Below, one piece after another: positions 1 to 64,000 of a stretch of 64,000 bases of DNA. The stretch lies in NCBI RefSeq assembly GCF_003955715.1, contig NZ_CP034463.1, positions 9,734,001-9,798,000 of the forward strand, written 5' to 3'. Each line of letters opens with the position of its first letter. Position 1 is the stretch's first letter. The notes beneath the pieces are model-generated. The model had not been told where the DNA came from. It saw only the letters and a list, made by a program, of their open reading frames with translations, and made no database searches. Both the position numbers and the translations under genes were made by a program. Source of the DNA: Streptomyces aquilus. GTDB lineage: Bacteria > Actinomycetota > Actinomycetes > Streptomycetales > Streptomycetaceae.

Positions 1-891
1 GTGGTGGAGCAGGACACGGCCCCCGAAGTGGCAGAGCAGCTCAGTGAGTTCCTCAAACGACGCCGTGAGCAGATCGCCCATCGATGGGCGGACGCCGCCC
101 TGTTCAGCAACGTCTTCACCGTCTCCCGGGACGAGGCCGTCGAGGCGGGCCGGGCGGTGGCGGAGGCCCTGGCCGAGGTGGCCCGCTCCGGCCGGCTGGA
201 GGACATCGAGGCCCCCGGCTTCGACATGGTCAGGGACCAGCTGGGCCGCATGACCAGTGCCCGCACCCAGTCCGGGTACACCCCCTCGCAGATCGCCCGC
301 GAGGTGGCCGGACTGCGCGCCCCCGTCGCTGCGTTGCTGCGGGCCGAGTTCGACGATCCCGCCGACGAGGGCATGCATGCCTGCCTGGTGCAACTGACGG
401 TCCTGATGGGCACGCTCCGTCTGGTGGTCATGGAGACGACGATCAACGCCGGCGAGGAACTGATCGCCCGGCAGCGCCAGCAGCTGCTGGAGGTGGCCAC
501 CCCGGTCATCGAACTGTGGGAAGGCGTCGTCGCCGTACCGCTGATCGGGACCCTGGACAGCTCGCGCAGCCAGATCGTCATGGAGAGCCTGCTGGAGGCG
601 ATCGTGGAGCGGCGGGCCCGGTACGCCATCCTCGACATCACCGGCGTGCCGACCGTCGACTCGCTCGTCGCCCAGCACCTGATGAAGACGGTCGCCGCGG
701 CCCGGCTGATGGGCGCGGAGTGCATCGTCTCCGGTATCCGTCCCGCGATCGCGCAGACCATCGTCCACCTCGGCATCGATCTCGGCTCGATCCTCACCCG
801 GGCCGGGCTCGCCGACGCCCTGGCGTACGCGCTCACCCAGCAGGGCATTGCCGTCTCCGCCCGCCCGACCGCCGGAGCGGATTCACGGTGA
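1..891 (+). CDS. rsbR: RsbR-like stressosome co-antagonist (RsbRD N-terminal + STAS)
   Basis: This protein would form the stressosome core with RsbS and sequester the RsbT kinase. Residues 1-160 are an all-helical RsbRD-type sensor domain. The STAS domain covers about 165-285 and contains GVPTVDS and GIRPAIAQT. Compared with B. subtilis RsbRA, Thr205 corresponds to T253, while the Thr171 site is a Ser (S221). The first base of the window is its GTG codon, so an earlier start upstream cannot be excluded. Its stop overlaps the next start (GTGA), the first of a chain of coupled junctions. Family assignment is strong; the phospho-site mapping is by eye. Confidence 0.88.
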   Translation: MVEQDTAPEVAEQLSEFLKRRREQIAHRWADAALFSNVFTVSRDEAVEAGRAVAEALAEVARSGRLEDIEAPGFDMVRDQLGRMTSARTQSGYTPSQIAREVAGLRAPVAALLRAEFDDPADEGMHACLVQLTVLMGTLRLVVMETTINAGEELIARQRQQLLEVATPVIELWEGVVAVPLIGTLDSSRSQIVMESLLEAIVERRARYAILDITGVPTVDSLVAQHLMKTVAAARLMGAECIVSGIRPAIAQTIVHLGIDLGSILTRAGLADALAYALTQQGIAVSARPTAGADSR

Positions 892-1307
892 CCGACTTCC
901 CCGCCGTCCACCCGGAGCCCGTGCCGGTCCTGGCGTTGGGAGACATCCTCCTGGTCACCCTGCGGGGAGACCTGTACGACGGAGCGGCCGAACAACTCCA
1001 GTACGACATCACCCAGCGCATCGCGAACAGTCCGGTGCCGGTGGGCGGCGTCGTCATCGACCTGTCGGGTGTGGAGATCGTCGACTCCTTCCTCGGTCGC
1101 ATCCTGGCCGAGATCGCCGCGAGCGCCCGTCTGCTGGCCACCCGGACGATCCTGGCCGGCATGCGCCCGGCCGTGGCCATCACGCTGGTGGAGCTGGGCC
1201 TCACCCTGCCCGGCCTGGACACGGCACTGGACATCGACAGGGCCCTGGCCCTGTTGGGCCGCGCTCCCTCCGTGGTCCGGCCCGCTACCGCGGAAGAGGG
1301 TGCGTGA
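888..1307 (+). CDS. rsbS: RsbS-like STAS antagonist
   Basis: A 139-residue protein made of a single STAS domain, the usual RsbS size. The motif GVEIVDSFLGR puts a serine (S67) where B. subtilis RsbS has the Ser59 phosphorylated by RsbT. The GMRPAVAITL helix typical of stressosome STAS proteins follows. The GTG start at 888 overlaps the rsbR stop by four bases, so I prefer it to the much longer open frame beginning at 84, whose upstream part is only an alternate-frame reading of rsbR. It is followed directly by the RsbT gene, the canonical R-S-T order. Confidence 0.88.
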   Translation: MTDFPAVHPEPVPVLALGDILLVTLRGDLYDGAAEQLQYDITQRIANSPVPVGGVVIDLSGVEIVDSFLGRILAEIAASARLLATRTILAGMRPAVAITLVELGLTLPGLDTALDIDRALALLGRAPSVVRPATAEEGA

Positions 1308-1750
1308 TGCATGCTCCCCTCACCCCGACGACACGACTGCCCATCGGGTCGGACGCCGACCTCGCCTGGCTGCGCCAGCATGTGCGGCAGTGCGCCGCAG
1401 ACCTCGGCTTCGGCCTCGTCCAGCAGACGAAGCTGGTGACGGCGGCCAGTGAGCTGGCCCGCAACACCCTCGTCCACGGCGGCGGAGGGCATGTGGAGAT
1501 CACGACGCCGGCGGACGGGGCGCGCCGCGGGCTGCGGCTGTCCTTCGTCGACAACGGCCCGGGCATCCGTGACGTCGATCTGGCCCTGACCGACGGCTAC
1601 ACCACCGGCGGAGGACTGGGCATGGGTCTGAGCGGTGCCAAGCGGCTCGTCCAGGATTTCGTCCTGGACACCCGTCCCGGCTTGGGCACCACCGTCACCA
1701 TCACCGAATGGGTGTCCGGCTTTCCGGCGCCCCGCCCGGGGGTGCGGTGA
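1307..1750 (+). CDS. rsbT: RsbT-like serine/threonine kinase
   Basis: A 147-residue GHKL-ATPase protein. The N box is ELARNTLVHGG, the G1 box DNGPGI and the G2 box GLGMGL. RsbT phosphorylates RsbS and RsbR and, when released, activates an RsbU-type PP2C phosphatase. The ATG at 1307 shares its A with the rsbS stop (TGATG); a GTG three bases earlier is the alternative. Its stop overlaps the next gene by four bases (GTGA). The neighbouring RsbS and the well-preserved nucleotide-binding boxes make RsbT far likelier than an RsbW-type anti-sigma factor. Confidence 0.88.
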   Translation: MHAPLTPTTRLPIGSDADLAWLRQHVRQCAADLGFGLVQQTKLVTAASELARNTLVHGGGGHVEITTPADGARRGLRLSFVDNGPGIRDVDLALTDGYTTGGGLGMGLSGAKRLVQDFVLDTRPGLGTTVTITEWVSGFPAPRPGVR

Positions 1751-2817
1751 GCAGGGTCTGGGACGTTCCCGTTCCCGAAACCACCCGGGTCCGCGACGTC
1801 CGCGTCGCGGCCGAGAGCGCCTGTGCCGCGGCCGGACTGGACGCCCGCTCCACGGCCGCCGCGGCGCTGGTGGCCACCGAACTCGCGACCAACCTCGTCA
1901 AACACGCCAGCGGCGGCCGCATCGTGATCAACCTGACCGGGCCCGCCGCCACCCTCGCCGATCCCGCGCACCGGGTGCAGATCACCTCGCTCGACCACGG
2001 GCCGGGCATCGCCGACGTCGCGGCGGCCCTGCGGGACGGCTACACCACCGTCGCCTCCTCGCTGGGCGCGGGCCTGGGAACCTGCCGCCGCCTGGCCGAC
2101 GACTTCGACCTGCACAGCCGCCAGGGGCAGGGCACCATCGCCGTGGCGCGGATGGGCCCCGCCGCGGCGCGTGTGCCGTCCCGCCGACGACCGGCCCCCA
2201 CGGGCGCCGGCACCCGGGCGGGCGGCATCAACGCCCCCCTCGGCCACGCCGAGTACTCCGGAGACGCCTTCGCCTGGGTGCGCTCCGGCTCCCACATCAC
2301 CCTGATGCTCGCGGACGGGCTCGGCCACGGAGCGAAGGCCGCCGAGGCGTCCACCGCCGCCGTGGCGGAACTGCACCGGCGAGCCGACCTGCCGCCCGCC
2401 GAGATCCTGCGGCACCTGCACTCCGCCCTGCGCCGCACCCGCGGCGCGGCCGTCGGCATCGCCCAGCTCGACGAGGACACACAGCAGCTGTCGTTCGCCG
2501 GAGTGGGCAACATCGGCGCCCGGCTCCGGGGCGACGGCGAGTGGCGGCCCCTCGTCTCGCACCCCGGCATCGTCGGCGCCCACTTCCCTGCGACGGTCCC
2601 GCGCCACGCATCCGCGTGGCGGCCCGACAGCCTGCTCATCCTGCACAGCGACGGACTCCCCAGCCGCTGGATCCCCCCGCAGGACGCCGGCCTGCTCGGC
2701 CACGACCCCGCCGTGACGGCCGCCGTCGTCCTGCGTGACGGCAGCAGCGCCGCGCGACCGCTGCGCGACGACACCACTGTGGCCGTACTCGCGCCCGACC
2801 CGGACGGACGTCCATGA
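1747..2817 (+). CDS. RsbT-like HATPase fused to RsbX-like PP2C phosphatase
   Basis: A 356-residue two-domain protein. Residues 1-140 are a GHKL ATPase (ELATNLVKHA, DHGPGI, GAGLG) related to the preceding RsbT. Residues 160-350 are a SpoIIE/PP2C-type phosphatase with SGDAF and ADGLGHG metal-binding motifs and a late DDTTVAV motif. In Bacilli, RsbX is a separate phosphatase that resets RsbS and RsbR. Here kinase and phosphatase are on one chain, suggesting a protein that can both charge and reset stressosome STAS domains. Whether both halves are active is inference. The GTG start at 1747 overlaps the rsbT stop; the end overlaps the next ATG. Confidence 0.85.
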   Translation: MSRVWDVPVPETTRVRDVRVAAESACAAAGLDARSTAAAALVATELATNLVKHASGGRIVINLTGPAATLADPAHRVQITSLDHGPGIADVAAALRDGYTTVASSLGAGLGTCRRLADDFDLHSRQGQGTIAVARMGPAAARVPSRRRPAPTGAGTRAGGINAPLGHAEYSGDAFAWVRSGSHITLMLADGLGHGAKAAEASTAAVAELHRRADLPPAEILRHLHSALRRTRGAAVGIAQLDEDTQQLSFAGVGNIGARLRGDGEWRPLVSHPGIVGAHFPATVPRHASAWRPDSLLILHSDGLPSRWIPPQDAGLLGHDPAVTAAVVLRDGSSAARPLRDDTTVAVLAPDPDGRP

Positions 2818-4553
2818 CCGCGAACCCAGCCGTCTGGAAGATCGCCTCGGCCGCCGACGCGGCCGAGGCCCGGGCCGCTCTCGACCGCGTCGTCACCGCC
2901 GCCGAAGTGCCGCCGCTGGAACGGGCCCGCTTCCTCACCTCGCTCACGGCGCTGCTGCGCCGCTGCCTCGAACGGCACGGCCACTGGGAACTCCTGCCGC
3001 GTGTCGACCAGGTCACCGAGGAAGCGCCCGGACGGCTCGACGTCACCGTGCGGCCGGTCGGCTCGATGACACCGCACTCCGCGGACGAGCCCGCGCTGTC
3101 CTGCCCGCTGCCCCGACCGGCCGAGCCCACCCTCGACGCGGGCGCACCGCTCACGGCGGCCCTGCTGCACGCCGACGAGCACACCGCGGCCGTCCTGAAC
3201 CTCCTCGACGAACAGGAAGGCCTGCTGCACCTGCACCGCGAGGAGCTGCACCAGACCAACCAGGGCGTCCTGGCCCTGCACGCCGACCTGGAAGCCGCTT
3301 CCCGGGCCCAGCGCGAGCTCCTCGAAGCCGAGCGGGCCGCCCGCGCCGAAGCCGAGCGGGCCCGGCGCCTGCTGACCTTCCTCACGGACGCCAGCGCCGC
3401 CATCACGGCGTCCCTCAATCCGGCCGCCATCCTGCGCAGCCTGGCCGATCTGCTCGTACCGGACTACGCGGCACACCTCGACGTCTGGCTCTTCGACGAC
3501 GAGCAGGAGCACACCGACGACGACCGTCCACAGCCGGTACCGCACCACGCGGCGGCCGCGGTGACCGCCGCCCGCACCGGCCGGCCGCAGCACGCCGCCG
3601 CCCATCCCGGCGCGCTGCCCGGCGTGGACGACCTCCCGCCGTCCGCGCTGTCCCCGGACCGGCCGCTGCTGGCCATCCCGCTCACGGCCCGGCGCCTGCT
3701 GGGCGTCCTCACCCTCACCGCCCCCGGTCCCCGGTTCGACCCGGACACCAGCGTGATGCTGGTCGAACTCGCCCGCCGCGTGGGTGTCGCCCTGGACAAC
3801 GCCCGCCGCTACGAGCAGTACCGCGACACCGCGGAGGCCCTCCAGCGCGCCCAGCTCACCCAACTGCCCACGGTGCCCGGTCTGCTGCTGGCCGCGCGCT
3901 ACCTGCCCGCCACCCGGGGCCTGAACATCGGCGGGGACTGGTACGACGCCTTCCTTCAGCCCGACGGCAGCCTGCTGGCCGTCATAGGCGACGTCACCGG
4001 CCACGGACTGCACGCCGCCGTCGTCATGGGCCAGCTGCGCACCGCGCTGCGCGCCTACGCGGTGGAGACCGACAGCCCCGCGGAGATCCTCACCCGCCTG
4101 CACCGCATGCTGGGCCACCTGCAACCGGAGCTGTACGCCACCGCGATGATCGCCCGGTTCCGGCCGGGCGAACCGGAAGTCGTGTGGGCCTCGGCCGGAC
4201 ATCCCCCGGCGGTGGTGCGCGACGCGGACGGGTCGGTGCGGGTTCTGGAGACCCGGCCCGGCGTGATGCTGGGCATCCCCATGCCCTTCGTGTACACCGA
4301 CCACCGCGCCGACCTGCCCGTCGGGTCCTCCCTCGTGCTGTACACCGACGGCCTGGTCGAGCGGCGGGCACTCGGCATCGACACGGGCATAGCACGCCTC
4401 GGCCGTGCCCTGGGCACCCTGAGCGGTCCGGAACTGGAGCAGGACCCGCAGGCCGCGGCGGACGCCCTGCTCAAGCCCCTCCTGCACGACTCCGAACGCG
4501 ACGACGACATCTGCCTGCTGCTGTGCCACACCGTGCCACCGGCCGGGCAGTGA
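2814..4553 (+). CDS. GAF-domain SpoIIE/PP2C phosphatase (RsbU-like)
   Basis: A 579-residue soluble phosphatase. A poorly conserved N-terminal segment (about 1-110) is followed by a coiled coil around 125-190, rich in Glu/Ala/Arg heptads, then a GAF domain (about 190-345). The C-terminal PP2C domain (about 355-575) has GGDWYDA, GDVTGHG and DDDICLLL. RsbU-type enzymes dephosphorylate STAS antagonists, and a coiled coil beside a PP2C domain is a common place for activator binding. As the last gene of the overlapping rsbR-S-T series (ATGA junction at 2814) it is the best candidate for the RsbT-activated output phosphatase. Confidence 0.85.
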   Translation: MTANPAVWKIASAADAAEARAALDRVVTAAEVPPLERARFLTSLTALLRRCLERHGHWELLPRVDQVTEEAPGRLDVTVRPVGSMTPHSADEPALSCPLPRPAEPTLDAGAPLTAALLHADEHTAAVLNLLDEQEGLLHLHREELHQTNQGVLALHADLEAASRAQRELLEAERAARAEAERARRLLTFLTDASAAITASLNPAAILRSLADLLVPDYAAHLDVWLFDDEQEHTDDDRPQPVPHHAAAAVTAARTGRPQHAAAHPGALPGVDDLPPSALSPDRPLLAIPLTARRLLGVLTLTAPGPRFDPDTSVMLVELARRVGVALDNARRYEQYRDTAEALQRAQLTQLPTVPGLLLAARYLPATRGLNIGGDWYDAFLQPDGSLLAVIGDVTGHGLHAAVVMGQLRTALRAYAVETDSPAEILTRLHRMLGHLQPELYATAMIARFRPGEPEVVWASAGHPPAVVRDADGSVRVLETRPGVMLGIPMPFVYTDHRADLPVGSSLVLYTDGLVERRALGIDTGIARLGRALGTLSGPELEQDPQAAADALLKPLLHDSERDDDICLLLCHTVPPAGQ

Positions 4554-4648
4554 GGCGCGGATACGTGCCACCGGCCCTTCCCGCGTGAGCCTGCCGCGGA
4601 CCGGGCCCTCGGGTAGCGTGAAGGCCACCAGGCGAGAGGGCGGATGCC

Positions 4649-5827
4649 GTGAATGCCCCTGAACCCCTTCCCTCCGTGGAGGCCCGGCTGCGTGCGGCTG
4701 CTCCGCACCGGTTGGTCGCCACCGCTCGCCGGGTCCTCGCCGAGCGGGTGGGAGCCCGGGACGTGACCCTGCTCCTCGCCGACTACGGCCTCTCCGTGCT
4801 TCAGCCGGTGTCCCAGCTGCCGGACACCGGCGCCCCGGTCTCCGCCCACGACGGCCCGCAGGGCAGGGCCTTCCGCGAACAGAGCCCGGTGATCGAAGTC
4901 GTCGACGCGCCCGCCGGTCATCAGGTGCATCTGCCGGTCACCGTACGAGGAGACCGCGTCGGTGTCCTGACCGTCCGGCTGCCGGCGGACGCCGCCACCC
5001 CGGACATCGTGCTGCAACTCGCCGACTTCGCGACGGGACTCGGCCACGAGGTCGCCACCGCCGGGCGTGACACCGACCTCTTCCTCCTGGCCCGCCGCAC
5101 CCGCCGCCTCACCCTGGCGGCCGAGATGCAGTGGCAGCTGCTGCCGGGGCGCGGCTGCGCCCGCGAGGAGTTCACCCTCAGCGCCCACCTGGAACCCGCG
5201 TACGCCATCGGCGGCGACAACTTCGACTGGTCCGCGGACGCCGACCACCTGGTCCTCACCGTGACCGACGGCACCGGGCACGGCATCGAGGCATCGCTGC
5301 TGACCAGTCTCACGGTCGCCGCCCTGCGCAACGCCCGCCGCGCCGGCGTGTCGCTCGCCGACCAGGCGAGCCTGGCCGACCAAGCCGTGTACGCCCAGTA
5401 CGGCGGGAAGAAGTACGCCTCCACCCTGCTGCTGGAGTTCGACCTGGCCACCGGCACGGTCCACGCGGTGGACGCGGGATCGCCCCAGCTGTTCCGCCAG
5501 CGCGCCGGGCACACCGAGCGGGTCGAACTGGAGGCACAGCTCCCGCTGGGGATGTTCGAGGAGAGCCTCTACGACGAGCAGACGCTCACCGTCGAGCCCG
5601 GCGACCGTCTTCTCGTGGTCAGCACCGGTGTGCACGCCACCCGCTCCGCCGCGGGCGATGTCTTCGGTGAGCGGGTGCTGCGCCAGGTCCTGGGCGCGAC
5701 CCGTGCCGTCGAGCCGCACGAGGTGGCCCGCGCGGTCGTCGCCGGGCTGATCGAGCACCACGGCAGCAGCGAGCTGGCGGCCGACGCGGCTGTCGTCTGC
5801 CTGGACTGGCACGGCCGATCCGGCTGA
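4649..5827 (+). CDS. PP2C-type SpoIIE phosphatase
   Basis: A 392-residue protein. The N-terminal half (about 10-140) looks like a GAF-type sensor. The C-terminal half is a PP2C domain with an unusual GGDNFDW in place of GGDWYDA and TDGTGHG in place of GDVxGHG. The metal-binding Asp and Gly positions are largely kept, so activity is plausible. It lies 95 bp after the stressosome operon. A TAGCGT hexamer at 4614-4619 could be the -10 of its own promoter. The GTG start at 4649 is the first in the frame. Probable substrates are the STAS proteins of this region. Confidence 0.8.
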   Translation: MNAPEPLPSVEARLRAAAPHRLVATARRVLAERVGARDVTLLLADYGLSVLQPVSQLPDTGAPVSAHDGPQGRAFREQSPVIEVVDAPAGHQVHLPVTVRGDRVGVLTVRLPADAATPDIVLQLADFATGLGHEVATAGRDTDLFLLARRTRRLTLAAEMQWQLLPGRGCAREEFTLSAHLEPAYAIGGDNFDWSADADHLVLTVTDGTGHGIEASLLTSLTVAALRNARRAGVSLADQASLADQAVYAQYGGKKYASTLLLEFDLATGTVHAVDAGSPQLFRQRAGHTERVELEAQLPLGMFEESLYDEQTLTVEPGDRLLVVSTGVHATRSAAGDVFGERVLRQVLGATRAVEPHEVARAVVAGLIEHHGSSELAADAAVVCLDWHGRSG

Positions 5828-5846
5828 CCGGGCCGCGGGCGGGGCC

Positions 5847-6344
5847 TCAGGAGTCGGCGGTGCCGCCCCGTCGGCCTTCTTGTGCGGACAGGAAGGCGCG
5901 CATGCCCCGGATCAGCGCCTCACGTTCGGCCGGTTCCATCGCCGCGAGGACCACGGCGAGCGCATGCGACCTGTGCACGGCCACCTCGCCCAGTACCTGC
6001 CGGCCGTGACCGGTGAGGTGGAGCTGCACCTCGCGCCGCTTGTGCGGGTGCAGCACACGCTCCAGCAGACCGGCCGCCTCCAGCCGGTCGCACAGCCGGC
6101 TCGCGGTCGGCAGCCCTATCTCCATGCCCTCCGCCAGGGCGGTGAGGTTGAGCCCCGGACCCGACTCCAGAATGCGCAGGGCCCGCAGCTGGTGCGCCGA
6201 CAGCCGCATGCTCGCCTCCTGCCCGGCCGTCGACCACAGGTGCGCCAGCCCGTCCACGGCATCGGACATCTCCCGTGCCAGGGAAAGAGCCTTCTCGCCC
6301 GGGCCGCCCGGCCGGTCGTACCCGAAGCCGCCGAGCCGACTCAC
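5847..6344 (-). CDS. MarR-family transcriptional regulator
   Basis: A 165-residue winged-helix regulator. The core (about 45-125) reads LRALRILESG, then LTALAEGMEIGLPTASRLCD (recognition helix), then a basic wing HPHKRREVQLHLT. The GTG at 6344 is used as start. It is convergent with the PP2C gene (19 bp gap) and stands alone on the reverse strand. A SigB-like promoter match lies about 60 bp upstream (6403-6427), which would place it under the general stress regulon of the neighbouring partner-switching genes. Its ligand and targets cannot be told from sequence. Confidence 0.85.
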   Translation of the reverse strand: MSRLGGFGYDRPGGPGEKALSLAREMSDAVDGLAHLWSTAGQEASMRLSAHQLRALRILESGPGLNLTALAEGMEIGLPTASRLCDRLEAAGLLERVLHPHKRREVQLHLTGHGRQVLGEVAVHRSHALAVVLAAMEPAEREALIRGMRAFLSAQEGRRGGTADS

Positions 6345-6402
6345 GACCCCATAGCCTTCAGCAAGCGCGTGCGCATACGAACACCACCCTCATCCCAACG
6401 CG

Positions 6403-6427
6403 GTACCCGAAGCGTCGCCCGGCAAGC
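6403..6427 (-). promoter_or_regulatory. SigB-like promoter upstream of the marR gene
   Basis: On the reverse strand the sequence reads GCTT, 15 bases, GGGTAC. This fits the published Streptomyces SigB pattern GNNT-N14-16-GGGTAC/T. It lies about 60 bp before the GTG start at 6344. The pattern carries little information, so a chance match is possible. Confidence 0.35.
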
Positions 6428-6574
6428 ACCGCACCCGAGCCATCGTAGGGACGCCTGTCGGACGGGCGAACGGTCCCGCCCGGCAGTGCTCGTCGTACGG
6501 AACCTACGCACGACGCCGCCGCGCACCGCGCTGACCTGCCCGGACGCACCCGTCGGCGGGGCTTGGGAGCCGTG

Positions 6575-7087
6575 TCAGCCGCCGAGGCCCGGCCCGGGAG
6601 GGTCGAGCAGCGTGAGCCGTGCGGTGATCCGTTTGCCGACGGGCTCCCGATGCGCCTCGAAGCCGTCGGCGACCGCCATGACGATCTCCAGTCCGTGCTG
6701 CCCGACTCTGCCGACATCGGCCCCGCGCGCCGCCGGAAGAGCCGGCTCGGTGTCCCACACCGTGATCTCCAGCCAGTCTCCCGCGGCGCGCAGCTCCAGC
6801 ATGACCGGCCCGGGCGCGTACTTCAGGGCGTTGGTGACCAGCTCGCTGACCACCAGCTGCGCCAGCTCCAGGGCGCGTGCCGACACCGGCAGACCGTGGT
6901 CGGACTGCGCCCGTGCCAGGAACTCGGCCGTCCTGGCCCTCGCGTCGGCGATGCAGCCGGCCGCCCCGTCCAGGGCCAGGGCCGTCTCGACCGGCGCTTC
7001 TTCCGGCATCCAGGAACACTCCTTGCGCGGGACAGGCTCCAGGACGGTGGTCTGCGGTACCCCGTTCATGAGCGCGCGCCTACCCAT
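6575..7087 (-). CDS. HATPase anti-sigma-type serine kinase (RsbW family)
   Basis: A small GHKL ATPase protein of about 170 residues. Motifs are the N box ELVTNALKYAPG, a G1-like VWDTEPALP and a G2 region GRVGQHGLEIV. The G1 box lacks the classic DxGxG, as in many Streptomyces relatives. RsbW-type kinases bind a sigma factor and phosphorylate a STAS antagonist. It diverges from a STAS gene starting at 7216, a natural partner pair. Several starts are possible (GTG 7120, ATG 7087, ATG 7069). The ATG at 7087 has a GGGA-type ribosome site and is chosen. Confidence 0.78.
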   Translation of the reverse strand: MGRRALMNGVPQTTVLEPVPRKECSWMPEEAPVETALALDGAAGCIADARARTAEFLARAQSDHGLPVSARALELAQLVVSELVTNALKYAPGPVMLELRAAGDWLEITVWDTEPALPAARGADVGRVGQHGLEIVMAVADGFEAHREPVGKRITARLTLLDPPGPGLGG

Positions 7088-7215
7088 GATTTCCCGTCTC
7101 AGTCCTGGCGACACCTTCACGAACGAGTCCGCCGACAGGCATCGTGCACCCGGTGACGGGGCAGCGTTGGCAACGAAGGCGTGTCCCGGTCCGACCGAGC
7201 ATGCAGAGGACGCGA

Positions 7216-7581
7216 GTGGCAGACAACCAGAAAGCAGCGGGTCACGGCCGTCTGTCCGTGACCAGGACCGACGCCGACGGCGTCACGGTGCTCAGCCTGG
7301 ACGGCGAGGTGGACCACCACAGCGTGGGCGCGCTGAGCGGGGCCCTGCCGCCGGCGGACGTCAGCACCGCGCCCCGGGTCGTCGTCGATCTGACCCAGGT
7401 GGCGTTCATGGACTCCAGCGGGGTCAACGCCCTGATCGCCGCCCATCAGGCCACCGTGGCGGCGGGGGGCTGGCTCCGGCTCGTGGGCGTTCGGGGCGCG
7501 GTGCTGCGCACGGTGCAGCTGGTCGGGCTCGATCTCATCGTCACCTGTCACCCGAACCTCGACGAGGCGCTCGCGCCATGA
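7216..7581 (+). CDS. STAS anti-sigma factor antagonist (RsbV-like)
   Basis: A 121-residue single STAS domain. VAFMDSSGVNALI carries the serine normally phosphorylated by the partner kinase. The frame is open from 7144, and an ATG at 7201 is possible. I choose the GTG at 7216 because GAGGA ends six bases before it. It is divergent from the HATPase kinase gene at 6575-7087, suggesting an antagonist/anti-sigma pair, and lies 260 bp upstream of the poly-HAMP kinase. Which kinase really phosphorylates it cannot be read from sequence. Confidence 0.85.
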   Translation: MADNQKAAGHGRLSVTRTDADGVTVLSLDGEVDHHSVGALSGALPPADVSTAPRVVVDLTQVAFMDSSGVNALIAAHQATVAAGGWLRLVGVRGAVLRTVQLVGLDLIVTCHPNLDEALAP

Positions 7582-7842
7582 TGCGTTGTCCGCGGAGGCA
7601 AACCCCTTCGGGTGCCCGGATCAGGCTCGGTCATGCCGTTTTCGTGGCACGGGATGCGGGCACTCGGAAGTCTCCGGGCCGCCTTTGGTTGTCACGCGAC
7701 AACTGAGTTAACCTTCACCGGATTTCTTCATCGTGCGCGTTGGTGAAGTGCGGAAATGCGGGCGGTGGCGGGGCCGGTCACGGCCCGGCGCGGTTCCGAG
7801 TCCTCGGCGCGAGGGCTCTTGGGGAGCGGAACGAGGGTGCGC

Positions 7843-12096
<4,254 letters not shown>

Positions 12097-12172
12097 GGGA
12101 GGACCACGCCGTCGCAAGCCCCCGCGGGCCCTCCGCCCTCCCCGGACGTTCGAAGCGAGGAACAGCGTCATC

Positions 12173-14689
12173 GTGAGCCGACCCCAGCAGCCCCCCGACC
12201 CCGCGAGCGCCGGTACGGGCGAGCAGCCCGCCGACGTGCCCGCGACCGCCGGGGAGCCGGCCCTCGGGCGGGTGGCCGCCGCGCTGCCCGTCGCCCGCAG
12301 CGGACAGGACACCGTGACAGCCGTCGGCGACGACGGGGACGCGGCCGACCGGATCTCTCCCGTCGGACGGCTCGCGTCGACCGTGGAGCGCCTGCGGCGC
12401 GAGGTGCGCGCCGCCCAGGCGGAAGCGGACGGGCGGGCCCTGATCGAACTGGCCAAGGGCATCCTCGTCGAACGCCTGCAATGCGGCCCGGCACAGGCCG
12501 CCCGCCAACTGGCCGAACTCACCGAACAAGCCGGTGTGACACCACTGGAATTCGCCGTCGAGGTGATCAACCAGGCCTCGCGCGACCGGCTCTCCGAGGT
12601 GACGGCCGCCTTCCTCGCGGCCACGACGGGACAGCCCCAGGGGCCTGGCGCGGCGTCCCAGGGTTCCTCGGCCGTCGGACTGCGTTCCGCGGAGAGCGCC
12701 GCCCTGGCCGCCCAGGACGCGCAGACCGTCGCCGACTCCCTGCTGGCGCACGCGCTGACCCCGCTGGGCGCGGTCGCCGTGGCCATCTGGGCCCTGGGCG
12801 CCGACGGATCGCTCACCCTCGCGGGCAGCGCCGGGTTCTCCGGCGCGGAAGCGGGGCGCTGGCGGCACGTACCGCCGGGCGTGACCACCGTGGCGCGCCG
12901 TGGCCTGACCGCCCGCACCGGTCAGTGGATCGGCTCCCTCTCCGACACCGCTCTGCCCTCCGTCGGCCAGCACCAGTTCCCGCACGGCGGCCGCGTCGCC
13001 ATGCCCGCCGCCGCAGCGGGCCGCATCCACGGAGTCCTGGAGATCGTCTGGCCGGCCCCGCTGGAGCCCCAGCCGCCGCAGATCGCCCGTCAGATCGAGG
13101 CGCTGGCGGAGCTGTGCGCGCACACCCTGGAGACGTACGCCCTCCACCGGCCCGACGGCAGCCCTCGCATCCTGCCCGACGCCGCCGAGCTGACGGACCT
13201 GGCCGACGGACTGCACGACCCCGCTCTGGTCCTCGTCCCGCACGTCGACGCGGGAGGCGAACTCGTCGACTTCCGGATCCACCACGTCAACGCCCGCTTC
13301 CAGGACCCCGCGGGCCGGCCGCGGGGCGTCGTCAACGGAGCGCTGCTGCTGGAGGCGTACCCGATGGCCGCGGGCGACGGCGGACTGTTCGAGCAGGTCG
13401 AACGCGTGCACGCCACGGGAGAGCCGTTCCGCGCCCAGCGCATGCGGCTCACCGCGCTGGTCGGCGATGTGCCGCTGGCCGCGGTCGCCGACATCAGCGT
13501 CAGCCGCCACGGCGGCAGCGTGCTGCTCATCTGGCGCATAGAGGACGAGACGGCGCGCCTGGCCCACCTGCTCCAGCACGCCCAACGCCTGGGCCGCATC
13601 GGCGGTTTCGAGGAGAACCTCCTGACCGGCGAGATCACCTGGAACGGCCAGCTCTACCATCTCTACGGCCAGCCGACCTCCCTGGGCCCGGTCCCGCTGG
13701 AGGACCTGCCGGCGCACGCCCACCCCGACGACGCGGTCGCCATCGGCCGCTTCCTGCGCACCCTGCTGTACCACCACCGGCCGGCCGCCACGGCCTTCCG
13801 TCTGCAACGCCCCGACGGGGTCACCCGGCATCTGCGCGTGGCCGCCGAACCGGTGCTCGACTCCGACGGCCGGCTGAACCTCGTCAGGGGCGCCTACCAG
13901 GACATCTCGGCCCACCACTGGACTGAGGTGGCGCTCGCCGCCACCCGCGACCAACTCGCCCACACCGAGCAGCAGGCCAGTGAACGCCACCGGCTGACGC
14001 TCCAGTTGCAGCACGCCATCATGCCGCCGGCGCAGGCCCCTCTGGAGGCGCCCGGACTGCGGGTCGCGGTGCGCTACCGACCGGCCGAGACCGAGCAGTT
14101 GGTCGGCGGCGACTGGTACGACGCCGTCGTCCTGCCCGCCGGGCTGGTCCTGCTGTGCGTGGGGGACGTGGCCGGACACGGAATCGAGGCCGCCACCAGC
14201 ATGGTCGTGCTGCGCAACGCGCTCCGTGGCCTCGCCGTCACCGGCGCCGGACCGGGCCAACTGCTGTCCTGGCTGAACATGGTGGCCCACCATCTGACCG
14301 GGGCCGTCACCGCCACAGCGGTCTGCGGTCTGTACGACCCCGAGCGCCGCAGCCTGCGGTGGGCCCGGGCGGGCCATCTGCCGCCGGTCCTGGTGCGCGG
14401 CACCGAGGCGAGTCCGCTGCCGCTGGTCAAGGGGATGCTGCTGGGTGCCGTACCGGAGGCGGTGTACGAGGAGCAGGAGATGCAACTGGCCGTCGACGAC
14501 ACCCTGCTGATGTACACGGACGGTCTGATCGAACGACGCGACCGTTCCGTGGAGGAGTCGCTGACCCACTTGCTGACCACGGCGCGCACGCTTCAGCCCG
14601 TGCTCGAACAGCAGTTGGACCGCCTGCTCACCCACAGCAGGTCGGACACGGACGACGACACCTGTGTCGTCGGCATCCGGGTGACCTAG
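12173..14689 (+). CDS. ANTAR-GAF-PAS-PP2C phosphatase
   Basis: An 838-residue multidomain protein. Residues about 65-145 match the ANTAR helical fold (ALIELAKGILVERL, then an AAxxL repeat), usually an RNA-binding antitermination module. A GAF domain follows (about 180-325), then two PAS-like segments (about 340-460 and 470-590), then a PP2C domain (about 610-838) with GGDWYDA, GDVAGHG and DDDTCVV. It lies 76 bp after the poly-HAMP kinase in the same direction and may be its output partner. The GTG at 12173 opens the frame. Substrates are probably STAS proteins. Confidence 0.83.
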   Translation: MSRPQQPPDPASAGTGEQPADVPATAGEPALGRVAAALPVARSGQDTVTAVGDDGDAADRISPVGRLASTVERLRREVRAAQAEADGRALIELAKGILVERLQCGPAQAARQLAELTEQAGVTPLEFAVEVINQASRDRLSEVTAAFLAATTGQPQGPGAASQGSSAVGLRSAESAALAAQDAQTVADSLLAHALTPLGAVAVAIWALGADGSLTLAGSAGFSGAEAGRWRHVPPGVTTVARRGLTARTGQWIGSLSDTALPSVGQHQFPHGGRVAMPAAAAGRIHGVLEIVWPAPLEPQPPQIARQIEALAELCAHTLETYALHRPDGSPRILPDAAELTDLADGLHDPALVLVPHVDAGGELVDFRIHHVNARFQDPAGRPRGVVNGALLLEAYPMAAGDGGLFEQVERVHATGEPFRAQRMRLTALVGDVPLAAVADISVSRHGGSVLLIWRIEDETARLAHLLQHAQRLGRIGGFEENLLTGEITWNGQLYHLYGQPTSLGPVPLEDLPAHAHPDDAVAIGRFLRTLLYHHRPAATAFRLQRPDGVTRHLRVAAEPVLDSDGRLNLVRGAYQDISAHHWTEVALAATRDQLAHTEQQASERHRLTLQLQHAIMPPAQAPLEAPGLRVAVRYRPAETEQLVGGDWYDAVVLPAGLVLLCVGDVAGHGIEAATSMVVLRNALRGLAVTGAGPGQLLSWLNMVAHHLTGAVTATAVCGLYDPERRSLRWARAGHLPPVLVRGTEASPLPLVKGMLLGAVPEAVYEEQEMQLAVDDTLLMYTDGLIERRDRSVEESLTHLLTTARTLQPVLEQQLDRLLTHSRSDTDDDTCVVGIRVT

Positions 14690-14850
14690 ACAACGTCGGG
14701 CACGGTCACCACGGGAAGGGTCGGCTGACACCGCGGAACGTCAGCTTGCGCTCACTGGCATCCGACCCGGTGCTCCTCCCGGAGCGGTGCCCCGCCCGCA
14801 GCATCAGTGGTGAGATGACAGCGCGCTGTCAATTCCTCGAGAAGGTCCCG

Positions 14851-15525
14851 ATGAAGCTTCTCCTCACCGATTCCGGTATCAAGAACGCGAGCATCCTGGC
14901 CGCGCTGGTCGACCTCCTGGGCAAGCCGATCGCCGAGTCCAGCGCTCTCTGCATTCCCACGGCGGGATATGGGGGTCCGTACGCCGACCCAGGCGGGCCC
15001 TGGCGGTTCATCAGCGGAAGGTCGCCCAGCCCCATGACCGAGCTGGGGTGGAAGTCGGTGGGCGTCCTGGAGCTCACCGCGCTGCCCAGCGTCGACGAAG
15101 CGCTCTGGGTCTCCTGGGTCCAGGAGGCCGACGTGTTGTTGGTCAACGGGGGCGACCCGCTGTACCTGAGCCACTGGATGCGGGAATCCGGGCTGGCTGA
15201 CCTCCTGCCGTCACTGCCCGACACGGTCTACGTCGGGCTCAGCGCCGGGAGCATGGTGATGACTCCCCGCGTCGGGGCGGACTTCGTGGGCTGGAAGCCG
15301 CCCGGCGGCGGGGACAGCACGCTGGGCGTGGTCGATTTTTCGATCTTCCCGCACCTGGGTCATCCGGCTTGTCCGGAAAACACCATGGCCGCGGCAGAGC
15401 GATGGGCAGCCGCGATCGCGAGTCCGGCGTACGCGATGGACGAGCAGACCGCCATCAAGGTGACCGACGGCACGATCGAAGTGGTCTCCGAAGGGCAGTG
15501 GAAGTTGTTCAACCCGGCCTCATGA
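14851..15525 (+). CDS. Peptidase E-like (family S51) hydrolase
   Basis: A 224-residue cytosolic protein with a class I glutamine amidotransferase-like fold. LLVNGGDPLYLSHW and the nucleophile elbow GLSAGSMVM (catalytic Ser in GxSAG) match dipeptidase E and cyanophycinase relatives. Family members hydrolyse Asp-X dipeptides, though the exact substrate here is uncertain. The ATG at 14851 is chosen from a much longer open frame because homology begins there (MKLLLTDSG) and AAGG precedes it. It interrupts the signalling genes and has no visible functional link to them. Confidence 0.82.
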   Translation: MKLLLTDSGIKNASILAALVDLLGKPIAESSALCIPTAGYGGPYADPGGPWRFISGRSPSPMTELGWKSVGVLELTALPSVDEALWVSWVQEADVLLVNGGDPLYLSHWMRESGLADLLPSLPDTVYVGLSAGSMVMTPRVGADFVGWKPPGGGDSTLGVVDFSIFPHLGHPACPENTMAAAERWAAAIASPAYAMDEQTAIKVTDGTIEVVSEGQWKLFNPAS

Positions 15526-15569
15526 ACCGTGCGGCGTCGATGTCAGTGGAATCAGGCACACTGCGTCGT

Positions 15570-16412
15570 ATGCACTCGGTGACCGCGCACGACTATGCCT
15601 GGATCCGTACTTCGCCGCTCTTCCGCCACATGAGGGAGAGCGGATACACCCTGACCCTGATACGGGGGCGGACGCCGGGGGAGGTGCTGCGCGCGATGGA
15701 GGCGGAACCCCGCGGCACCGGCGAGGGATCGACCGGGCTCATCGAGGCCAACGACGCTCACCGCGCCGAGGTGGACTACGACTACTGGGACGAGTCCTAC
15801 GTCGCGGGCGCCTTCGGCGTTCCGGGCGAGAACGGCGACTGGACACTCGTCCTCGGCTTCGACGGTGGCCTGGGGATCGCGACGCCGTGCGTCGAGAGGC
15901 TGTCCAAGGGCGGCCGGGTCGTGGCGCACTCGACCAACGGCGGCAAGCCCATCCACCTCTTCCACTGGTTCGAGGACGGTGAGCTCCGTACGACGTTCGA
16001 GAACCCCTCGTCGCGCGACGGCAGCACTCCCGATGAACTCATCCCCCTGCTGCGGGAAGTCGGCTTCCCTCTGACCTGTGAGGGAGAGGACGACGAGAGC
16101 GCCCCGGACGTCGACCGGAAGGCGGCGGTCCTTGCTCTGACCGAGAGACTCACCGGCATATGCGTGACGGAGTCGCTCCTCCGGGACGCTCCATACGAGT
16201 TGGGGCTCGTCCCCGAACAGCCCGAGGAGCCGTGGACCGGCGTCGTCATCGACATCACCGACGCCCACGGGGAGCGCCTGCACAGGGAATGGACCTACGA
16301 GGAGATCGCGACGGCGACGGACCGCGCACGGTCGGAGGCAGAGGCGCCGGTTCTCATCACCTACGACGAGCCGTCGGCCATGGATCGTTCGGAGCACGAC
16401 ACAGACGAATAG
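15570..16412 (+). CDS. DUF6461 family protein
   Basis: A 280-residue protein of unknown function. The N terminus MHSVTAHDYAWIRTSPLF and the central acidic and aromatic stretch with WTLVLGFDGGLG are typical of actinobacterial DUF6461 proteins. There is no signal peptide or membrane segment. The frame is open earlier: an ATG at 15522 would overlap the peptidase stop (ATGA) and another lies at 15540. I choose 15570 because the conserved family start falls there. A link with the peptidase E gene just upstream is possible, since both read in one direction 44 bp apart. Confidence 0.7.
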   Translation: MHSVTAHDYAWIRTSPLFRHMRESGYTLTLIRGRTPGEVLRAMEAEPRGTGEGSTGLIEANDAHRAEVDYDYWDESYVAGAFGVPGENGDWTLVLGFDGGLGIATPCVERLSKGGRVVAHSTNGGKPIHLFHWFEDGELRTTFENPSSRDGSTPDELIPLLREVGFPLTCEGEDDESAPDVDRKAAVLALTERLTGICVTESLLRDAPYELGLVPEQPEEPWTGVVIDITDAHGERLHREWTYEEIATATDRARSEAEAPVLITYDEPSAMDRSEHDTDE

Positions 16413-16521
16413 TGGGGGAGCGCTTTCCGTATGAGTAGCCTCGTCGCCTTCGGGAAGACAGGCAATCGCAGGGACGAGCGAGCCGGGCCGGTAGGGGCGC
16501 GGCTCCTGGTGGGAAGGCGAG

Positions 16522-16953
16522 ATGACGACTGATCACCGCTGGCAGGAAAATGCGGCGTCCGGGAAGGACCCGGAGCAGGCCATGCGCTACCGGGGCGAGT
16601 TGCATGACGTGACGGACGCCCGACTGGACACCGAGAGCTTCCTCGACGATCTCGCGCGGGTGGCGCCGCCGAGCGCGCCGGAACACCGGGACGACATCGT
16701 CCTCGTCGTCGCCGAGCTGACCGCGAACGCGGTCCAGTACGCACCGGGCCCGTTCGAGGTCCGGCTGCGCAGAACCTTCGACGGAGTCCACGTCGTCGTC
16801 CAGGACACGAGCGGCACGCCGCCGACCCCGCGCCCTTTCCACCGTGACGGGGGCGGCGGGGTCGGCTGGTATCTGATCCAGTCGCTGTGCAGCCAGGTCA
16901 GTGTCGTCACCCAGCCGGACGGCAAGGAGATTCACGTCTTTCTGCCCTGGTGA
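16522..16953 (+). CDS. HATPase anti-sigma-type kinase
   Basis: A 143-residue single GHKL ATPase domain. The N box is VVAELTANAVQYAPG, the G1-like box is QDTSGTPP and a Gly-rich G2 loop is RDGGGGVGWYLI. This is the compact RsbW/SpoIIAB-like class abundant in Streptomyces. It is convergent with another HATPase gene (stops five bases apart), an unusual tail-to-tail pair of related kinases. No STAS gene is adjacent on its own strand, so its partner is unknown. Confidence 0.82.
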   Translation: MTTDHRWQENAASGKDPEQAMRYRGELHDVTDARLDTESFLDDLARVAPPSAPEHRDDIVLVVAELTANAVQYAPGPFEVRLRRTFDGVHVVVQDTSGTPPTPRPFHRDGGGGVGWYLIQSLCSQVSVVTQPDGKEIHVFLPW

Positions 16954-16958
16954 GGAGG

Positions 16959-17372
16959 CTAGGGCCGGCCGCGCAGCGGGACCAGCACGCTGATCGCCTT
17001 TCCACCGCCGGGGCGCCGCTCCATGCGGATGTCACGCGCGAGGCGCATGATGATCGGCCAGCCGTAACCCTGTCCTTGCCCCGCCAGGGGGAGAGCGCCG
17101 GAACCGTGGACGACGTCGGGAACGACGTCGCTGTGGTCGTGGACGGTCAGCCGGATTCCGTCGTGGGTGGCGGTGGCCTCGAAGGCGGCGAGTCCGTCAC
17201 CGTGCCGCAGGGCGTTGCTGACGAGTTCGGAGACGACGAGCAGCAGATCGACGACGTCCTCCTCGCGCGCCGTGCGGGATTCCGTGTCCCACTGCTCCCG
17301 TACGACCGCCCGCGCGTACTCCCGTGCCGACGCCGCGGTCGTCACCACGGCCGTGCGGTCGGACCGGCTCAC
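16959..17372 (-). CDS. HATPase anti-sigma-type kinase
   Basis: A 137-residue GHKL ATPase. The N box is VVSELVSNALRHGDG, G1 HDHSDVVP and G2 GQGQGYGWPII. The open frame runs back to 17849, but the extra 159 residues look like non-coding reading (Arg/Ala/Pro-rich, no domain). I therefore start at the GTG at 17372, whose GTGA overlaps the stop of a 27-codon open frame at 17369-17452. It is followed tail-to-tail by the HATPase gene at 16522 and preceded upstream by a STAS gene on the same strand at 17813, a possible partner. Confidence 0.72.
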   Translation of the reverse strand: MSRSDRTAVVTTAASAREYARAVVREQWDTESRTAREEDVVDLLLVVSELVSNALRHGDGLAAFEATATHDGIRLTVHDHSDVVPDVVHGSGALPLAGQGQGYGWPIIMRLARDIRMERRPGGGKAISVLVPLRGRP

Positions 17373-17452
17373 CGTTGGACCAGTGCCCGGGGCTCCTCCA
17401 CAGTCGGCCGTCGGTCCTGGCCGAGGGCGAAGTACCTTGCGTTTTCTGTCAT
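17369..17452 (-). CDS. Possible 27-residue leader peptide overlapping the HATPase gene
   Basis: On the reverse strand an ATG at 17452 opens 27 codons, beginning MTENARYFALG and ending at a TGA. That TGA overlaps the GTG start of the HATPase gene (GTGA, 17369-17372). AAGG lies about nine bases before the ATG. The HATPase start itself has no clear ribosome-binding site, which fits translational coupling. The peptide matches no family I recognise, and a chance open frame is possible at this length. Confidence 0.35.
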   Translation of the reverse strand: MTENARYFALGQDRRPTVEEPRALVQR

Positions 17453-17812
17453 GTCGGACGGCCTTTCGATGCCTTCGTTGAACGGGCCTGCCACCGTCAC
17501 GGGGCGCCGCCGCGGCGTGGGCCATGCTGCGCGCGGCCTGCGCAGTATGGCGGAGGCGGCCGGTGTCCCGGTGGAGAGACCGCCGAGTGCGCCTCAAGGT
17601 TGTGCCTTCCGGCGTCGCGTCCCGAGCACGGGCGAACCGGAGTGCGTCGCCTCCGGACGATGTCCCGGGTGCTCTGTCGTGCGGTGCGCAGCGAACCGTG
17701 GCGAGCCGCTGCCGTGTGCCCACAGCAGCGGATACCCGGCTCGCCCTCGTACATGCGGGCCGGCTTCGCTCCGCGCACCGGGCACGGCCGCCGGCTCGGC
17801 ACGGTGCGAGCG
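17453..17812. other. 360 bp with no supportable gene
   Basis: This stretch lies between the small reading frame before the HATPase gene and the STAS gene at 17813. Frames on both strands are open, but their products are Arg/Pro/Ala-rich without a domain or good start. I see no clear terminator hairpin or promoter. Confidence 0.5.
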
Positions 17813-18148
17813 TCAGTTCGGGCCCGGGGAACGCAGGTACACCTCCCAATGGGGCTCAGGGCGCACATCGGCGGCGAGAGCGAGCAGCCGGCGCGGCTGG
17901 GGGCGCAGACCGACGATCCTGAACAAGCCGCCGCGGCGCGCCACACAGCCGTCGACCGTGAGGAGGAGGTGCAGGAGCGCCGAGTCCGTGAAGCCGACGC
18001 CGACGAGGTCGAGGGTGAGGCGCCGCACGGAAGGCGGCAGCCCGCTCGCCGCGCTCTCGATGGCAGGCCGCACCCGGTCGTCGATGTCGTCGTGCACGGT
18101 CAGCGTGGCGGCGTAGCCGCCGGGGCTCACGGTGATGTGAGTGCCCAT
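17813..18148 (-). CDS. STAS anti-sigma factor antagonist
   Basis: A 111-residue STAS domain. The phosphorylation loop reads VGFTDSALLHLLL rather than the usual DSSGL; the key serine is kept but the following Ser-Gly is changed. Beta strands and the IVGLRPQPRRLL end match RsbV-type proteins. The ATG at 18148 follows AAGGGGG. It lies upstream of, and on the same strand as, the HATPase gene at 16959-17372. It diverges from the STAS gene at 18361 across a 212-bp gap. Confidence 0.8.
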   Translation of the reverse strand: MGTHITVSPGGYAATLTVHDDIDDRVRPAIESAASGLPPSVRRLTLDLVGVGFTDSALLHLLLTVDGCVARRGGLFRIVGLRPQPRRLLALAADVRPEPHWEVYLRSPGPN

Positions 18149-18360
18149 GGTGCGGGCCCCCTTCCCTGGGGGTTGGCGGCCGGGAACGGCCGCTGGGCTC
18201 CTCCCACCGTGTCACGTACCGCGGGGAACGTCGAACGGCCTGGTGCGCAGGGGGCATGAGGTGTGTGTCGAGGGGTAAGCGCGCATGCGCGGCACCCGCC
18301 GCGACCCGCAGGCCAGCGCGTCATCAGATCCGGCCGTAGTACATGTCGTTGGAGGCACTC

Positions 18361-18744
18361 GTGTCCGTTGCCCAGAACCCTCTGTCCGTCGAGGTCGCCC
18401 TGTTGCGTGACGACGTGGCCCTGATCACGGTGCAGGGCTATTTGGACGTCGACACCGCGACCGAGTTCCAGCATCATCTGGCCAACCAACTGCACCACGG
18501 TCGACGCCATTTCCTGCTCGACCTCACGGACGTGCCGTTCATGGACTCGTCCGGCATGAACATCATTCTCCGCGTCTACCAGGAAGCCCGGGACCTGCCC
18601 GGCAGCGTGCACATCATCTCGCCGCAGCCCGCGGTGCGCCGGATTCTGGATCTCACCGGCGTGAGCATCACGGTCCCGGTTTCGGAGAGCGTCGAGCAGG
18701 CACTGGAACTGGTCGATCACCCGCAGCAGCAGGTGCAGCCTTGA
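18361..18744 (+). CDS. STAS anti-sigma factor antagonist (BldG/RsbV-like)
   Basis: A 127-residue STAS domain with the standard loop VPFMDSSGMNIILRVYQ, so S in DSSG is the expected phospho-acceptor. An ATG at 18343 is in frame, but GGAGG at 18351-18355 is well placed only for the GTG at 18361. It is convergent with the large PAS/PP2C/HATPase gene ending at 18961. Its divergent neighbour is another STAS gene. It would be recharged by PP2C enzymes and phosphorylated by HATPase kinases such as those listed here. Confidence 0.85.
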   Translation: MSVAQNPLSVEVALLRDDVALITVQGYLDVDTATEFQHHLANQLHHGRRHFLLDLTDVPFMDSSGMNIILRVYQEARDLPGSVHIISPQPAVRRILDLTGVSITVPVSESVEQALELVDHPQQQVQP

Positions 18745-18960
18745 CGGCTGGGGGTGGCGGGGGAGCAGGCCGCGTGGACCGCCGACCTGCGTGCACGCCT
18801 TCACGGTCACCCACCACCCCCCTCGTCGTCGGGTCCAACCGGCAGCCGCGGCAACCGCCCACCGCCGGGGCAACGCGCCTGGCGGGGTGGCGTGCGCACG
18901 GTCCGGGCGGATGGAGCCCGACACGGAGCCGCGGCGCCGCAGGACCGCCGAAACGGACGC

Positions 18961-21399
18961 TCACGTCGGCAGCGGCAACTCTGCCCAGATGGTCTTTCCG
19001 GTGGGTGTCTGCCGACTGCCCCAGCGGTCCGCGAGCTGGGCGACGAGCAGGAGCCCGCGTCCGCCCTCGTCGAAGGAGCGGGCCCGCCGCAGGTGCGGGG
19101 CGGTGCTGCTGCCGTCGGAGACCTCGCAGACGAGTGTGTCGCCGCGCAGCAGGCGCAGTTCGATGGGCGCGCTGCCGTAGCGGATGGCGTTGGTGACCAG
19201 TTCGCTGACGATGAGCTCGACGGCGAAGGCCAGCTCGGCCAGTCCCCAGACGCTCAGCTGGTCGCTCGCCATCCGGCGGACACCGGCGACGAGGGCGGGA
19301 TCCGTGGACAGCCGCCAGGTGTGCACCCGGTCGGGCTTCAGCGCGGACGTCCGGGCCAGGAGCAGCACGATGTCGTCGGCGGGAGCGGCGGGTATCACCT
19401 TGCGGACCACCTGGTCGCAGATGTCCTCCAGGCCGGACGGTGGATGGCTGAGCGCGTCCCGCAGCAGGCCGAGACCCCTGTCGATGTCCCGGTCGGCAGC
19501 CTCGATCAGACCGTCCGTGTACAGGGCGAGCAGGCTGCCCTCCGCCAGGTCGACCTCTACGGCCTCGAACGGCAGCCCCCCGACGCCGAGCGGCGGGCCG
19601 GCGGGCAGGTCGAGGAACCGCACGGTCCCGTCGGGGGTCACCAGGGCCGGCGGCGGATGGCCGGCGCGGGCCAGCCGGCAGGTACGGGAGACCGGGTCGT
19701 AGACGGCGTACAGGCACGTGGCGCCCACCTCGCCCGACGCGCCGCTCGTCGATCCCCGGGCGTCGGGCCCCTCCTCCCGGTCGAGCCGGACCACCAGGTC
19801 GTCGAGCTGGGTGAGCAGTTCGTCGGGGGCGAGGTCGACGTCGGCGAGCGTACGGACCGCGGTACGCAGACGACCCATCGTCGCGGAGGCGTGGATGCCG
19901 TGGCCGACCACATCACCCACGACGAGGGCGACTCTTCCTCCGGACAGGGGGATCACGTCGAACCAGTCGCCCCCGACGCCGCTCGCGGAACCCGCCGGCA
20001 GATACCGGTAGGCCAGGTCCACGGCGGTCGGGGAGGGCAACCGCTCGGGCAGCAGACTGCGCTGGAGGGCGAGCGCGGTCCGGCGTTCCTGGGTGTAGCG
20101 CCGGGCGTTGTCGATGCTCACGGCCGCCCTGGCGGCGATCTCCTCGGCCAGCAGCAGGTCGTCGTCGCCAAAGGGTTCCGGCGTGCGGTGCCGCACCAGA
20201 TACACCAGGCCCAGGGTGACACCGCGGGCGCGCAGCGGTACGAGCAGTATCGAGTGCATCCCGTAGCGGCGTACCGCCTCGGTGCGCGCCGGGGACTGCG
20301 CCAGCCACTCGCGCAGCACCGGGTCGCCGATGCGGTGCCGGGTGCCCCGGCCGGTGCGCAGGGCCCAGGCCGCCGGGGAGTGCGGGGGGCGGGTGGCCTG
20401 CTCGCCCACCGCTATCGCGGACTCGGGGCATCCGGGGAGCACGGAGGCGTGGGCGGCACGGCGCAGGACGACCTGCTCGGTGGGCGACACCGGTTCCGGT
20501 TCGTCCCCGCCGACGACGGACTCCAGCAGGTCGACGACGACGAAGTCGGCGAATCCCGCGACCGCCAGCTCGGCGAGCTCCTCCGCGGTCCGCGTCACGT
20601 CGAGGGTGCTCCCGATCCGGGCACTGGCCTCGTTGAGCACCTCCAGGCGCCGCCGGGCCCAGTACTGCTCGGTGGTGTCGATCACCAGCGCCGACAGGCC
20701 CTGGACCGAGCCGTCCAGGTCCTTGAGCGGGGTGAGATACACGGACCAGGCGTGCTCGTCGACCTCGCCCAGGCCCCGGCCCGGCGCCTGCTCGCTGTGG
20801 AGCGCCTCCCCGGTGCGCAGGACCTCGCGCTGGAGGCGGTCCATCTCCTTGTGGCTCGGCTGGATCTCGGTGAGGGTCCGGCCTTCCATCTCCTCGCTGG
20901 ACAGGCCCATGGCCTGGCTCATCACTTCGTTGCAGGCCACGAACCGGGCGCGGTGGTCGTAGACGGCGACGGGCAGCGGAAGCTGTGCGAGCGTGCGGTC
21001 CCACAGCTCGGCCGCGTCGGCGGCACGTGGGCCGGAGGTGTAGGTCACGGTGGCATCGGTGACGAGCCAGAGCGATCCGGTTCCCCCGGTCGACAGCGGC
21101 GCTCCGCGCAGTCGTACGAGGATCCGGTCGCCGTCACGGTGACGCAGCGCCACCTCGCTCGTCCAGGGTTCGCCGGCGGCCAGCCGCCGAACGGCGGGCT
21201 GGGGGAGGTCTGCGGCGAGCAGGGCGGCGACCGGACGGCCGACGACGTCTTCGGCCGTGTGTCCCAACAGGGCCTGGGCACCGGAACTCCACGCCATGAC
21301 GCACAGCCGGGCATCGATGACGACGGCGAAGTCCTCTGGTACTCCGGTGCCCCCTGCCGCACCGGAGCCGATGGACCGGTTGTCCATGGGACGACCCAC
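18961..21399 (-). CDS. PAS-PAS-GAF-PP2C-HATPase signalling protein
   Basis: An 812-residue protein combining sensing, dephosphorylation and kinase functions. PAS 1 covers about 15-125 (LCVMAWSSGAQALLGHT), PAS 2 about 135-255, GAF about 265-440, PP2C about 450-665 (GGDWFDV, GDVVGHG, ADDIVLLL), and a C-terminal RsbW-type HATPase about 680-812 (ELIVSELVTNAIRYG, FDEGGRGLLLV). Such fusions are known in Streptomyces and may both phosphorylate and dephosphorylate a STAS partner. The start is the GTG at 21399, preceded by AGGAA; the ATG at 21387 is the alternative. Confidence 0.87.
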   Translation of the reverse strand: MGRPMDNRSIGSGAAGGTGVPEDFAVVIDARLCVMAWSSGAQALLGHTAEDVVGRPVAALLAADLPQPAVRRLAAGEPWTSEVALRHRDGDRILVRLRGAPLSTGGTGSLWLVTDATVTYTSGPRAADAAELWDRTLAQLPLPVAVYDHRARFVACNEVMSQAMGLSSEEMEGRTLTEIQPSHKEMDRLQREVLRTGEALHSEQAPGRGLGEVDEHAWSVYLTPLKDLDGSVQGLSALVIDTTEQYWARRRLEVLNEASARIGSTLDVTRTAEELAELAVAGFADFVVVDLLESVVGGDEPEPVSPTEQVVLRRAAHASVLPGCPESAIAVGEQATRPPHSPAAWALRTGRGTRHRIGDPVLREWLAQSPARTEAVRRYGMHSILLVPLRARGVTLGLVYLVRHRTPEPFGDDDLLLAEEIAARAAVSIDNARRYTQERRTALALQRSLLPERLPSPTAVDLAYRYLPAGSASGVGGDWFDVIPLSGGRVALVVGDVVGHGIHASATMGRLRTAVRTLADVDLAPDELLTQLDDLVVRLDREEGPDARGSTSGASGEVGATCLYAVYDPVSRTCRLARAGHPPPALVTPDGTVRFLDLPAGPPLGVGGLPFEAVEVDLAEGSLLALYTDGLIEAADRDIDRGLGLLRDALSHPPSGLEDICDQVVRKVIPAAPADDIVLLLARTSALKPDRVHTWRLSTDPALVAGVRRMASDQLSVWGLAELAFAVELIVSELVTNAIRYGSAPIELRLLRGDTLVCEVSDGSSTAPHLRRARSFDEGGRGLLLVAQLADRWGSRQTPTGKTIWAELPLPT

Positions 21400-21822
21400 T
21401 CTCGTTCCTGCCGTGACGACGATCCCGTCGGCACCACGCGTCACGGGCGGTGCCACCAGGATCGCTCCCCGACACGCTCGGCTCAACCGATGGCCAAAGT
21501 TTCTCTCCGATCACTTCAGGCGCCATCCACAACACCGTCGGCGAGGGCGCCGACGAAACCGCGGACTCGGTCCTTGTGGGCGACGAACGGGGCGGCCTAG
21601 ATGCGTGCGACGGACCACCGCATGTCCTCCACCAGGTCGGGGAATGCCTCCGCCGCCCTGCCCGGCTTCGACGCCGGCGCCACACCTGCGGCGGAACTGC
21701 GTGACGTCCGGGCCTGCTTCGGCGGCGGCGACAAGCCCCGGCAGGGAACGGGCAGCGGGCGAAACCACTGACCGCTGTCGTCGCCCGCCGAACCGCTGAG
21801 CCGGAGCACGGACCACCGGGAG
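21400..21822. other. 423 bp with no supportable gene
   Basis: This stretch lies between the starts of the PAS/PP2C gene and the 3' end of a tetR gene. Short frames are open on both strands, including a 57-codon forward frame from an ATG at 21601, but none has a domain, signal sequence or convincing ribosome-binding site. Confidence 0.5.
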
Positions 21823-22410
21823 TCAGCCCGCGCTGATGGCGTTCGCCACCGTGGAGCATGCGACGCGGGCCACAGATCGCAGCTCGGAGTCAGGGGAGCC
21901 GACGCGGCTCAGGACGGCCAGCGATTGGTTGACGGCAACCACGAAGGTGGCCAGCTCGTCCAGCGATCGACCGTCGGCCGAAGAGCCCGCCAAGGACGTA
22001 CGTACCCGCTGTTGCTGCGCGGAGATGAGGCTGCGCACGCGGGCGCCGCACTCCGCGCTCAGGGTCGACGACTGCGCGGCCGACTGGGCGACCAGGCACC
22101 CTGCGGGGACCGACGGATCCGCGATGCGATCCAGGGTGACGGCGAAGAACGCCTCGATCGAGCGGACCGGATCGTGCGGATGCGCGGCCAGTGCCTGTTC
22201 GAAACGCGTCCCGTAGAGGGCGGAGTAACGATCGAGGCACCGGGTGAACAGGGCTTCCTTGTTGCCGAAGGCACCGTAGAGCGAACCCCGGCCGAGACCG
22301 GTGGCGGCGCTCAAGGCGTCCAGCGAGGTGTCGGCATACCCACGCTCCCAGAACACCCGCATCGCCTGGTCGACCGCCGCGCCGACGTCGAACTGCTTCC
22401 GGCCCGACAC
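21823..22410 (-). CDS. TetR-family regulator
   Basis: A 195-residue TetR protein. The HTH (about 8-55) reads AVDQAMRVFWERGYADTSLD, then ATGLGRGSLYGAFGNKEALF. The C-terminal ligand domain resembles the TetR_C family of AcrR/YxaF-like repressors, with a GCLVAQSAAQ segment. The open frame extends to 22497, but the GTG at 22410 has a strong GGGAGG six bases upstream and family homology begins there. It diverges from an alpha/beta hydrolase gene, and a 47-bp inverted repeat in the shared promoter is its likely operator. Confidence 0.86.
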   Translation of the reverse strand: MSGRKQFDVGAAVDQAMRVFWERGYADTSLDALSAATGLGRGSLYGAFGNKEALFTRCLDRYSALYGTRFEQALAAHPHDPVRSIEAFFAVTLDRIADPSVPAGCLVAQSAAQSSTLSAECGARVRSLISAQQQRVRTSLAGSSADGRSLDELATFVVAVNQSLAVLSRVGSPDSELRSVARVACSTVANAISAG

Positions 22411-22453
22411 GGTGCACCTCCCTGATCCACGCCGTTGTCGTGAGGCTAACAGC

Positions 22454-22500
22454 ATCTTGGACCGACTGGTCAAACTATCTTTGACCGATCGATCCAAGAT
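22454..22500. promoter_or_regulatory. Inverted-repeat operator between tetR and hydrolase genes
   Basis: Arms 22454-22474 and 22480-22500 match at 18 of 21 positions in inverted orientation around a 5-bp centre. The left arm contains GACCGACTGGTC, itself a palindrome (GACC-N4-GGTC), and the right arm contains CGATCG. This is the size expected for two TetR dimers and lies in the divergent promoter. Confidence 0.7.
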
Positions 22501-22592
22501 GCCTAGGGTGTGGAGGACCGTCCGGGGCGCGAGGGTCGTACGGTCCGCCTGCCGCGCGTCTGCGCCGGTCGAGCTCGCAGCGAAGGGGCACC

Positions 22593-23549
22593 ATGCATCT
22601 GTCGTCCGCGCACCTCCCCACCCCCCAAGGACCCGGTTCGGCCTCCGGCGCGCCGGAGCTCCCGGACGGTTTCGCCGACCTCTTCACCAGCCGATACGTG
22701 GACACCGGCGAACTGCGTCTGCACGCCGTCACCGGCGGATCCGGCCCCGCCCTGCTGTTGCTGGCCGGCTGGCCGCAGACCTGGTACGCCTGGCGTTTCC
22801 TGATGCCCGCACTCGCCCGGGACTTTCACGTCGTCGCCGTCGATCCGCGTGGTGTCGGCCTGTCCGACAAGCCGCGAGACGGGTACGACACCGGCACTCT
22901 CGCCGGTGACCTGGTCACCCTCATGGATTCCCTCGGGCATCCGCGATTCGCCATGGTCGGCCATGACGTCGGCATGTGGACCGGCTATGCCCTGGCCGCG
23001 GACCATCCGGACCGGCTCGACCGCCTGGCCGTCGCCGAAGCGGCCATCCCCGGACTCTCGCCCTCCGCGCCCGTTCTGGGGACGCGTGAGACCAATGAGC
23101 GCCTGTGGCATTTCGCCTTCAACCGCCTGACAGACGTCAACGAGCAGTTGGTCCGCGGGCGGGAAGGGGTCTACTTCGGAAACCAGTTCGCCAAGAAGGC
23201 GGGGAAGCCGCTGCCCGAGCATGCCGTCCAGTACTACGTCGACGTGCTGGCCTCCGACCCGGAGGCCTTGCGCTGCAGTTTCGAGTTCTACCGCGCGCTG
23301 GACTCGACCATCGCGCAGAACGAGAAGCGCAGGACTCGGCCGCTCTCCCTGCCAGTGCTGGCGATCGGCGGGGAGCTGAGTCTGGGTGCGGCGGTCGGCG
23401 CCACGATGAGGCTGGGTGGGGCGGACGTGCAGACAGTGGTCCTGCCTGAGTGCGGCCACTACCCGGCTGAGGAAGCCCCCGAGCACATGTTGTCGGCGCT
23501 GAGCGCGTTCCTGGCCCCCTACCGAGAGGCGTGGCGCTCACACGTGTGA
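22593..23549 (+). CDS. Alpha/beta hydrolase, epoxide hydrolase-like
   Basis: A 318-residue alpha/beta hydrolase. The oxyanion region is LLAGWPQTWYAW, the nucleophile elbow is GHDVG with D125 as nucleophile rather than Ser, and the C-terminal CGHYPAEEAPE supplies the catalytic His. An Asp nucleophile fits epoxide hydrolases and haloalkane dehalogenase relatives, not esterases. There is no signal peptide. It is divergent from the TetR gene and probably repressed by it; its substrate may be the inducer. The ATG at 22593 follows GAAGGGG. Confidence 0.85.
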   Translation: MHLSSAHLPTPQGPGSASGAPELPDGFADLFTSRYVDTGELRLHAVTGGSGPALLLLAGWPQTWYAWRFLMPALARDFHVVAVDPRGVGLSDKPRDGYDTGTLAGDLVTLMDSLGHPRFAMVGHDVGMWTGYALAADHPDRLDRLAVAEAAIPGLSPSAPVLGTRETNERLWHFAFNRLTDVNEQLVRGREGVYFGNQFAKKAGKPLPEHAVQYYVDVLASDPEALRCSFEFYRALDSTIAQNEKRRTRPLSLPVLAIGGELSLGAAVGATMRLGGADVQTVVLPECGHYPAEEAPEHMLSALSAFLAPYREAWRSHV

Positions 23550-23564
23550 CGGCGGCAGATCCGG

Positions 23565-24032
<468 letters not shown>

Positions 24033-24053
24033 TTATCGGTAACGAAGTTAGAA

Positions 24054-24069
24054 TGAACCCATGGGTTCA
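24054..24069. promoter_or_regulatory. TetR operator, site 2, over the start codon
   Basis: TGAACCCATGGGTTCA is a perfect 16-bp palindrome. Its centre includes the ATG start codon (24061) of the tetR gene. TAGAAT at 24049-24054 resembles a -10 box and would start transcription at or next to the ATG, so the message may be leaderless and binding would block initiation. Confidence 0.7.
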
Positions 24070-24714
24070 GCAGCGTCAAGCGGGGGCAGCGGCGCCCTGC
24101 ACGGGCGGATCGACAAGAGACAGGCCATCCTGGACGCCGCGTTCACGGTCTTCGCACGGCGTGGATACGCACAGGCCTGCGTCCAGGAGATCGCGGAAGA
24201 GGCACGGGTCGCCAAACCGACCGTCTACAGCCACCTGAACGACAAGGAGACCCTCTTCCGCCACACCATCGAGGCAGCGGCCGACACTCTGATGGCGGAG
24301 AACCTCGCGGTCGTCGAGCGACTGCGCGAGCGGGCCCCGGACGACGACCTGCGTGGGTCACTCACCGACCTGGCTCAACGGCTGCTGCGGATCTGCTGCG
24401 GTGAACGCGCCCGCGCACTGCGCTGGTTGACCTACGCCCAGGTGGCACGATTCCCCGACCTGATCGAGACCGTGCAGGAGCGCACCGCGCATCGTCCCCG
24501 CGCAGCGCTCGCCGATCGGCTGGCCCGCCTCGCGCTCGCCGGCCATCTGCGCCCCTGCGACCCGGAACAGGCCGCCGAACACTTCTTCGCCCTGCTCACC
24601 GGCCCTTTGGAGTCCCGCTCCCGGCTGGGTACCCGTCGCGTCCCCGCGGCCGAGCTCCGCGTCATCGCGGACGCGGGTGTGGACACCTTTCTGCGTGCGT
24701 ACGGGAGTGACTGA
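24061..24714 (+). CDS. TetR-family regulator, probably leaderless
   Basis: A 217-residue TetR repressor. The HTH (about 20-65) reads RQAILDAAFTVFARRGYAQA, then EEARVAKPTVYSHLNDKETL. The C-terminal domain is AefR-like. No ribosome-binding site precedes the ATG; a -10-like TAGAAT ends seven bases before it. A perfect palindrome spans the start codon, so strong autorepression is expected. It is divergent from the Dabb gene, its likely target. The ligand is unknown. Confidence 0.86.
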   Translation: MGSAASSGGSGALHGRIDKRQAILDAAFTVFARRGYAQACVQEIAEEARVAKPTVYSHLNDKETLFRHTIEAAADTLMAENLAVVERLRERAPDDDLRGSLTDLAQRLLRICCGERARALRWLTYAQVARFPDLIETVQERTAHRPRAALADRLARLALAGHLRPCDPEQAAEHFFALLTGPLESRSRLGTRRVPAAELRVIADAGVDTFLRAYGSD

Positions 24715-24843
24715 GCGGCGGTCGGGATCCTCGTCGCGACGAGAGCTGTTTGCGGCCTTCCTCCCGCCCGTCGGCCCCCTTACCGCCGTAGGCACAGGCA
24801 CTCGCGCGCTGCCGTCCGCGTCCGCCCACGGACGTTTTTGGGC

Positions 24844-26046
24844 TCAGTCGGCGGCGGTCACACGGGGCCGGACGGTGGTGTCCTGAACGACGACCAGGGC
24901 GGTCACGAGCGCGGCGAGGAGGCCCAGGGCGACGAGAGAGGGGACGAAGGTGACGGCGGGTCCTGCGACGAGGCAGACCACTCCGCCGGCGAGGAGGAGC
25001 GGCGAACGGTGGCTCGTGGTGCGCAGGAGCAGGGCGGCCGAGGCGAGGACGAACAGGCCGACGCCGCCGGGCAGGGCCCAGGCAACGACTCCGTGGAGGG
25101 GCTCCGTCAGGTCGTAGTGGCCGGTATCGGCGATCTGCGTGAGGGTCTTCTTCATGCCGAGGGCGGTGATGACGATGCCGGCCACCAGGGGGAGGTGGAG
25201 GAAGGTGTACGCGTCACGGGCCAGCCGGGTGCGGTCGTCGCCGGTGGCGGTGGTCAGCCGATGCTCGACCGTCTCGGCGAGTTGACGGAAGTACAGGCGC
25301 CACAGCCCTACGGAAACGAGCAGCCCCAGGACGGCACCGGCCAGGACCGGGGTGCTCAGCGCGAAGCCGGAGACACCGACGCCGATGGCGACGATCGACT
25401 CGCCGAGGGCGATGATGACGATCAGGCCGTGGCGTTCGGCGAAATGGCCGGGTGAGGCGACCCGCCAGCCCGATTTTCCGGTGAGGAAGATGCCCAGGTA
25501 GTCGATGAGCACGGCGGCGAGCCAGATCAGGATCTGGGTGGTGCCGGTGAACGCCGCACCGATGAGGAGCAGGGCGAACGGCGGGGTCACCGAGAGCAGG
25601 GCGGTGCGGCGCAGGACACGGCGCAGTGCCTGATCGGTGGGGTCGGACAGCCAGTACGTGACCAGGTGAAGGACGCGGACGGCGCCGTAGCACAGGACGA
25701 AGACCAAGGGGGCGGGAAGTCCGCCGGGCGCGTCGTCGTAGATCTCGGGCACGGCCAGCGACACGATCAGGACAACGGCCATGACGGACACCAGCACGGT
25801 GAACATCGCACCGGAGTCGGCCCGTACGACGTTCCCCAGCCAGGCGAAACAGCACCAGCACCACCACAGCAGCGCCAGCGCGACCATCCCGCCGAGCAGC
25901 CGCAACCCGCTCGGGTCGGCCGCCATCAGTGCGGTGACCTGAGTGATCGCATACACGAACACCAAGTCGAAGAAGAGCTCGGCCGGTGTCACCCGGTGGC
26001 CGCCCTCGGTCGCGACCAGCCGCGACCCCTCGCCATTCGTTACCAC
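24844..26046 (-). CDS. LtrA-family (low temperature requirement A) membrane protein
   Basis: A 400-residue integral membrane protein with about ten to twelve predicted hydrophobic helices. Family features are the first-helix motif VTPAELFFDLVFVYAITQ and the central FAERHGLIVIIALGESIVAIG. The LtrA family is widespread but its molecular role is unclear; it was named from a cold-sensitive Listeria mutant. The frame opens at 26109, but the GTG at 26046 has GGAGG seven bases upstream. A condensation-domain gene lies 161 bp upstream on the same strand. Confidence 0.87.
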   Translation of the reverse strand: MVTNGEGSRLVATEGGHRVTPAELFFDLVFVYAITQVTALMAADPSGLRLLGGMVALALLWWCWCCFAWLGNVVRADSGAMFTVLVSVMAVVLIVSLAVPEIYDDAPGGLPAPLVFVLCYGAVRVLHLVTYWLSDPTDQALRRVLRRTALLSVTPPFALLLIGAAFTGTTQILIWLAAVLIDYLGIFLTGKSGWRVASPGHFAERHGLIVIIALGESIVAIGVGVSGFALSTPVLAGAVLGLLVSVGLWRLYFRQLAETVEHRLTTATGDDRTRLARDAYTFLHLPLVAGIVITALGMKKTLTQIADTGHYDLTEPLHGVVAWALPGGVGLFVLASAALLLRTTSHRSPLLLAGGVVCLVAGPAVTFVPSLVALGLLAALVTALVVVQDTTVRPRVTAAD

Positions 26047-26207
26047 AACTCCCCCTCCGGGGCGCCCCATCGCCCACCGGCGGAACGATAACCCACTGGC
26101 TGTGGCCAAAGATGATCGTTACTGGGTACGGGAGTTCGCTTCCCGCGGACACAACGGAAGAGGGAAGTGATCTTCCGTTTCGGGCGGCCGAGCCCGGCGC
26201 CGTGTCG

Positions 26208-27590
26208 CTACGCGCCGGCGAAGGAGCCGCTCCGTGCGACGTGACCGCCGATCGCCGTTCCGACCAGCCGCCTCTCGAAGGACCGCAGTATCCGTTCGAG
26301 ATCCGTCGCGTCGAACGATGTCGCATCCGTCCCGAGACTGATTCCGGCCGTTTCGGACATGTCCCACACGACGAAGCAGAGCTTTCCGGCGTACGTGTCG
26401 ACGCTTTTGGGGAAGCGGCCGTACCGGCTGGACGCCAGGGCTCGCTCGAAGTCCTGCTGCGCCCTGTCCACACGGGCCCGGATCAGTGTGCGGGGCGCGA
26501 TGGGGCGGATGTTGACCACGTACGGGTTGTCCGCGGAGCGGCCCAGTTCGTCGGACGCCTCGTCCAGGGATCTGGCGTAGCGCTCGGGTTCTCGCAGGCT
26601 GACGGAGGAGGAGCTGACGAGTGCCGCGTCGACGGCACGACACAGCGCCGGGAACCGTTCACTGCCCAGGGACGTGTCGACCGGGACCAGGGCCCGGCCG
26701 GCGACATGGGCCACCGCCTCGCGGGCGAAGGTGGTCTGCCGGTTGGCCATCACGGTGTTGAACACGCATTTCGCGATGCCGAGGTGCTCGGCGAGCACGC
26801 AGGCGTATGCGGCTTGCAGGACGGCGGCCACGGATGTCCGGTACTGCTTCGCCAGACCGGCTGCCGCGAGCGCGACCGCCGCCGAGTCGAGGCACACGAA
26901 GTTGTACAGGGCGCCCCTGTGGCTCCCGGGAACCAGGAGTTCGGGCATGGCGGACTGGCGGAGCATGGCCCGGTCGTGGGCGTCGACACGATGAGCGTGC
27001 CGCAGCCCCGAGGGACTGCCTTCGAAGCTCGCGATCTGCCGCGGCTGCCACCCCGTACCGAGGTCGGCGCCCGGATCGGCGGCCAGTCGGGCCAGGCGTT
27101 CGGCCACGATCCGGGCGGCGGTCGTGTCCGCCGAGAAGTGGTGCAACGACAGCGCGAGGTGCAGGGGTCTGCCGTCCACGGTGACGACGACGGCCCGTAA
27201 CGGCAGGTCGTCCGGGCCGAATCCGGGCTCGGCCAGTCGGAGGGTGAGAGCGCTCAGCTCGTCGCTCGTCGCCGGGCCGTCGGAGGTGTACTCGTCGACC
27301 TGGAGCACGCCGGAGGCCACGACGACGGCGCGAGGGCGCCCGTCGGCGTCACGCGGGTACAGCGTGCGCAGCGCCTCGAAGTGCGCCATGACCGCGGCGA
27401 AGGCATGCAGCACCGCGGCCATGTCGGGTGCGCCGTCGAGCGCCCGCGCCATCCGTTGGTTCCTGTTGCGGGGGCCGTGGAGATGGGGGTGGCATCCCTC
27501 GCGTGCATGGGCCTTCTGCGACCAGGTCAGTTCATGCTCTCCGGCGGTGCCGGCGACGAAGACGACGTCGTGGCGTGCGATCTGTCGCAT
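26208..27590 (-). CDS. Free-standing condensation-domain protein
   Basis: A 460-residue protein resembling a non-ribosomal peptide synthetase condensation domain. The catalytic motif is HHFSADT, that is HHxxxD with Thr in place of the final Gly. Later segments match the N- and C-lobes (NTVMANRQ, DTSLGSERF, LCFVVWDMSE). No adenylation or carrier domain is nearby, so it may acylate a free substrate, as PapA-type acyltransferases do. The open frame begins at 27707, but the ATG at 27590 follows GGAGGAGG. Substrates cannot be inferred. Confidence 0.75.
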   Translation of the reverse strand: MRQIARHDVVFVAGTAGEHELTWSQKAHAREGCHPHLHGPRNRNQRMARALDGAPDMAAVLHAFAAVMAHFEALRTLYPRDADGRPRAVVVASGVLQVDEYTSDGPATSDELSALTLRLAEPGFGPDDLPLRAVVVTVDGRPLHLALSLHHFSADTTAARIVAERLARLAADPGADLGTGWQPRQIASFEGSPSGLRHAHRVDAHDRAMLRQSAMPELLVPGSHRGALYNFVCLDSAAVALAAAGLAKQYRTSVAAVLQAAYACVLAEHLGIAKCVFNTVMANRQTTFAREAVAHVAGRALVPVDTSLGSERFPALCRAVDAALVSSSSVSLREPERYARSLDEASDELGRSADNPYVVNIRPIAPRTLIRARVDRAQQDFERALASSRYGRFPKSVDTYAGKLCFVVWDMSETAGISLGTDATSFDATDLERILRSFERRLVGTAIGGHVARSGSFAGA

Positions 27591-28169
27591 GTCCGCCCGG
27601 CCTCCTCCGGTACGTCGGCGGCCCCTGCCCCGCAGGACGAGATGCAGATCGTGCACCCCGGAGCCTCGATCGCCGGTCAGGTAGTCGAAGCGCTTCGACG
27701 TTGGCATGACGCTGGGTTGTGTGTCAATTGCAGGCCGCTCAGCCGCCGCCGGTCGTCTTCCCCGTGACTGCGATTCCCCTGGGAGAGCCTGCCTGGAAAA
27801 CCGACTTGCCCGAGGTGAAGCCGTATGAAGGGCGGGGACCGCCCTCGCCCTCGGTCATGCCTGTTACCGAAAAGTGACCTGAACGGCCCGTTGTCGCCCG
27901 GGAAACACAGCCTTAGTGTCACCGAAACGTCGAAGCGCATCGACAAGGACTGCTTCGACCCTCCCGACTTGGCGCCATCCCATCTCCGTCATCCACGGGC
28001 TCACATCGGCCCGTGGCCCGCACGGGCTGACCCGTGCCGCCCGCTCGCGGCGGCGCCCTGTCAGGGCTGACCCCGTCCACCCACCCGCCTGCGACCCCAT
28101 CGGAGCCGACGGGACCGCTGCTTGTGCGCAGCCCCGTACGGACCCGCACCCGAAAGGCAAGGACCCGTC
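27591..28169. other. 579-bp divergent intergenic region
   Basis: This region lies between the condensation-domain gene (reverse) and the GH74 gene (forward). I see no convincing gene. I looked by eye for a CebR-type box (TGGGAGCGCTCCCA), expected before many Streptomyces cellulase genes, and did not find one. The region presumably carries both promoters. Confidence 0.5.
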
Positions 28170-30527
28170 ATGAGTGATGCCCAGGACCTCTCCCGGCGAG
28201 GGCTGCTGGCCGCCGGCGCGGCCGCAGCCGCGCTCCCTGTGCTCGCCCCCGCCACTGCCTCAGCCGCGTCGGCCCCCGCGGCCGGGAAGGCCCGACGCGT
28301 GCCCTATACCTTCCGCAACGCGGAGATAGTCGGCGGCGGCTTCGTCACGGGCATTGTCTTCAACCAGTCCGAACCCGGACTGGTGTACGCCCGTACCGAC
28401 ATCGGCGGCGCCTACCGCCTCGACAAGGCGACTCGGCGGTGGATCCCCCTCACCGACTGGATCGGCTGGGACGAGTACGGACACACCGGCATCATCAGCA
28501 TCGCCACCGACGAGGTCGACCCCGACCGCGTCTACCTGGCGGCGGGCACCTACACGATGCCCGAATGGGACCCGAGCATGGCGGCGATCCTGCGCTCGAC
28601 CGACCGCGGCCGCACCTGGAAGACCACCCCCCTGCCGTTCCGGCTGGGCGGCAACATGCCCGGCCGAGGCATCGGCGAGCGGCTGGTGATCGACCCCCAC
28701 CGCAACAGGATTCTCTACCTCGGAGTGCGCGGGGGCCACGGGCTGTGGCGCAGTACCGACCACGGCAAGAGCTTCGCGAAGGTGACCAGCTTCCCCAACC
28801 CGGGCAACTTCGTCATCGACCCCACCGACCCCGACGGCTACAACGGTGACAACCTGGGCGTGCTGCAAGTCGTCTTCGACAAGCGCACCGGCAGAGCGGG
28901 CAGAGCCACCCGGACCCTCTACGTCACCGTCGCCGACAAGGACAACATCCTGTACCGGTCGACCGACGCGGGCACGACCTGGGAACGCGTACCCGGGCAG
29001 CCCACCGGCTTCATCCCGCACCACGCGGTCTTCGACCACGTCGGCGGCTACCTGTACCTGGCGACCAGCGACACCGCAGGACCCTACGACGGTTCCAAGG
29101 GCGACGTGTGGAAGCTGGACACCGCCACCGACACCTGGACCCGTATCAGCCCGGTCCCGTCCACCAGCGACGACAACCAGTACGGCTACAGCGGCCTGAC
29201 CATCGACCGGCAGAACCCGGCCACCCTGATGGTGTCCACCCAGGTCAAGTGGTACCCCGACTGCCTCCTGTTCCGCTCCACCGACGGCGGCACGAGCTGG
29301 ACCCCCGCGTGGGAGGCGGGCCCGAACTCCGAGCGCACCCTGCGCTACGACATCGACATCTCCGCTGCCCCCTGGCTGACCTGGAACGCCTCGCCGTCGC
29401 TGCCGGAGATGACCCCCAAGCTGGGCTGGATGATGGAGTGCGTCCAGATCGACCCCTTCGACTCCGACCACTTCATGTACGGCACCGGAGCGACGATCTA
29501 CGGCGCCGACAACCTGACCGACTGGGACAGCGGCGGCACGGTGCACCTGTCCGTACGCGCCCAGGGGCTGGAGGAAACCGCCGTCCTGGCACTGGTCAGC
29601 CCGTCCGTCGGCACGGCGCACCTCTTCTCCGGCGTCGGCGATGTCGGCGGCTTCCGGCACACGGATTTCCGCAAAGCGCCGAAGATGTACGACAGCCCGA
29701 CCTTCGGCGGCACCCCGGCCCTGGACTACGCGGAGCTGGCGCCCCACACCCTCGTGCGCGTCGGCCACCCCACCAGCGGCTGGACCCAGCACTTCGCCGT
29801 CTCCACCGACAGCGGCGCCACCTGGAAGCCGTCGGGCAGTGAGCCGTCCGGCGTCACCGGGCCCGGAGTCGAGGACCAGGCCGTCGCCATCAGCGCCGAC
29901 GGCAGACGCATCGTCTGGTCACCGGCCGGCGCGCCGGTCAGCTGGTCCGACGACCACGGAGCGACCTGGACGGCTTCGAAGGGGTTGCCGGCCGGGGCCC
30001 CCGTACGCTCCGACCGGGTGAACCCGGCGAAGTTCTACGCCTACGACTCCGGCGTCTTTTACCTCAGCACGGACGGCGGCATGACCTTCAAGGCCACGGC
30101 GGCGACCGGTCTGCCCATCGCGGGCAATGTCCGGTTCAAGCCGGTACCGGGTCACGAGGGCGACATCTGGCTGGCCGGCGGCACCACCAAGCCCGCCACC
30201 CCCACGCCGTACGGGCTGTGGCGGTCGACCGACTCCGGTACGTCCTTCACCAGGTTCGAGGCGGTGGACCAGGGCGACGTCGTCGGATTCGGCAAGGCCG
30301 CACCCGGCGCCAAGTACCCCGCCGTCTACACCAGCTCCAAGATCCATGGAGTGCGCGGCATCTTCCGTTCCGACGACGCGGGCCGGACCTGGGTCCGCAT
30401 CAACGACGACCGCCACCAGTACGCCTGGACCGGCAACACCATGACCGGAGATCCCCGGGTCTACGGCCGCATCTACTTCGGGACCAACGGACGCGGAGTC
30501 ATCTACGGTGACCCGGGCCAGGTCTGA
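28170..30527 (+). CDS. GH74 xyloglucanase, TAT-exported
   Basis: A 785-residue secreted endo-xyloglucanase of the two seven-bladed propeller type. A twin-arginine signal (SRRGLLAAGAAAAALPVLAP) ends near residue 35. BNR/Asp-box repeats such as STDRGRTW and STDGGTSW occur throughout. The two lobe-interface acids expected for GH74 are present as D77 in TDIGGAY and D491 in GDVGGF, spaced much as in known enzymes. No cellulose-binding module or linker follows. The ATG at 28170 has AAGGA upstream. It is followed by a GH12 gene, and together they would attack plant xyloglucan. Confidence 0.92.
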   Translation: MSDAQDLSRRGLLAAGAAAAALPVLAPATASAASAPAAGKARRVPYTFRNAEIVGGGFVTGIVFNQSEPGLVYARTDIGGAYRLDKATRRWIPLTDWIGWDEYGHTGIISIATDEVDPDRVYLAAGTYTMPEWDPSMAAILRSTDRGRTWKTTPLPFRLGGNMPGRGIGERLVIDPHRNRILYLGVRGGHGLWRSTDHGKSFAKVTSFPNPGNFVIDPTDPDGYNGDNLGVLQVVFDKRTGRAGRATRTLYVTVADKDNILYRSTDAGTTWERVPGQPTGFIPHHAVFDHVGGYLYLATSDTAGPYDGSKGDVWKLDTATDTWTRISPVPSTSDDNQYGYSGLTIDRQNPATLMVSTQVKWYPDCLLFRSTDGGTSWTPAWEAGPNSERTLRYDIDISAAPWLTWNASPSLPEMTPKLGWMMECVQIDPFDSDHFMYGTGATIYGADNLTDWDSGGTVHLSVRAQGLEETAVLALVSPSVGTAHLFSGVGDVGGFRHTDFRKAPKMYDSPTFGGTPALDYAELAPHTLVRVGHPTSGWTQHFAVSTDSGATWKPSGSEPSGVTGPGVEDQAVAISADGRRIVWSPAGAPVSWSDDHGATWTASKGLPAGAPVRSDRVNPAKFYAYDSGVFYLSTDGGMTFKATAATGLPIAGNVRFKPVPGHEGDIWLAGGTTKPATPTPYGLWRSTDSGTSFTRFEAVDQGDVVGFGKAAPGAKYPAVYTSSKIHGVRGIFRSDDAGRTWVRINDDRHQYAWTGNTMTGDPRVYGRIYFGTNGRGVIYGDPGQV

Positions 30528-30563
30528 CCTCAGGTCACCGCGCTCCGCTCCCACGGTCCCGAA

Positions 30564-30611
30564 GAGGAGACCGAGGTGGCCCTGCCACCAGAGCAGGACG
30601 ACCGTCTCCTC
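30564..30611 (+). other. Stem-loop in the GH74-GH12 intergenic leader
   Basis: GAGGAGAC (30564-30571) pairs with GTCTCCTC (30604-30611), and inside it GGTGGC pairs with GCCACC over a 3-base loop (30575-30589). There is no U-tract. It could attenuate or process the message between the two glycosidase genes, or protect the upstream 3' end. Confidence 0.5.
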
Positions 30612-30653
30612 TCCTGTGTGATCCCCCCACTCAGCACACATTCCGGAGGGCTG

Positions 30654-31370
30654 ATGAAAATCCGTATCGGCTGGGCCGCGCTGCTCGCGGCGCTGGCTCT
30701 CGTCTTCACCCTGCCGAACTCGGCGGTGGCAGCGTCACAGACGTACTGGTTCAAGTACTACGCGACCGGCGGCAACGCCTCGACGTGGTACAGCGACGAC
30801 AACAACTGGGGAGTGAACTCCTCGACCGGCACCGGCTTCGTCGCCATGGTCAACGGCAAGGACTGGGGCTGGTCGTCCCCGGTGACCACACTTCCCAAGA
30901 AGATCCGCGACGTCAGCCCCAACAACACCTCGTGGTTCAGCCAGTCGGCATACCCGAAGTCCGGCTCGTACTACGACGCCGCGTACGACATCTTCATCGA
31001 CCCCTACCCCGCGCCGGCCGACCGCAACTCCCTGACCGAGATCATGATCTGGCTCAACTGGTCCAACACCAAGCCGCTGGCCGACCACTACGACGCGAAC
31101 GGCAACGCGGTCCCGGCCGCGACCAACGTCAGCCTGGGCGGCCGCAGTTGGGACATCTACGAGTACACCTGGAGCAACGGCGGCCACACCCTCAGCTTCC
31201 TGGACAGGGGCAAGTCCGGCTGGTGGTCCGGCAGTCTCACGCCGTTCTTCAACTACGGCCAGAACAGGGGTTTCTACACCGGCGACCACTATCTCAACAG
31301 CGTCATGGCCGGCTGGGAGTTCGGGCCGGGTGACTACACCGCGCACTCCTGGGGTGCCGTGGGCTTCTGA
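30654..31370 (+). CDS. GH12 endoglucanase/xyloglucanase, secreted
   Basis: A 238-residue enzyme with a Sec signal peptide (about 1-27, AVAASQ cleavage region) and a single GH12 jelly-roll domain. The two catalytic glutamates are visible: E129 in SLTEIMIWL (nucleophile) and E222 in GWEFGPGD (acid/base). There is no carbohydrate-binding module. The ATG at 30654 follows GGAGG. It lies 126 bp after the GH74 gene in the same direction. GH12 enzymes cleave beta-1,4-glucan or xyloglucan; the GH74 partner favours xyloglucan here. Confidence 0.92.
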   Translation: MKIRIGWAALLAALALVFTLPNSAVAASQTYWFKYYATGGNASTWYSDDNNWGVNSSTGTGFVAMVNGKDWGWSSPVTTLPKKIRDVSPNNTSWFSQSAYPKSGSYYDAAYDIFIDPYPAPADRNSLTEIMIWLNWSNTKPLADHYDANGNAVPAATNVSLGGRSWDIYEYTWSNGGHTLSFLDRGKSGWWSGSLTPFFNYGQNRGFYTGDHYLNSVMAGWEFGPGDYTAHSWGAVGF

Positions 31371-31399
31371 CGCCGCCGCGAGTGGGGGCGCCTGGTGTC

Positions 31400-32038
31400 T
31401 CAGACGCCGTGGGCCCCCTCCGTGCTGTATCGGGCAAGCATGGTCAGCACTGCCTGGTCGACCGCGTTGGTGTTGGCGGCGTCGTCAGGCTCCCAGTGGG
31501 CGAGCAGCATCCGCGGCCAGAACACGAAGTTGGAGATCATCCCGAGGAATTGGGTCGCCGCCGTCTCCGCATCGTCGAGCCGGGCTGTACCTGCGGAGTT
31601 CTCCGCTTCGAGGTAGCGGCGGACCGATTCGAAGTAGGGCATCTTGCCGAGCTTGAACTGGGTCTCGCCGAGCTCGGGGAAGCGCGGTACCTCGGCGATG
31701 ACGATGCGGAAGAGGGCGGCCATGCCGGGCTGGGTGAGAAGGTCCACGTATCGGCGTCCGATGGTCTCAAGTCCTGCGCGGAGGTTCCCGGGCCGGGGGA
31801 GGGGCGCCTCCTGCTCGTCGACCTTCCAGTACTCGGTGACGATCGCCTCGAACAGGGCCGCCTTGGTGGCGAACTGCTTGAACAGAGTCGCCCTCGACAC
31901 TCCGGCGGCCTCCGCGATGCGGGCCAGTGAGGTGCCGTCGTAGCCGAAGTCCAGGAACAGCTTCGTCGCTGCCTCGATGATGGACGTCCGCTTCTGCGCT
32001 GTCACGCGCCGGTGGTATTCCGAAGGCTGTGCCGTCAT
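31400..32038 (-). CDS. TetR-family regulator (AefR-like)
   Basis: A 212-residue TetR protein. The HTH region is TSIIEAATKLFLDFGYDGTS, then EAAGVSRATLFKQFATKAAL. The C-terminal domain, with VIAEVPRFPELGETQF and NFVFWPRMLL, resembles the AefR class. The open frame reaches 32134, but the ATG at 32038 gives the normal N terminus. It diverges from an SDR dehydrogenase gene. Two matching palindromes in the 119-bp gap (32065 and 32114) are the likely operators. It is convergent with the GH12 gene, 29 bp apart. Confidence 0.87.
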   Translation of the reverse strand: MTAQPSEYHRRVTAQKRTSIIEAATKLFLDFGYDGTSLARIAEAAGVSRATLFKQFATKAALFEAIVTEYWKVDEQEAPLPRPGNLRAGLETIGRRYVDLLTQPGMAALFRIVIAEVPRFPELGETQFKLGKMPYFESVRRYLEAENSAGTARLDDAETAATQFLGMISNFVFWPRMLLAHWEPDDAANTNAVDQAVLTMLARYSTEGAHGV

Positions 32039-32064
32039 GCCACCAGTATGCCCTGCGCTACGAG

Positions 32065-32082
32065 GTGAGTCACTTGACTCAC
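32065..32082. promoter_or_regulatory. TetR operator, site 1 (GTGAGTCA-N2-TGACTCAC)
   Basis: GTGAGTCACTTGACTCAC is an inverted repeat with perfect 8-base arms and a 2-base centre, 27 bp before the tetR start. The related palindrome at 32114 lies 49 bp away. Confidence 0.75.
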
Positions 32083-32113
32083 TACTCATCCTGCTCCTAC
32101 CTTGAGTGAAGAG

Positions 32114-32131
32114 GCGAGTCACTCGACTCAC
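32114..32131. promoter_or_regulatory. TetR operator, site 2
   Basis: GCGAGTCACTCGACTCAC carries the same core (GAGTCA/GACTC) as site 1 with two arm mismatches. It lies 27 bp before the SDR start, so each divergent gene has one site at the same distance. Confidence 0.7.
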
Positions 32132-32157
32132 CATTATGCGAGCCTGGAGGAAGCATC

Positions 32158-32991
32158 ATGGAACGCTTTGCGGGCCAGACCGTCATCGTCACCGGTGGCA
32201 GTGGAGGTATGGGCAGCAGCCATGTGCGGGGCTACCACGCCGAGGGGGCGAACGTCGTCATCGCCGGCCGCGACGACGACGCCGGTCGCGGACTCGTTGC
32301 TCAGCTCGGTCGGCGTGCTCTGTCCGTTCACCTGGATGTCGCCAGCGAGGACGACTGGGCGGCACTGGTGCGAGACGTCGAAGGCCACTTCGGGCCGGTC
32401 ACCATCCTGGTGAACAACGCGGGAGTCCAGAACCCGGCGGCCCCTATCGAGCACACCGAACTCCGCACCTGGGAGCACACCTTCAGCGTCAACGTCACCG
32501 GCCAGTTCCTTGGCATCAGGGCCGTGGCTCCGTCGATGCGCAGGGGCGGTGGCGGAACCATCGTCAACATCGCCTCGACCATGGCCCACGTCGGTACGGC
32601 CTTCTACGCCCCCTACACCGCCAGTAAGTGGGCCGTGCGCGGGCTGACCAAGACGGCCGCGCTGGAGCTGGGGCGGGACAACATCCGGGTCAACTCCATC
32701 CATCCCGGCGTCGTCTCCACACCGCTGATCAACGAACCCACCGTGGCAGGCCAGCCGGCCATCGCCGACTTCTACTCGCCCGATCCCTTCGCCATCCCCC
32801 GCCTCGCCGAACCCTCTGACATCACACGCCTGCTGCTCTTCATCACCTCCCAGGAGGCATCCTTCGCCACGGGTTCGGAATTCGTCCTGGACGGGGGCTG
32901 CTGCTCGGCCCTGCACTCCAGCCCGATGCCGACATCGCAGCTTGAGCCGGCATGTGCAGTACGGAGCGTGCAGTTGGAGGAGGTCAGTTGA
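32158..32991 (+). CDS. Short-chain dehydrogenase/reductase
   Basis: A 277-residue classical SDR. The cofactor loop is TGGSGGMG, the NNAG motif is LVNNAG, the catalytic Ser is in NIASTMA, and Tyr/Lys are in YTASKWAVRG. An Asn at the helix-4 position is in SVNVTGQ. It oxidises or reduces a secondary alcohol or ketone with NAD(P)(H); the substrate is unknown. The tail is about 25 residues longer than usual and overlaps the next convergent gene by eight bases. GGAGG precedes the ATG. It is probably repressed by the divergent TetR. Confidence 0.88.
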   Translation: MERFAGQTVIVTGGSGGMGSSHVRGYHAEGANVVIAGRDDDAGRGLVAQLGRRALSVHLDVASEDDWAALVRDVEGHFGPVTILVNNAGVQNPAAPIEHTELRTWEHTFSVNVTGQFLGIRAVAPSMRRGGGGTIVNIASTMAHVGTAFYAPYTASKWAVRGLTKTAALELGRDNIRVNSIHPGVVSTPLINEPTVAGQPAIADFYSPDPFAIPRLAEPSDITRLLLFITSQEASFATGSEFVLDGGCCSALHSSPMPTSQLEPACAVRSVQLEEVS

Positions 32992-33376
32992 AGGCATCGG
33001 TCATGCAGTCCACTCGGCAGTCGGCGGCCTCGTAGCGCTGGCGGAGGGCGGCGGCTGCCTCCTCGCGCTCGACGAAGAGGTGTCCGTAGTGCCGGCACGC
33101 CACCCTGGTCACGTCTTCGACGGTGACGATGGCGGGTTCGTCGCGTGCGGCCCGGCGGCGTGCTTCGGCGATCGCCATGTCCGCAGAACGCAGCAGGTTT
33201 CTGGAACGGTCTCGCATCGCGGCCGCCTGGGCCCGTTTCGTAGAGAGGGGGCGCAAGGCACCTCCCTGCCAGACGAAGCCGGCGGCGACAAGGACGAGAC
33301 CGAGCGCTATGAACAGCAGTCCGCCGAGGTCGTGAAGCATCCGCCCAGTCTTCACCACGCGCGTGGTGATCGTCAT
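32984..33376 (-). CDS. Small single-span membrane protein of unknown function
   Basis: A 130-residue protein with one hydrophobic helix at about 16-38 (LGGLLFIALGLVLVAAGFVW), followed by a basic and Ala/Arg-rich, probably helical domain containing three Cys in the last third. I recognise no family. Its 3' end overlaps the SDR 3' end by eight bases. The start at 33376 has a weak ribosome site; an ATG at 33340 is possible. Confidence 0.55.
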   Translation of the reverse strand: MTITTRVVKTGRMLHDLGGLLFIALGLVLVAAGFVWQGGALRPLSTKRAQAAAMRDRSRNLLRSADMAIAEARRRAARDEPAIVTVEDVTRVACRHYGHLFVEREEAAAALRQRYEAADCRVDCMTDAFN

Positions 33377-33487
33377 GCCCGTTGGCCACGCGGTTGCCGC
33401 GCCGCTCCCCGGCGCCGATCAGAGCAATCGTTGCTCCGGCCTGTTGCTACGGCGCCAGGACCGGAGCCGACGGCGCGGTGGCGAGGT

Positions 33488-33940
33488 TCAGCGGACGGTG
33501 AAACCTGCCGCTTTGGTGTCCAGGGTCGTGGTGCCGTCGGTGGCCGTGGCGAGGGCGGCGACGCGCCAGGAACCGTGCGGGGAGGACGCTGCGTCGGCGG
33601 CGGTCACCCGGGTGGTGTAGACGCAGCGCACGGTGTCGTTGTCGACGGCCTTGCAGAGGGCCTGCTCCGCCGCGGCCATCTCCTTGGCGGTCGGCTCCTT
33701 CTCGGCGAGAGAGGAACTCGCCGGATAGGCCAGCACCTTCAGGCTCTTGACACCGGGGGACGCGGTGACCTCGGTGCTGAAGCTGAGCGAGCCGTCCTGA
33801 TCGCCGTGAGGGGCGGTGTAGTGGGCGGTGCTGTGGGCCAGGGCGGGGGGCTGGTCCCCGGCGTGGGCGAGGGCGAAGGCTCCGGCGCCGCCGAGGACGA
33901 CGACACCGGCGGCGAGGGACAGGGCGACACGACGGGACAT
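33488..33940 (-). CDS. DUF5707 secreted protein
   Basis: A 150-residue exported protein. The signal peptide is residues 1-27 (MSRRVALSLAAGVVVLGGAG, ending near AHAGD), followed by a single DUF5707 beta-sandwich-like domain. Conserved pieces include LSFSTEVTASPGVKSLKVLA, a Cys pair (ALCKA and VRCVYTT) that may form a disulfide, and a terminal LDTKAAGFTVR. Function is unknown; members are common extracellular proteins in Streptomyces. GGAG precedes the ATG at 33940. The longer open frame to 34264 lacks coding character. Confidence 0.8.
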   Translation of the reverse strand: MSRRVALSLAAGVVVLGGAGAFALAHAGDQPPALAHSTAHYTAPHGDQDGSLSFSTEVTASPGVKSLKVLAYPASSSLAEKEPTAKEMAAAEQALCKAVDNDTVRCVYTTRVTAADAASSPHGSWRVAALATATDGTTTLDTKAAGFTVR

Positions 33941-34266
33941 GAGGGTTCTCCGTAACTGGTTGCGGTGGTGCGGCGGCGCCGCTGCACCGATACTCGCCGT
34001 GCCGGGACGCTCCGGACGTGAGCACGGATACTCAACTCGGCCTGGGTAGTTGTGGCCCCTGCGCTCCGCCACCACGACGACCGAGGCGTACGCGGCACTC
34101 CCGCCGCGTTCTCCCCATGCTTGGCCGCCACCCCAGCCCCGCTCGTCGCTGATGCAGACCGCATGTGCGGGATTCACGGTGCTCAACGGACCCGGTTCAT
34201 GGAACCAAGAAGGTGCCGGGCACACTCTGCGTGTTGTAGTCCCTTCGACACGAGGATGCGCCACAC
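33941..34266. other. 326-bp divergent region, no gene seen
   Basis: This lies between the DUF5707 gene (reverse) and the TerD gene (forward). Short frames exist but none is convincing. It should carry both promoters, though I cannot fix -35 or -10 boxes with confidence. Confidence 0.45.
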
Positions 34267-34851
34267 ATGATCACGCTCACCAAGGAAGACGGTCCGGCTG
34301 ACCTGGACGGAGTGACCCACCTGTCCATCGGCGTCTCCTGGGACCCCACCGCCGGCAGCAGCGGCGGAGTCCTGGGCAAGTTGCGCCGCAACAGCGGCAC
34401 CGACCTCGACCTGATCGCCATCGCGCTCCAGGGCGGGGACCCGGTGCGCCTCGCGGGCCTCGATTCGCTCGACCCCATGGGCAACGGCTCGCTGGTCCAC
34501 AGCGGCGACAACCAGACCGGGCGCGGAGACGGTGACGACGAGACGGTGACCGTCGAGTTCGCCCGGGTCCCGCCCAACATCACGTCGATCGTGTTCGTCG
34601 CCGCCGCGTACAAGAAGGGCAGTTCCTTCCAGAAGGCGCGCAACATCAGCTTCAAGGTCTACGACGCGACCGGCGGCACCTCCCAGCAGGTCGCCGATAT
34701 CTGGCCGAGCCTGCTCAGCCAGGACAACGGCTGCGCCGTGGCCAAGGCGGTACGTGTCGGCGGGAGTTGGAAGCTCGAAGTGATCAACACGACGGGCAAG
34801 ATCAAGCAGGGCGACGAGCACGCCCTCATGCGCTTCGCTGTCAGCAAGTAG
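34267..34851 (+). CDS. TerD-family protein
   Basis: A 194-residue TerD/TerE/CABP-type protein. The N terminus MITLTKEDGPADLDGVTHLS, the central GDPVRLAGLDSLD with GDNQTGRGDGDDE, and the later NISFKVYDATGGT mark the fold. Acidic loops of this family bind calcium. Ter proteins are linked to tellurite, phage and envelope stress through uncertain mechanisms. It is followed 21 bp later by an unrecognised gene in the same direction, probably co-transcribed. GAGG lies further upstream of the ATG than usual (about 12 bases). Confidence 0.87.
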   Translation: MITLTKEDGPADLDGVTHLSIGVSWDPTAGSSGGVLGKLRRNSGTDLDLIAIALQGGDPVRLAGLDSLDPMGNGSLVHSGDNQTGRGDGDDETVTVEFARVPPNITSIVFVAAAYKKGSSFQKARNISFKVYDATGGTSQQVADIWPSLLSQDNGCAVAKAVRVGGSWKLEVINTTGKIKQGDEHALMRFAVSK

Positions 34852-34872
34852 GACGTCACCGAGACGCGGGGG

Positions 34873-35910
34873 ATGGTTGTGAGTCAGGTGCTCTATGGGG
34901 AGCGGTCGTGGAATCCGCTGGCCCGAACAGTGGAGTTGACCCCGGACCAGCTGCGGAGAGGGGGCAGGACCACACCCTTGAGTGAGCTGAACCTCGCTGC
35001 CATGGCGGAGGCGTTCCAGCGCGGGTGCTGGCTCGGCGGCGGAGGGGCGGAGCGCCCGCTGGAGCGACTGCCGGAGGAGACGGGGGTGGTGCCGGTGACC
35101 CGCGTCACAGGCACCACTACGCCTGTCAGAGCACGTCAGGCGGCCGAGTTCGCCCATGCGCTGGGGGAGTTGGCGGTTCGGCAGTGCGGTGGGCCCGATC
35201 AGGTGGCGGCCCTGGGGGCCCAGGCCCGGTCCGAGGGAGTGCCGTTGTGGATCGCGCGGCGGTTCGCGACCGGCCCCGCCGGGCCGATCACCGTCGCGGT
35301 CGACCGGCGCCTGGTGCGCGTGGACGTGTGGGGGCCGCACGCTCCCGTCGTACGGATCCGGGCGCCCCAGGGTTTCGTCGGTGACACCTCCGATCCGTCC
35401 AAGGGGCTGCGCCTGACGGTCGGCGACACCACGGCCCGGCTCGGGCTGACGAAGAAGCTCCGCAAGTCCAAGTGCCTGGTGGAGGTGACGCTGTCCGGGC
35501 AGCACTGGGTGTTGCGGCGGGAGAACGCGGTGAGTTCATGGCTGCTGCGTGACGAACGGCGGGTCGCCCTGCTGGAGCGGCCCCGGCGGCGACCGGTGCC
35601 CGAGCCGGACTCGGTACTGCTGCCGCTGTCCCCGGTGCGGTACGTGAGCTCCGACCCGCTGGATGCGGTCATGGCACAGGTCTTCGCCGTGTCCTTCGGC
35701 CTCGGGGACGGGACGGGCCTCGCGCGATTCCGGGCGGAGCGGCGCCCGGTGACGGGGGGTGAGCCGATCGCCGCCGACGACGACTGGGACCGCGCCTGGT
35801 TCAGCAACCTCGGCACGGGCAGCGACGACAACGACTCCGGCGGCGGTGACGGTTGGGGTTCGGACGGCGGTGACGGGGGCGATGGCGGGGGTGACGGCGG
35901 AGGCGACTAG
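34873..35910 (+). CDS. Unrecognised protein encoded with TerD, Gly/Asp-rich tail
   Basis: A 345-residue cytosolic-looking protein with no family I can name. Residues 1-290 are globular in composition (RARQAAEFAHALGELAVRQ, WGPHAPVVRIRAP, VEVTLSGQHWVLRREN). The last about 35 residues are a low-complexity Gly/Asp/Ser tail after a DDDWDRAWF motif. Such tails in TerD operons often accompany vWA or TerY-like partners, but no MIDAS motif is visible. A GTG six bases in (34879) is an alternative start. It is probably co-expressed with the TerD gene. Confidence 0.7.
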   Translation: MVVSQVLYGERSWNPLARTVELTPDQLRRGGRTTPLSELNLAAMAEAFQRGCWLGGGGAERPLERLPEETGVVPVTRVTGTTTPVRARQAAEFAHALGELAVRQCGGPDQVAALGAQARSEGVPLWIARRFATGPAGPITVAVDRRLVRVDVWGPHAPVVRIRAPQGFVGDTSDPSKGLRLTVGDTTARLGLTKKLRKSKCLVEVTLSGQHWVLRRENAVSSWLLRDERRVALLERPRRRPVPEPDSVLLPLSPVRYVSSDPLDAVMAQVFAVSFGLGDGTGLARFRAERRPVTGGEPIAADDDWDRAWFSNLGTGSDDNDSGGGDGWGSDGGDGGDGGGDGGGD

Positions 35911-35990
35911 GCCGCCCCGTTCGAGACGCCGGTTGTCGACCTGATGCATCGTCCAACGCGTTCTCTCAGGTGATCATCGCGGGACAAGCC

Positions 35991-36383
35991 TCAGTCGAGT
36001 GGTGACTCGTCGGCGAGCTGATTGTTGCGGTCGATCTCCGGCATGTGCGTTTCGGCCCAGTCCCGCAGAGCGGAGAGCGGGTCTTCGAGGGACAGGCCGA
36101 GCGCCGTGAGCCGGTAGTGGACGGCGGGCGGCACGGTGGGCTCCACGCGGCGGGCGACCAGACCGTCGCGAACCAGGCTCTGCAGGGTGACGGAGAGCAT
36201 CTTCTGTGAGATGCCCGGGATCCGGCGCCGCAGTTCCGCGAAACGCAGCTCGCCCGGCGCCTCCTCGGCCAGCAATTTGACCGCCATCGACGTCCACTTG
36301 GTGCCGATGCGGTCGAGCAACTGGCGCGTCGGGCAACGCGGATCCATCAGGTCGCCGCGCTCACCGGGCCTTGACCTGGTCAC
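35991..36383 (-). CDS. HxlR-family regulator
   Basis: A 130-residue winged-helix protein. CPTRQLLDRIGTKWTSMAVK, then LRFAELRRRIPGISQKMLSV (recognition helix) and LVARRVEPTVPPAVHYRLT (wing) match HxlR. The Cys in DPRCPT is the position that senses oxidants or aldehydes in some HxlR/YodB relatives. The start is the GTG at 36383; the ATG at 36347 would also keep the whole domain. It is divergent from an alpha/beta hydrolase, its probable target. Confidence 0.86.
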   Translation of the reverse strand: MTRSRPGERGDLMDPRCPTRQLLDRIGTKWTSMAVKLLAEEAPGELRFAELRRRIPGISQKMLSVTLQSLVRDGLVARRVEPTVPPAVHYRLTALGLSLEDPLSALRDWAETHMPEIDRNNQLADESPLD

Positions 36384-36443
36384 CTGGGGCTCACCACCTG
36401 AAGGGAAAGTGCCGTCTTGGGGGGATCAGGCTAGTTCCCTAAC

Positions 36444-36456
36444 GTGACCTTGTCAC
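36444..36456. promoter_or_regulatory. Candidate HxlR site upstream of the hydrolase
   Basis: GTGAC-CTT-GTCAC is an inverted repeat in the divergent promoter, 33 bp before the hydrolase start. A GGTCACC element also overlaps the hxlR start region (36378-36384). The match is short. Confidence 0.35.
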
Positions 36457-36488
36457 CGTTCCACACCACCCCTTAGGAGAGCCCCGCC

Positions 36489-37340
36489 ATGCCTGAGCTG
36501 CGACGCATCCCGGTCAACGGTGTCGAGCTGAACGTCGCCCTCGCCGGGGCGGGCCCGGCTGTCCTGCTGCTGCACGGCTTCCCGCACACCTGGGAGCTGT
36601 GGACGGACGTCATGGCCGATCTGGCCGCCCGCCACCGGGTCATCGCGCCGGACCTGCGCGGATTCGGCGCGAGCGGCCGGGCTGCCTCCGGGTACGACGC
36701 GGGCACCCTGGCCGAGGATGCCGCGGCGCTGCTCACCGCACTCGACATCTCCTCGGCCGCGGTGGTGGGCATCGACGCCGGTACGGCGCCTGCCTTCCTC
36801 CTCGCCCTGCGCCGGCCCGGTCTCGTGCGGCGCCTGGTCGTCATGGAGGCCGTGCTGGGCGGGCTGCCCGGCGCCGAGGACTTCCTCGCCGACGGGCCGC
36901 CGTGGTGGTTCGGCTTCCACTCCGCCGAACCCGACCTCGCCGAGACCGTCCTCGAGGGACACGAGGCCGCCTACATCGACTGGTTCCTGCGCGCCGGCAC
37001 GCTCGGCGACGGGGTGCCCCGCGCTGTCCGCGACGCCTTCGTCCGCGCGTACACCGGCCGCCAGGCGTTGAGCTGCGCGTTCTCGTACTACCGGGCCCTG
37101 CCCGAGAGCGCGGCGCAGATCGAGCGAGCGGTCGCCACTGCCCGCCTGACGGTGCCGACCATGGCGCTGGGCGCCCGGCCTGTCGGTACGGCGCTGGAAC
37201 GCCAACTCCGTCCGATCACCGACGATCTGACCGGGCATGTCATCGAGGACTGCGGCCACATCATCCCGCTGCACCGGCCGCGTGCCCTGCTCGCACTGCT
37301 GCGCCCGTTCCTGGGAGGCGAAGACGCGCGAGCGGCCTGA
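36489..37340 (+). CDS. Alpha/beta hydrolase with Asp nucleophile
   Basis: A 283-residue epoxide-hydrolase-like protein. The oxyanion motif is LLHGFPHTWELW. The nucleophile elbow reads GIDAG with D96, where the first residue before the nucleophile is Ile rather than the usual His. The catalytic His is in DCGHIIP. AGGAGAG precedes the ATG. It is divergent from the HxlR gene and only 76 bp before an oxidoreductase gene that has its own MerR-type promoter. The reaction is probably epoxide or ester hydrolysis; the substrate is unknown. Confidence 0.84.
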   Translation: MPELRRIPVNGVELNVALAGAGPAVLLLHGFPHTWELWTDVMADLAARHRVIAPDLRGFGASGRAASGYDAGTLAEDAAALLTALDISSAAVVGIDAGTAPAFLLALRRPGLVRRLVVMEAVLGGLPGAEDFLADGPPWWFGFHSAEPDLAETVLEGHEAAYIDWFLRAGTLGDGVPRAVRDAFVRAYTGRQALSCAFSYYRALPESAAQIERAVATARLTVPTMALGARPVGTALERQLRPITDDLTGHVIEDCGHIIPLHRPRALLALLRPFLGGEDARAA

Positions 37341-37377
37341 CCGGGGCCCGGCGCCGGATCCTCATCGGCGGGAGAGG

Positions 37378-37409
37378 TTGACCTTCACGCATGGGTCAAG
37401 GCCTAGCGT
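37378..37409 (+). promoter_or_regulatory. MerR-type promoter (20-bp spacer) before the oxidoreductase
   Basis: TTGACC (37378-37383) as -35 and TAGCGT (37404-37409) as -10 are separated by 20 bp. The inverted repeat TTGACC-N10-GGTCAA occupies 37378-37399. An over-long spacer with a dyad between the boxes is the signature of MerR activation; the merR gene is the second gene of the transcript. Confidence 0.7.
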
Positions 37410-37416
37410 CGGCGAT

Positions 37417-38466
37417 ATGAAGTCCTCTGCGAAGAACGGTTCGTTGCTCGCCCTGTCCAGCTCGCCCAGCACGGGTTTGGAGGTCCGCCTCGCCGCACGG
37501 CCTGTTGGGCTCCCGAACCTGGACCATTTCGACGTCGTCGAGGTCGACGTCCCAGCCCCCGCACCGGGCGAGGTGCGGGTTCGTAACCTGTTCATGTCAC
37601 TCGATCCCGGCATGCTCATGCTGATCGCGGGCGGGTCCTCGCTGCCGATGCCACGCTATGAGGTGGGCGAGGTGATGTACGGGGACGCGCTCGGCGAGGT
37701 GGTCTCCTCGGCAGACCCGTCGCTGAGCGAGGGAGACCTGGTGGTGCATCGGTTCGGCTGGCGCGAGTACGCCGTGGCCGAGGCGAGTGCGTTCCGCCGT
37801 GTGGACAAGGCCGCTTACCCCAGTCCGTCCATGCACCTGGGGTTCGGGCCGGTCGCCTACATAGGGCTCATGGACGCGGCAGGGCTGCAACCCGGCGACA
37901 CCGTTTTCGTCTCCAGCGCGGCTGGAGCGACGGGGAGCATGGCGGGTCAGATCGCTCGGCTCAAGGGAGCGCGCCGGGTGATCGGAAGCGCCGGCTCTGC
38001 TGACAAGGTTGCCCACCTGACCGGGAAGCTCGGGTTCGATGCGGCCTTCGACTACCACGACGGCCCGGTGCTCGACCGGCTGCGCGAAGCGGCCCCGGAG
38101 GGCATCGACGTCTACTTCGACAACGTGGGAGGCGAGCAACTGCGCGCCGCCATCGAGGTCATGAACGTGCACGGCCGTGTTGCCGTCTGCGGAGCCCTCA
38201 ACCGGCAGAGCACCGCTCGCCCCGACGAGGGCCCCGGTGACCTGCTGAATGTCCTCGGCAAACGCCTGACCATCCGCGGCTTCACCCTGTGGGACCACCT
38301 CGACCGGGCCGCGGAGTTCGGCGAACAGTTCCGCGACTGGCTGCGCGAGGGATCCATCGTCTACGACGAGACAGTGATCAGCGGGCTGGAGAGTGCACCC
38401 GAGGCACTCCTCGACCTCGTCCGCGGCCGGCACACCGGGAAGACCGTGGTCCGGCTCGGGAGTTGA
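37417..38466 (+). CDS. Zinc-free MDR oxidoreductase (CurA/leukotriene B4 dehydrogenase-like)
   Basis: A 349-residue NADP-dependent medium-chain reductase. The N-terminal domain has VRNLFMSLDPGMLM. The Rossmann fold has VFVSSAAGATGSMAGQIARL, and FDNVGGEQL is the family signature. No structural or catalytic zinc ligands are seen, as expected for this quinone/enone reductase branch, which reduces alpha,beta-unsaturated carbonyls. It is the first gene of a two-gene transcript with merR, under a MerR-type promoter, so an electrophile is a plausible inducer. The ATG at 37417 lies eight bases after the -10, so the message may be nearly leaderless. Confidence 0.88.
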   Translation: MKSSAKNGSLLALSSSPSTGLEVRLAARPVGLPNLDHFDVVEVDVPAPAPGEVRVRNLFMSLDPGMLMLIAGGSSLPMPRYEVGEVMYGDALGEVVSSADPSLSEGDLVVHRFGWREYAVAEASAFRRVDKAAYPSPSMHLGFGPVAYIGLMDAAGLQPGDTVFVSSAAGATGSMAGQIARLKGARRVIGSAGSADKVAHLTGKLGFDAAFDYHDGPVLDRLREAAPEGIDVYFDNVGGEQLRAAIEVMNVHGRVAVCGALNRQSTARPDEGPGDLLNVLGKRLTIRGFTLWDHLDRAAEFGEQFRDWLREGSIVYDETVISGLESAPEALLDLVRGRHTGKTVVRLGS

Positions 38467-38512
38467 CCACAAGGCCTACGCCATGCCTGACAATCACCCC
38501 GGAGGTGGCCGC

Positions 38513-38905
38513 GTGTTGATCGGTGAACTTGCCGCACAGACAGGGACCACGACCCGTGCCCTGCGCTACTACGAGGAGCAGGGCCTGCTGGAGTCCGACC
38601 GGGCGCCGTCGGGCTACCGCGTCTACGGCCCGCATGCGGTGACCAGGGTCCGAAACGTCCGCGACCTGCTTGCCTCCGGGTTCACCGTGGAGAACGTCAA
38701 GTCCTTCGTGCGCTACCTCGACACCGATCTGCCAGAGGTCTTCGAGTACTCGCCGTTGTGTGCCGACGGCTACGGCATCGGCACACAACGGGTGGCTGAA
38801 CTGGAGGAGAAGATCGCAGCATTGACACGGCTGCGCGACACCCTCGTTCACCGGATGCCCTGGTTGGCGACGCCCAGTGAGATGCCGCAGAAAGGAGCCG
38901 CCTGA
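38513..38905 (+). CDS. MerR-family regulator
   Basis: A 130-residue MerR protein. The HTH reads IGELAAQTGTTTRALRYYEE and the wing GLLESDRAPSGYRVYG. A long dimerisation helix and a short C terminus follow, with one Cys (PLCADGYG), so a metal- or ligand-binding loop of the classical kind is absent. The GTG at 38513 follows GGAGG with seven-base spacing; the ATG at 38483 is possible. It lies 46 bp after the oxidoreductase gene and is predicted to act on the promoter at 37378. Confidence 0.87.
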   Translation: MLIGELAAQTGTTTRALRYYEEQGLLESDRAPSGYRVYGPHAVTRVRNVRDLLASGFTVENVKSFVRYLDTDLPEVFEYSPLCADGYGIGTQRVAELEEKIAALTRLRDTLVHRMPWLATPSEMPQKGAA

Positions 38906-39608
38906 ACCGGCAAGCCCAGAAGAACGAAGCCCCAGCGCCCGTGCAACGTTCCGGGAAGCCATCGGACGGGCACGCCACTGCGGGAGCAGACCGTCGGCGA
39001 ATGCCTGCGCCACCGCCGCAGAAGCGACCTGCCGCGCCAGCCCGCGGCCTCTTTCCCCCGGCGCAGTGAGCACGCACATATGGGCGGCTGCCGCGGGCCA
39101 GGCTTGATACCCCGCCGCAGCCACCACGTCCGCGCCCCCGCGCACGACGAACGCGGCGGAGGTGATGCCGTCCATCCCGCTCTCACCGGCGTCCTCGGAC
39201 GACACCGACTTCACCAACGCCATCAAGTCCTGATGCCCGGGGGCGAGCCGTTCAACGGACCGGCTCGCCGGCACCGGGCGGAAACCCGCACGTGACGCAT
39301 ATCCCAAGACTGCCGGCCCCAGCATCTCGGTCACCGCAGCACGGCCGGAACCGCTTCTGAAGAAGTCAGTGAGCCGGTCGGTATCCCGGCCAGAATCCGA
39401 CGCAGAACCTCTGCCTCCCTGTCGGTCGGCGTCGTGACGAGCGCCGACTCGCCCAGCACCACCATCCCAGCCCACGACGGCGGAGCGATCTGCGAGGCGG
39501 CCGAGGTGACCACGCTCAAGCCCCCCCCGCCAGGGGAAACGACACCGGCGCGGCAGCCAACGTCTCCCAGACGCCCTGAGCCTGCTTGAGCAACGGATCA
39601 GCAGCCAT
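38906..39608 (-). pseudogene. Frameshifted GNAT acetyltransferase
   Basis: Reverse-strand reading gives one acetyltransferase broken over frames. It starts at the ATG at 39608 (MAADPLLKQAQGVWETLA) and stops at 39516 after a run of eight G (39521-39528 on the plus strand are C). One more G restores SVVTSAASQIAPPSWAG and onwards. That frame stops at 39331. A second frame carries the conserved GNAT core AHMCVLTAPGERGRGLARQV (acetyl-CoA loop) and RARPMASRNVARALGL. At least two single-base losses are needed. The homopolymer break could be a sequencing error; the second is harder to dismiss. Confidence 0.7.
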
Positions 39609-40070
39609 CAGCCGATCCTGCCACCCGAGGTCACAGACGCCGAGGGATTCCGCTGCGGGGGCCGGCAGCGGTCTCGTGGGGCATGCCGCTCACGAGGTCC
39701 TGCTGGAGGTCCTCGTGCAGGTGGATGATCTGCCACCCGCAGCCAGTACCGGGCCGGGGCGAGGTGCCCGAAGACGTCGACGGGTCTCACCGTGGGCTTC
39801 GAGATCGGTTTCCCGGGGGCCCGCTTCGGTGGACGGGCGCTGGTCTCGTACGTCGTCCCGGTGATCACCGCCCACACTGCCGCGAGGTCGGCGGGGGATC
39901 CGCCGCGGCGCGCGCCACCGGTCGGGGACGGGACGGCACCGTGCATGTGCGTTGGCAGGGCGGGCCGAAATGGAGTGCGGCATCTCCTGACGTTGTGTCA
40001 TGTCAGGTGCTCTGGGTGGGAGTTGCCTCGACGCCATGTTCGTCGCCCCTGGCGGTGTTACCGTCGCGCC
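39609..40070. other. 462 bp with decayed reverse-strand coding traces
   Basis: Two reverse frames look protein-like and would join through one frameshift near 39735: a segment with VWAVITGTTYETSARPPKRA and one with QIIHLHEDLQQDLVSGMPHE ending at 39631. I cannot name a family. The region lies directly upstream of the broken acetyltransferase, so both may belong to one decayed segment. Confidence 0.35.
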
Positions 40071-40469
40071 ATGTCCAAGATCGAGATTGACGCGATAACC
40101 GCCGAGTTCTTCGGGGCCTTCAACAATCGCGGCGGCAAGGCCGCGGACGTGGCCCGGATCCGCCGGCTGGTCATTCCGGGTGGGGTGATCGTGCTGACCG
40201 GCCCGAAGTACACGGTCTACACCGTGGACGAGTTCATAGAGCCACGCGAACGCCTGCTGGCCGACGGCCGGTTGGTCGAGTTCTCGGAGTGGGAGACCTC
40301 CGAGCGAACCGAGATCGCGGGCGACATCGCGTCGCGCTTCGGCGAGTACCGGAAGGCCGGCATCCTGGACGGCGAGCCGTTCGAGGGTGGCGGGACCAAG
40401 ACCATCCAGTTCGTCCGCACCCCGGAGGGCTGGCGGATCACGGCGTTCTCCTGGTACGACCAGCCCTGA
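40071..40469 (+). CDS. NTF2-like (SnoaL/DUF4440-type) protein
   Basis: A 132-residue alpha+beta barrel protein. The N-terminal helix IDAITAEFFGAFNNRGGKAA, then IRRLVIPGGVIVLTGPKYTV and a terminal TPEGWRITAFSWYDQ, are typical of the NTF2-like superfamily, which includes small isomerases and ketosteroid-type enzymes as well as non-catalytic binding proteins. The frame is open from 39792 but homology begins at the ATG at 40071. There is no close partner gene on this strand. Confidence 0.77.
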   Translation: MSKIEIDAITAEFFGAFNNRGGKAADVARIRRLVIPGGVIVLTGPKYTVYTVDEFIEPRERLLADGRLVEFSEWETSERTEIAGDIASRFGEYRKAGILDGEPFEGGGTKTIQFVRTPEGWRITAFSWYDQP

Positions 40470-40694
40470 GGGGCACGGGCCGCGGCGGTCCGAGCGCGTG
40501 ACACCCCGCTGACACGCCGAAGAGATCAACGATGCGCCCCGAGTGAGAACCGCAGCCTCCGATTCGATGCAGTTCGAATACTTCGACGCGCTGTCGCAGA
40601 GGTGACAGGGCGAACCGCGGCTCGGACTGTCGGGCCGACGGTAGCTGTCATGAGCCGGCGACCGGCCGGCCGGATCCACGAGTTCAGGGGGAGC

Positions 40695-41202
40695 ATGCCG
40701 CTGGCATTTGGAGAGCACCCAAGCCAGAAGCGGCGCACATGGGTTCGTGGCGTCGTGGCCGCCGCAGTGGGCCTGTCCGCCACCCTGACGATGTCCGGTG
40801 CGGCCACCGCCGAGTCAGCGTCCGGGGCTCTCACGGCTTCGCAGGCACAGGCAAGAGGGCTGAGCGCCGCAGAGGCGACAACGTTGCAGAACCGGGTTGA
40901 TTCCTACCTGGCTCGTTTAGGCGGGACGCAGATCGCCCCGGACGGCCGCGTACGACTGCAAGTACAAGCACTTCTGCGCCTATAGCGACCCGTATTTCAC
41001 GGGCGATGTCATTGACATGATCGTTTGTGCCAGTTATAGCATCCCCTGGTTCGGCGACGGATCGTGGCAGAACCATCAAACGCTGGGAACGCGCGCCCAG
41101 TTCAGGGATTACCAATTCATCGTCCGTTCGACCGACAGCGGCGCTCCTACCGAGGACGACGTCGCCGACTGGTCTTGGGTCTATTACGTGACGAACTGCT
41201 GA
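40695..41202 (+). pseudogene. Broken secreted I36-type peptidase inhibitor
   Basis: From the ATG at 40695 (GGGGGAG upstream) a signal peptide with AAAVGLSATLTMSGAATAES and a domain-like LSAAEATTLQNRVDSYLARL run to a stop at 40983-40985. The rest of the expected protein continues in another frame: YDCKYKHFCAYSDPYFTGD, then GSWQNHQTLGTRAQFRDY and a terminal VADWSWVYYVTNC. The second part matches the Streptomyces I36 (SMPI-like) Cys-containing domain. The join near 40950 has lost the usual linker, so this is a frameshift with probable internal deletion. The intact protein would be an extracellular metalloprotease inhibitor. Confidence 0.68.
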
Positions 41203-41213
41203 GGCCCCGGGCG

Positions 41214-41687
41214 TCAGCCTTCCGGGTGTCCGTCGTAGACGCGGATCTTGTACTCGGTGGTCTCCAGTGCCAGGCCGAGCTCACGGATCTGCCGCGTGAT
41301 GCGGTCCCTCTGGTCGAGCATGATGCGGCGGCGTTCCGGGATGGTGCTCGGGCCCTGCTCGACGAGCAGGATGTACCGCTTGAGGTCGGTCATGGTCATA
41401 CCGGACAGGCGCATCCGGGTGAGGAAGACGAGGCGGCGCAGGTCGAACGCGGAGTACTCGCGGTACCCGGAGGCGTTGCGAGCGGGCCGCACGAGTCCCT
41501 CCTGCTCGTAGTAGCGGAGGGTGTGCGTCGACAGGCCGACAAGGCGGGCGGCCTCGGCGACGCTTTTGGGCATCGCCGAGGCTTCGATCGTGGAGTCGTC
41601 GAGCAGTTCGTGCAGCGCGTCGATCGCCGACGAGGACGGCCCATCGCCGGCAGCGAGGATGCGTTCGATCAGCGCTTCAGTGGCCAT
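41214..41687 (-). CDS. MerR-family regulator
   Basis: A 157-residue MerR protein with an unusual N-terminal extension of about 38 residues (ALIERILAAGDGPSSSAIDA) before the HTH SVAEAARLVGLSTHTLRYYE. The dimerisation helix follows; no Cys is present, so metal sensing is unlikely. It is the second gene of a reverse-strand pair, 19 bp after the SDR gene, and is expected to act on the MerR-type promoter at 42587-42617. The layout copies the oxidoreductase-merR operon at 37.4-38.9 kb. Confidence 0.87.
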   Translation of the reverse strand: MATEALIERILAAGDGPSSSAIDALHELLDDSTIEASAMPKSVAEAARLVGLSTHTLRYYEQEGLVRPARNASGYREYSAFDLRRLVFLTRMRLSGMTMTDLKRYILLVEQGPSTIPERRRIMLDQRDRITRQIRELGLALETTEYKIRVYDGHPEG

Positions 41688-41706
41688 GGCGGACAGCGTA
41701 CGGCGA

Positions 41707-42579
41707 TCAGAACGCGCGGGCCGCGGGCGGCATGCCTGGGAAGTCTGCCGACTCGCTCACCGACGCCCATTTCTCGACGTCGTCGAGCGCGTCGCGGTAC
41801 ACGCGGGTGAGATTGCGTACCGCCTCGGCACCGAGCGGGAGCCGGAGCGGCGCGTCGGGGGTGTCGAGCATGTCGCGGATGACCCGGGCGGCGCGTGCCG
41901 GGTCGCCCTCCTGGATGCCGTCGGCCTCGGCCATGTTCGCGCGCACGGCACCGATGGCCTCGTCGTAGATCGAGCTCTGCCGCGCCGTGTTGAGCACGTC
42001 GGCGGCGTTGAACGCGGTGCGGAAGCGGCTGGGCTCGACGATGAGGACGCGAATGCCGAAGGGTGCGACCTCGCCCGCGAGCGCCTCCGACCAGCCTTCG
42101 AGCGCGAACTTGCCGGCTGAGTAGCTGCCGACGGCGGGGAACGACATCCGCCCGCCCTGGCTGCTCATCTGCACGATCGCACCCGAGCGACGCTCCCGCA
42201 GGTGGGGCAGCACGGCACGCACGTAGGCGGCCGGGCCGAACAGGTGCTGCTCCAGCATGGCCCGCAGCGCGGCATCCGTGATCTCTTCGGCGGCGCCGAC
42301 CTGTCCGGCGCCCGCATTGTTGACGAGGACGTCGACGCGCCCGAACACCTCCAGCGCCCGCTGCACGACCACGGCCGCTCCCGCCGTGTCGCGCACATCG
42401 TGCTCGACGGCGAGGAATCGATCACCGTACCGGGCCTTGAGCCCGTCGAACCGGTCGGCCCGTCGCGCGGTCCCGACCACCTGCTCGCCGGCCTCCAGGG
42501 CCGCCTCGGCGAGCGCCAGGCCGAGGCCCGAACTCGCGCCCGTGATGATCCATGTCTTCGTCTCGTGCGTCGTGGTCAT
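41707..42579 (-). CDS. Short-chain dehydrogenase/reductase
   Basis: A 290-residue SDR. The cofactor loop is TGASSGLG, followed by LVNNAGAG, catalytic Ser in QMSSQGG and YSAGK (Tyr/Lys). The C-terminal extension is typical of oxidoreductases that act on bulky carbonyls. It is the first gene of a two-gene operon with merR, and both are probably induced together through the 19-bp spacer promoter directly upstream. The ATG at 42579 is eight bases from the -10 box, again nearly leaderless. It is divergent from the MMPL exporter. Confidence 0.88.
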   Translation of the reverse strand: MTTTHETKTWIITGASSGLGLALAEAALEAGEQVVGTARRADRFDGLKARYGDRFLAVEHDVRDTAGAAVVVQRALEVFGRVDVLVNNAGAGQVGAAEEITDAALRAMLEQHLFGPAAYVRAVLPHLRERRSGAIVQMSSQGGRMSFPAVGSYSAGKFALEGWSEALAGEVAPFGIRVLIVEPSRFRTAFNAADVLNTARQSSIYDEAIGAVRANMAEADGIQEGDPARAARVIRDMLDTPDAPLRLPLGAEAVRNLTRVYRDALDDVEKWASVSESADFPGMPPAARAF

Positions 42580-42586
42580 GGCCCCG

Positions 42587-42617
42587 ACGCTAAAGGTTCG
42601 AGCGCGCTTGAAGGCAA
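42587..42617 (-). promoter_or_regulatory. MerR-type promoter (19-bp spacer) before the SDR gene
   Basis: On the reverse strand TTGCCT (-35), 19 bp, TAGCGT (-10). The spacer contains TTCAAGCGCGCTCGAA, a near-perfect palindrome (plus-strand 42597-42612, 14 of 16 positions symmetric). A 19-bp spacer with a central dyad is the classical MerR architecture. Confidence 0.78.
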
Positions 42618-42725
42618 GCCGTACTCAGGCGTTCGACCGGGTGCGCGGTTGGAGATCATATGAGACCTTTCACCTACTTTGAGGTATTCATCAGCAGGCC
42701 CGTGATCCGATGACCGGAGTGAGCC

Positions 42726-44936
42726 ATGGCCACCCTTCTCTACCGCCTGGGGAGACTCGCCTTCCGCCGCCGCAGGATCGTCCTCGCCGTGTGGGCCCTG
42801 GTGAGCGCCGCGGTCGTGGCCGGTCTCGGTGTCGTCGGTGAGGACACCGATGACACGTTCACGATCCCTGGCTCGGAGTCGCAGCAGGCCCTGGACACGC
42901 TCGGCCGGGTGTACCCGGCGGCCGGCGGAACCAGCGCGCAGATCGTCTTCACGGCTCCCGAGGGGGAGAAGGCCACCGCGCGGAAGTTCCAGGCGGGAAT
43001 CGCCGCGACCCTCAAGGAGGCAGCCGACGCCCCGCAGGTGACCGCGGTTCTCTCGCCCGAGCAGACCCGAGCCGTGTCCAAAGACGGCCGCTCCGCCCTT
43101 GCCCAGGTCCAGTACTCCGTCTCCAACGCCGAGCTCGCCGACGGTTCGCTGGACGCCCTCGAGGACACGATCGCCCCGGCCGAGAAGGCCGGGCTCACGG
43201 TGTCGGTGGGCGGTCAGGCCTACAACAGCACCGGTGTCGACATCAGCGCCAAGGAGGTCGTCGGTGTCGTCATCGCCCTGATCATCCTGGTGATCACGTT
43301 CGGCTCGCTGCTCGCGGCCGGGATGCCGGTGCTCACCGCCGTCGTCGGCGTCGTCATCGGAGCCGGTGGACTGCTCCTGGTGAGCCACCTGACGGCGATC
43401 TCCTCCACGGCGCTGACCCTCACGGTCATGCTGGGCCTCGCGGTCGGCATCGACTACACGCTGTTCATCCTGTCGCGCCATCGGGACCAGCTGAAGGCCG
43501 GTATGGCCACCGACGAGTCGGCGGCCCGCGCGATCGGCACCTCCGGCAGCGCGGTCGCCTTCGCCGCGCTCACCGTGATCATCGCCATGGTCGGACTCTC
43601 CGTCGTCGGCATCCCCTTCCTGACCGCGATGGGGCTCGCCGGCGCGGGCGGCGTGGCGATCGCCGCGCTCGTCGCCCTCACCCTGCTGCCCGCGCTGCTG
43701 GGATTCGCGGGCGACCGCCTCAGGCCCAGGCCGAAGAAGAAGCCCGCGCCCGGCGGCCGGACCGCACCGCAGCAGACGCTCGGCGCCCGGTGGGTGCATA
43801 CGGTGACCCGCATCCCCGCCCTCACCGTCGTCCTCGTCACCGCCGGTCTCCTGGTCGTCGCCTGGCCCGCCCGCGATCTGCGGCTCGCCCTGCCCGACAA
43901 CGGCAGCGCCGCGCAGGGCACCACCCAGCGCGAGACCTACGACACCATCAGCGAGGAGTTCGGCCCCGGCCTCAACGGCCCGCTGCTCATCCTCATGAAC
44001 ACCGACGATGCCAAGGCGTCCTCCGCCGCGCAGCTGACCGCCGAACTGAACACCGTGCGCAAGGAGTTGGCCGCCACCAAGGGCGTCGCCCTCGCCTCGG
44101 CGGCCCAGCGACTCGACCCCGAGTACGCGCTGTTGACCGTCGTGCCGACCACCGGCTCCGGAGACGAGGCCACCAAGGATCTGGTCAAGGCACTGCGGGA
44201 CAAGGAGTCCCCGATCCGATCCCGCACCGGGATCTCGCTCCAGGTCACCGGCCAGACCGCGGTCAACGTCGACGTGTCGCAGAAGCTCAGCGACTCACTG
44301 CTGACCTTCGCCATCGTGGTCGTGGGCCTGTGCCTGCTGATTCTGCTGATCGTCTTCCGTTCCCTCGTGGTCCCGGTCAAGGCGACGGTCGGGTTCCTGC
44401 TCTCGGTCGCGGCCTCCTTCGGCGCGGTGGTCGCGGTCTTCCAGTGGGGCTGGGCCGCGGACCTCATCGATGTCGCGAGGACCGGGCCGGTCGTGTCCTT
44501 CCTGCCGATCATCCTCATGGCCGTGCTCTTCGGGCTCGCCATGGACTACGAGGTGTTCGTCGTCTCCAGCATCCACGAGGAGTACGCCCATGGCGGCGAC
44601 GCCCGCCGGGCCGTCCTGACGGGATCGCCCCTGGCCTTCCGGGTGGTCACCGCCGCCGCGCTGATCATGGTGGCGGTCTTCGCGGGGTTCGTCACGATGC
44701 AGGACGCGATCGTGAAGCCGATCGCCTTCGCCCTGGCCTTCGGGGTTCTGGTCGACGCCTTCCTCATCCGGATGACGTTCGTGCCCGCGGTGCTCATGTG
44801 GGTCGGCCGGGCCGGCTGGTGGCTGCCGCGCGGTCTGCGGAAGATCCTGCCGAACGTGGACATCGAGGGGCGTGATCTGCCCAAGCCCCCGGCGCAGCCG
44901 AGCGGGACGCCCGCCACGGCCTCCGAGCGCGACTGA
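42726..44936 (+). CDS. MMPL/RND-family exporter
   Basis: A 736-residue polytopic membrane protein with about twelve helices and two periplasm-facing loops, the doubled MMPL plan. Helix 1 is at 20-40. The first helix cluster contains LTVMLGLAVGIDYTLFILSR, with the GIDYT acidic-aromatic motif needed for proton coupling; the second has VLFGLAMDYEVFVVSSIHEE, the matching DYE motif. Actinobacterial MMPL proteins export lipids, siderophores or antibiotics. It is divergent from the SDR-merR operon with no visible regulator of its own. A terminator hairpin follows at 44962. Confidence 0.9.
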   Translation: MATLLYRLGRLAFRRRRIVLAVWALVSAAVVAGLGVVGEDTDDTFTIPGSESQQALDTLGRVYPAAGGTSAQIVFTAPEGEKATARKFQAGIAATLKEAADAPQVTAVLSPEQTRAVSKDGRSALAQVQYSVSNAELADGSLDALEDTIAPAEKAGLTVSVGGQAYNSTGVDISAKEVVGVVIALIILVITFGSLLAAGMPVLTAVVGVVIGAGGLLLVSHLTAISSTALTLTVMLGLAVGIDYTLFILSRHRDQLKAGMATDESAARAIGTSGSAVAFAALTVIIAMVGLSVVGIPFLTAMGLAGAGGVAIAALVALTLLPALLGFAGDRLRPRPKKKPAPGGRTAPQQTLGARWVHTVTRIPALTVVLVTAGLLVVAWPARDLRLALPDNGSAAQGTTQRETYDTISEEFGPGLNGPLLILMNTDDAKASSAAQLTAELNTVRKELAATKGVALASAAQRLDPEYALLTVVPTTGSGDEATKDLVKALRDKESPIRSRTGISLQVTGQTAVNVDVSQKLSDSLLTFAIVVVGLCLLILLIVFRSLVVPVKATVGFLLSVAASFGAVVAVFQWGWAADLIDVARTGPVVSFLPIILMAVLFGLAMDYEVFVVSSIHEEYAHGGDARRAVLTGSPLAFRVVTAAALIMVAVFAGFVTMQDAIVKPIAFALAFGVLVDAFLIRMTFVPAVLMWVGRAGWWLPRGLRKILPNVDIEGRDLPKPPAQPSGTPATASERD

Positions 44937-44961
44937 GCTCCCCGGGAGCGGGGGTGTCACA

Positions 44962-45001
44962 TCCGGGGCCTGTCGAGCCCAGCCGTCTCGCAGGCCCCGG
45001 A
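44962..45001. terminator. Shared terminator hairpin between convergent genes
   Basis: TCCGGGGCCTG (44962-44972) pairs perfectly with CAGGCCCCGGA (44991-45001) around an 18-base loop. It lies between the MMPL stop and the DoxX stop, where both transcripts end. There is no U-tract on either strand. Confidence 0.6.
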
Positions 45002-45129
45002 CGTCGGCGCGGGCCGCCCGGCCCCCGGGGGGAGGGGAGGCCGGTGTGCGATGACGGCCCGAGCCGAGCCGGGCGGGGGCGGCCGCCATCCTCGCAGGAG
45101 GCTGCCCGCGCCCGGCCGTACTGGACGCG

Positions 45130-45474
45130 TCAGCCGGCGGTCATCGCCGTTGCCGCGTACGTCAAGGAGACCAGCGCCACTACGACCGCCGGGACGGCCC
45201 GGGGCAACGGGTCGCCGTGGCGCAGGTGGACCACCGCCGCCGCGGCCATCAGCAGGGTGAGACCTGTCGCGGCGGCCACGCCCAGTGGCGTCCAGGTCAG
45301 CCCCATCAGCACACCGGCGACCCCGGCCACCTCCAGCGCGCCGACCACCCGATAGAGCCGGACCGGCATCCCGAAATGGGCCGCCGCCTGGCGCATGACC
45401 GGGGCCGCGGCGAGCTTCGCCAGCCCCAGCGGAAGGAAGACCAGGGACAGGACGATGCCGAGCACGGTGGTCAT
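45130..45474 (-). CDS. DoxX-family membrane protein
   Basis: A 114-residue protein with four hydrophobic helices. The first helix reads VLGIVLSLVFLPLGLAKL and MPVRLYRVVGALEVAGVAGV follows, typical of DoxX-like proteins. DoxX relatives serve as quinone-linked or redox membrane subunits, though small actinobacterial members are uncharacterised. Its ATG overlaps the stop of the upstream ligase gene (ATGA), so it is translated as the last gene of the aromatic-degradation operon. Confidence 0.8.
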   Translation of the reverse strand: MTTVLGIVLSLVFLPLGLAKLAAAPVMRQAAAHFGMPVRLYRVVGALEVAGVAGVLMGLTWTPLGVAAATGLTLLMAAAAVVHLRHGDPLPRAVPAVVVALVSLTYAATAMTAG

Positions 45475-47438
45475 GAGGCGGACCTGCCCTTGCGGCGCTC
45501 CTCGCCCAGCCGGACGTAGTCGTCGATGAGCTCGGGGCTGTCCACGGTGGCCGGATTGACGACCTCCGCCACCGCGGCGCCCTGGAGCAGCCGCTTGATC
45601 GGGACCTCCAGCTTCTTGCCGGTACGGGTGTGCGGGATGCCCGGCACTTCGAGGATCTCGTCGGGGACGTGGCGGGGTGAGGCGCCGGTACGGATGGCGT
45701 CCTTGATCCTCTCCCGGAGGGTGTCGTCGAGTTCGACGCCCGCCGCCGGGACCACGAACAGCGGCATCCAGTAGCCGCCGTCCGGTTCCTCCGCGCCGAT
45801 GACCAGGGCCTCGGCGATCTCGGGGAGACGTTCGACGACGTCATGGATGTCGGCGCTGCCGAGCCGTACCCCGTTGCGGTTGAGCGTCGAGTCGGACCGG
45901 CCGTGGACGATCACCGAGCCGTGCCCCGTGACCGTGATCCAGTCGCCGTGTCGCCACACCCCCGGGTACGCCGAGAAGTAGGCGTCGCGATAGCGGGTGC
46001 CCTCCGGGTCGTTCCAGAAGTACAGCGGCATCGAGGGCATGGGGCGGGTGACGACCAGCTCGCCGACCTGGTCGATGACGGGAAAGCCCTCGGCGTCGTA
46101 CGCGGCCAGCGCCACGCCCAGGTTCGGTGCGGACAACTCGCCCGCCCAGACCGGGGTGTTGGGGGCGCTGCCGGCGAACCCGGAGACGATGTCGGTGCCG
46201 CCGCTGATGGAGGCCAGCAGGACATGGTCGCCGACGTGCTCGCGGACCCAGGGGTAGGCGGAGGCGGGCAGCGTCGAGCCCGTGCAGCCGACGACGCGGA
46301 TCGAGGCGAGGTCGTGGACGGACGGGTCGATGCCGAACTTGGCCATGCCGAGCAGGTATTGGGGGCTGGTGCCGAAAACGGTGACCCGGTGGCGGGCGGC
46401 GAGTTCCCAGAGGCGGTCGAGTTTGGCGAAGGGGGCCGGGCTGCCGTCGTAGGTGCAGGTGGTGGCGCCGGTCAGGAGGGTGGAGACGACCAGGTTCCAC
46501 ATCATCCAGTGGGTGGTGGTGTACCAGAGGAGACGGTCGCCGGGGCCCAGGTCCGAGTGGAGTCCCAGGGTTTTCAGGTGCTCAAGCAGCACGCCGCCGT
46601 GACCGTGGACGATGCCCTTGGGCAGGCCTGTGGTGCCGGAGGAGAACACGACCCACAGCGGATGGTCGAACGGCACCGGCACACAGGCGAGTTCCTCGGT
46701 ACGGGTGGAGGCGTCCTCCCAGGGGACCACCAACGACGGGTACGCCCGCGACGGCCAGGGCAGACCCATGTGGTCCACCAGCAAGGTCGCCTTCAACGTG
46801 GGGAGGGCGTGCGCGAGTTCGAGGACGGCTTCGCGGCGGTCGTGGGTGGTGCCGTTGAACAGGTAGCCGTCGGCGGCGATCAGCACGGTGGGTTCGAGCT
46901 GGGCGAAGCGGTCGGCGGCGGCCTTGGGGGCGTAGTCCTGTCCGCACACCGACCACACGGCGCCCAGGCTCGCGGCGGCGAGGAACGCGACGATGGCGTG
47001 CGGGGTGTTGGGCACATAGCCGACGACCCGGTCACCCTTGCCGACGCCGAGGTCACGCAGGGTCGCGGCCACCGACGCCACCAGGGCACGCAACCGGGCG
47101 CCGGTCACCTCGTACCCGGCGCCGGTCTCGTCGAGGGCGAGGATCGCCGTGTCGTCGTCGCGGACGTTGCGCAGCGCGTGGTGGGCGTAGTTGAGCGTCG
47201 CGCCGGGAAACCACCGGGCGCCGGGCATGCCGTCCTCGGCCAGCACCTGCTCGTACGGGGTGTCGGAGTCGATGCCGAAGTACTCCCACACCGCGCCCCA
47301 GAAGCTCTCCAGATGGGAGACCGACCAGCGATGCAGGGCGGCATAGTCGGTGCCGTCCACCCCGACATGGCGGGCGAAGTCCGCGATGCGGCTGGCGGCC
47401 GCCGTCTGCGGATCGGGGGTGAAGAAGGGCGTACTCAT
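45471..47438 (-). CDS. Acetoacetyl-CoA synthetase-like ligase
   Basis: A 655-residue acyl-CoA ligase of the ANL superfamily. The AMP-binding P-loop SSGTTGLPKGIVHGHGG lies near residue 263. The C-terminal LNRNGVRLGSADIHDVVE and VPIKRLLQG (catalytic Lys) are those of acetoacetate-CoA ligases. The open frame reaches 47792, but the ATG at 47438 follows GAGGAG and overlaps the monooxygenase stop by four bases. In this operon it may activate a keto-acid released by ring cleavage; true acetoacetate use is equally possible. Confidence 0.88.
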   Translation of the reverse strand: MSTPFFTPDPQTAAASRIADFARHVGVDGTDYAALHRWSVSHLESFWGAVWEYFGIDSDTPYEQVLAEDGMPGARWFPGATLNYAHHALRNVRDDDTAILALDETGAGYEVTGARLRALVASVAATLRDLGVGKGDRVVGYVPNTPHAIVAFLAAASLGAVWSVCGQDYAPKAAADRFAQLEPTVLIAADGYLFNGTTHDRREAVLELAHALPTLKATLLVDHMGLPWPSRAYPSLVVPWEDASTRTEELACVPVPFDHPLWVVFSSGTTGLPKGIVHGHGGVLLEHLKTLGLHSDLGPGDRLLWYTTTHWMMWNLVVSTLLTGATTCTYDGSPAPFAKLDRLWELAARHRVTVFGTSPQYLLGMAKFGIDPSVHDLASIRVVGCTGSTLPASAYPWVREHVGDHVLLASISGGTDIVSGFAGSAPNTPVWAGELSAPNLGVALAAYDAEGFPVIDQVGELVVTRPMPSMPLYFWNDPEGTRYRDAYFSAYPGVWRHGDWITVTGHGSVIVHGRSDSTLNRNGVRLGSADIHDVVERLPEIAEALVIGAEEPDGGYWMPLFVVPAAGVELDDTLRERIKDAIRTGASPRHVPDEILEVPGIPHTRTGKKLEVPIKRLLQGAAVAEVVNPATVDSPELIDDYVRLGEERRKGRSAS

Positions 47439-49015
47439 CGCGTCGTACTCCTCAACAGGCTTTTGGGGGCTGTCCGTGCGGAAGGGACGGGGCTTCGGGT
47501 GGTGTGCAGCAGGGAGGCCCAGGCGGCGGTCGACGTGAAGTCGTGACTGCCTGCGGGGAGGACGTCCATCACGATGCGGTCGGGCCGCAGCAGGACCGCG
47601 TCCGCGCGTCCGGCGCGCAGCCAGGCGGCGAGGGTGCCGTCGTCGCCGAGGTCGGCCACGCAGAGCGCGCGTATGCCGAGGCTGTGGGCGAGCGCGGTCA
47701 GGGAAGGGGCGGGGTCGGAGGCGGTCAGCACGGTGAAGGAGTCGCCGAGCGCCTCGTCGAGACGGGTGGGCCGTCCGTCGACGCTCACCCACGGTTGCGG
47801 ACAGTGCGTGCCCGGCAGGCGTCGGCGGGCCCCGCGCCGCACGAGCGGTCCGGCGGTGAGCGGCGGGCTGAGGTCGCGGCCGGCCAGCTCGGTGAGGCCG
47901 GGTATGCGGCAGGCGGCGGCCAGTGCCCGGCGGCGGAAGGCGGCGGCGCCGTCCTGGCCACCGGTCATGGCCCAGCCCATGGCGACCGCGAGGCGGACCA
48001 CGTGCCGTGCGTGCGGTTTGCGTTCACTCTCGTAGGTGTCCAACAGCCGTTCGTCGCCGTCCTGTTGGAGGACGCGGGTGAGTTTCCAGGTGAGGTTGTA
48101 GGCGTCCCGCAGCCCCGAGCACAGGCCCTGTCCGATGAACGGCGGGGTGAGGTGGGCGGCGTCGCCGAGCAGGAAGACGCGTCCGCTGCGCCAGCGGTCG
48201 GCGACGCGGGCCCGGAAGGTGTACTCCGTCTCACGTACGACGTCGAAGTCCCCGTCGTACGAGGGCGGCAGCCAGGGGGCGATCAGTTCACGGACCGTCT
48301 CCTGTCCTTCCCCGAGCCGGAACTCCCAGCGGTAGCGGTTCTCGCTCACGCGCATGAAGGTGGCCGGCCGGGCCCGGTCGCAGACCTGGTCGACGCCCTC
48401 CCAGCAGCGGACGGGACCTGTCGTGTCGACGTCGATGACCTTCCAGCGCTCCTCGAAGCGCAGGTCCTCCCACACGCCGCCGATCGCCTCGCGGGTGAGG
48501 CTGTTGGCGCCGTCGCAGCCGAGGACCGCGTCGGCCCACAGCTCGTGATCGCCGGTGCCGTCGCGGTAGGTGACACGGACGGGGCCGGTGGAGGCCGGGC
48601 CGATGCCGGTGACCTCCACGCCACCGCGCAGTTGGCTCTCCGGCCGCCCGGCCAGGGCGTCGCGCAGTACGCGTTCCAGCTCGGGTTGGTCGAACATGCT
48701 GGTCTGCGGGTAGCCGTGGTGGCCGTGCTCGGTGCGGCGGAACTCGGCCATCACCCGGTGCCGGGCGTCCAGCAGCCGCAGCCCCTGCGCCGGTCGGGAG
48801 ATCGCGGCGAACTCCTCACCGACGCCCGCCGCTTGCAGGATGCGGTGGATTTCGTCGTCGCTCGCGACGGCGCGGGGGAGCGGGTAGACGTCCCGGTGGC
48901 GTTCGAGGACGACGCTGCGGACTCCGCGCCGGGCCAGGAGGAGGGCGGCGGTCACGCCCACCGGCCCGGCCCCGACGATCACGACGGGCACACGTGCGGC
49001 TTCATCGACGGTCAT
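47435..49015 (-). CDS. FAD-dependent aromatic monooxygenase (MhpA-like)
   Basis: A 526-residue class A flavoprotein hydroxylase. FAD-binding motifs are VIVGAGPVGVTAALLLARRG at the N terminus and GRVFLLGDAAHLTPPFIGQG near residue 285. The last third is the thioredoxin-like C-terminal domain of phenol and MhpA-type hydroxylases. It would ortho-hydroxylate a phenolic ring to give the catechol that the operon's dioxygenase opens. It starts 19 bp after the FAH-family gene and overlaps the ligase gene (ATGA). Confidence 0.88.
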   Translation of the reverse strand: MTVDEAARVPVVIVGAGPVGVTAALLLARRGVRSVVLERHRDVYPLPRAVASDDEIHRILQAAGVGEEFAAISRPAQGLRLLDARHRVMAEFRRTEHGHHGYPQTSMFDQPELERVLRDALAGRPESQLRGGVEVTGIGPASTGPVRVTYRDGTGDHELWADAVLGCDGANSLTREAIGGVWEDLRFEERWKVIDVDTTGPVRCWEGVDQVCDRARPATFMRVSENRYRWEFRLGEGQETVRELIAPWLPPSYDGDFDVVRETEYTFRARVADRWRSGRVFLLGDAAHLTPPFIGQGLCSGLRDAYNLTWKLTRVLQQDGDERLLDTYESERKPHARHVVRLAVAMGWAMTGGQDGAAAFRRRALAAACRIPGLTELAGRDLSPPLTAGPLVRRGARRRLPGTHCPQPWVSVDGRPTRLDEALGDSFTVLTASDPAPSLTALAHSLGIRALCVADLGDDGTLAAWLRAGRADAVLLRPDRIVMDVLPAGSHDFTSTAAWASLLHTTRSPVPSARTAPKSLLRSTTR

Positions 49016-49034
49016 GTGCGGCTCACCTCGGGGA

Positions 49035-49973
49035 TTAGTTCGCGGCCGCGACGGGCGTGCGCTGCTCGCCGAGGTCGATGCGGCCGTCGGGGGTCGCGAT
49101 CGTCGCCGTGATCACGTCGCCCGGGCTCAGGTAGTGGGGGTTCTTCGCCTGGCTCTTGAAGAACGCCTTCCATTTCACGGCGGGCGGCAGCAGTGCGCCG
49201 ATCTTCTCGACGGCCTTCGGCGGCGCTTTCAGGGCCGTGCCGCCGGGGGTGCCGGTGAGCAGCAGGTCGCCGGCGTCCAGGGTCTGGAAGCGGGCCAGCA
49301 GGGTCAGCGCCTGTGCCGGGCGGACGATCATGTCGGCCAGGGTGCGGTCCTGACGAAGCTCGCCGTTGACGCTCAACTTCAGCCGCAGGTCCGGGAGATG
49401 GGCGAAGTCATCCGGCTCCAGCAGCGTCAGGAACGGGCCCGTCGGCGTGAAGGTCGGGTACGACTTGCTCTCGTAGAACTGAGTCTTGGTCAGCTGCACC
49501 TCACGGGCGCTGACGTCGTTGGTGATGACCAGTCCGGCGACGTACGACGGCAGGTCCCGCTCCTCGACGACGGTGCCGACGGGCAGGGGCGCGCCCATGA
49601 CGAGGCCCAACTCGATCTCGTAGTCGAGGAACTTCACATGCGACGGCCGGACGACGGCGTCGCCCGGGCCGCTGACCGAGCCGGACGCCTTGCGGAAGAA
49701 GGTGGGCGGGACGTCGCCCTTGAAACCCGAATCGCGGGCGTGGCTGCGGTAGTTGACCATCTGGGCGACCACCCGGCAGGGCGTGGTGACCGGTGAGAGC
49801 GCCACCAGGTCGACGACGGGCGTGCCCGGTTCGCCGGACGCGGCGGCCTCGTGGACAGCCGATCGGTCGGCCAGCAGCTCGGCGGTGGTCACGGCCTTGG
49901 TGTCGACCGGGACGGCCCGGTCGCCCAGGACGACCCACCAGCCGTCGGCGGTGCGCAGGACATTGGTGCTCAT
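49035..49973 (-). CDS. Fumarylacetoacetate hydrolase-family protein
   Basis: A 312-residue FAH-superfamily enzyme. The metal site reads LDYEIELGLVMG, with two acidic ligands in EIE; the third is the Asp in ITNDVSAREVQ. The LLTGTPGGTALK segment is the family signature. Such enzymes hydrolyse C-C bonds or act as hydratases or decarboxylases in meta-cleavage routes. Its place between dioxygenase and monooxygenase genes supports processing of the ring-fission product. A gap of 36 bp separates it from the dioxygenase gene. Confidence 0.88.
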   Translation of the reverse strand: MSTNVLRTADGWWVVLGDRAVPVDTKAVTTAELLADRSAVHEAAASGEPGTPVVDLVALSPVTTPCRVVAQMVNYRSHARDSGFKGDVPPTFFRKASGSVSGPGDAVVRPSHVKFLDYEIELGLVMGAPLPVGTVVEERDLPSYVAGLVITNDVSAREVQLTKTQFYESKSYPTFTPTGPFLTLLEPDDFAHLPDLRLKLSVNGELRQDRTLADMIVRPAQALTLLARFQTLDAGDLLLTGTPGGTALKAPPKAVEKIGALLPPAVKWKAFFKSQAKNPHYLSPGDVITATIATPDGRIDLGEQRTPVAAAN

Positions 49974-50009
49974 GTCAGTGCCTTTGTGAGGGGGATTCGC
50001 GTGCGGAGG

Positions 50010-51152
50010 TCAGGAGTTGGCGGCCTTGAGCAGGCCGAACAGCCGTGCCGGGTCCATCTCGTTGTCGCCGCGCAGGGCCTCGACGACATCGCGGAGCCGC
50101 TGCGGGGAGGGGCTCGCGCCGAGGAAGTCGCGGGTGGCCGGCGGGCCCCACTGGGCCAGGCCGCTGGTCGACATGGGCGCCCAGCCGGGCTCGACGTCGC
50201 AGGAGAACAGGTCGCCGTCGGAGAAGTGCTCCAGCATGAAGTGGTCGGGGTCGCGCCAGTAGTCGAAGAGCTGGCTGCCCTGGATGTGCCGGCCGATGCC
50301 CCAACTGCGCTTGTATCCCCGCTCCTTGAGGTACTCGCCACCGGCGGCGATCGAGTCCAGGTCGGTGACCTGGTAGGCGGAGTGGACGTATCCCGTGCCC
50401 GGCCCCAGGTGCATCGCGAGGGTGTGGTGGTCGGCAGGCACGCTGCCCAGGTCGCAGCGGATGAACGCCATCGTCGGGCCGCGGCCGCGCTGGCCGTCCA
50501 GGAACAGGAAGTCGGAGACGATCATGCCGAGGGTGTCCAGGTACCAGTCCAGGGCGCGCCCGAACACGCGGGTCTCCAGGACCAGATGGCCCAGACGCTG
50601 GATGCGGGACGGCTCGCGCGGCGGACGCTGCGTGGCGTTCGTACGACGGTGATCCGTGCCGAAGTTGAGGGGCAGCGGCCGCTGTTCCGGCAGGGCGGGG
50701 AGCTGCTCGCCGCAGTGCACGACCCGCACGGGGAAGCCGGAGGGGTCGAGCAGGTCGACGCCCTTGCCGCCCCCGGGAACGTCGGCGTCCCGCACGTCCC
50801 TGCCCGTCGCGCGGGCCAGCCGGTCCAGGTCGGCCCGCTCGGCGGCGCGGAACGCCGGACCGATGAAGCGGGACGTACGACCGCGCCGGATCACCATGCA
50901 GGGCGAGCCCGCGAAGGTGCCCCGCAGCCACAGCTCGCTCTCGGTGCGGGCGGCGACGCCGAAGCCGAAGTCGCGGGCGAAGACCTCCGCCCGGTCCAGG
51001 TCGGGCTTCTCGAACTCCAGCCAGGCCAGGTCCGCCACCTTGATCACGGGATTCCGGGAGCGGCCGGGGTGCTCGCCGCGCAGGGCGCCCTGCTCACTGT
51101 GGAGGTCCTGGTGGGCCGTGAGGACGTCCCCGTTGACGTGTGTTCCAGACAT
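50010..51152 (-). CDS. Type I extradiol dioxygenase (two-domain VOC)
   Basis: A 380-residue Fe(II)-dependent ring-cleaving enzyme made of two VOC modules. The C-terminal catalytic module carries the facial triad H189 (RLGHLVLET), H242 or H243 (DHHTLAMHL) and E308 (DPDHFMLEHFSDGD). The about 35-residue N-terminal lead is unusual. The open frame extends to 51263, but the ATG at 51152 has GGAGG upstream. It is the first gene of the operon and is read from the TetR-controlled promoter at 51187-51215. It would open a catechol next to the hydroxyls. Confidence 0.88.
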   Translation of the reverse strand: MSGTHVNGDVLTAHQDLHSEQGALRGEHPGRSRNPVIKVADLAWLEFEKPDLDRAEVFARDFGFGVAARTESELWLRGTFAGSPCMVIRRGRTSRFIGPAFRAAERADLDRLARATGRDVRDADVPGGGKGVDLLDPSGFPVRVVHCGEQLPALPEQRPLPLNFGTDHRRTNATQRPPREPSRIQRLGHLVLETRVFGRALDWYLDTLGMIVSDFLFLDGQRGRGPTMAFIRCDLGSVPADHHTLAMHLGPGTGYVHSAYQVTDLDSIAAGGEYLKERGYKRSWGIGRHIQGSQLFDYWRDPDHFMLEHFSDGDLFSCDVEPGWAPMSTSGLAQWGPPATRDFLGASPSPQRLRDVVEALRGDNEMDPARLFGLLKAANS

Positions 51153-51186
51153 GGTGTCCTCCGAGCAACATTGCCGTAATGAGGAA

Positions 51187-51215
51187 ATCATCAACTGTGA
51201 CAGTTCTGTCGTCAA
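51187..51215 (-). promoter_or_regulatory. TetR-controlled promoter of the aromatic operon
   Basis: On the reverse strand TTGACG (-35), a 17-bp spacer and GATGAT (-10). The palindrome AACTGTGACAGTT (51193-51205, perfect six-base arms) lies wholly inside the spacer, so repressor binding would exclude RNA polymerase. It faces a divergent tetR gene. Confidence 0.68.
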
Positions 51216-51286
51216 GGCGTTCACCGCAGGAAATGATGGATTCATCAGAACTGCGATCTTCATCGTGCAACCGTTAGGCTCTGCGC

Positions 51287-51922
51287 ATGTCTACGTCAGC
51301 CCCGCCCGGCAATCGGTTCGAGCGACGTCGCGCGGAGACCCGGGGGGCTCTCGTGCGAGCGGCCCGGCAGATCCTCGCCGAGAGCGGCGACACGAGCGCG
51401 AGCATCCAGGCGATCGCCGAGCGCGCGGACGTTGGCTTCGGCTCCTTCTACAACCACTTCGACTCCAAGGCGGAGTTGTTCGAGGCGGCGGTGATCGATG
51501 CCCTCGAGGAGTTCGCGCAGGAATTCGACGAGCGTCTGACGGGGGTCGACGACCCGGCGGAGCGGGTCGCGGGCGGCTTCCGGCTCAGTGCCCGCATGGC
51601 CGACTCCCACCCGGAGCTGATGCAGGTCCTGCGCCGCCGTGGCCTCGCGCACATCCACTCGGGCAAGGGGCTGGCCCGACGCGCCCTGCGTGATCTCCAG
51701 GTCGGCATCGCCTCCGGCCGCTTCACGCCCGTCGACCCGATGGTCGCCCTGTCCGCACTCGGCGGAACCCTGCTGTCCCTGGTGGAACTGCGGTTCGCCC
51801 GCCCTGAACTGGACGGCGACGAGGCCGCGGTCAACCTTGCCGAGATGGTCCTGCGGATGCTGGGCCTGCCCGCGGACGACGCCCACGAGGTGGCCCGACG
51901 CCCCTTGCCCGACGCCGCCTGA
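51287..51922 (+). CDS. TetR-family regulator of the aromatic operon
   Basis: A 211-residue TetR protein. The HTH includes LVRAARQILAESGDTSASIQ, then AERADVGFGSFYNHFDSKAE. The ligand domain is TetR_C-like with HPELMQVLRRRGLAHI. It is divergent from the five-gene degradation operon, and the palindrome in that promoter is its likely operator; the ring-cleavage substrate or product is the likely inducer. It ends three bases before the convergent LmeA-like gene, so the two messages overlap at their 3' ends. Confidence 0.87.
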   Translation: MSTSAPPGNRFERRRAETRGALVRAARQILAESGDTSASIQAIAERADVGFGSFYNHFDSKAELFEAAVIDALEEFAQEFDERLTGVDDPAERVAGGFRLSARMADSHPELMQVLRRRGLAHIHSGKGLARRALRDLQVGIASGRFTPVDPMVALSALGGTLLSLVELRFARPELDGDEAAVNLAEMVLRMLGLPADDAHEVARRPLPDAA

Positions 51923-51924
51923 CC

Positions 51925-52707
51925 TCACGCGGACGAGGAGTCCGGGTGGAACGTGACCGAGTGGCCCGTGAAGCGGGCGTCGATTCCGTCCTCGCTGGTG
52001 GTGACCGAGCGCAGCCGGAGCCCTTCGGGCACATTCCGCAGCGGTACGGGCTCGTCCAGGGCCCGGTCGAGCAGTGATTTCAGCGGCGGGAGCAGTTCAC
52101 CCTGCTCCGCGCGTACGTCCGTGAAGGCGATGCTGTTGCCGTCGGCCGCCGAGACGGCCGCGCTCACGGTCACGTCGCCGACGAGCGGCAGGCTCGCGGT
52201 CGCGTTGATCCGGCCGGACTCGTCCCCCTGTGACACCTGCACACCGAGCGCCCTCGACACGTCCGCGTACGACAGGAACGCGGTCGCTGTGACGCCGTCC
52301 GCGTGAGCCTCGTCGGCACTCCCCGACGTCTTCAGCCCGTCCATCCCGACCGTCAGCTTCGTCACCGGGAGCGGCCGGGTGCTGCCGTCGGCCGGGATCT
52401 CGTGGGCGGTCAGGTCGACATGGTCCAGGCTGCCCGCGGCCAGTTGGTTCAGTACGGGAAAGCCCCTGACGTGGACCGACGGCCGATCGGCGGTTCCCAT
52501 GCCGTCTTGGAAGGCTGTGGCCGTGCGGCTCGCCGCGTGAGCTGCGGCGAGCCGGTCGACCGCGACTGTGCCGACCAGCAGGGCCGCCAGGGACGCGGCG
52601 GCGATGATCATGCGCTGCCTGGTCCGGGTCGGAGGGCTCGCATACATGGAGTCGTCGCCGTAGTAGGGCTCGCCGACGTACTTCTCGTCGCGGGGGGACT
52701 GGTACAT
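51925..52707 (-). CDS. LmeA-like (DUF2993) envelope protein
   Basis: A 260-residue protein with a short cytosolic head, one membrane helix at about 34-56 (MIIAAASLAALLVGTVAVDR) and a large exported beta-rich domain (SVHVRGFPVLNQLAAGSLD, the DUF2993 signature). LmeA of mycobacteria takes part in lipomannan elongation. The frame opens at 52797, but the ATG at 52707 follows GAGGAG. It is 37 bp downstream of a tetR gene on the same strand and probably co-transcribed, so it is expected to be regulated with the divergent exporter. Confidence 0.82.
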   Translation of the reverse strand: MYQSPRDEKYVGEPYYGDDSMYASPPTRTRQRMIIAAASLAALLVGTVAVDRLAAAHAASRTATAFQDGMGTADRPSVHVRGFPVLNQLAAGSLDHVDLTAHEIPADGSTRPLPVTKLTVGMDGLKTSGSADEAHADGVTATAFLSYADVSRALGVQVSQGDESGRINATASLPLVGDVTVSAAVSAADGNSIAFTDVRAEQGELLPPLKSLLDRALDEPVPLRNVPEGLRLRSVTTSEDGIDARFTGHSVTFHPDSSSA

Positions 52708-52744
52708 GGTTCTCCTCTTCGAGTGGTGCTCGGGAAGTGCGCGC

Positions 52745-53383
52745 CTACGCGGCGTCGCCCGCGGGGCGGACGAGTCCGTGGACGCACGCCGCGGCACTGT
52801 CCTCGGCCACGCCCGTCGCGGTCAGGGCGGCGGTCGCCGCGCCGGCGCCGTCGTCGCTCCAGACCCCGCTGTTCGCGCAGTCCAGAAGCCCCAGCAGGTA
52901 CCCCTCCAGCGCCCGGGCCTGGACGACCGGGGGTACGCCGGTCTGGAAGACGCCCTGTCGCTGCCCCCGGGAGATGATCGCCTCCGCCATGTCCCGCGCG
53001 GGAGCCAGGACTTCTGCCAGCCGATCGGCGCCGAGGTCCTGGGGGGCGAGTCTGAGCAGGATGCGGTAGCGATCTCCGACGGGCCACACCGCGAGGACGA
53101 AGCGCGCCAACTCCGGGACGGCATCCGCCACCGGCGCGCGCGGGACCGCGAGCGCCTGCCGCAAGGCCCATGCGGCGTCCTCCACCAGCCCCTCCACCAG
53201 TGCGGCCCGGCCGTGGAAGTGGCCATAGAGCGTACGGCGCACCACTCCAGCGGCCTCGGCGATGTCGCCGAGGCTGCTGTCGGGGTCACGGCTCAGTTCC
53301 TGCCGGGCCGCCTCCAGGATGCGGGCCCGTGTGAACAGGGTGCGGCTGCGTTCCGGGGCGGCTGTCAGGTGCGCGTGGATCAT
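52745..53383 (-). CDS. TetR-family regulator A
   Basis: A 212-residue TetR protein. The HTH reads RARILEAARQELSRDPDSSL and GVVRRTLYGHFHGRAAL. The whole protein aligns with the TetR at 58267-58893; the recognition helix GVVRRTL is identical and the C-terminal WPVGDxYRxLL segment is shared. The frame opens at 53488, but the ATG at 53383 follows GGAGG. It forms an operon with the LmeA-like gene and diverges from a DHA2 exporter. Two TTGCACAT-type direct repeats lie in the shared promoter. Confidence 0.87.
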   Translation of the reverse strand: MIHAHLTAAPERSRTLFTRARILEAARQELSRDPDSSLGDIAEAAGVVRRTLYGHFHGRAALVEGLVEDAAWALRQALAVPRAPVADAVPELARFVLAVWPVGDRYRILLRLAPQDLGADRLAEVLAPARDMAEAIISRGQRQGVFQTGVPPVVQARALEGYLLGLLDCANSGVWSDDGAGAATAALTATGVAEDSAAACVHGLVRPAGDAA

Positions 53384-53443
53384 GTCGAAACCTCCGGTAG
53401 GCGGGGGAGGGCGTCCGGCAGGAGGGGCAGGGCGACTCGATAG

Positions 53444-53494
53444 TTGCACATTGGCGAGCAATAAACTAGTCTGCACATCAGCGGGCAATTAACT
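53444..53494. promoter_or_regulatory. Tandem TetR operators before the exporter gene
   Basis: Two direct copies of a 23-bp element occur at 53445-53467 and 53472-53494 (19 of 23 identical, 27-bp period). Each holds a TGC-N10-GCAA dyad; the first is TTGCACATTGGCGAGCAA, a full TTGC-N10-GCAA. A third copy lies at 58177 before the kinase gene. Confidence 0.75.
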
Positions 53495-53592
53495 GCCCAT
53501 GGTGCCTGGCCCCTCGTGGCCCCGCGTGCACCGATCCCCTCGATTCCGCACCCCCGAAGCCTCCGCTTCACCTCCTGCCGAGGAGCCTGACC

Positions 53593-55206
53593 ATGCCGCT
53601 CTTTCCGAACACACCCGTCGAGAAGATGACGGAGCCCTACCACCGCCGCTGGTGGGCCCTGCTGGTCCTGTGCCTGAGCCTGCTGATCGTCGTCATGGCG
53701 AACACGTCACTGATCGTGGCCGCCCCCGACATGACCAAGGACCTGGGACTGTCCAGCAGCGACCTGCAGTGGGTCATCGACGGCTACACCGTCCCCTACG
53801 CCGCGCTGATGCTCGTGCTCGGCGCGATCGGCGACAAGTACAGCCGTCGCGGCGCCCTCGTCCTCGGCCTGCTGATCTTCGCCGGAGGGTCGGTGATGGG
53901 CGGCCTGGTCGATGAGACCAACCTCGTCATCACCGCCCGCGCGATCATGGGTGTCGGTGCCGCCGTCGTCATGCCGGCCACCCTGTCGCTGCTGGTCGCG
54001 ATGTTCCCGCGCGCCGAGCGCGCCAGGGCGATCACCGCCTGGTCCGCGACCTCCGGCCTCGCCATCGCGGTCGGTCCGCTGACCGCCGGCTGGCTGCTGG
54101 AGAACCACGCCTGGGGCTCCACCTTCCTGGTGAACGTCCCGATCGCCGTCCTCGGCGTCATCGGCGCGCTGTTGCTCGTGCCGCCGTCGAAGGCGGAGGG
54201 CATGGGCCGGATCGACTACGGCGGCGGTCTGCTGTCGATCGTGTCGGTCGGCTGCCTGGTCTACGCGGTCATCGAGGGCCCGCACTTCGGCTGGGGCACC
54301 GGTCCCATCACCGCGGCCGTCGTCGCCGGCGTGGGCCTGCTGGCCTTCGTGGCCTGGGAGTTGAAGCACCCGAACCCGATGCTGGACGTGCGCAAGTTCA
54401 CCGAGCGTCCCTTCGGCGGCTCGATGATGGCCGTGCTGTTCTTCTTCTTCGGCACCTTCGGCTCGATCTACTACTCCACCCAGTTCCTGCAGTTCGTCCT
54501 CGGCTACAACGCCCTGGAGACCGGCATCCGCCTGCTGCCGCTGGCCGGATCCGTGTTCGTCGGTGCCGCGGTCACCGGCAAGCTGGCTCCCAAGCTGGGC
54601 GTGAAGCTGGTGGTCGGGACCGGCATGGTGATCGGCACCGTGGGCGTCTTCCTGCTCACCCGGATCGACTCCGGCTCCACCTACACCGACTTCGTGGCCT
54701 CGCTGCTGCTGCTCGGCTTCGCCATCGGCCTGAGCCTTTCCCCCGCCACCGACACCATCATGGGCTCTTTCCCCGAGTCGGAGCTGGGCGTCGGCGGCGG
54801 CGCCAACGACACCGCCCTGGAACTCGGCGCCTCGCTGGGCATCGCCATCCTCGGCTCCCTGCTGGCCACGTCCTACAAGGACAAGCTGACCGACCTGGTC
54901 GGCGGCCACCTCCCCGCCGAGGCCCTGGACACCGCCAAGGACTCCGTCGGCGGCGGCATCGCGGTCGCCGAACACGTCGCCAAGAACCCCCAGGGCGGCG
55001 CCGAACAGGCCCAGACCCTGCTGGGAGCGGTGCACGAGTCCTTCGCCCACGCCATCGCCCACACCAGCCTCATCGGCGGCATCATCATGGCCGCCGGAAC
55101 CCTGATCGTCATCGCAGTCCTGCCCGGCCGCAAGCACACCACCCAGCACGGTGCGGAAGAAGGGACGCCGGCGACCGAGGAGCAGACCGAGACCGTGGGC
55201 GCCTGA
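53593..55206 (+). CDS. MFS drug exporter, DHA2 (14-helix) type
   Basis: A 537-residue proton-coupled antiporter with fourteen predicted helices. QWVIDGYTVPYAALMLVLGA (motif D), GDKYSRRGALVLG (motif A) and the fifth-helix antiporter motif GLAIAVGPLTAGWLL are clear. This class exports quaternary ammonium compounds, dyes and antibiotics. It is divergent from tetR A with two tandem operator copies upstream, and two successive terminator hairpins follow it. A role in self-protection or efflux of an exogenous toxin is inferred. Confidence 0.9.
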   Translation: MPLFPNTPVEKMTEPYHRRWWALLVLCLSLLIVVMANTSLIVAAPDMTKDLGLSSSDLQWVIDGYTVPYAALMLVLGAIGDKYSRRGALVLGLLIFAGGSVMGGLVDETNLVITARAIMGVGAAVVMPATLSLLVAMFPRAERARAITAWSATSGLAIAVGPLTAGWLLENHAWGSTFLVNVPIAVLGVIGALLLVPPSKAEGMGRIDYGGGLLSIVSVGCLVYAVIEGPHFGWGTGPITAAVVAGVGLLAFVAWELKHPNPMLDVRKFTERPFGGSMMAVLFFFFGTFGSIYYSTQFLQFVLGYNALETGIRLLPLAGSVFVGAAVTGKLAPKLGVKLVVGTGMVIGTVGVFLLTRIDSGSTYTDFVASLLLLGFAIGLSLSPATDTIMGSFPESELGVGGGANDTALELGASLGIAILGSLLATSYKDKLTDLVGGHLPAEALDTAKDSVGGGIAVAEHVAKNPQGGAEQAQTLLGAVHESFAHAIAHTSLIGGIIMAAGTLIVIAVLPGRKHTTQHGAEEGTPATEEQTETVGA

Positions 55207-55218
55207 GCCCCGTACACC

Positions 55219-55245
55219 GGAGGCCGGAACCTGATTCCGGCCTCC
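55219..55245 (+). terminator. Hairpin after the exporter gene
   Basis: GGAGGCCGGAA (55219-55229) pairs perfectly with TTCCGGCCTCC (55235-55245) over a 5-base loop, starting 13 bases after the stop. No U-tract follows. Confidence 0.7.
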
Positions 55246-55287
55246 TCCACCCCCATGACGGGCTGTGCCTGAGCGGCGCACAGCCCC

Positions 55288-55331
55288 GGGACGGTGCCGG
55301 GAGGGGAAACCCGGCACCGTCCCACTTTTTT
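55288..55331 (+). terminator. Rho-independent terminator after the exporter gene
   Basis: A perfect 14-bp stem, GGGACGGTGCCGGG (55288-55301) with CCCGGCACCGTCCC (55310-55323), has an 8-base loop and is followed by six T (55326-55331). This is the strongest intrinsic terminator in the window. Confidence 0.92.
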
Positions 55332-55395
55332 GTCGCGCTGACGGCTTGAAAACAAAAGGGGTGCGGTCGCTGAACTGGGGTGATAGGCAAGCGAC

Positions 55396-56157
55396 GTGAC
55401 AGAGAGTCTTGAGTATTCCGCCCTGCTGCGACTGATCGACGAGCGGTCGGCCGCGTTCCGGAGTGCGGTTGCCGCCGCGCCCGGCCTTGACGCGCCGGTG
55501 CCGTCCTGCCCCGAGTGGACGGTGTTCGATCTGGTGCGGCACCTGGGTACGGGCCAGCGCTGGTGGGCCGCGATCGTCGCCGCGGGCCCGGCCGAGGCGC
55601 CGCCCGCCAAGGACGCCGCCCAGGCGCCGCGCGAGATCGAGGCGCTGCTGGCCTGGTACACGGAGTCGAACGAAATGCTGCTGAGCGCGCTGCGGGAGGC
55701 GGGCCCGGAGCGCGAGTGCTGGACGTGGTGGAGCGCGGGCGTGTCGCCGGCGAATGCCTGGGGCGTTGCCCGGCGCCGGGTGCACGAGCTGCTGGTGCAC
55801 ACCTACGACGCCCAGCTCGCCGCCGGCACCGTGCAGCCGATGCCGGTGGACGTCGCGATCGACGGCGTGGCCGAGTTCCTCGACACCTGCAACTCCACCC
55901 CGGCGGCGTGGCCGCACGCGCCCGCCACCATCCAGTACCACGCCACCGAGGGCCGCTCCTGGCTCCTCGTGCTGGACGGGACCGGAGCCTGGCCCGCACC
56001 TCTCACGGTCGACGCCGCGCCCCCCTCCGCTTCGGCCACGGGCACGGCCGAGCAACTGCTCCTCTTCGTCTGGGGCCGCCTCACGCTGAACGACCTGAAG
56101 ACCGAGGGCGACCAGCAGGTGTTCGAGCAGCTCATCGCCTGGGAGCCCGAGGAGTAG
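55396..56157 (+). CDS. Mycothiol-dependent maleylpyruvate isomerase-family protein
   Basis: A 253-residue DinB-like four-helix protein with the MDMPI N-terminal domain (SCPEWTVFDLVRHLG) and its C-terminal extension. Metal ligands fit the H...ExxxH pattern: H49, E131 and H135 (RRVHELLVHTYDA). Family members use mycothiol, the actinobacterial thiol, in isomerase or transferase reactions; the true substrate of most is unknown. Maleylpyruvate arises from gentisate, not from extradiol cleavage, so no direct link to the nearby aromatic operon is claimed. The GTG start at 55396 has a weak ribosome site. Confidence 0.82.
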   Translation: MTESLEYSALLRLIDERSAAFRSAVAAAPGLDAPVPSCPEWTVFDLVRHLGTGQRWWAAIVAAGPAEAPPAKDAAQAPREIEALLAWYTESNEMLLSALREAGPERECWTWWSAGVSPANAWGVARRRVHELLVHTYDAQLAAGTVQPMPVDVAIDGVAEFLDTCNSTPAAWPHAPATIQYHATEGRSWLLVLDGTGAWPAPLTVDAAPPSASATGTAEQLLLFVWGRLTLNDLKTEGDQQVFEQLIAWEPEE

Positions 56158-56166
56158 GCAGGCCGA

Positions 56167-56206
56167 CACCGCCGGCGGACGGCCTCGATGGCGTCCGCCG
56201 GCGGTG
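56167..56206. terminator. Shared terminator hairpin between convergent genes
   Basis: CACCGCCGGCGGAC (56167-56180) pairs perfectly with GTCCGCCGGCGGTG (56193-56206). It lies between the isomerase stop (56157) and the kinase stop (56216), so it can serve both strands. Confidence 0.75.
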
Positions 56207-56215
56207 AACGGCGTC

Positions 56216-58165
56216 TCACTGGTCGTCGGTCGTCGCTCCCGGCGTCGTCGACGTCCCGTCGTCCGGTGTCCCGTCGTCCGACGACGTGTCCTGGGGCTCC
56301 TCGGTGACGACGACCACCGTGCTGCCCGCCTCGACCTCGCTCCCGGCCGCCGGGGTGCTGGAGGTGACCACGGCGTCGGAGGCCTGGGAGTACCCGGAGG
56401 CGACGGTCGCCTGGAGGCCGAGGTCGCCCAGCTCGTTCCGGACCTCGGCGAGGGTCTTGCCGATGATGTCCGCCGGGATCTGCACGGTCTGCACCGACTT
56501 GGCGATCTGGACGTCGACCGACGAACCGGGCTTGACCTCATCTCCCGCGGCGGCGCTCTGTTCGACGACGGTCCCGGCCGCGGCGCTGCTCTCCACCTCG
56601 GTGGTGTCGCCCAGTTCGAGGTCCTGCTCGGCGAGCAGCCTGCGGGCCTCGCTCAGGGTGCTGCCGGTGAGGTCGGGAACCGTGGCCTTCTCGGCTTCCT
56701 TGGCCACCGTGAGGGTGATCTCGGTCCCCTTCTCGACACTCTCGCCGCCGGAAGGATCCTGCTCCAGTACGGTCCCGGCGTCCTCGGTGGACACCTTGTG
56801 CCGGACCTTCACCTTGAAGCCCTTGTCCTCCAGGATGCGGGACGCGTCGTCCTCGTCCTTGTCCGTGACGTCCGGCACCTCCACCTTCGGCGCACCGGTG
56901 GAGAGGGTGACCGACACCGCCTCTCCCTTGTCGAGCCGGCCGTCCAGCGGGGACTGCGTGCAGATGTGCCCCTTGGGCTGGTCCGCGCAGGGCTCCTTCT
57001 TGGTGACGGTGAGCGTGAGGTCGACGTTGTCCGCCGTGTGCCGGGCCTCCTCCAGGGTCTGGCCGACGAGATCGGGTACGTCCGTCTTGCCGTCGTCGGC
57101 CGCACCGCGCCCGAACAGGAACCAGCCGAGCACGAGTGCCGCGACGACGACCGCGACACTCGTCCCGATCAGCGCAGCGCTGCCTCTGCGGCGACCGCTC
57201 TCCGCCGCCTCATCGCCGTCCGCCCCATCGCCGTCCGCCCCATCGCCGTCCGGCCCCTCGTCGACGCCGTCGAACGTCCGGTCCAGGACGGTCTGCGCCC
57301 CGAGGTACGCCTCGACGTCGGCGAGCATCTCCTGCGCGGACTGGTAGCGGTACGCGGGATCCTTCGCCAGCGCCCGCAGGACGATCGCGTCGGCCTGCGG
57401 ACCGACCTCGGGGTTGTAGAGGCTCGGCGGCCGTGGTTCCTCTTGAACGTGCTGGTACATCACCGCCATCGGCGAATCACCGGTGAACGGCGTCCGGAGC
57501 GTGAGGAGTTCGTAGAGCAGGCACCCCACCGAGTAAAGGTCGGAGCGGGCGTCTATGGCGTGTCCCATCGCCTGCTCGGGGGAGAGGTACTGGGCGGTGC
57601 CGATCACCATGGAGGTCTGGGTCATGGCGACGTCCCGTGCGTCACGGGCGATGCCGAAGTCCATCACCTTGACCTGACCGGACCAGGCCACCATGACGTT
57701 GGCGGGCTTGATGTCCCGGTGCACGATGCCCTGCTGGTGGGAATGGGTGAGCGCCTCCAGGACACTCGCCGTCACCTCCATGGCGCGTTCGACGGTCAGC
57801 GGTGGCCCGGAGGACAGGGCCTCGCGCAGAGTGGTGCCGTCGACGTACTCCATCACGAGGTACGGCAGCTGCCACCCGTACGAGAAGTGCTCGCCCGTGT
57901 CGTAGACCGCGGCGATGGCCGGGTGGTTGAGCGAGGCGGTGGACATGGCCTCCCGCCGGAATCGCTCCTGGAGTGCCGGATCGTGCGCGAGGTCGGTGCG
58001 CGGAGTCTTCACCGCGACGCTGCGGTCGAGCCGGAGATCGTGCGCGAGGTGCACCTCGGCCATGCCTCCGGAGCCGAGCAGTAGCCGCAGTTCGTACCTG
58101 TCGCCGAGGACCGCCACCGGCGCAGGCTGGGAGAAGGCCAGATCGTCTGGGCCACCGAAGTTCAT
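56216..58165 (-). CDS. PASTA-domain Ser/Thr protein kinase (PknB-like)
   Basis: A 649-residue membrane kinase. The N-terminal Hanks domain (about 24-290) has the P-loop GSGGMAEV, Lys K53 (VAVK), the catalytic loop HRDIKPAN (149-156) and DFG (169-171). A linker with a short DGDGADG repeat leads to one membrane helix (about 328-353). Outside lie four PASTA repeats (about 360-625) with PDLVGQTLEEAR-like starts, which bind muropeptides in this family. Unlike division-cluster PknB genes, it stands alone with a TetR-type operator 12 bases before its ATG. Start 58165 has no Shine-Dalgarno sequence. Confidence 0.92.
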   Translation of the reverse strand: MNFGGPDDLAFSQPAPVAVLGDRYELRLLLGSGGMAEVHLAHDLRLDRSVAVKTPRTDLAHDPALQERFRREAMSTASLNHPAIAAVYDTGEHFSYGWQLPYLVMEYVDGTTLREALSSGPPLTVERAMEVTASVLEALTHSHQQGIVHRDIKPANVMVAWSGQVKVMDFGIARDARDVAMTQTSMVIGTAQYLSPEQAMGHAIDARSDLYSVGCLLYELLTLRTPFTGDSPMAVMYQHVQEEPRPPSLYNPEVGPQADAIVLRALAKDPAYRYQSAQEMLADVEAYLGAQTVLDRTFDGVDEGPDGDGADGDGADGDEAAESGRRRGSAALIGTSVAVVVAALVLGWFLFGRGAADDGKTDVPDLVGQTLEEARHTADNVDLTLTVTKKEPCADQPKGHICTQSPLDGRLDKGEAVSVTLSTGAPKVEVPDVTDKDEDDASRILEDKGFKVKVRHKVSTEDAGTVLEQDPSGGESVEKGTEITLTVAKEAEKATVPDLTGSTLSEARRLLAEQDLELGDTTEVESSAAAGTVVEQSAAAGDEVKPGSSVDVQIAKSVQTVQIPADIIGKTLAEVRNELGDLGLQATVASGYSQASDAVVTSSTPAAGSEVEAGSTVVVVTEEPQDTSSDDGTPDDGTSTTPGATTDDQ

Positions 58166-58176
58166 ACGGAAGATAA

Positions 58177-58194
58177 TTGCACATCTGAGGGCAA
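58177..58194. promoter_or_regulatory. TetR operator copy directly before the kinase gene
   Basis: TTGCACATCTGAGGGCAA has the same TTGC-N10-GCAA dyad and TTGCACAT core as the repeats at 53444-53494. It occupies -12 to -29 relative to the kinase start, in the expected core promoter. Confidence 0.72.
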
Positions 58195-58221
58195 CTAAAG
58201 AAGTGGGGGCGGACACGCAAA

Positions 58222-58246
58222 GACCCCGGCGCTTCGCACCGGGGTC
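58222..58246 (-). terminator. Hairpin terminating tetR B
   Basis: GACCCCGG (58222-58229) pairs with CCGGGGTC (58239-58246). It follows the tetR B stop on the reverse strand and precedes the kinase promoter, separating the two same-strand genes. Confidence 0.6.
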
Positions 58247-58266
58247 ACGTCGTACCGCGGGGGAGC

Positions 58267-58893
58267 TCACCCCTCGGTGGCGGCCACCTCGTCCACGACG
58301 ATCCGCGCCCGCTTCTCCGGCACACCCGCCGCGATGAGCGTGCTGACGGCCGCGCGGGTGCCGTCGTCCTCCAGCGTCCCGGTGTTGACCTCCTCCAGGA
58401 GGGCGACCGTCATCGCCTCAAGACCGGCGCTCAGCACCGGGGCGGGCAGGTGGGTGTGGAAGACGCCGTCCCGTTGTCCCTGTTCCAGGATGGCCGTGGA
58501 CCTGACCCGGGCGGGCTCCAGGATCCCGGCGACACGGTCCATGCCGAGATCCCGTCGGGCCAGCGCCAGGAGCATCCGGTACTGGTCCCCCACGGGCCAG
58601 AGCGCCAACGTGAAGTGGGCGAGCGCCCGGTCGGCCGGTTCCGTCACCCCCGCGCCGACCGAGACGGCGGCCTGGAGAGTCTCGGCGGCCTCCTCGGCCA
58701 GCGCGTCCAGGAGCGCTGCCCGGCCGGGGAAGTGCCCGAACAGCGTCCGCCGTACGACACCGGAGGCGCGGGCGAGTTCCTCCAGAGTGATGTCGGGATT
58801 CCGCCCGAGCTCCTGGCGGGCGGTGGCGAGGATGCGCGCCCGGTTGGAACGGGCGTTGCGTCGCTGGGGCACACGGCCTGCGGGCTGGGACAC
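58267..58893 (-). CDS. TetR-family regulator B, paralogue of regulator A
   Basis: A 208-residue TetR protein. HTH segments are RARILATARQELGRNPDITL and GVVRRTLFGHFPGRAALLDA. It resembles regulator A at 52745-53383 along its length, with an identical recognition helix core. The frame opens at 58971 and an ATG lies at 58938, but only the GTG at 58893 has a placed GAGG, and it gives a length like its paralogue's. It lies just upstream of the kinase gene on the same strand, which carries the shared operator. I see no copy of the operator before this gene itself. Confidence 0.83.
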   Translation of the reverse strand: MSQPAGRVPQRRNARSNRARILATARQELGRNPDITLEELARASGVVRRTLFGHFPGRAALLDALAEEAAETLQAAVSVGAGVTEPADRALAHFTLALWPVGDQYRMLLALARRDLGMDRVAGILEPARVRSTAILEQGQRDGVFHTHLPAPVLSAGLEAMTVALLEEVNTGTLEDDGTRAAVSTLIAAGVPEKRARIVVDEVAATEG

Positions 58894-58950
58894 GAAAGGA
58901 ACCTCGAAGAAGCCAGGGCGGAGAAAGGACCTCTCCATTCTGGCACGCGA

Positions 58951-58990
58951 GTCCCGACCGACCCCGTACACATCCGGGGTCGGTCGGGAC
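58951..58990. repeat. Perfect 16-bp inverted repeat between divergent genes
   Basis: GTCCCGACCGACCCCG (58951-58966) and CGGGGTCGGTCGGGAC (58975-58990) pair without mismatch over an 8-base loop. It lies between tetR B and the LuxR gene, upstream of both, so it is not their terminator. No U-tract follows on either strand. It may be an operator or an RNA element in a long leader. Confidence 0.75.
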
Positions 58991-59163
58991 CGCGTCAGCC
59001 GGGCAGACGCAGCACGGCCTCGGTCTGGCGCGGTGACAGTCTGGACGGCGGCCGTCGCCAGGGCGCTGTGAGATCCGTCCGTTCCGGGGCGCGGATGCGG
59101 TGGTTATGTCGATCAACAGGTGAGAATGATATGTGAGGGGAATGTCAAGACACGGGGGTAACT

Positions 59164-62139
59164 GTGGCGTCGGACGCGGTGGTTGGGGACGCCGGGGACA
59201 GAGCCCCGTTGCTGAGCCGGTCCGCTGAACTGGCCCGGTTCGACGAACTGCTCGACCGTGCCGCCCGCCACGCCCGTGACACGGCGAAGGGCGAGGAAAG
59301 CCGCGGCACGGGCCGGTCCCAGGTCGTCGACATCACGGGTGCGGCAGGCATCGGCAAGAGCAGGCTGCTCGGCGAGGTCTGCGCGCGGGCGCGCCGACGC
59401 GGACTGACCGTACTGCGCGGCAGAGCCACCGAGTACGAGCAGCAGGTGCCGTTCCAGGTCTTCACCGACGCGCTCGCCGACCTCGACCCGCACGCCCTGG
59501 ACGGCTTCCAGGAGACCGATGCCGTATTACCCCTGCTCCAGCCGAGCGCCGCCCAACACAGCGACGCGGCCGACCGATTCGGGCTGCACCGTGCCACGGC
59601 GGCCCTGCTCGCGCGGCTCGCCGCCCCGTCCGGGTTGCTGCTGGCCCTCGATGACCTGCACTGGGCGGACTCCGCGTCTTCGGAACTGCTGGATCACCTC
59701 GTACGCCATGCCGTGCACGCCCCTGTCGTCCTGGCCGTGACGCGCCGGGACCGCCAGAGCCCCGAGTCGCTCGCGGCCAGGCTCACCCGGGGCGTCGACG
59801 ACGGCACGGTCGTCAGACTCGGACTGGGGCCGCTGAGCGCACGCGACTGCGCCGAACTGGCCGGCCCCGGCATGCCGGCCGCCGACACCGCCGCACTGCA
59901 TGCCGCGAGCGAGGGCAACCCGCTGTACTTCCTGACCCTTCTGCAAGCTCGCCGCGGGGGTACGACGCCCGAGTCCTCGTCGCCACCGGAGCTCGGGGCG
60001 CTGCTGCTGGAGGAACTCACCGCGCTCACCCCCTCCCAGCGCGGCCTCGTCGAGGCCGTCGCGGTACTGGGCGAGCACGCCACCCCGGCGATGCTGGGCC
60101 GGGTGACCGGCCGCTCCGGCACCGCCTTCACCGACGACGTCCACGCCCTCACCCGCCGCGATCTGCTGCGCTCCGACCCGCAGGGCCTGCTGACCCTGCG
60201 GCATCCGGTCGTCCGCACGCTCGTCCACGAGAGCACGCCCTTCCTGAGACGCGTCGACATCCACCGGCTCGCCGCCCAGGAGCTGGCTCTCGCCGGTGCC
60301 TCCGCCGCCGAGCGGGCCCACCATGTCGAGCGGTCGCTGACCGCCTGGGACCCGGCGGCGGTGGCCGTGCTGGAGGAGGCCGCCGCACGGACGGCCCGCA
60401 CGGCCCCGGCGAGTTGCGCCCACTGGCTCGACGTGGCACTCCGCCATCTTCCGCACACGGGCGAACATGCCTCCCGGCGACGCGAGTTGACGCTGCGGCG
60501 GGCCCGTGCCCTGGCCGCGTGCGGAGGGCTTCGCGAGAGCCGTGACCTGCTCCAGGAGCTCATATCCACGCCTTCCCGGTCGTCCGGTGGCCGCCCCACC
60601 GGTGAGGACCAGGACCTCAGAGTGCGCGCGGTCGTCCTGTGCGCGCTGGTCGAGCGTCACCTGGGGCGCAGCGCCGAGGCCGTCGCGCTGTTGCGCCGCG
60701 AGCTGGCCCGCGGCCCCGCACCGGCCGACGTCGTCCGGCTCGGCCTGGAACTCGGCTCGGCAGCACCCCAGGGCAGCGGCATCTCGTACCCCCAGGTCCG
60801 ACCCGAGGTCGAGGCGGCCCTCGCGGCGGCCCGGGCGATGGGGAACGAGCCCGGTGAGGCGGGCGTCCTCGCGGTCGCCGCCCTCGGGGAGGCGTACGAG
60901 GGCAACATGGCCGCGGCTCACGAACTGGCCCAGCAGGCCGCCGCCTTGGTCGACTCGCTGCCCGACAACGACCTCACCGCCCTGTGCGAACCGCTCGCCA
61001 GGCTCGGCTGGGCAGAAGCCTTCCTGGAGCACTACCCGGACGCGGAACGGCACGCCGAGCGCGGCCTCGACATCGCCCGCCGCAGCGGCCAGCTCTACGT
61101 CATGCCTCATCTACTGCTCTGCCTGTCCCACGTCCGGGTGCAGACCTGCCGCGTCTCCTCGGCGGTGGAACTCGCCGACCAGGCGGAGGACATCGCCCGC
61201 GGCATCGGCAGCGACCAACTGCTCACGTTCGCGCTGGCGAGCAAGGCCTCGGCGCTCGTCGCCGCCTGCCCGCCCGGTGATCCTCGCCCCCTCGCCGTCG
61301 CCGAGGAGGCGGTGGCCGCGGCCGGTACCGGGGTGAACTGGTGGGCCTCCACCGCCTGGTGCATGTGCGGCTGGGCGGCACTCATGGCCGGCGATCCGGT
61401 CCGGGCCAGAGACGCGATGCTCCAGGCGGGCGGCCCCGAACTGCACCGGATCCAGCCCTCGATGCGGCCGCTGTACCTGGAGATCCTGGTGACGTCCGCA
61501 CTGGCGACGGGGCGCCTTGAGGAGGCCCGTGAGTGGGCCGAACAGGCCCGTAAGGAGGCGGAGCAGCTGGGGCTGCCGATGCAGCGGGCCTCCGCGCTGC
61601 GCAGCAACGCGCATCTGCCGCTGGCGCAGGGGGACACGGCAGCGGCGGCGGACTTGTTCGCCCAGGCCGCGGCGGAGAGCGCCCGCTGCGGGGCGGTCTT
61701 CTGGGAGGCCTTCTCGCTGCTGCTCGGCGCCCCGCTGGAAGCGGCGGCGGGCCGCGGCCGTGACGGCACGTTCGCCTGGCTGCGGGGCCGACGGCTCGCC
61801 GAGGCGGGCGGCAGCGGCATGCTGGTGGGCCTCGCCGACGCCACCCGTCCGCCCGACGGCGGATCCGAGGCGGCGTACGGCTCCCCGGACCGCGCCGAAC
61901 TCGCCGAACGGCTGGCGACCCTGACCGCACGGGAGCTGGAGATAGCCGAGCTGGTGGCCGAGGGCCTCACCAGCCAGGCCATCGCCGACCGGCTCTACGT
62001 CAGCCGGCGCACCGTCGACACACATGTCTCCCGGGCCTTCCGCAAGACCGGGGTCTCCTCCCGCACCGCCCTGGCCACGTTGATGGCCCGTCGCCGCACC
62101 GGGAACCGCTTCGTGGACGCCAGGCCGGATCCGGGCTGA
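59164..62139 (+). CDS. Large ATP-binding LuxR regulator (LAL family)
   Basis: A 991-residue regulator. The N-terminal AAA-type ATPase has Walker A GAAGIGKS (59-66) and Walker B LLALDDLHWAD (158-168). A long helical TPR-like middle follows, and a LuxR HTH is at about 919-980 (TARELEIAELVAEGLTSQAI, then VSRRTVDTHVSRAF). LAL proteins are often pathway-specific activators in Streptomyces, or respond to sugars. The GTG at 59164 follows a G-rich stretch. No biosynthetic cluster is adjacent in the window. Its last codons form one arm of a terminator hairpin. Confidence 0.9.
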   Translation: MASDAVVGDAGDRAPLLSRSAELARFDELLDRAARHARDTAKGEESRGTGRSQVVDITGAAGIGKSRLLGEVCARARRRGLTVLRGRATEYEQQVPFQVFTDALADLDPHALDGFQETDAVLPLLQPSAAQHSDAADRFGLHRATAALLARLAAPSGLLLALDDLHWADSASSELLDHLVRHAVHAPVVLAVTRRDRQSPESLAARLTRGVDDGTVVRLGLGPLSARDCAELAGPGMPAADTAALHAASEGNPLYFLTLLQARRGGTTPESSSPPELGALLLEELTALTPSQRGLVEAVAVLGEHATPAMLGRVTGRSGTAFTDDVHALTRRDLLRSDPQGLLTLRHPVVRTLVHESTPFLRRVDIHRLAAQELALAGASAAERAHHVERSLTAWDPAAVAVLEEAAARTARTAPASCAHWLDVALRHLPHTGEHASRRRELTLRRARALAACGGLRESRDLLQELISTPSRSSGGRPTGEDQDLRVRAVVLCALVERHLGRSAEAVALLRRELARGPAPADVVRLGLELGSAAPQGSGISYPQVRPEVEAALAAARAMGNEPGEAGVLAVAALGEAYEGNMAAAHELAQQAAALVDSLPDNDLTALCEPLARLGWAEAFLEHYPDAERHAERGLDIARRSGQLYVMPHLLLCLSHVRVQTCRVSSAVELADQAEDIARGIGSDQLLTFALASKASALVAACPPGDPRPLAVAEEAVAAAGTGVNWWASTAWCMCGWAALMAGDPVRARDAMLQAGGPELHRIQPSMRPLYLEILVTSALATGRLEEAREWAEQARKEAEQLGLPMQRASALRSNAHLPLAQGDTAAAADLFAQAAAESARCGAVFWEAFSLLLGAPLEAAAGRGRDGTFAWLRGRRLAEAGGSGMLVGLADATRPPDGGSEAAYGSPDRAELAERLATLTARELEIAELVAEGLTSQAIADRLYVSRRTVDTHVSRAFRKTGVSSRTALATLMARRRTGNRFVDARPDPG

Positions 62140-62158
62140 CCGCGGCCCGGATCCGGCC
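62123..62158. terminator. Shared terminator overlapping the LuxR stop codon
   Basis: GGCCGGATCCGGGC (62123-62136) pairs perfectly with GCCCGGATCCGGCC (62145-62158). The TGA stop (62137-62139) lies in the loop, so the left arm encodes the last residues. The convergent gene ends at 62167, so the hairpin can serve both transcripts. Confidence 0.75.
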
Positions 62159-62166
62159 CTGCCCGC

Positions 62167-63024
62167 CTACTTGACGTCGATGAAGTCACCCGTGGCCGTC
62201 GCGGAACCGGTGGTGGTGGTGCCCGCGAAGGCGAAGCGGTAGTAACCGTCGGAAGTGGCCTTGACGGTGGTGCTCAGGTTGCCCGTCGAGTTCGTCTTGA
62301 CGGTCTTCACGGTGGTGTAGGTGCTGGTGCCCTTCTTGCGGAACTGCAGCTTCACCGGCTGGGTCGCGTAGCCCGCGTACTTGCCCGTCGTCCAGTTGGC
62401 GCGGCTCAGCTTGCCGGTGACGGTGATGGTCTTGCCCTTCTTCACCGGCTCCGGGGAGGCGTTGGCGGTGAGTTTCGCGGCCCGCTTGATGTGAGCCCTG
62501 GTGACGTCGTCGTCGTAACTGGCGTTGGCGTACAGGTCGTAGGCGCCGAGGAAGAGCTTCCAGGTGCCGGCGGTGCCGTTGTCGTCCTTGAAGGCGACCG
62601 CGGGGTCGATGGTGAAGACCGTCTTGCAGCTGTAGTTCCAGCCGCCCTCGGCCGGTGACTCCGTGCAGACGGGGTCGTCGTCCGACTGGAACGCGCCGGT
62701 GATGGTGTCCGTGCTCGAACTGTCGGTGCCCTGCCACAGGAACGCCTGGGTGAGGGCGACGCCGTTCGGGTCGAAGGCGGAGAACGTGACGGGAATGGTC
62801 TTCTTGCCCGTCACTCCGAGGACGATGTCCTTGCCGCCGTTGACGACGCCGTCCGAGAACTTGGTGGCGCCCAGCGCGTCCTGCGGCTTGACGCCCCCGG
62901 AGACGAAAGCTCCGAACGGCGCCGCCGCCCCCGGGTGCTCGGCCGCGTGTGCGGCGCCCGGGAAGCCGAGCGCCGAGATGACGGCGGCGCTGGTGAGGAC
63001 GGTGGCCGTGGTGCGCATGCGCAT
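62167..63024 (-). CDS. Secreted beta-rich protein of unknown function
   Basis: A 285-residue exported protein. The signal peptide covers about 1-25 ([20 protein letters not shown]). The mature part has an N-terminal beta domain with a Cys pair (DPVCTESP and YSCKTVF) and a C-terminal Ig-like domain beginning [20 protein letters not shown] and ending with a [15 protein letters not shown] repeat-like strand set. The C-terminal module is common on Streptomyces extracellular proteins. The ATG at 63024 is chosen because GGAGAA lies just before it; the ATG at 63036 has no site. It lies 107 bp after the lipoprotein gene. Confidence 0.78.
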
Positions 63025-63131
63025 GCAGTTCTCCATGGTGAGAATCGGTGTCCTGGTGGACTGGTGTTGTGGCAGGGCCTGCTGATGTACGTGAAGAGGC
63101 CTGCGCACGTTCAGATGCCCGCGAAGGCAGG

Positions 63132-63983
63132 TCAGGGTGTGGGGGAGCGGAGGATGTCGTCGAGGTCCCAGCTGTAGCTGGGCGACGGGTAGAGGTCCGT
63201 CGGGAACAGGTCCGTCGGCTCGGCGCTCGGCGGGGGCACGTCGGCCGGGTCCGCGGTGGGCCTGCCGTCCGGGCTGCACACCTGCGGTGCCGAGGGTTCG
63301 GAGAGCTCGTAGTCGGCGACCCGCTCCGAACGGAATTCGACCGTCTCGCGGTCCCAGACGTCCTGGCTGCCGCCGACCTCGACCTCCTTGGGCAGCTCCT
63401 TGCTCTTGAGCGGCTTGCCCACGGTGATCGTGAGGAGGGCGCCCACGCAGGGGCTGCGGTCGTCCGAGTAGAGGGACTTGGGCAGGGCGATCCTCCGCTC
63501 GCCGGCGGCGTCCGCACGCACCTCGACGCGCTTCACGCGGCGGATGTCGAAGTAGTAGTCGGGCCGCGTCCCGTCCGAGAGCGACTCGCCGCCGTCGCCG
63601 TCCGCGACGCCGTACACCAGCTTCCAGAACTCGACCTGCACGGTGATCTTGTGGCAGAGCGGTCCCAGGTATCCCGGGATGCTGGAGAACTCCAGGTCGC
63701 CAGAACCCGAGTTCTGCTTGGGGGTGTCGACGTCGAGCTTCACCCAGTCCACGGACTCCGCCGTCGTCCACCCCTTGTTGTCGTGGCAGCCTGAGGCATC
63801 GGTCGGATACGGGGGAGTCGGGGACGGTGTCGGCGACTCGGTGACCTCCGTTGCGCTGGGAGTCGGCTCCCCGTAGGCGGAGGTGTCGTCGCCGCCCGAG
63901 CAGCCCGCGCTGAACAGAACAGCCAGGCTGAGCGCAGCGACGACAGGCAGAGCGGAACGTTTCGTCCCCGCCGCGCGCCTCAT
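63132..63983 (-). CDS. Putative lipoprotein
   Basis: A 283-residue secreted lipoprotein. The signal peptide ends in the lipobox LFSAGC, so Cys28 would be lipidated. A Pro/Thr/Ser-rich linker follows (about 38-60), then a beta-rich domain with three or four further Cys ([34 protein letters not shown]) that could form disulfides, and a second Pro-rich tail. I do not recognise the domain. The ATG at 63983 lies 17 bases from the window end, so its promoter is not visible. Confidence 0.78.
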
Positions 63984-64000
63984 CGGTCGAACCAGCTCTC

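Follow-up and report, generated by a model that had tools for sequence, protein, structure and literature searches.

In the genome of Streptomyces aquilus (10.39 Mb), two paralogous TetR-family regulators, A and B, probably control a dedicated local regulon in which a DHA2-type exporter, regulator A together with an LmeA-like gene, and a PASTA Ser/Thr kinase are addressed through one type of operator; binding, repression, release by ligand and the role of the kinase are what we infer from the sequence. The preliminary description of the window (the whole stretch of DNA that was analysed, 64,000 nucleotides) placed the arrangement at 52745-58893, a range that does contain both regulators, the exporter and the kinase but leaves the LmeA-like gene just outside. 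The features of the locus are as follows.

51925-52707, minus strand: LmeA-like gene (Pfam LmeA, 87 bits), 37 bp behind regulator A
52745-53383, minus strand: regulator A, TetR family (Pfam TetR_N), divergent from the DHA2 exporter
53444-53461, plus strand: predicted operator 1, regulator A/exporter intergenic region, TTGCACATTGGCGAGCAA, exact motif, conserved in orthologues
53471-53488, plus strand: predicted operator 2, regulator A/exporter intergenic region, CTGCACATCAGCGGGCAA, one mismatch, begins CTGC
53593-55206, plus strand: DHA2-type MFS exporter (Pfam MFS_1)
55396-56157, plus strand: mycothiol-dependent maleylpyruvate isomerase-like gene, neighbour between exporter and kinase
56216-58165, minus strand: PASTA Ser/Thr kinase (Pfam Pkinase and four PASTA)
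58170-58175, minus strand: TATCTT, resembling a -10 element, immediately after the kinase operator, read by eye
58177-58194, plus strand: predicted kinase operator, TTGCACATCTGAGGGCAA, exact motif
58222-58246, minus strand: G+C-rich hairpin (fold) in the gap that separates regulator B from the kinase operator; it resembles a terminator but has no long T run
58267-58893, minus strand: regulator B, TetR family (Pfam TetR_N), co-oriented with and upstream of the PASTA kinase

Both regulators pass the Pfam TetR_N gathering score of 24 (33.3 bits for A, 30.1 bits for B), and the claim that they are paralogues with the same recognition-helix core agrees with their alignment: they are 51% identical over 180 aa and share RRT as the core of their recognition helix, while part of the HTH differs. 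Identity amounts to 31 of 47 residues in the HTH stretch and 63 of 143 behind it, and in a tree of 30 A and 34 of 65 B sequences the A clade has a support of 100/100. No NCBIfam model above its cut-off names A or B, and the solved structures matched (TtgR for A, 2rek for B) align in the HTH region or N-terminal part only and are uninformative on the ligand.

In all 29 loci that have both genes, regulator A and the exporter point away from each other, and the gap between them, 209 bp here, holds the inverted-repeat operators. An LmeA-like gene stands beside A in 22 of the 31 loci with A, and the two genes probably form one transcript. Against the NCBIfam LmeA model the LmeA-like protein scores 22.3 bits, far under the cut-off of 325. 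The best NCBIfam models for the exporter are LfrA, SmvA, EmrB and QacA/B, every one scoring under its cut-off, as do the best 25 of the 50 models matched; the curated DHA2 model TIGR00711 gives 225.1 against a cut-off of 230.2. The maleylpyruvate isomerase-like gene adjoins the PASTA kinase in two other loci as well (L050 and L071).

The predicted operator has the form TTGCACAT-N6-GCAA and occurs three times at the locus, at 53444, 53471 and 58177, which matches the two sites before the exporter and one before the kinase originally described, the second site starting with CTGC. Operators 1 and 2 are 27 bp apart, the kinase operator lies 11 bp ahead of the kinase ATG, and regulator B has no operator ahead of it at this locus. 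With the pattern YTGCACATN6GCAAYTAA and up to 3 mismatches, the window contains 3 matches where 0.09 are expected, a number reached in 0 of 100 shuffled windows. The preliminary description had also suggested scanning the genome for the motif, and the scan found exact TTGCACATN6GCAA only twice in 10.39 Mb, both times at this locus, with 0 exact copies of the reversed control pattern. Single-mismatch matches elsewhere fall in three places, the first within a LuxR-type gene, at the end that codes for its C-terminal HTH, the second shortly after a gene's end and more than 600 bp ahead of the next predicted gene, and the third within a predicted gene; we inspected these and did not adopt them as further regulon members. 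When as many as 2 mismatches are allowed, the genome has fewer matches to the motif than to its reversed pattern (104 versus 158), so weak matches alone carry no meaning and the case for the operators rests on their place and conservation. A looser symmetric pattern, tried as a way to a wider regulon, was uninformative (95 matches versus 79 for the reversed control), and two further B-like genes of this genome, at 7.77 Mb (L044) and 9.72 Mb (L045), show no operator at 2 mismatches in the stretch examined.

Conservation was read from loci counted without exporter matches below 55% identity or 900 nt, kinase and MDMPI matches below 60%, and TetR_C_40 and VOC matches below 50%; exporter fragments in L188 and L225 go uncounted because of these thresholds, and the loci cut by contig ends include L191, L193, L195 and L223. 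Thirteen loci had first been picked by the exact motif, and all 13 are also in the motif-blind list of regulator-B loci. Every intact exporter orthologue in a regulator-B locus (48 of 48) carries two or three operators, as do 8 of 9 additional exporters from genomes that have B at another place; none was found at the exporter of L290. Successive exporter operators are spaced by 27 bp in 37 of 52 pairs and by 37-38 bp, one helical turn more, in another 9, with a phase resultant of 0.93. All 100 exporter sites and all 13 kinase sites have G at position 13, which the search pattern leaves free, and C6 and G13 are present in every exporter and kinase site counted, the half-sites being kept as an inverted repeat. 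Regulator B can nevertheless occur without a nearby operator, since of the 16 regulator-B loci (among 64) that lack an intact exporter, 14 show no site with up to 2 mismatches; L232, likewise without an intact exporter, has one stray match more than 8 kb from B.

These patterns bear on the idea that these genes share the motif chiefly as a promoter signature and that it is no operator. TTGCAC and TATC-like hexamers do overlap or adjoin the sites, and TATCTT follows the kinase site in the same place in 11 of 13 kinase orthologues (it is missing in L066 and G236). A promoter signature would, however, sit poorly with two half-sites conserved as an inverted repeat, with exporter sites paired at a fixed helical phase, and with an exact motif found nowhere else in ~10.4 Mb, and we regard this explanation as scarcely credible. 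A consensus scan gave no sigma-70 promoter at the kinase or exporter region, so promoter positions were assigned by eye; kinase transcription is predicted to start at or near the ATG, making the transcript leaderless. The upstream regions of 12 of the 13 kinase loci were folded (L067 was left out), and the G+C-rich hairpin appears in the 6 loci that share a branch with the window and was not seen in the other 6; a strict terminator scan reported none.

PASTA kinases are usually regarded as housekeeping sensors next to division genes. The kinase of this locus scores 643.3 bits against the NCBIfam model PknB_PASTA_kin (cut-off 450), and the same genome also encodes a housekeeping PknB (L283:5948-7933), to which it is 53% identical. 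In a tree with 20 of 72 paralogues and the genome's own PknB, the kinase branch stands apart from PknB with a support of 100/100. The kinase also lies outside the cluster of FHA, PP2C, FtsW-like and PBP-like genes, where L283:5948-7933 holds the kinase's place, and this location and the separate branch rule out that it is the orthologue of the housekeeping PknB. By its sequence, then, the kinase is a paralogue of that gene, and our reading is that a local TetR-exporter regulon may have captured a PknB duplicate.

Among the matches listed, all 13 distinct kinase orthologues carry the operator (up to 2 mismatches, within 230 nt), versus 0 of 72 paralogous PASTA kinases (within 400 nt), at a background rate of 0.002 operators per 400 nt. 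The small regulon joining exporter, LmeA-like gene and kinase, as first proposed, gains support from this comparison, although the common descent of the kinases means that the 13 sites are not 13 independent events. The branch to which the kinase belongs is rare, being present in 6 of 392 genomes; all 6 kinase genomes among 295 have B, versus 60 of the 295 overall, and B is present in 8 of 8 named kinase genomes among the matches listed. We had considered that kinase sites might be weaker than exporter sites and dropped this, the mean mismatches being 0.85 and 0.89, respectively.

The kinase operator could also be a leftover without regulatory importance, the kinase having landed behind B in a former exporter slot. 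B lies upstream and on the same strand in 28 of 48 exporter loci and in 9 of 13 kinase loci, and because B is placed alike ahead of both, the kinase could have replaced an exporter. A relic would be expected to decay, yet the site is kept in every one of the orthologues, down to about 72% identity and at 11-90 nt from the start codon, and kinase sites match the motif as exporter sites do, with G13 invariant. It is kept, too, in three loci that lack an adjacent B: G159 (B at ~10 kb), L066 (~37 kb) and L070 (B on another contig). We therefore judge a leftover improbable and favour a site that would serve the kinase.

The claim that both regulators share the site accords with genomes in which B alone was detected. 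B is not rare alongside the exporter, and 19 loci combine exporter, operators and B but have no local A; for 18 of the 19 genomes concerned, the sole match to A is B itself at E<=1e-38, a cut-off that a diverged A may escape (the A of G067, at 49% locally, is absent from the genome list). Because the operators persist in these 18 genomes, B probably reads A's site, that is, it probably recognizes the same operator as A. The competing possibility is that one paralogue alone uses the operators, the other having a different site and its proximity being historical. The regulator-B loci devoid of both intact exporter and site would fit such a division, as would the differences between A and B in their ligand domains and in some of the HTH, and three genomes (G104, G252 and G220) have A by the exporter and its operators with B elsewhere. 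The B-only genomes and the common RRT core point the other way, and we consider use by a single paralogue unlikely.

Under the shared regulon, A and B would be old sister repressors, better conserved in the DNA-binding part and more diverged in the ligand domains, that bind one 18-bp operator, TTGCnC-N6-GnGCAA. The paired operators would lie in the divergent promoter region between A-lmeA and the exporter, from which we propose that A represses its own gene along with the LmeA-like gene and the exporter, and the single operator would overlap the promoter of the PknB-type PASTA kinase. Because B has no operator ahead of it here, we propose that it acts as a constant brake and has a ligand range of its own, with A providing feedback. 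Binding of a toxic compound to either repressor would relieve repression of the three transcription units at the same time, and the outcome would be export combined with additional wall-directed phosphorylation. Chemical detection would thus set the dose of wall-kinase signalling through a kinase paralogue under drug-pump repressors. Further, and doubtfully, the locus might be a wall-damage defence loop in which the repressors induce, along with the pump, a dedicated second PknB that readjusts peptidoglycan synthesis, with the kinase perhaps phosphorylating the repressors or the pump, such that TetR-ligand sensing and PASTA sensing of wall damage form one circuit; the exporter substrate would then be a wall-active compound. 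The system is small, with two repressors, three promoters, one operator and no exact copy of it elsewhere in the genome, and it offers a natural comparison of repressor paralogues with seemingly common DNA specificity and more diverged ligand domains.

The arrangement had been put forward as undescribed, and searches of the open-access literature likewise gave no account of a TetR exporter repressor controlling a PASTA kinase gene. In the ScbR paper (PMC4595836), TTGCACA belongs to a longer, different site. The LmeA-like gene has the Pfam LmeA domain in common with LmeA, the mycobacterial mannan chain length protein, at an NCBIfam score far under cut-off, and the exporter resembles the LfrA, SmvA, EmrB and QacA DHA2 exporters over most of the model length, all scores again falling short. 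A TetR-family repressor divergent from an efflux gene, the TetR/TetA type, is described in Streptomyces by Ahn et al., 2012 (PMC3511530). Regulator A resembles that type in its divergence from a membrane pump with inverted-repeat operators in the gap, whereas at the present locus a pair of paralogous repressors probably shares one type of operator and a PASTA kinase is a further predicted target. The kinase, in turn, resembles the PknB/StkP type in its kinase domain, its four PASTA domains and its passing of the PknB_PASTA_kin cut-off, but differs in belonging to a separate paralogue branch, in lying outside the FHA, PP2C, FtsW-like and PBP-like cluster, and in bearing a predicted TetR-type operator.

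The genome around the window is a single contig of 10.39 Mb, of which the window spans 9.73-9.80 Mb. The locus is laid out as follows:

51925-52707, minus strand: LmeA-like gene
52745-53383, minus strand: TetR regulator A
Divergent gap of 209 bp between regulator A and the DHA2 exporter
53444-53461: operator 1, in this gap
53471-53488: operator 2, in this gap, 27 bp from operator 1
53593-55206, plus strand: DHA2 exporter
55396-56157, plus strand: maleylpyruvate isomerase-like gene
56216-58165, minus strand: PASTA Ser/Thr kinase
58177-58194: kinase operator, 11 bp 5' of the kinase ATG
58267-58893, minus strand: TetR regulator B
59164-62139, plus strand: large LuxR-type regulator with an AAA_16 domain, divergent from regulator B

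The preliminary description had placed two sites before the exporter and one right before the kinase, and all three were located in the window, where the operator pattern has 3 matches (0.09 expected). Only 2 exact copies of the 18-mer pattern exist in the whole genome, both within this locus, and the reversed control has 0 exact copies in the genome; across the genus, exact matches occur in 68/295 genomes, against 13/295 for the reversed control by our tally. With up to 2 mismatches, the control outnumbers the operator pattern in the S. aquilus genome (158 matches versus 104), so loose matches carry no weight alone. The best-looking of three one-mismatch places elsewhere, at 1.33 Mb, was rejected, as it sits within another gene, at the end that codes for an HTH. 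Because exact copies are confined to the locus and the one-mismatch places elsewhere are unconvincing, the predicted regulon looks local, with three promoters.

Using regulator B as a query, blind to the motif, we recovered it in 60 of 295 genomes, at 65 places, and compared the surroundings of every place (64 loci, window included). An intact exporter orthologue lies nearby in 48 loci, and two or three operators precede it in 48/48. Successive operators (n = 52) are spaced by 27 bp in 37 cases and 37-38 bp in 9, more rarely by 25 bp (4), 28 bp (once) or 29 bp (once). The commonest spacing after 27 bp adds one helical turn, which keeps the operators on the same relative helix face (resultant of helical phase 0.93). 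The loci L200, L205, L211 and L234 have exporter operator pairs at 37-38 bp in place of 27. In 13 genomes regulator B has no adjacent intact exporter; 9 of these encode the exporter elsewhere, with two or more operators in 8/9 and none found at the remaining one (L290). In all 29 loci where both occur, regulator A and the exporter point away from each other, and the LmeA-like gene adjoins regulator A in 22 of the 31 loci with this regulator. The operator consensus, including C6 and G13, is TTGCnC-N6-GnGCAA; G13, free in the search pattern, is G in 100/100 exporter sites.

Apart from the window, just two of the 64 further loci (L189 and L196) have a relative of the LuxR-type regulator. Adjoining the LmeA-like gene, at 50010-51922, are a gene that we label VOC-domain-like and a divergent TetR (TetR_C_40); each is present in 12/65 loci compared around the exporter module, window included, at up to 96-97% identity. 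At L063:8009-8071, three further symmetric sites such as TTGCACATGGTTGTGCAA accompany a related exporter (61%) and a 44% regulator. Recurrence of the symmetric form in the exact-motif search of 295 genomes suggests that such TetR-DHA2 pairs make up a broader sister family.

Regulators A and B are 51% identical and form two separate clades (support 100/100), which makes their split an old one. Identity is 31/47 in the HTH stretch and 63/143 in the rest, and RRT is common to both, bearing out the earlier proposal of a shared recognition-helix core. In three genomes (G104, G252 and G220), regulator A sits beside the exporter and operators with regulator B elsewhere. Conversely, 19 loci pair regulator B with the exporter and operators and hold no regulator A; in 18 of those genomes the sole match to A at E<=1e-38 is regulator B itself, although a diverged regulator A can escape this search, as that of G067 did. 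From these A-only loci and B-only genomes, each paralogue is associated with the predicted operator without the other alongside it. Counting against this association, the 16 regulator B loci without an intact exporter mostly have no site (no operator in 14, a stray distant match only in one). At L185:11828-12100 (genome G222), regulator A is in two pieces, and regulator B, kinase, exporter and operators are still there. At 7.77 Mb, S. aquilus encodes a further, short regulator resembling B (L044:6972-7520; 182 aa, 57% to regulator B), with neither operator nor exporter in the stretch examined around it.

Orthologues of the kinase (about 72% identity or more) occur on at least 8 named contigs and in 6/392 genus genomes, the same six within the 295-genome set; 13 are distinct among the matches listed, L068 and G014 holding the same kinase. 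Each of the 13 is preceded, at a distance of up to 230 nt, by an operator with at most 2 mismatches; G13 is present in 13/13 and these sites fit the motif as closely as exporter sites, whereas none of 72 paralogous PASTA kinases (~50% identity) has an operator within 400 nt (background rate 0.002 per 400 nt). The kinase branch is separate from the housekeeping PknB (support 100/100), which S. aquilus also encodes in its usual cluster with FHA proteins, a PP2C phosphatase, and FtsW-like and PBP-like genes that we named by reading translations. In 9/13 loci regulator B is the immediate upstream neighbour of the kinase and shares its orientation. The operator is retained despite an absent or partial adjacent regulator B in the other four: L067 (partial copy upstream, full copy elsewhere), G159 (~10 kb away), L066 (~37 kb away, same contig) and L070 (other contig). 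In genome G275 (L293:6449-7080), a decayed relic from this kinase branch follows a shortened regulator A next to the exporter. It is split into two pieces that are not in the same frame and show 51-56% identity to the window's kinase; the larger is 29% identical to the S. aquilus housekeeping PknB. The regulator-kinase association may therefore once have been wider. One control locus among the 72, L106 (Streptomyces sp. MMG1533), has a 43-47% A/B relative in the same stretch and no operator before its kinase.

On the kinase strand, TATCTT directly follows the operator in 11/13 loci. The ATG lies 11-12 nt past the operator in the six loci of the window's branch, which suggests a leaderless mRNA there; the other seven start with GTG, 41-90 nt downstream. 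A G+C-rich hairpin separates the regulator B stop codon from the operator in the same six loci, which probably makes the kinase a separate transcription unit in this branch; none was seen in the other six loci folded. These promoter and terminator readings were made by eye, since consensus scans reported no promoter and no strict terminator.

Conservation strongly supports use of a common operator by regulators A and B. Drawing on family knowledge for ligand, repression and kinase output, we infer that both would repress through it: regulator A would repress its own operon, including the LmeA-like gene, as well as the exporter, and the same two repressors would close the kinase promoter. A ligand, probably the pump substrate, would open all three promoters. 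Two sensors with one DNA specificity would broaden the range of compounds, and the extra PknB would tune synthesis of the wall during export of the compound.

As far as our searches of the open-access literature show, there is no prior description of two sister regulators with phased operators whose regulon has also taken in a PknB paralogue. The TetR-exporter module itself is of an already known kind (PMC3511530), from which the S. aquilus locus differs in having two paralogous regulators, phased operators and a PknB paralogue as a predicted added target.
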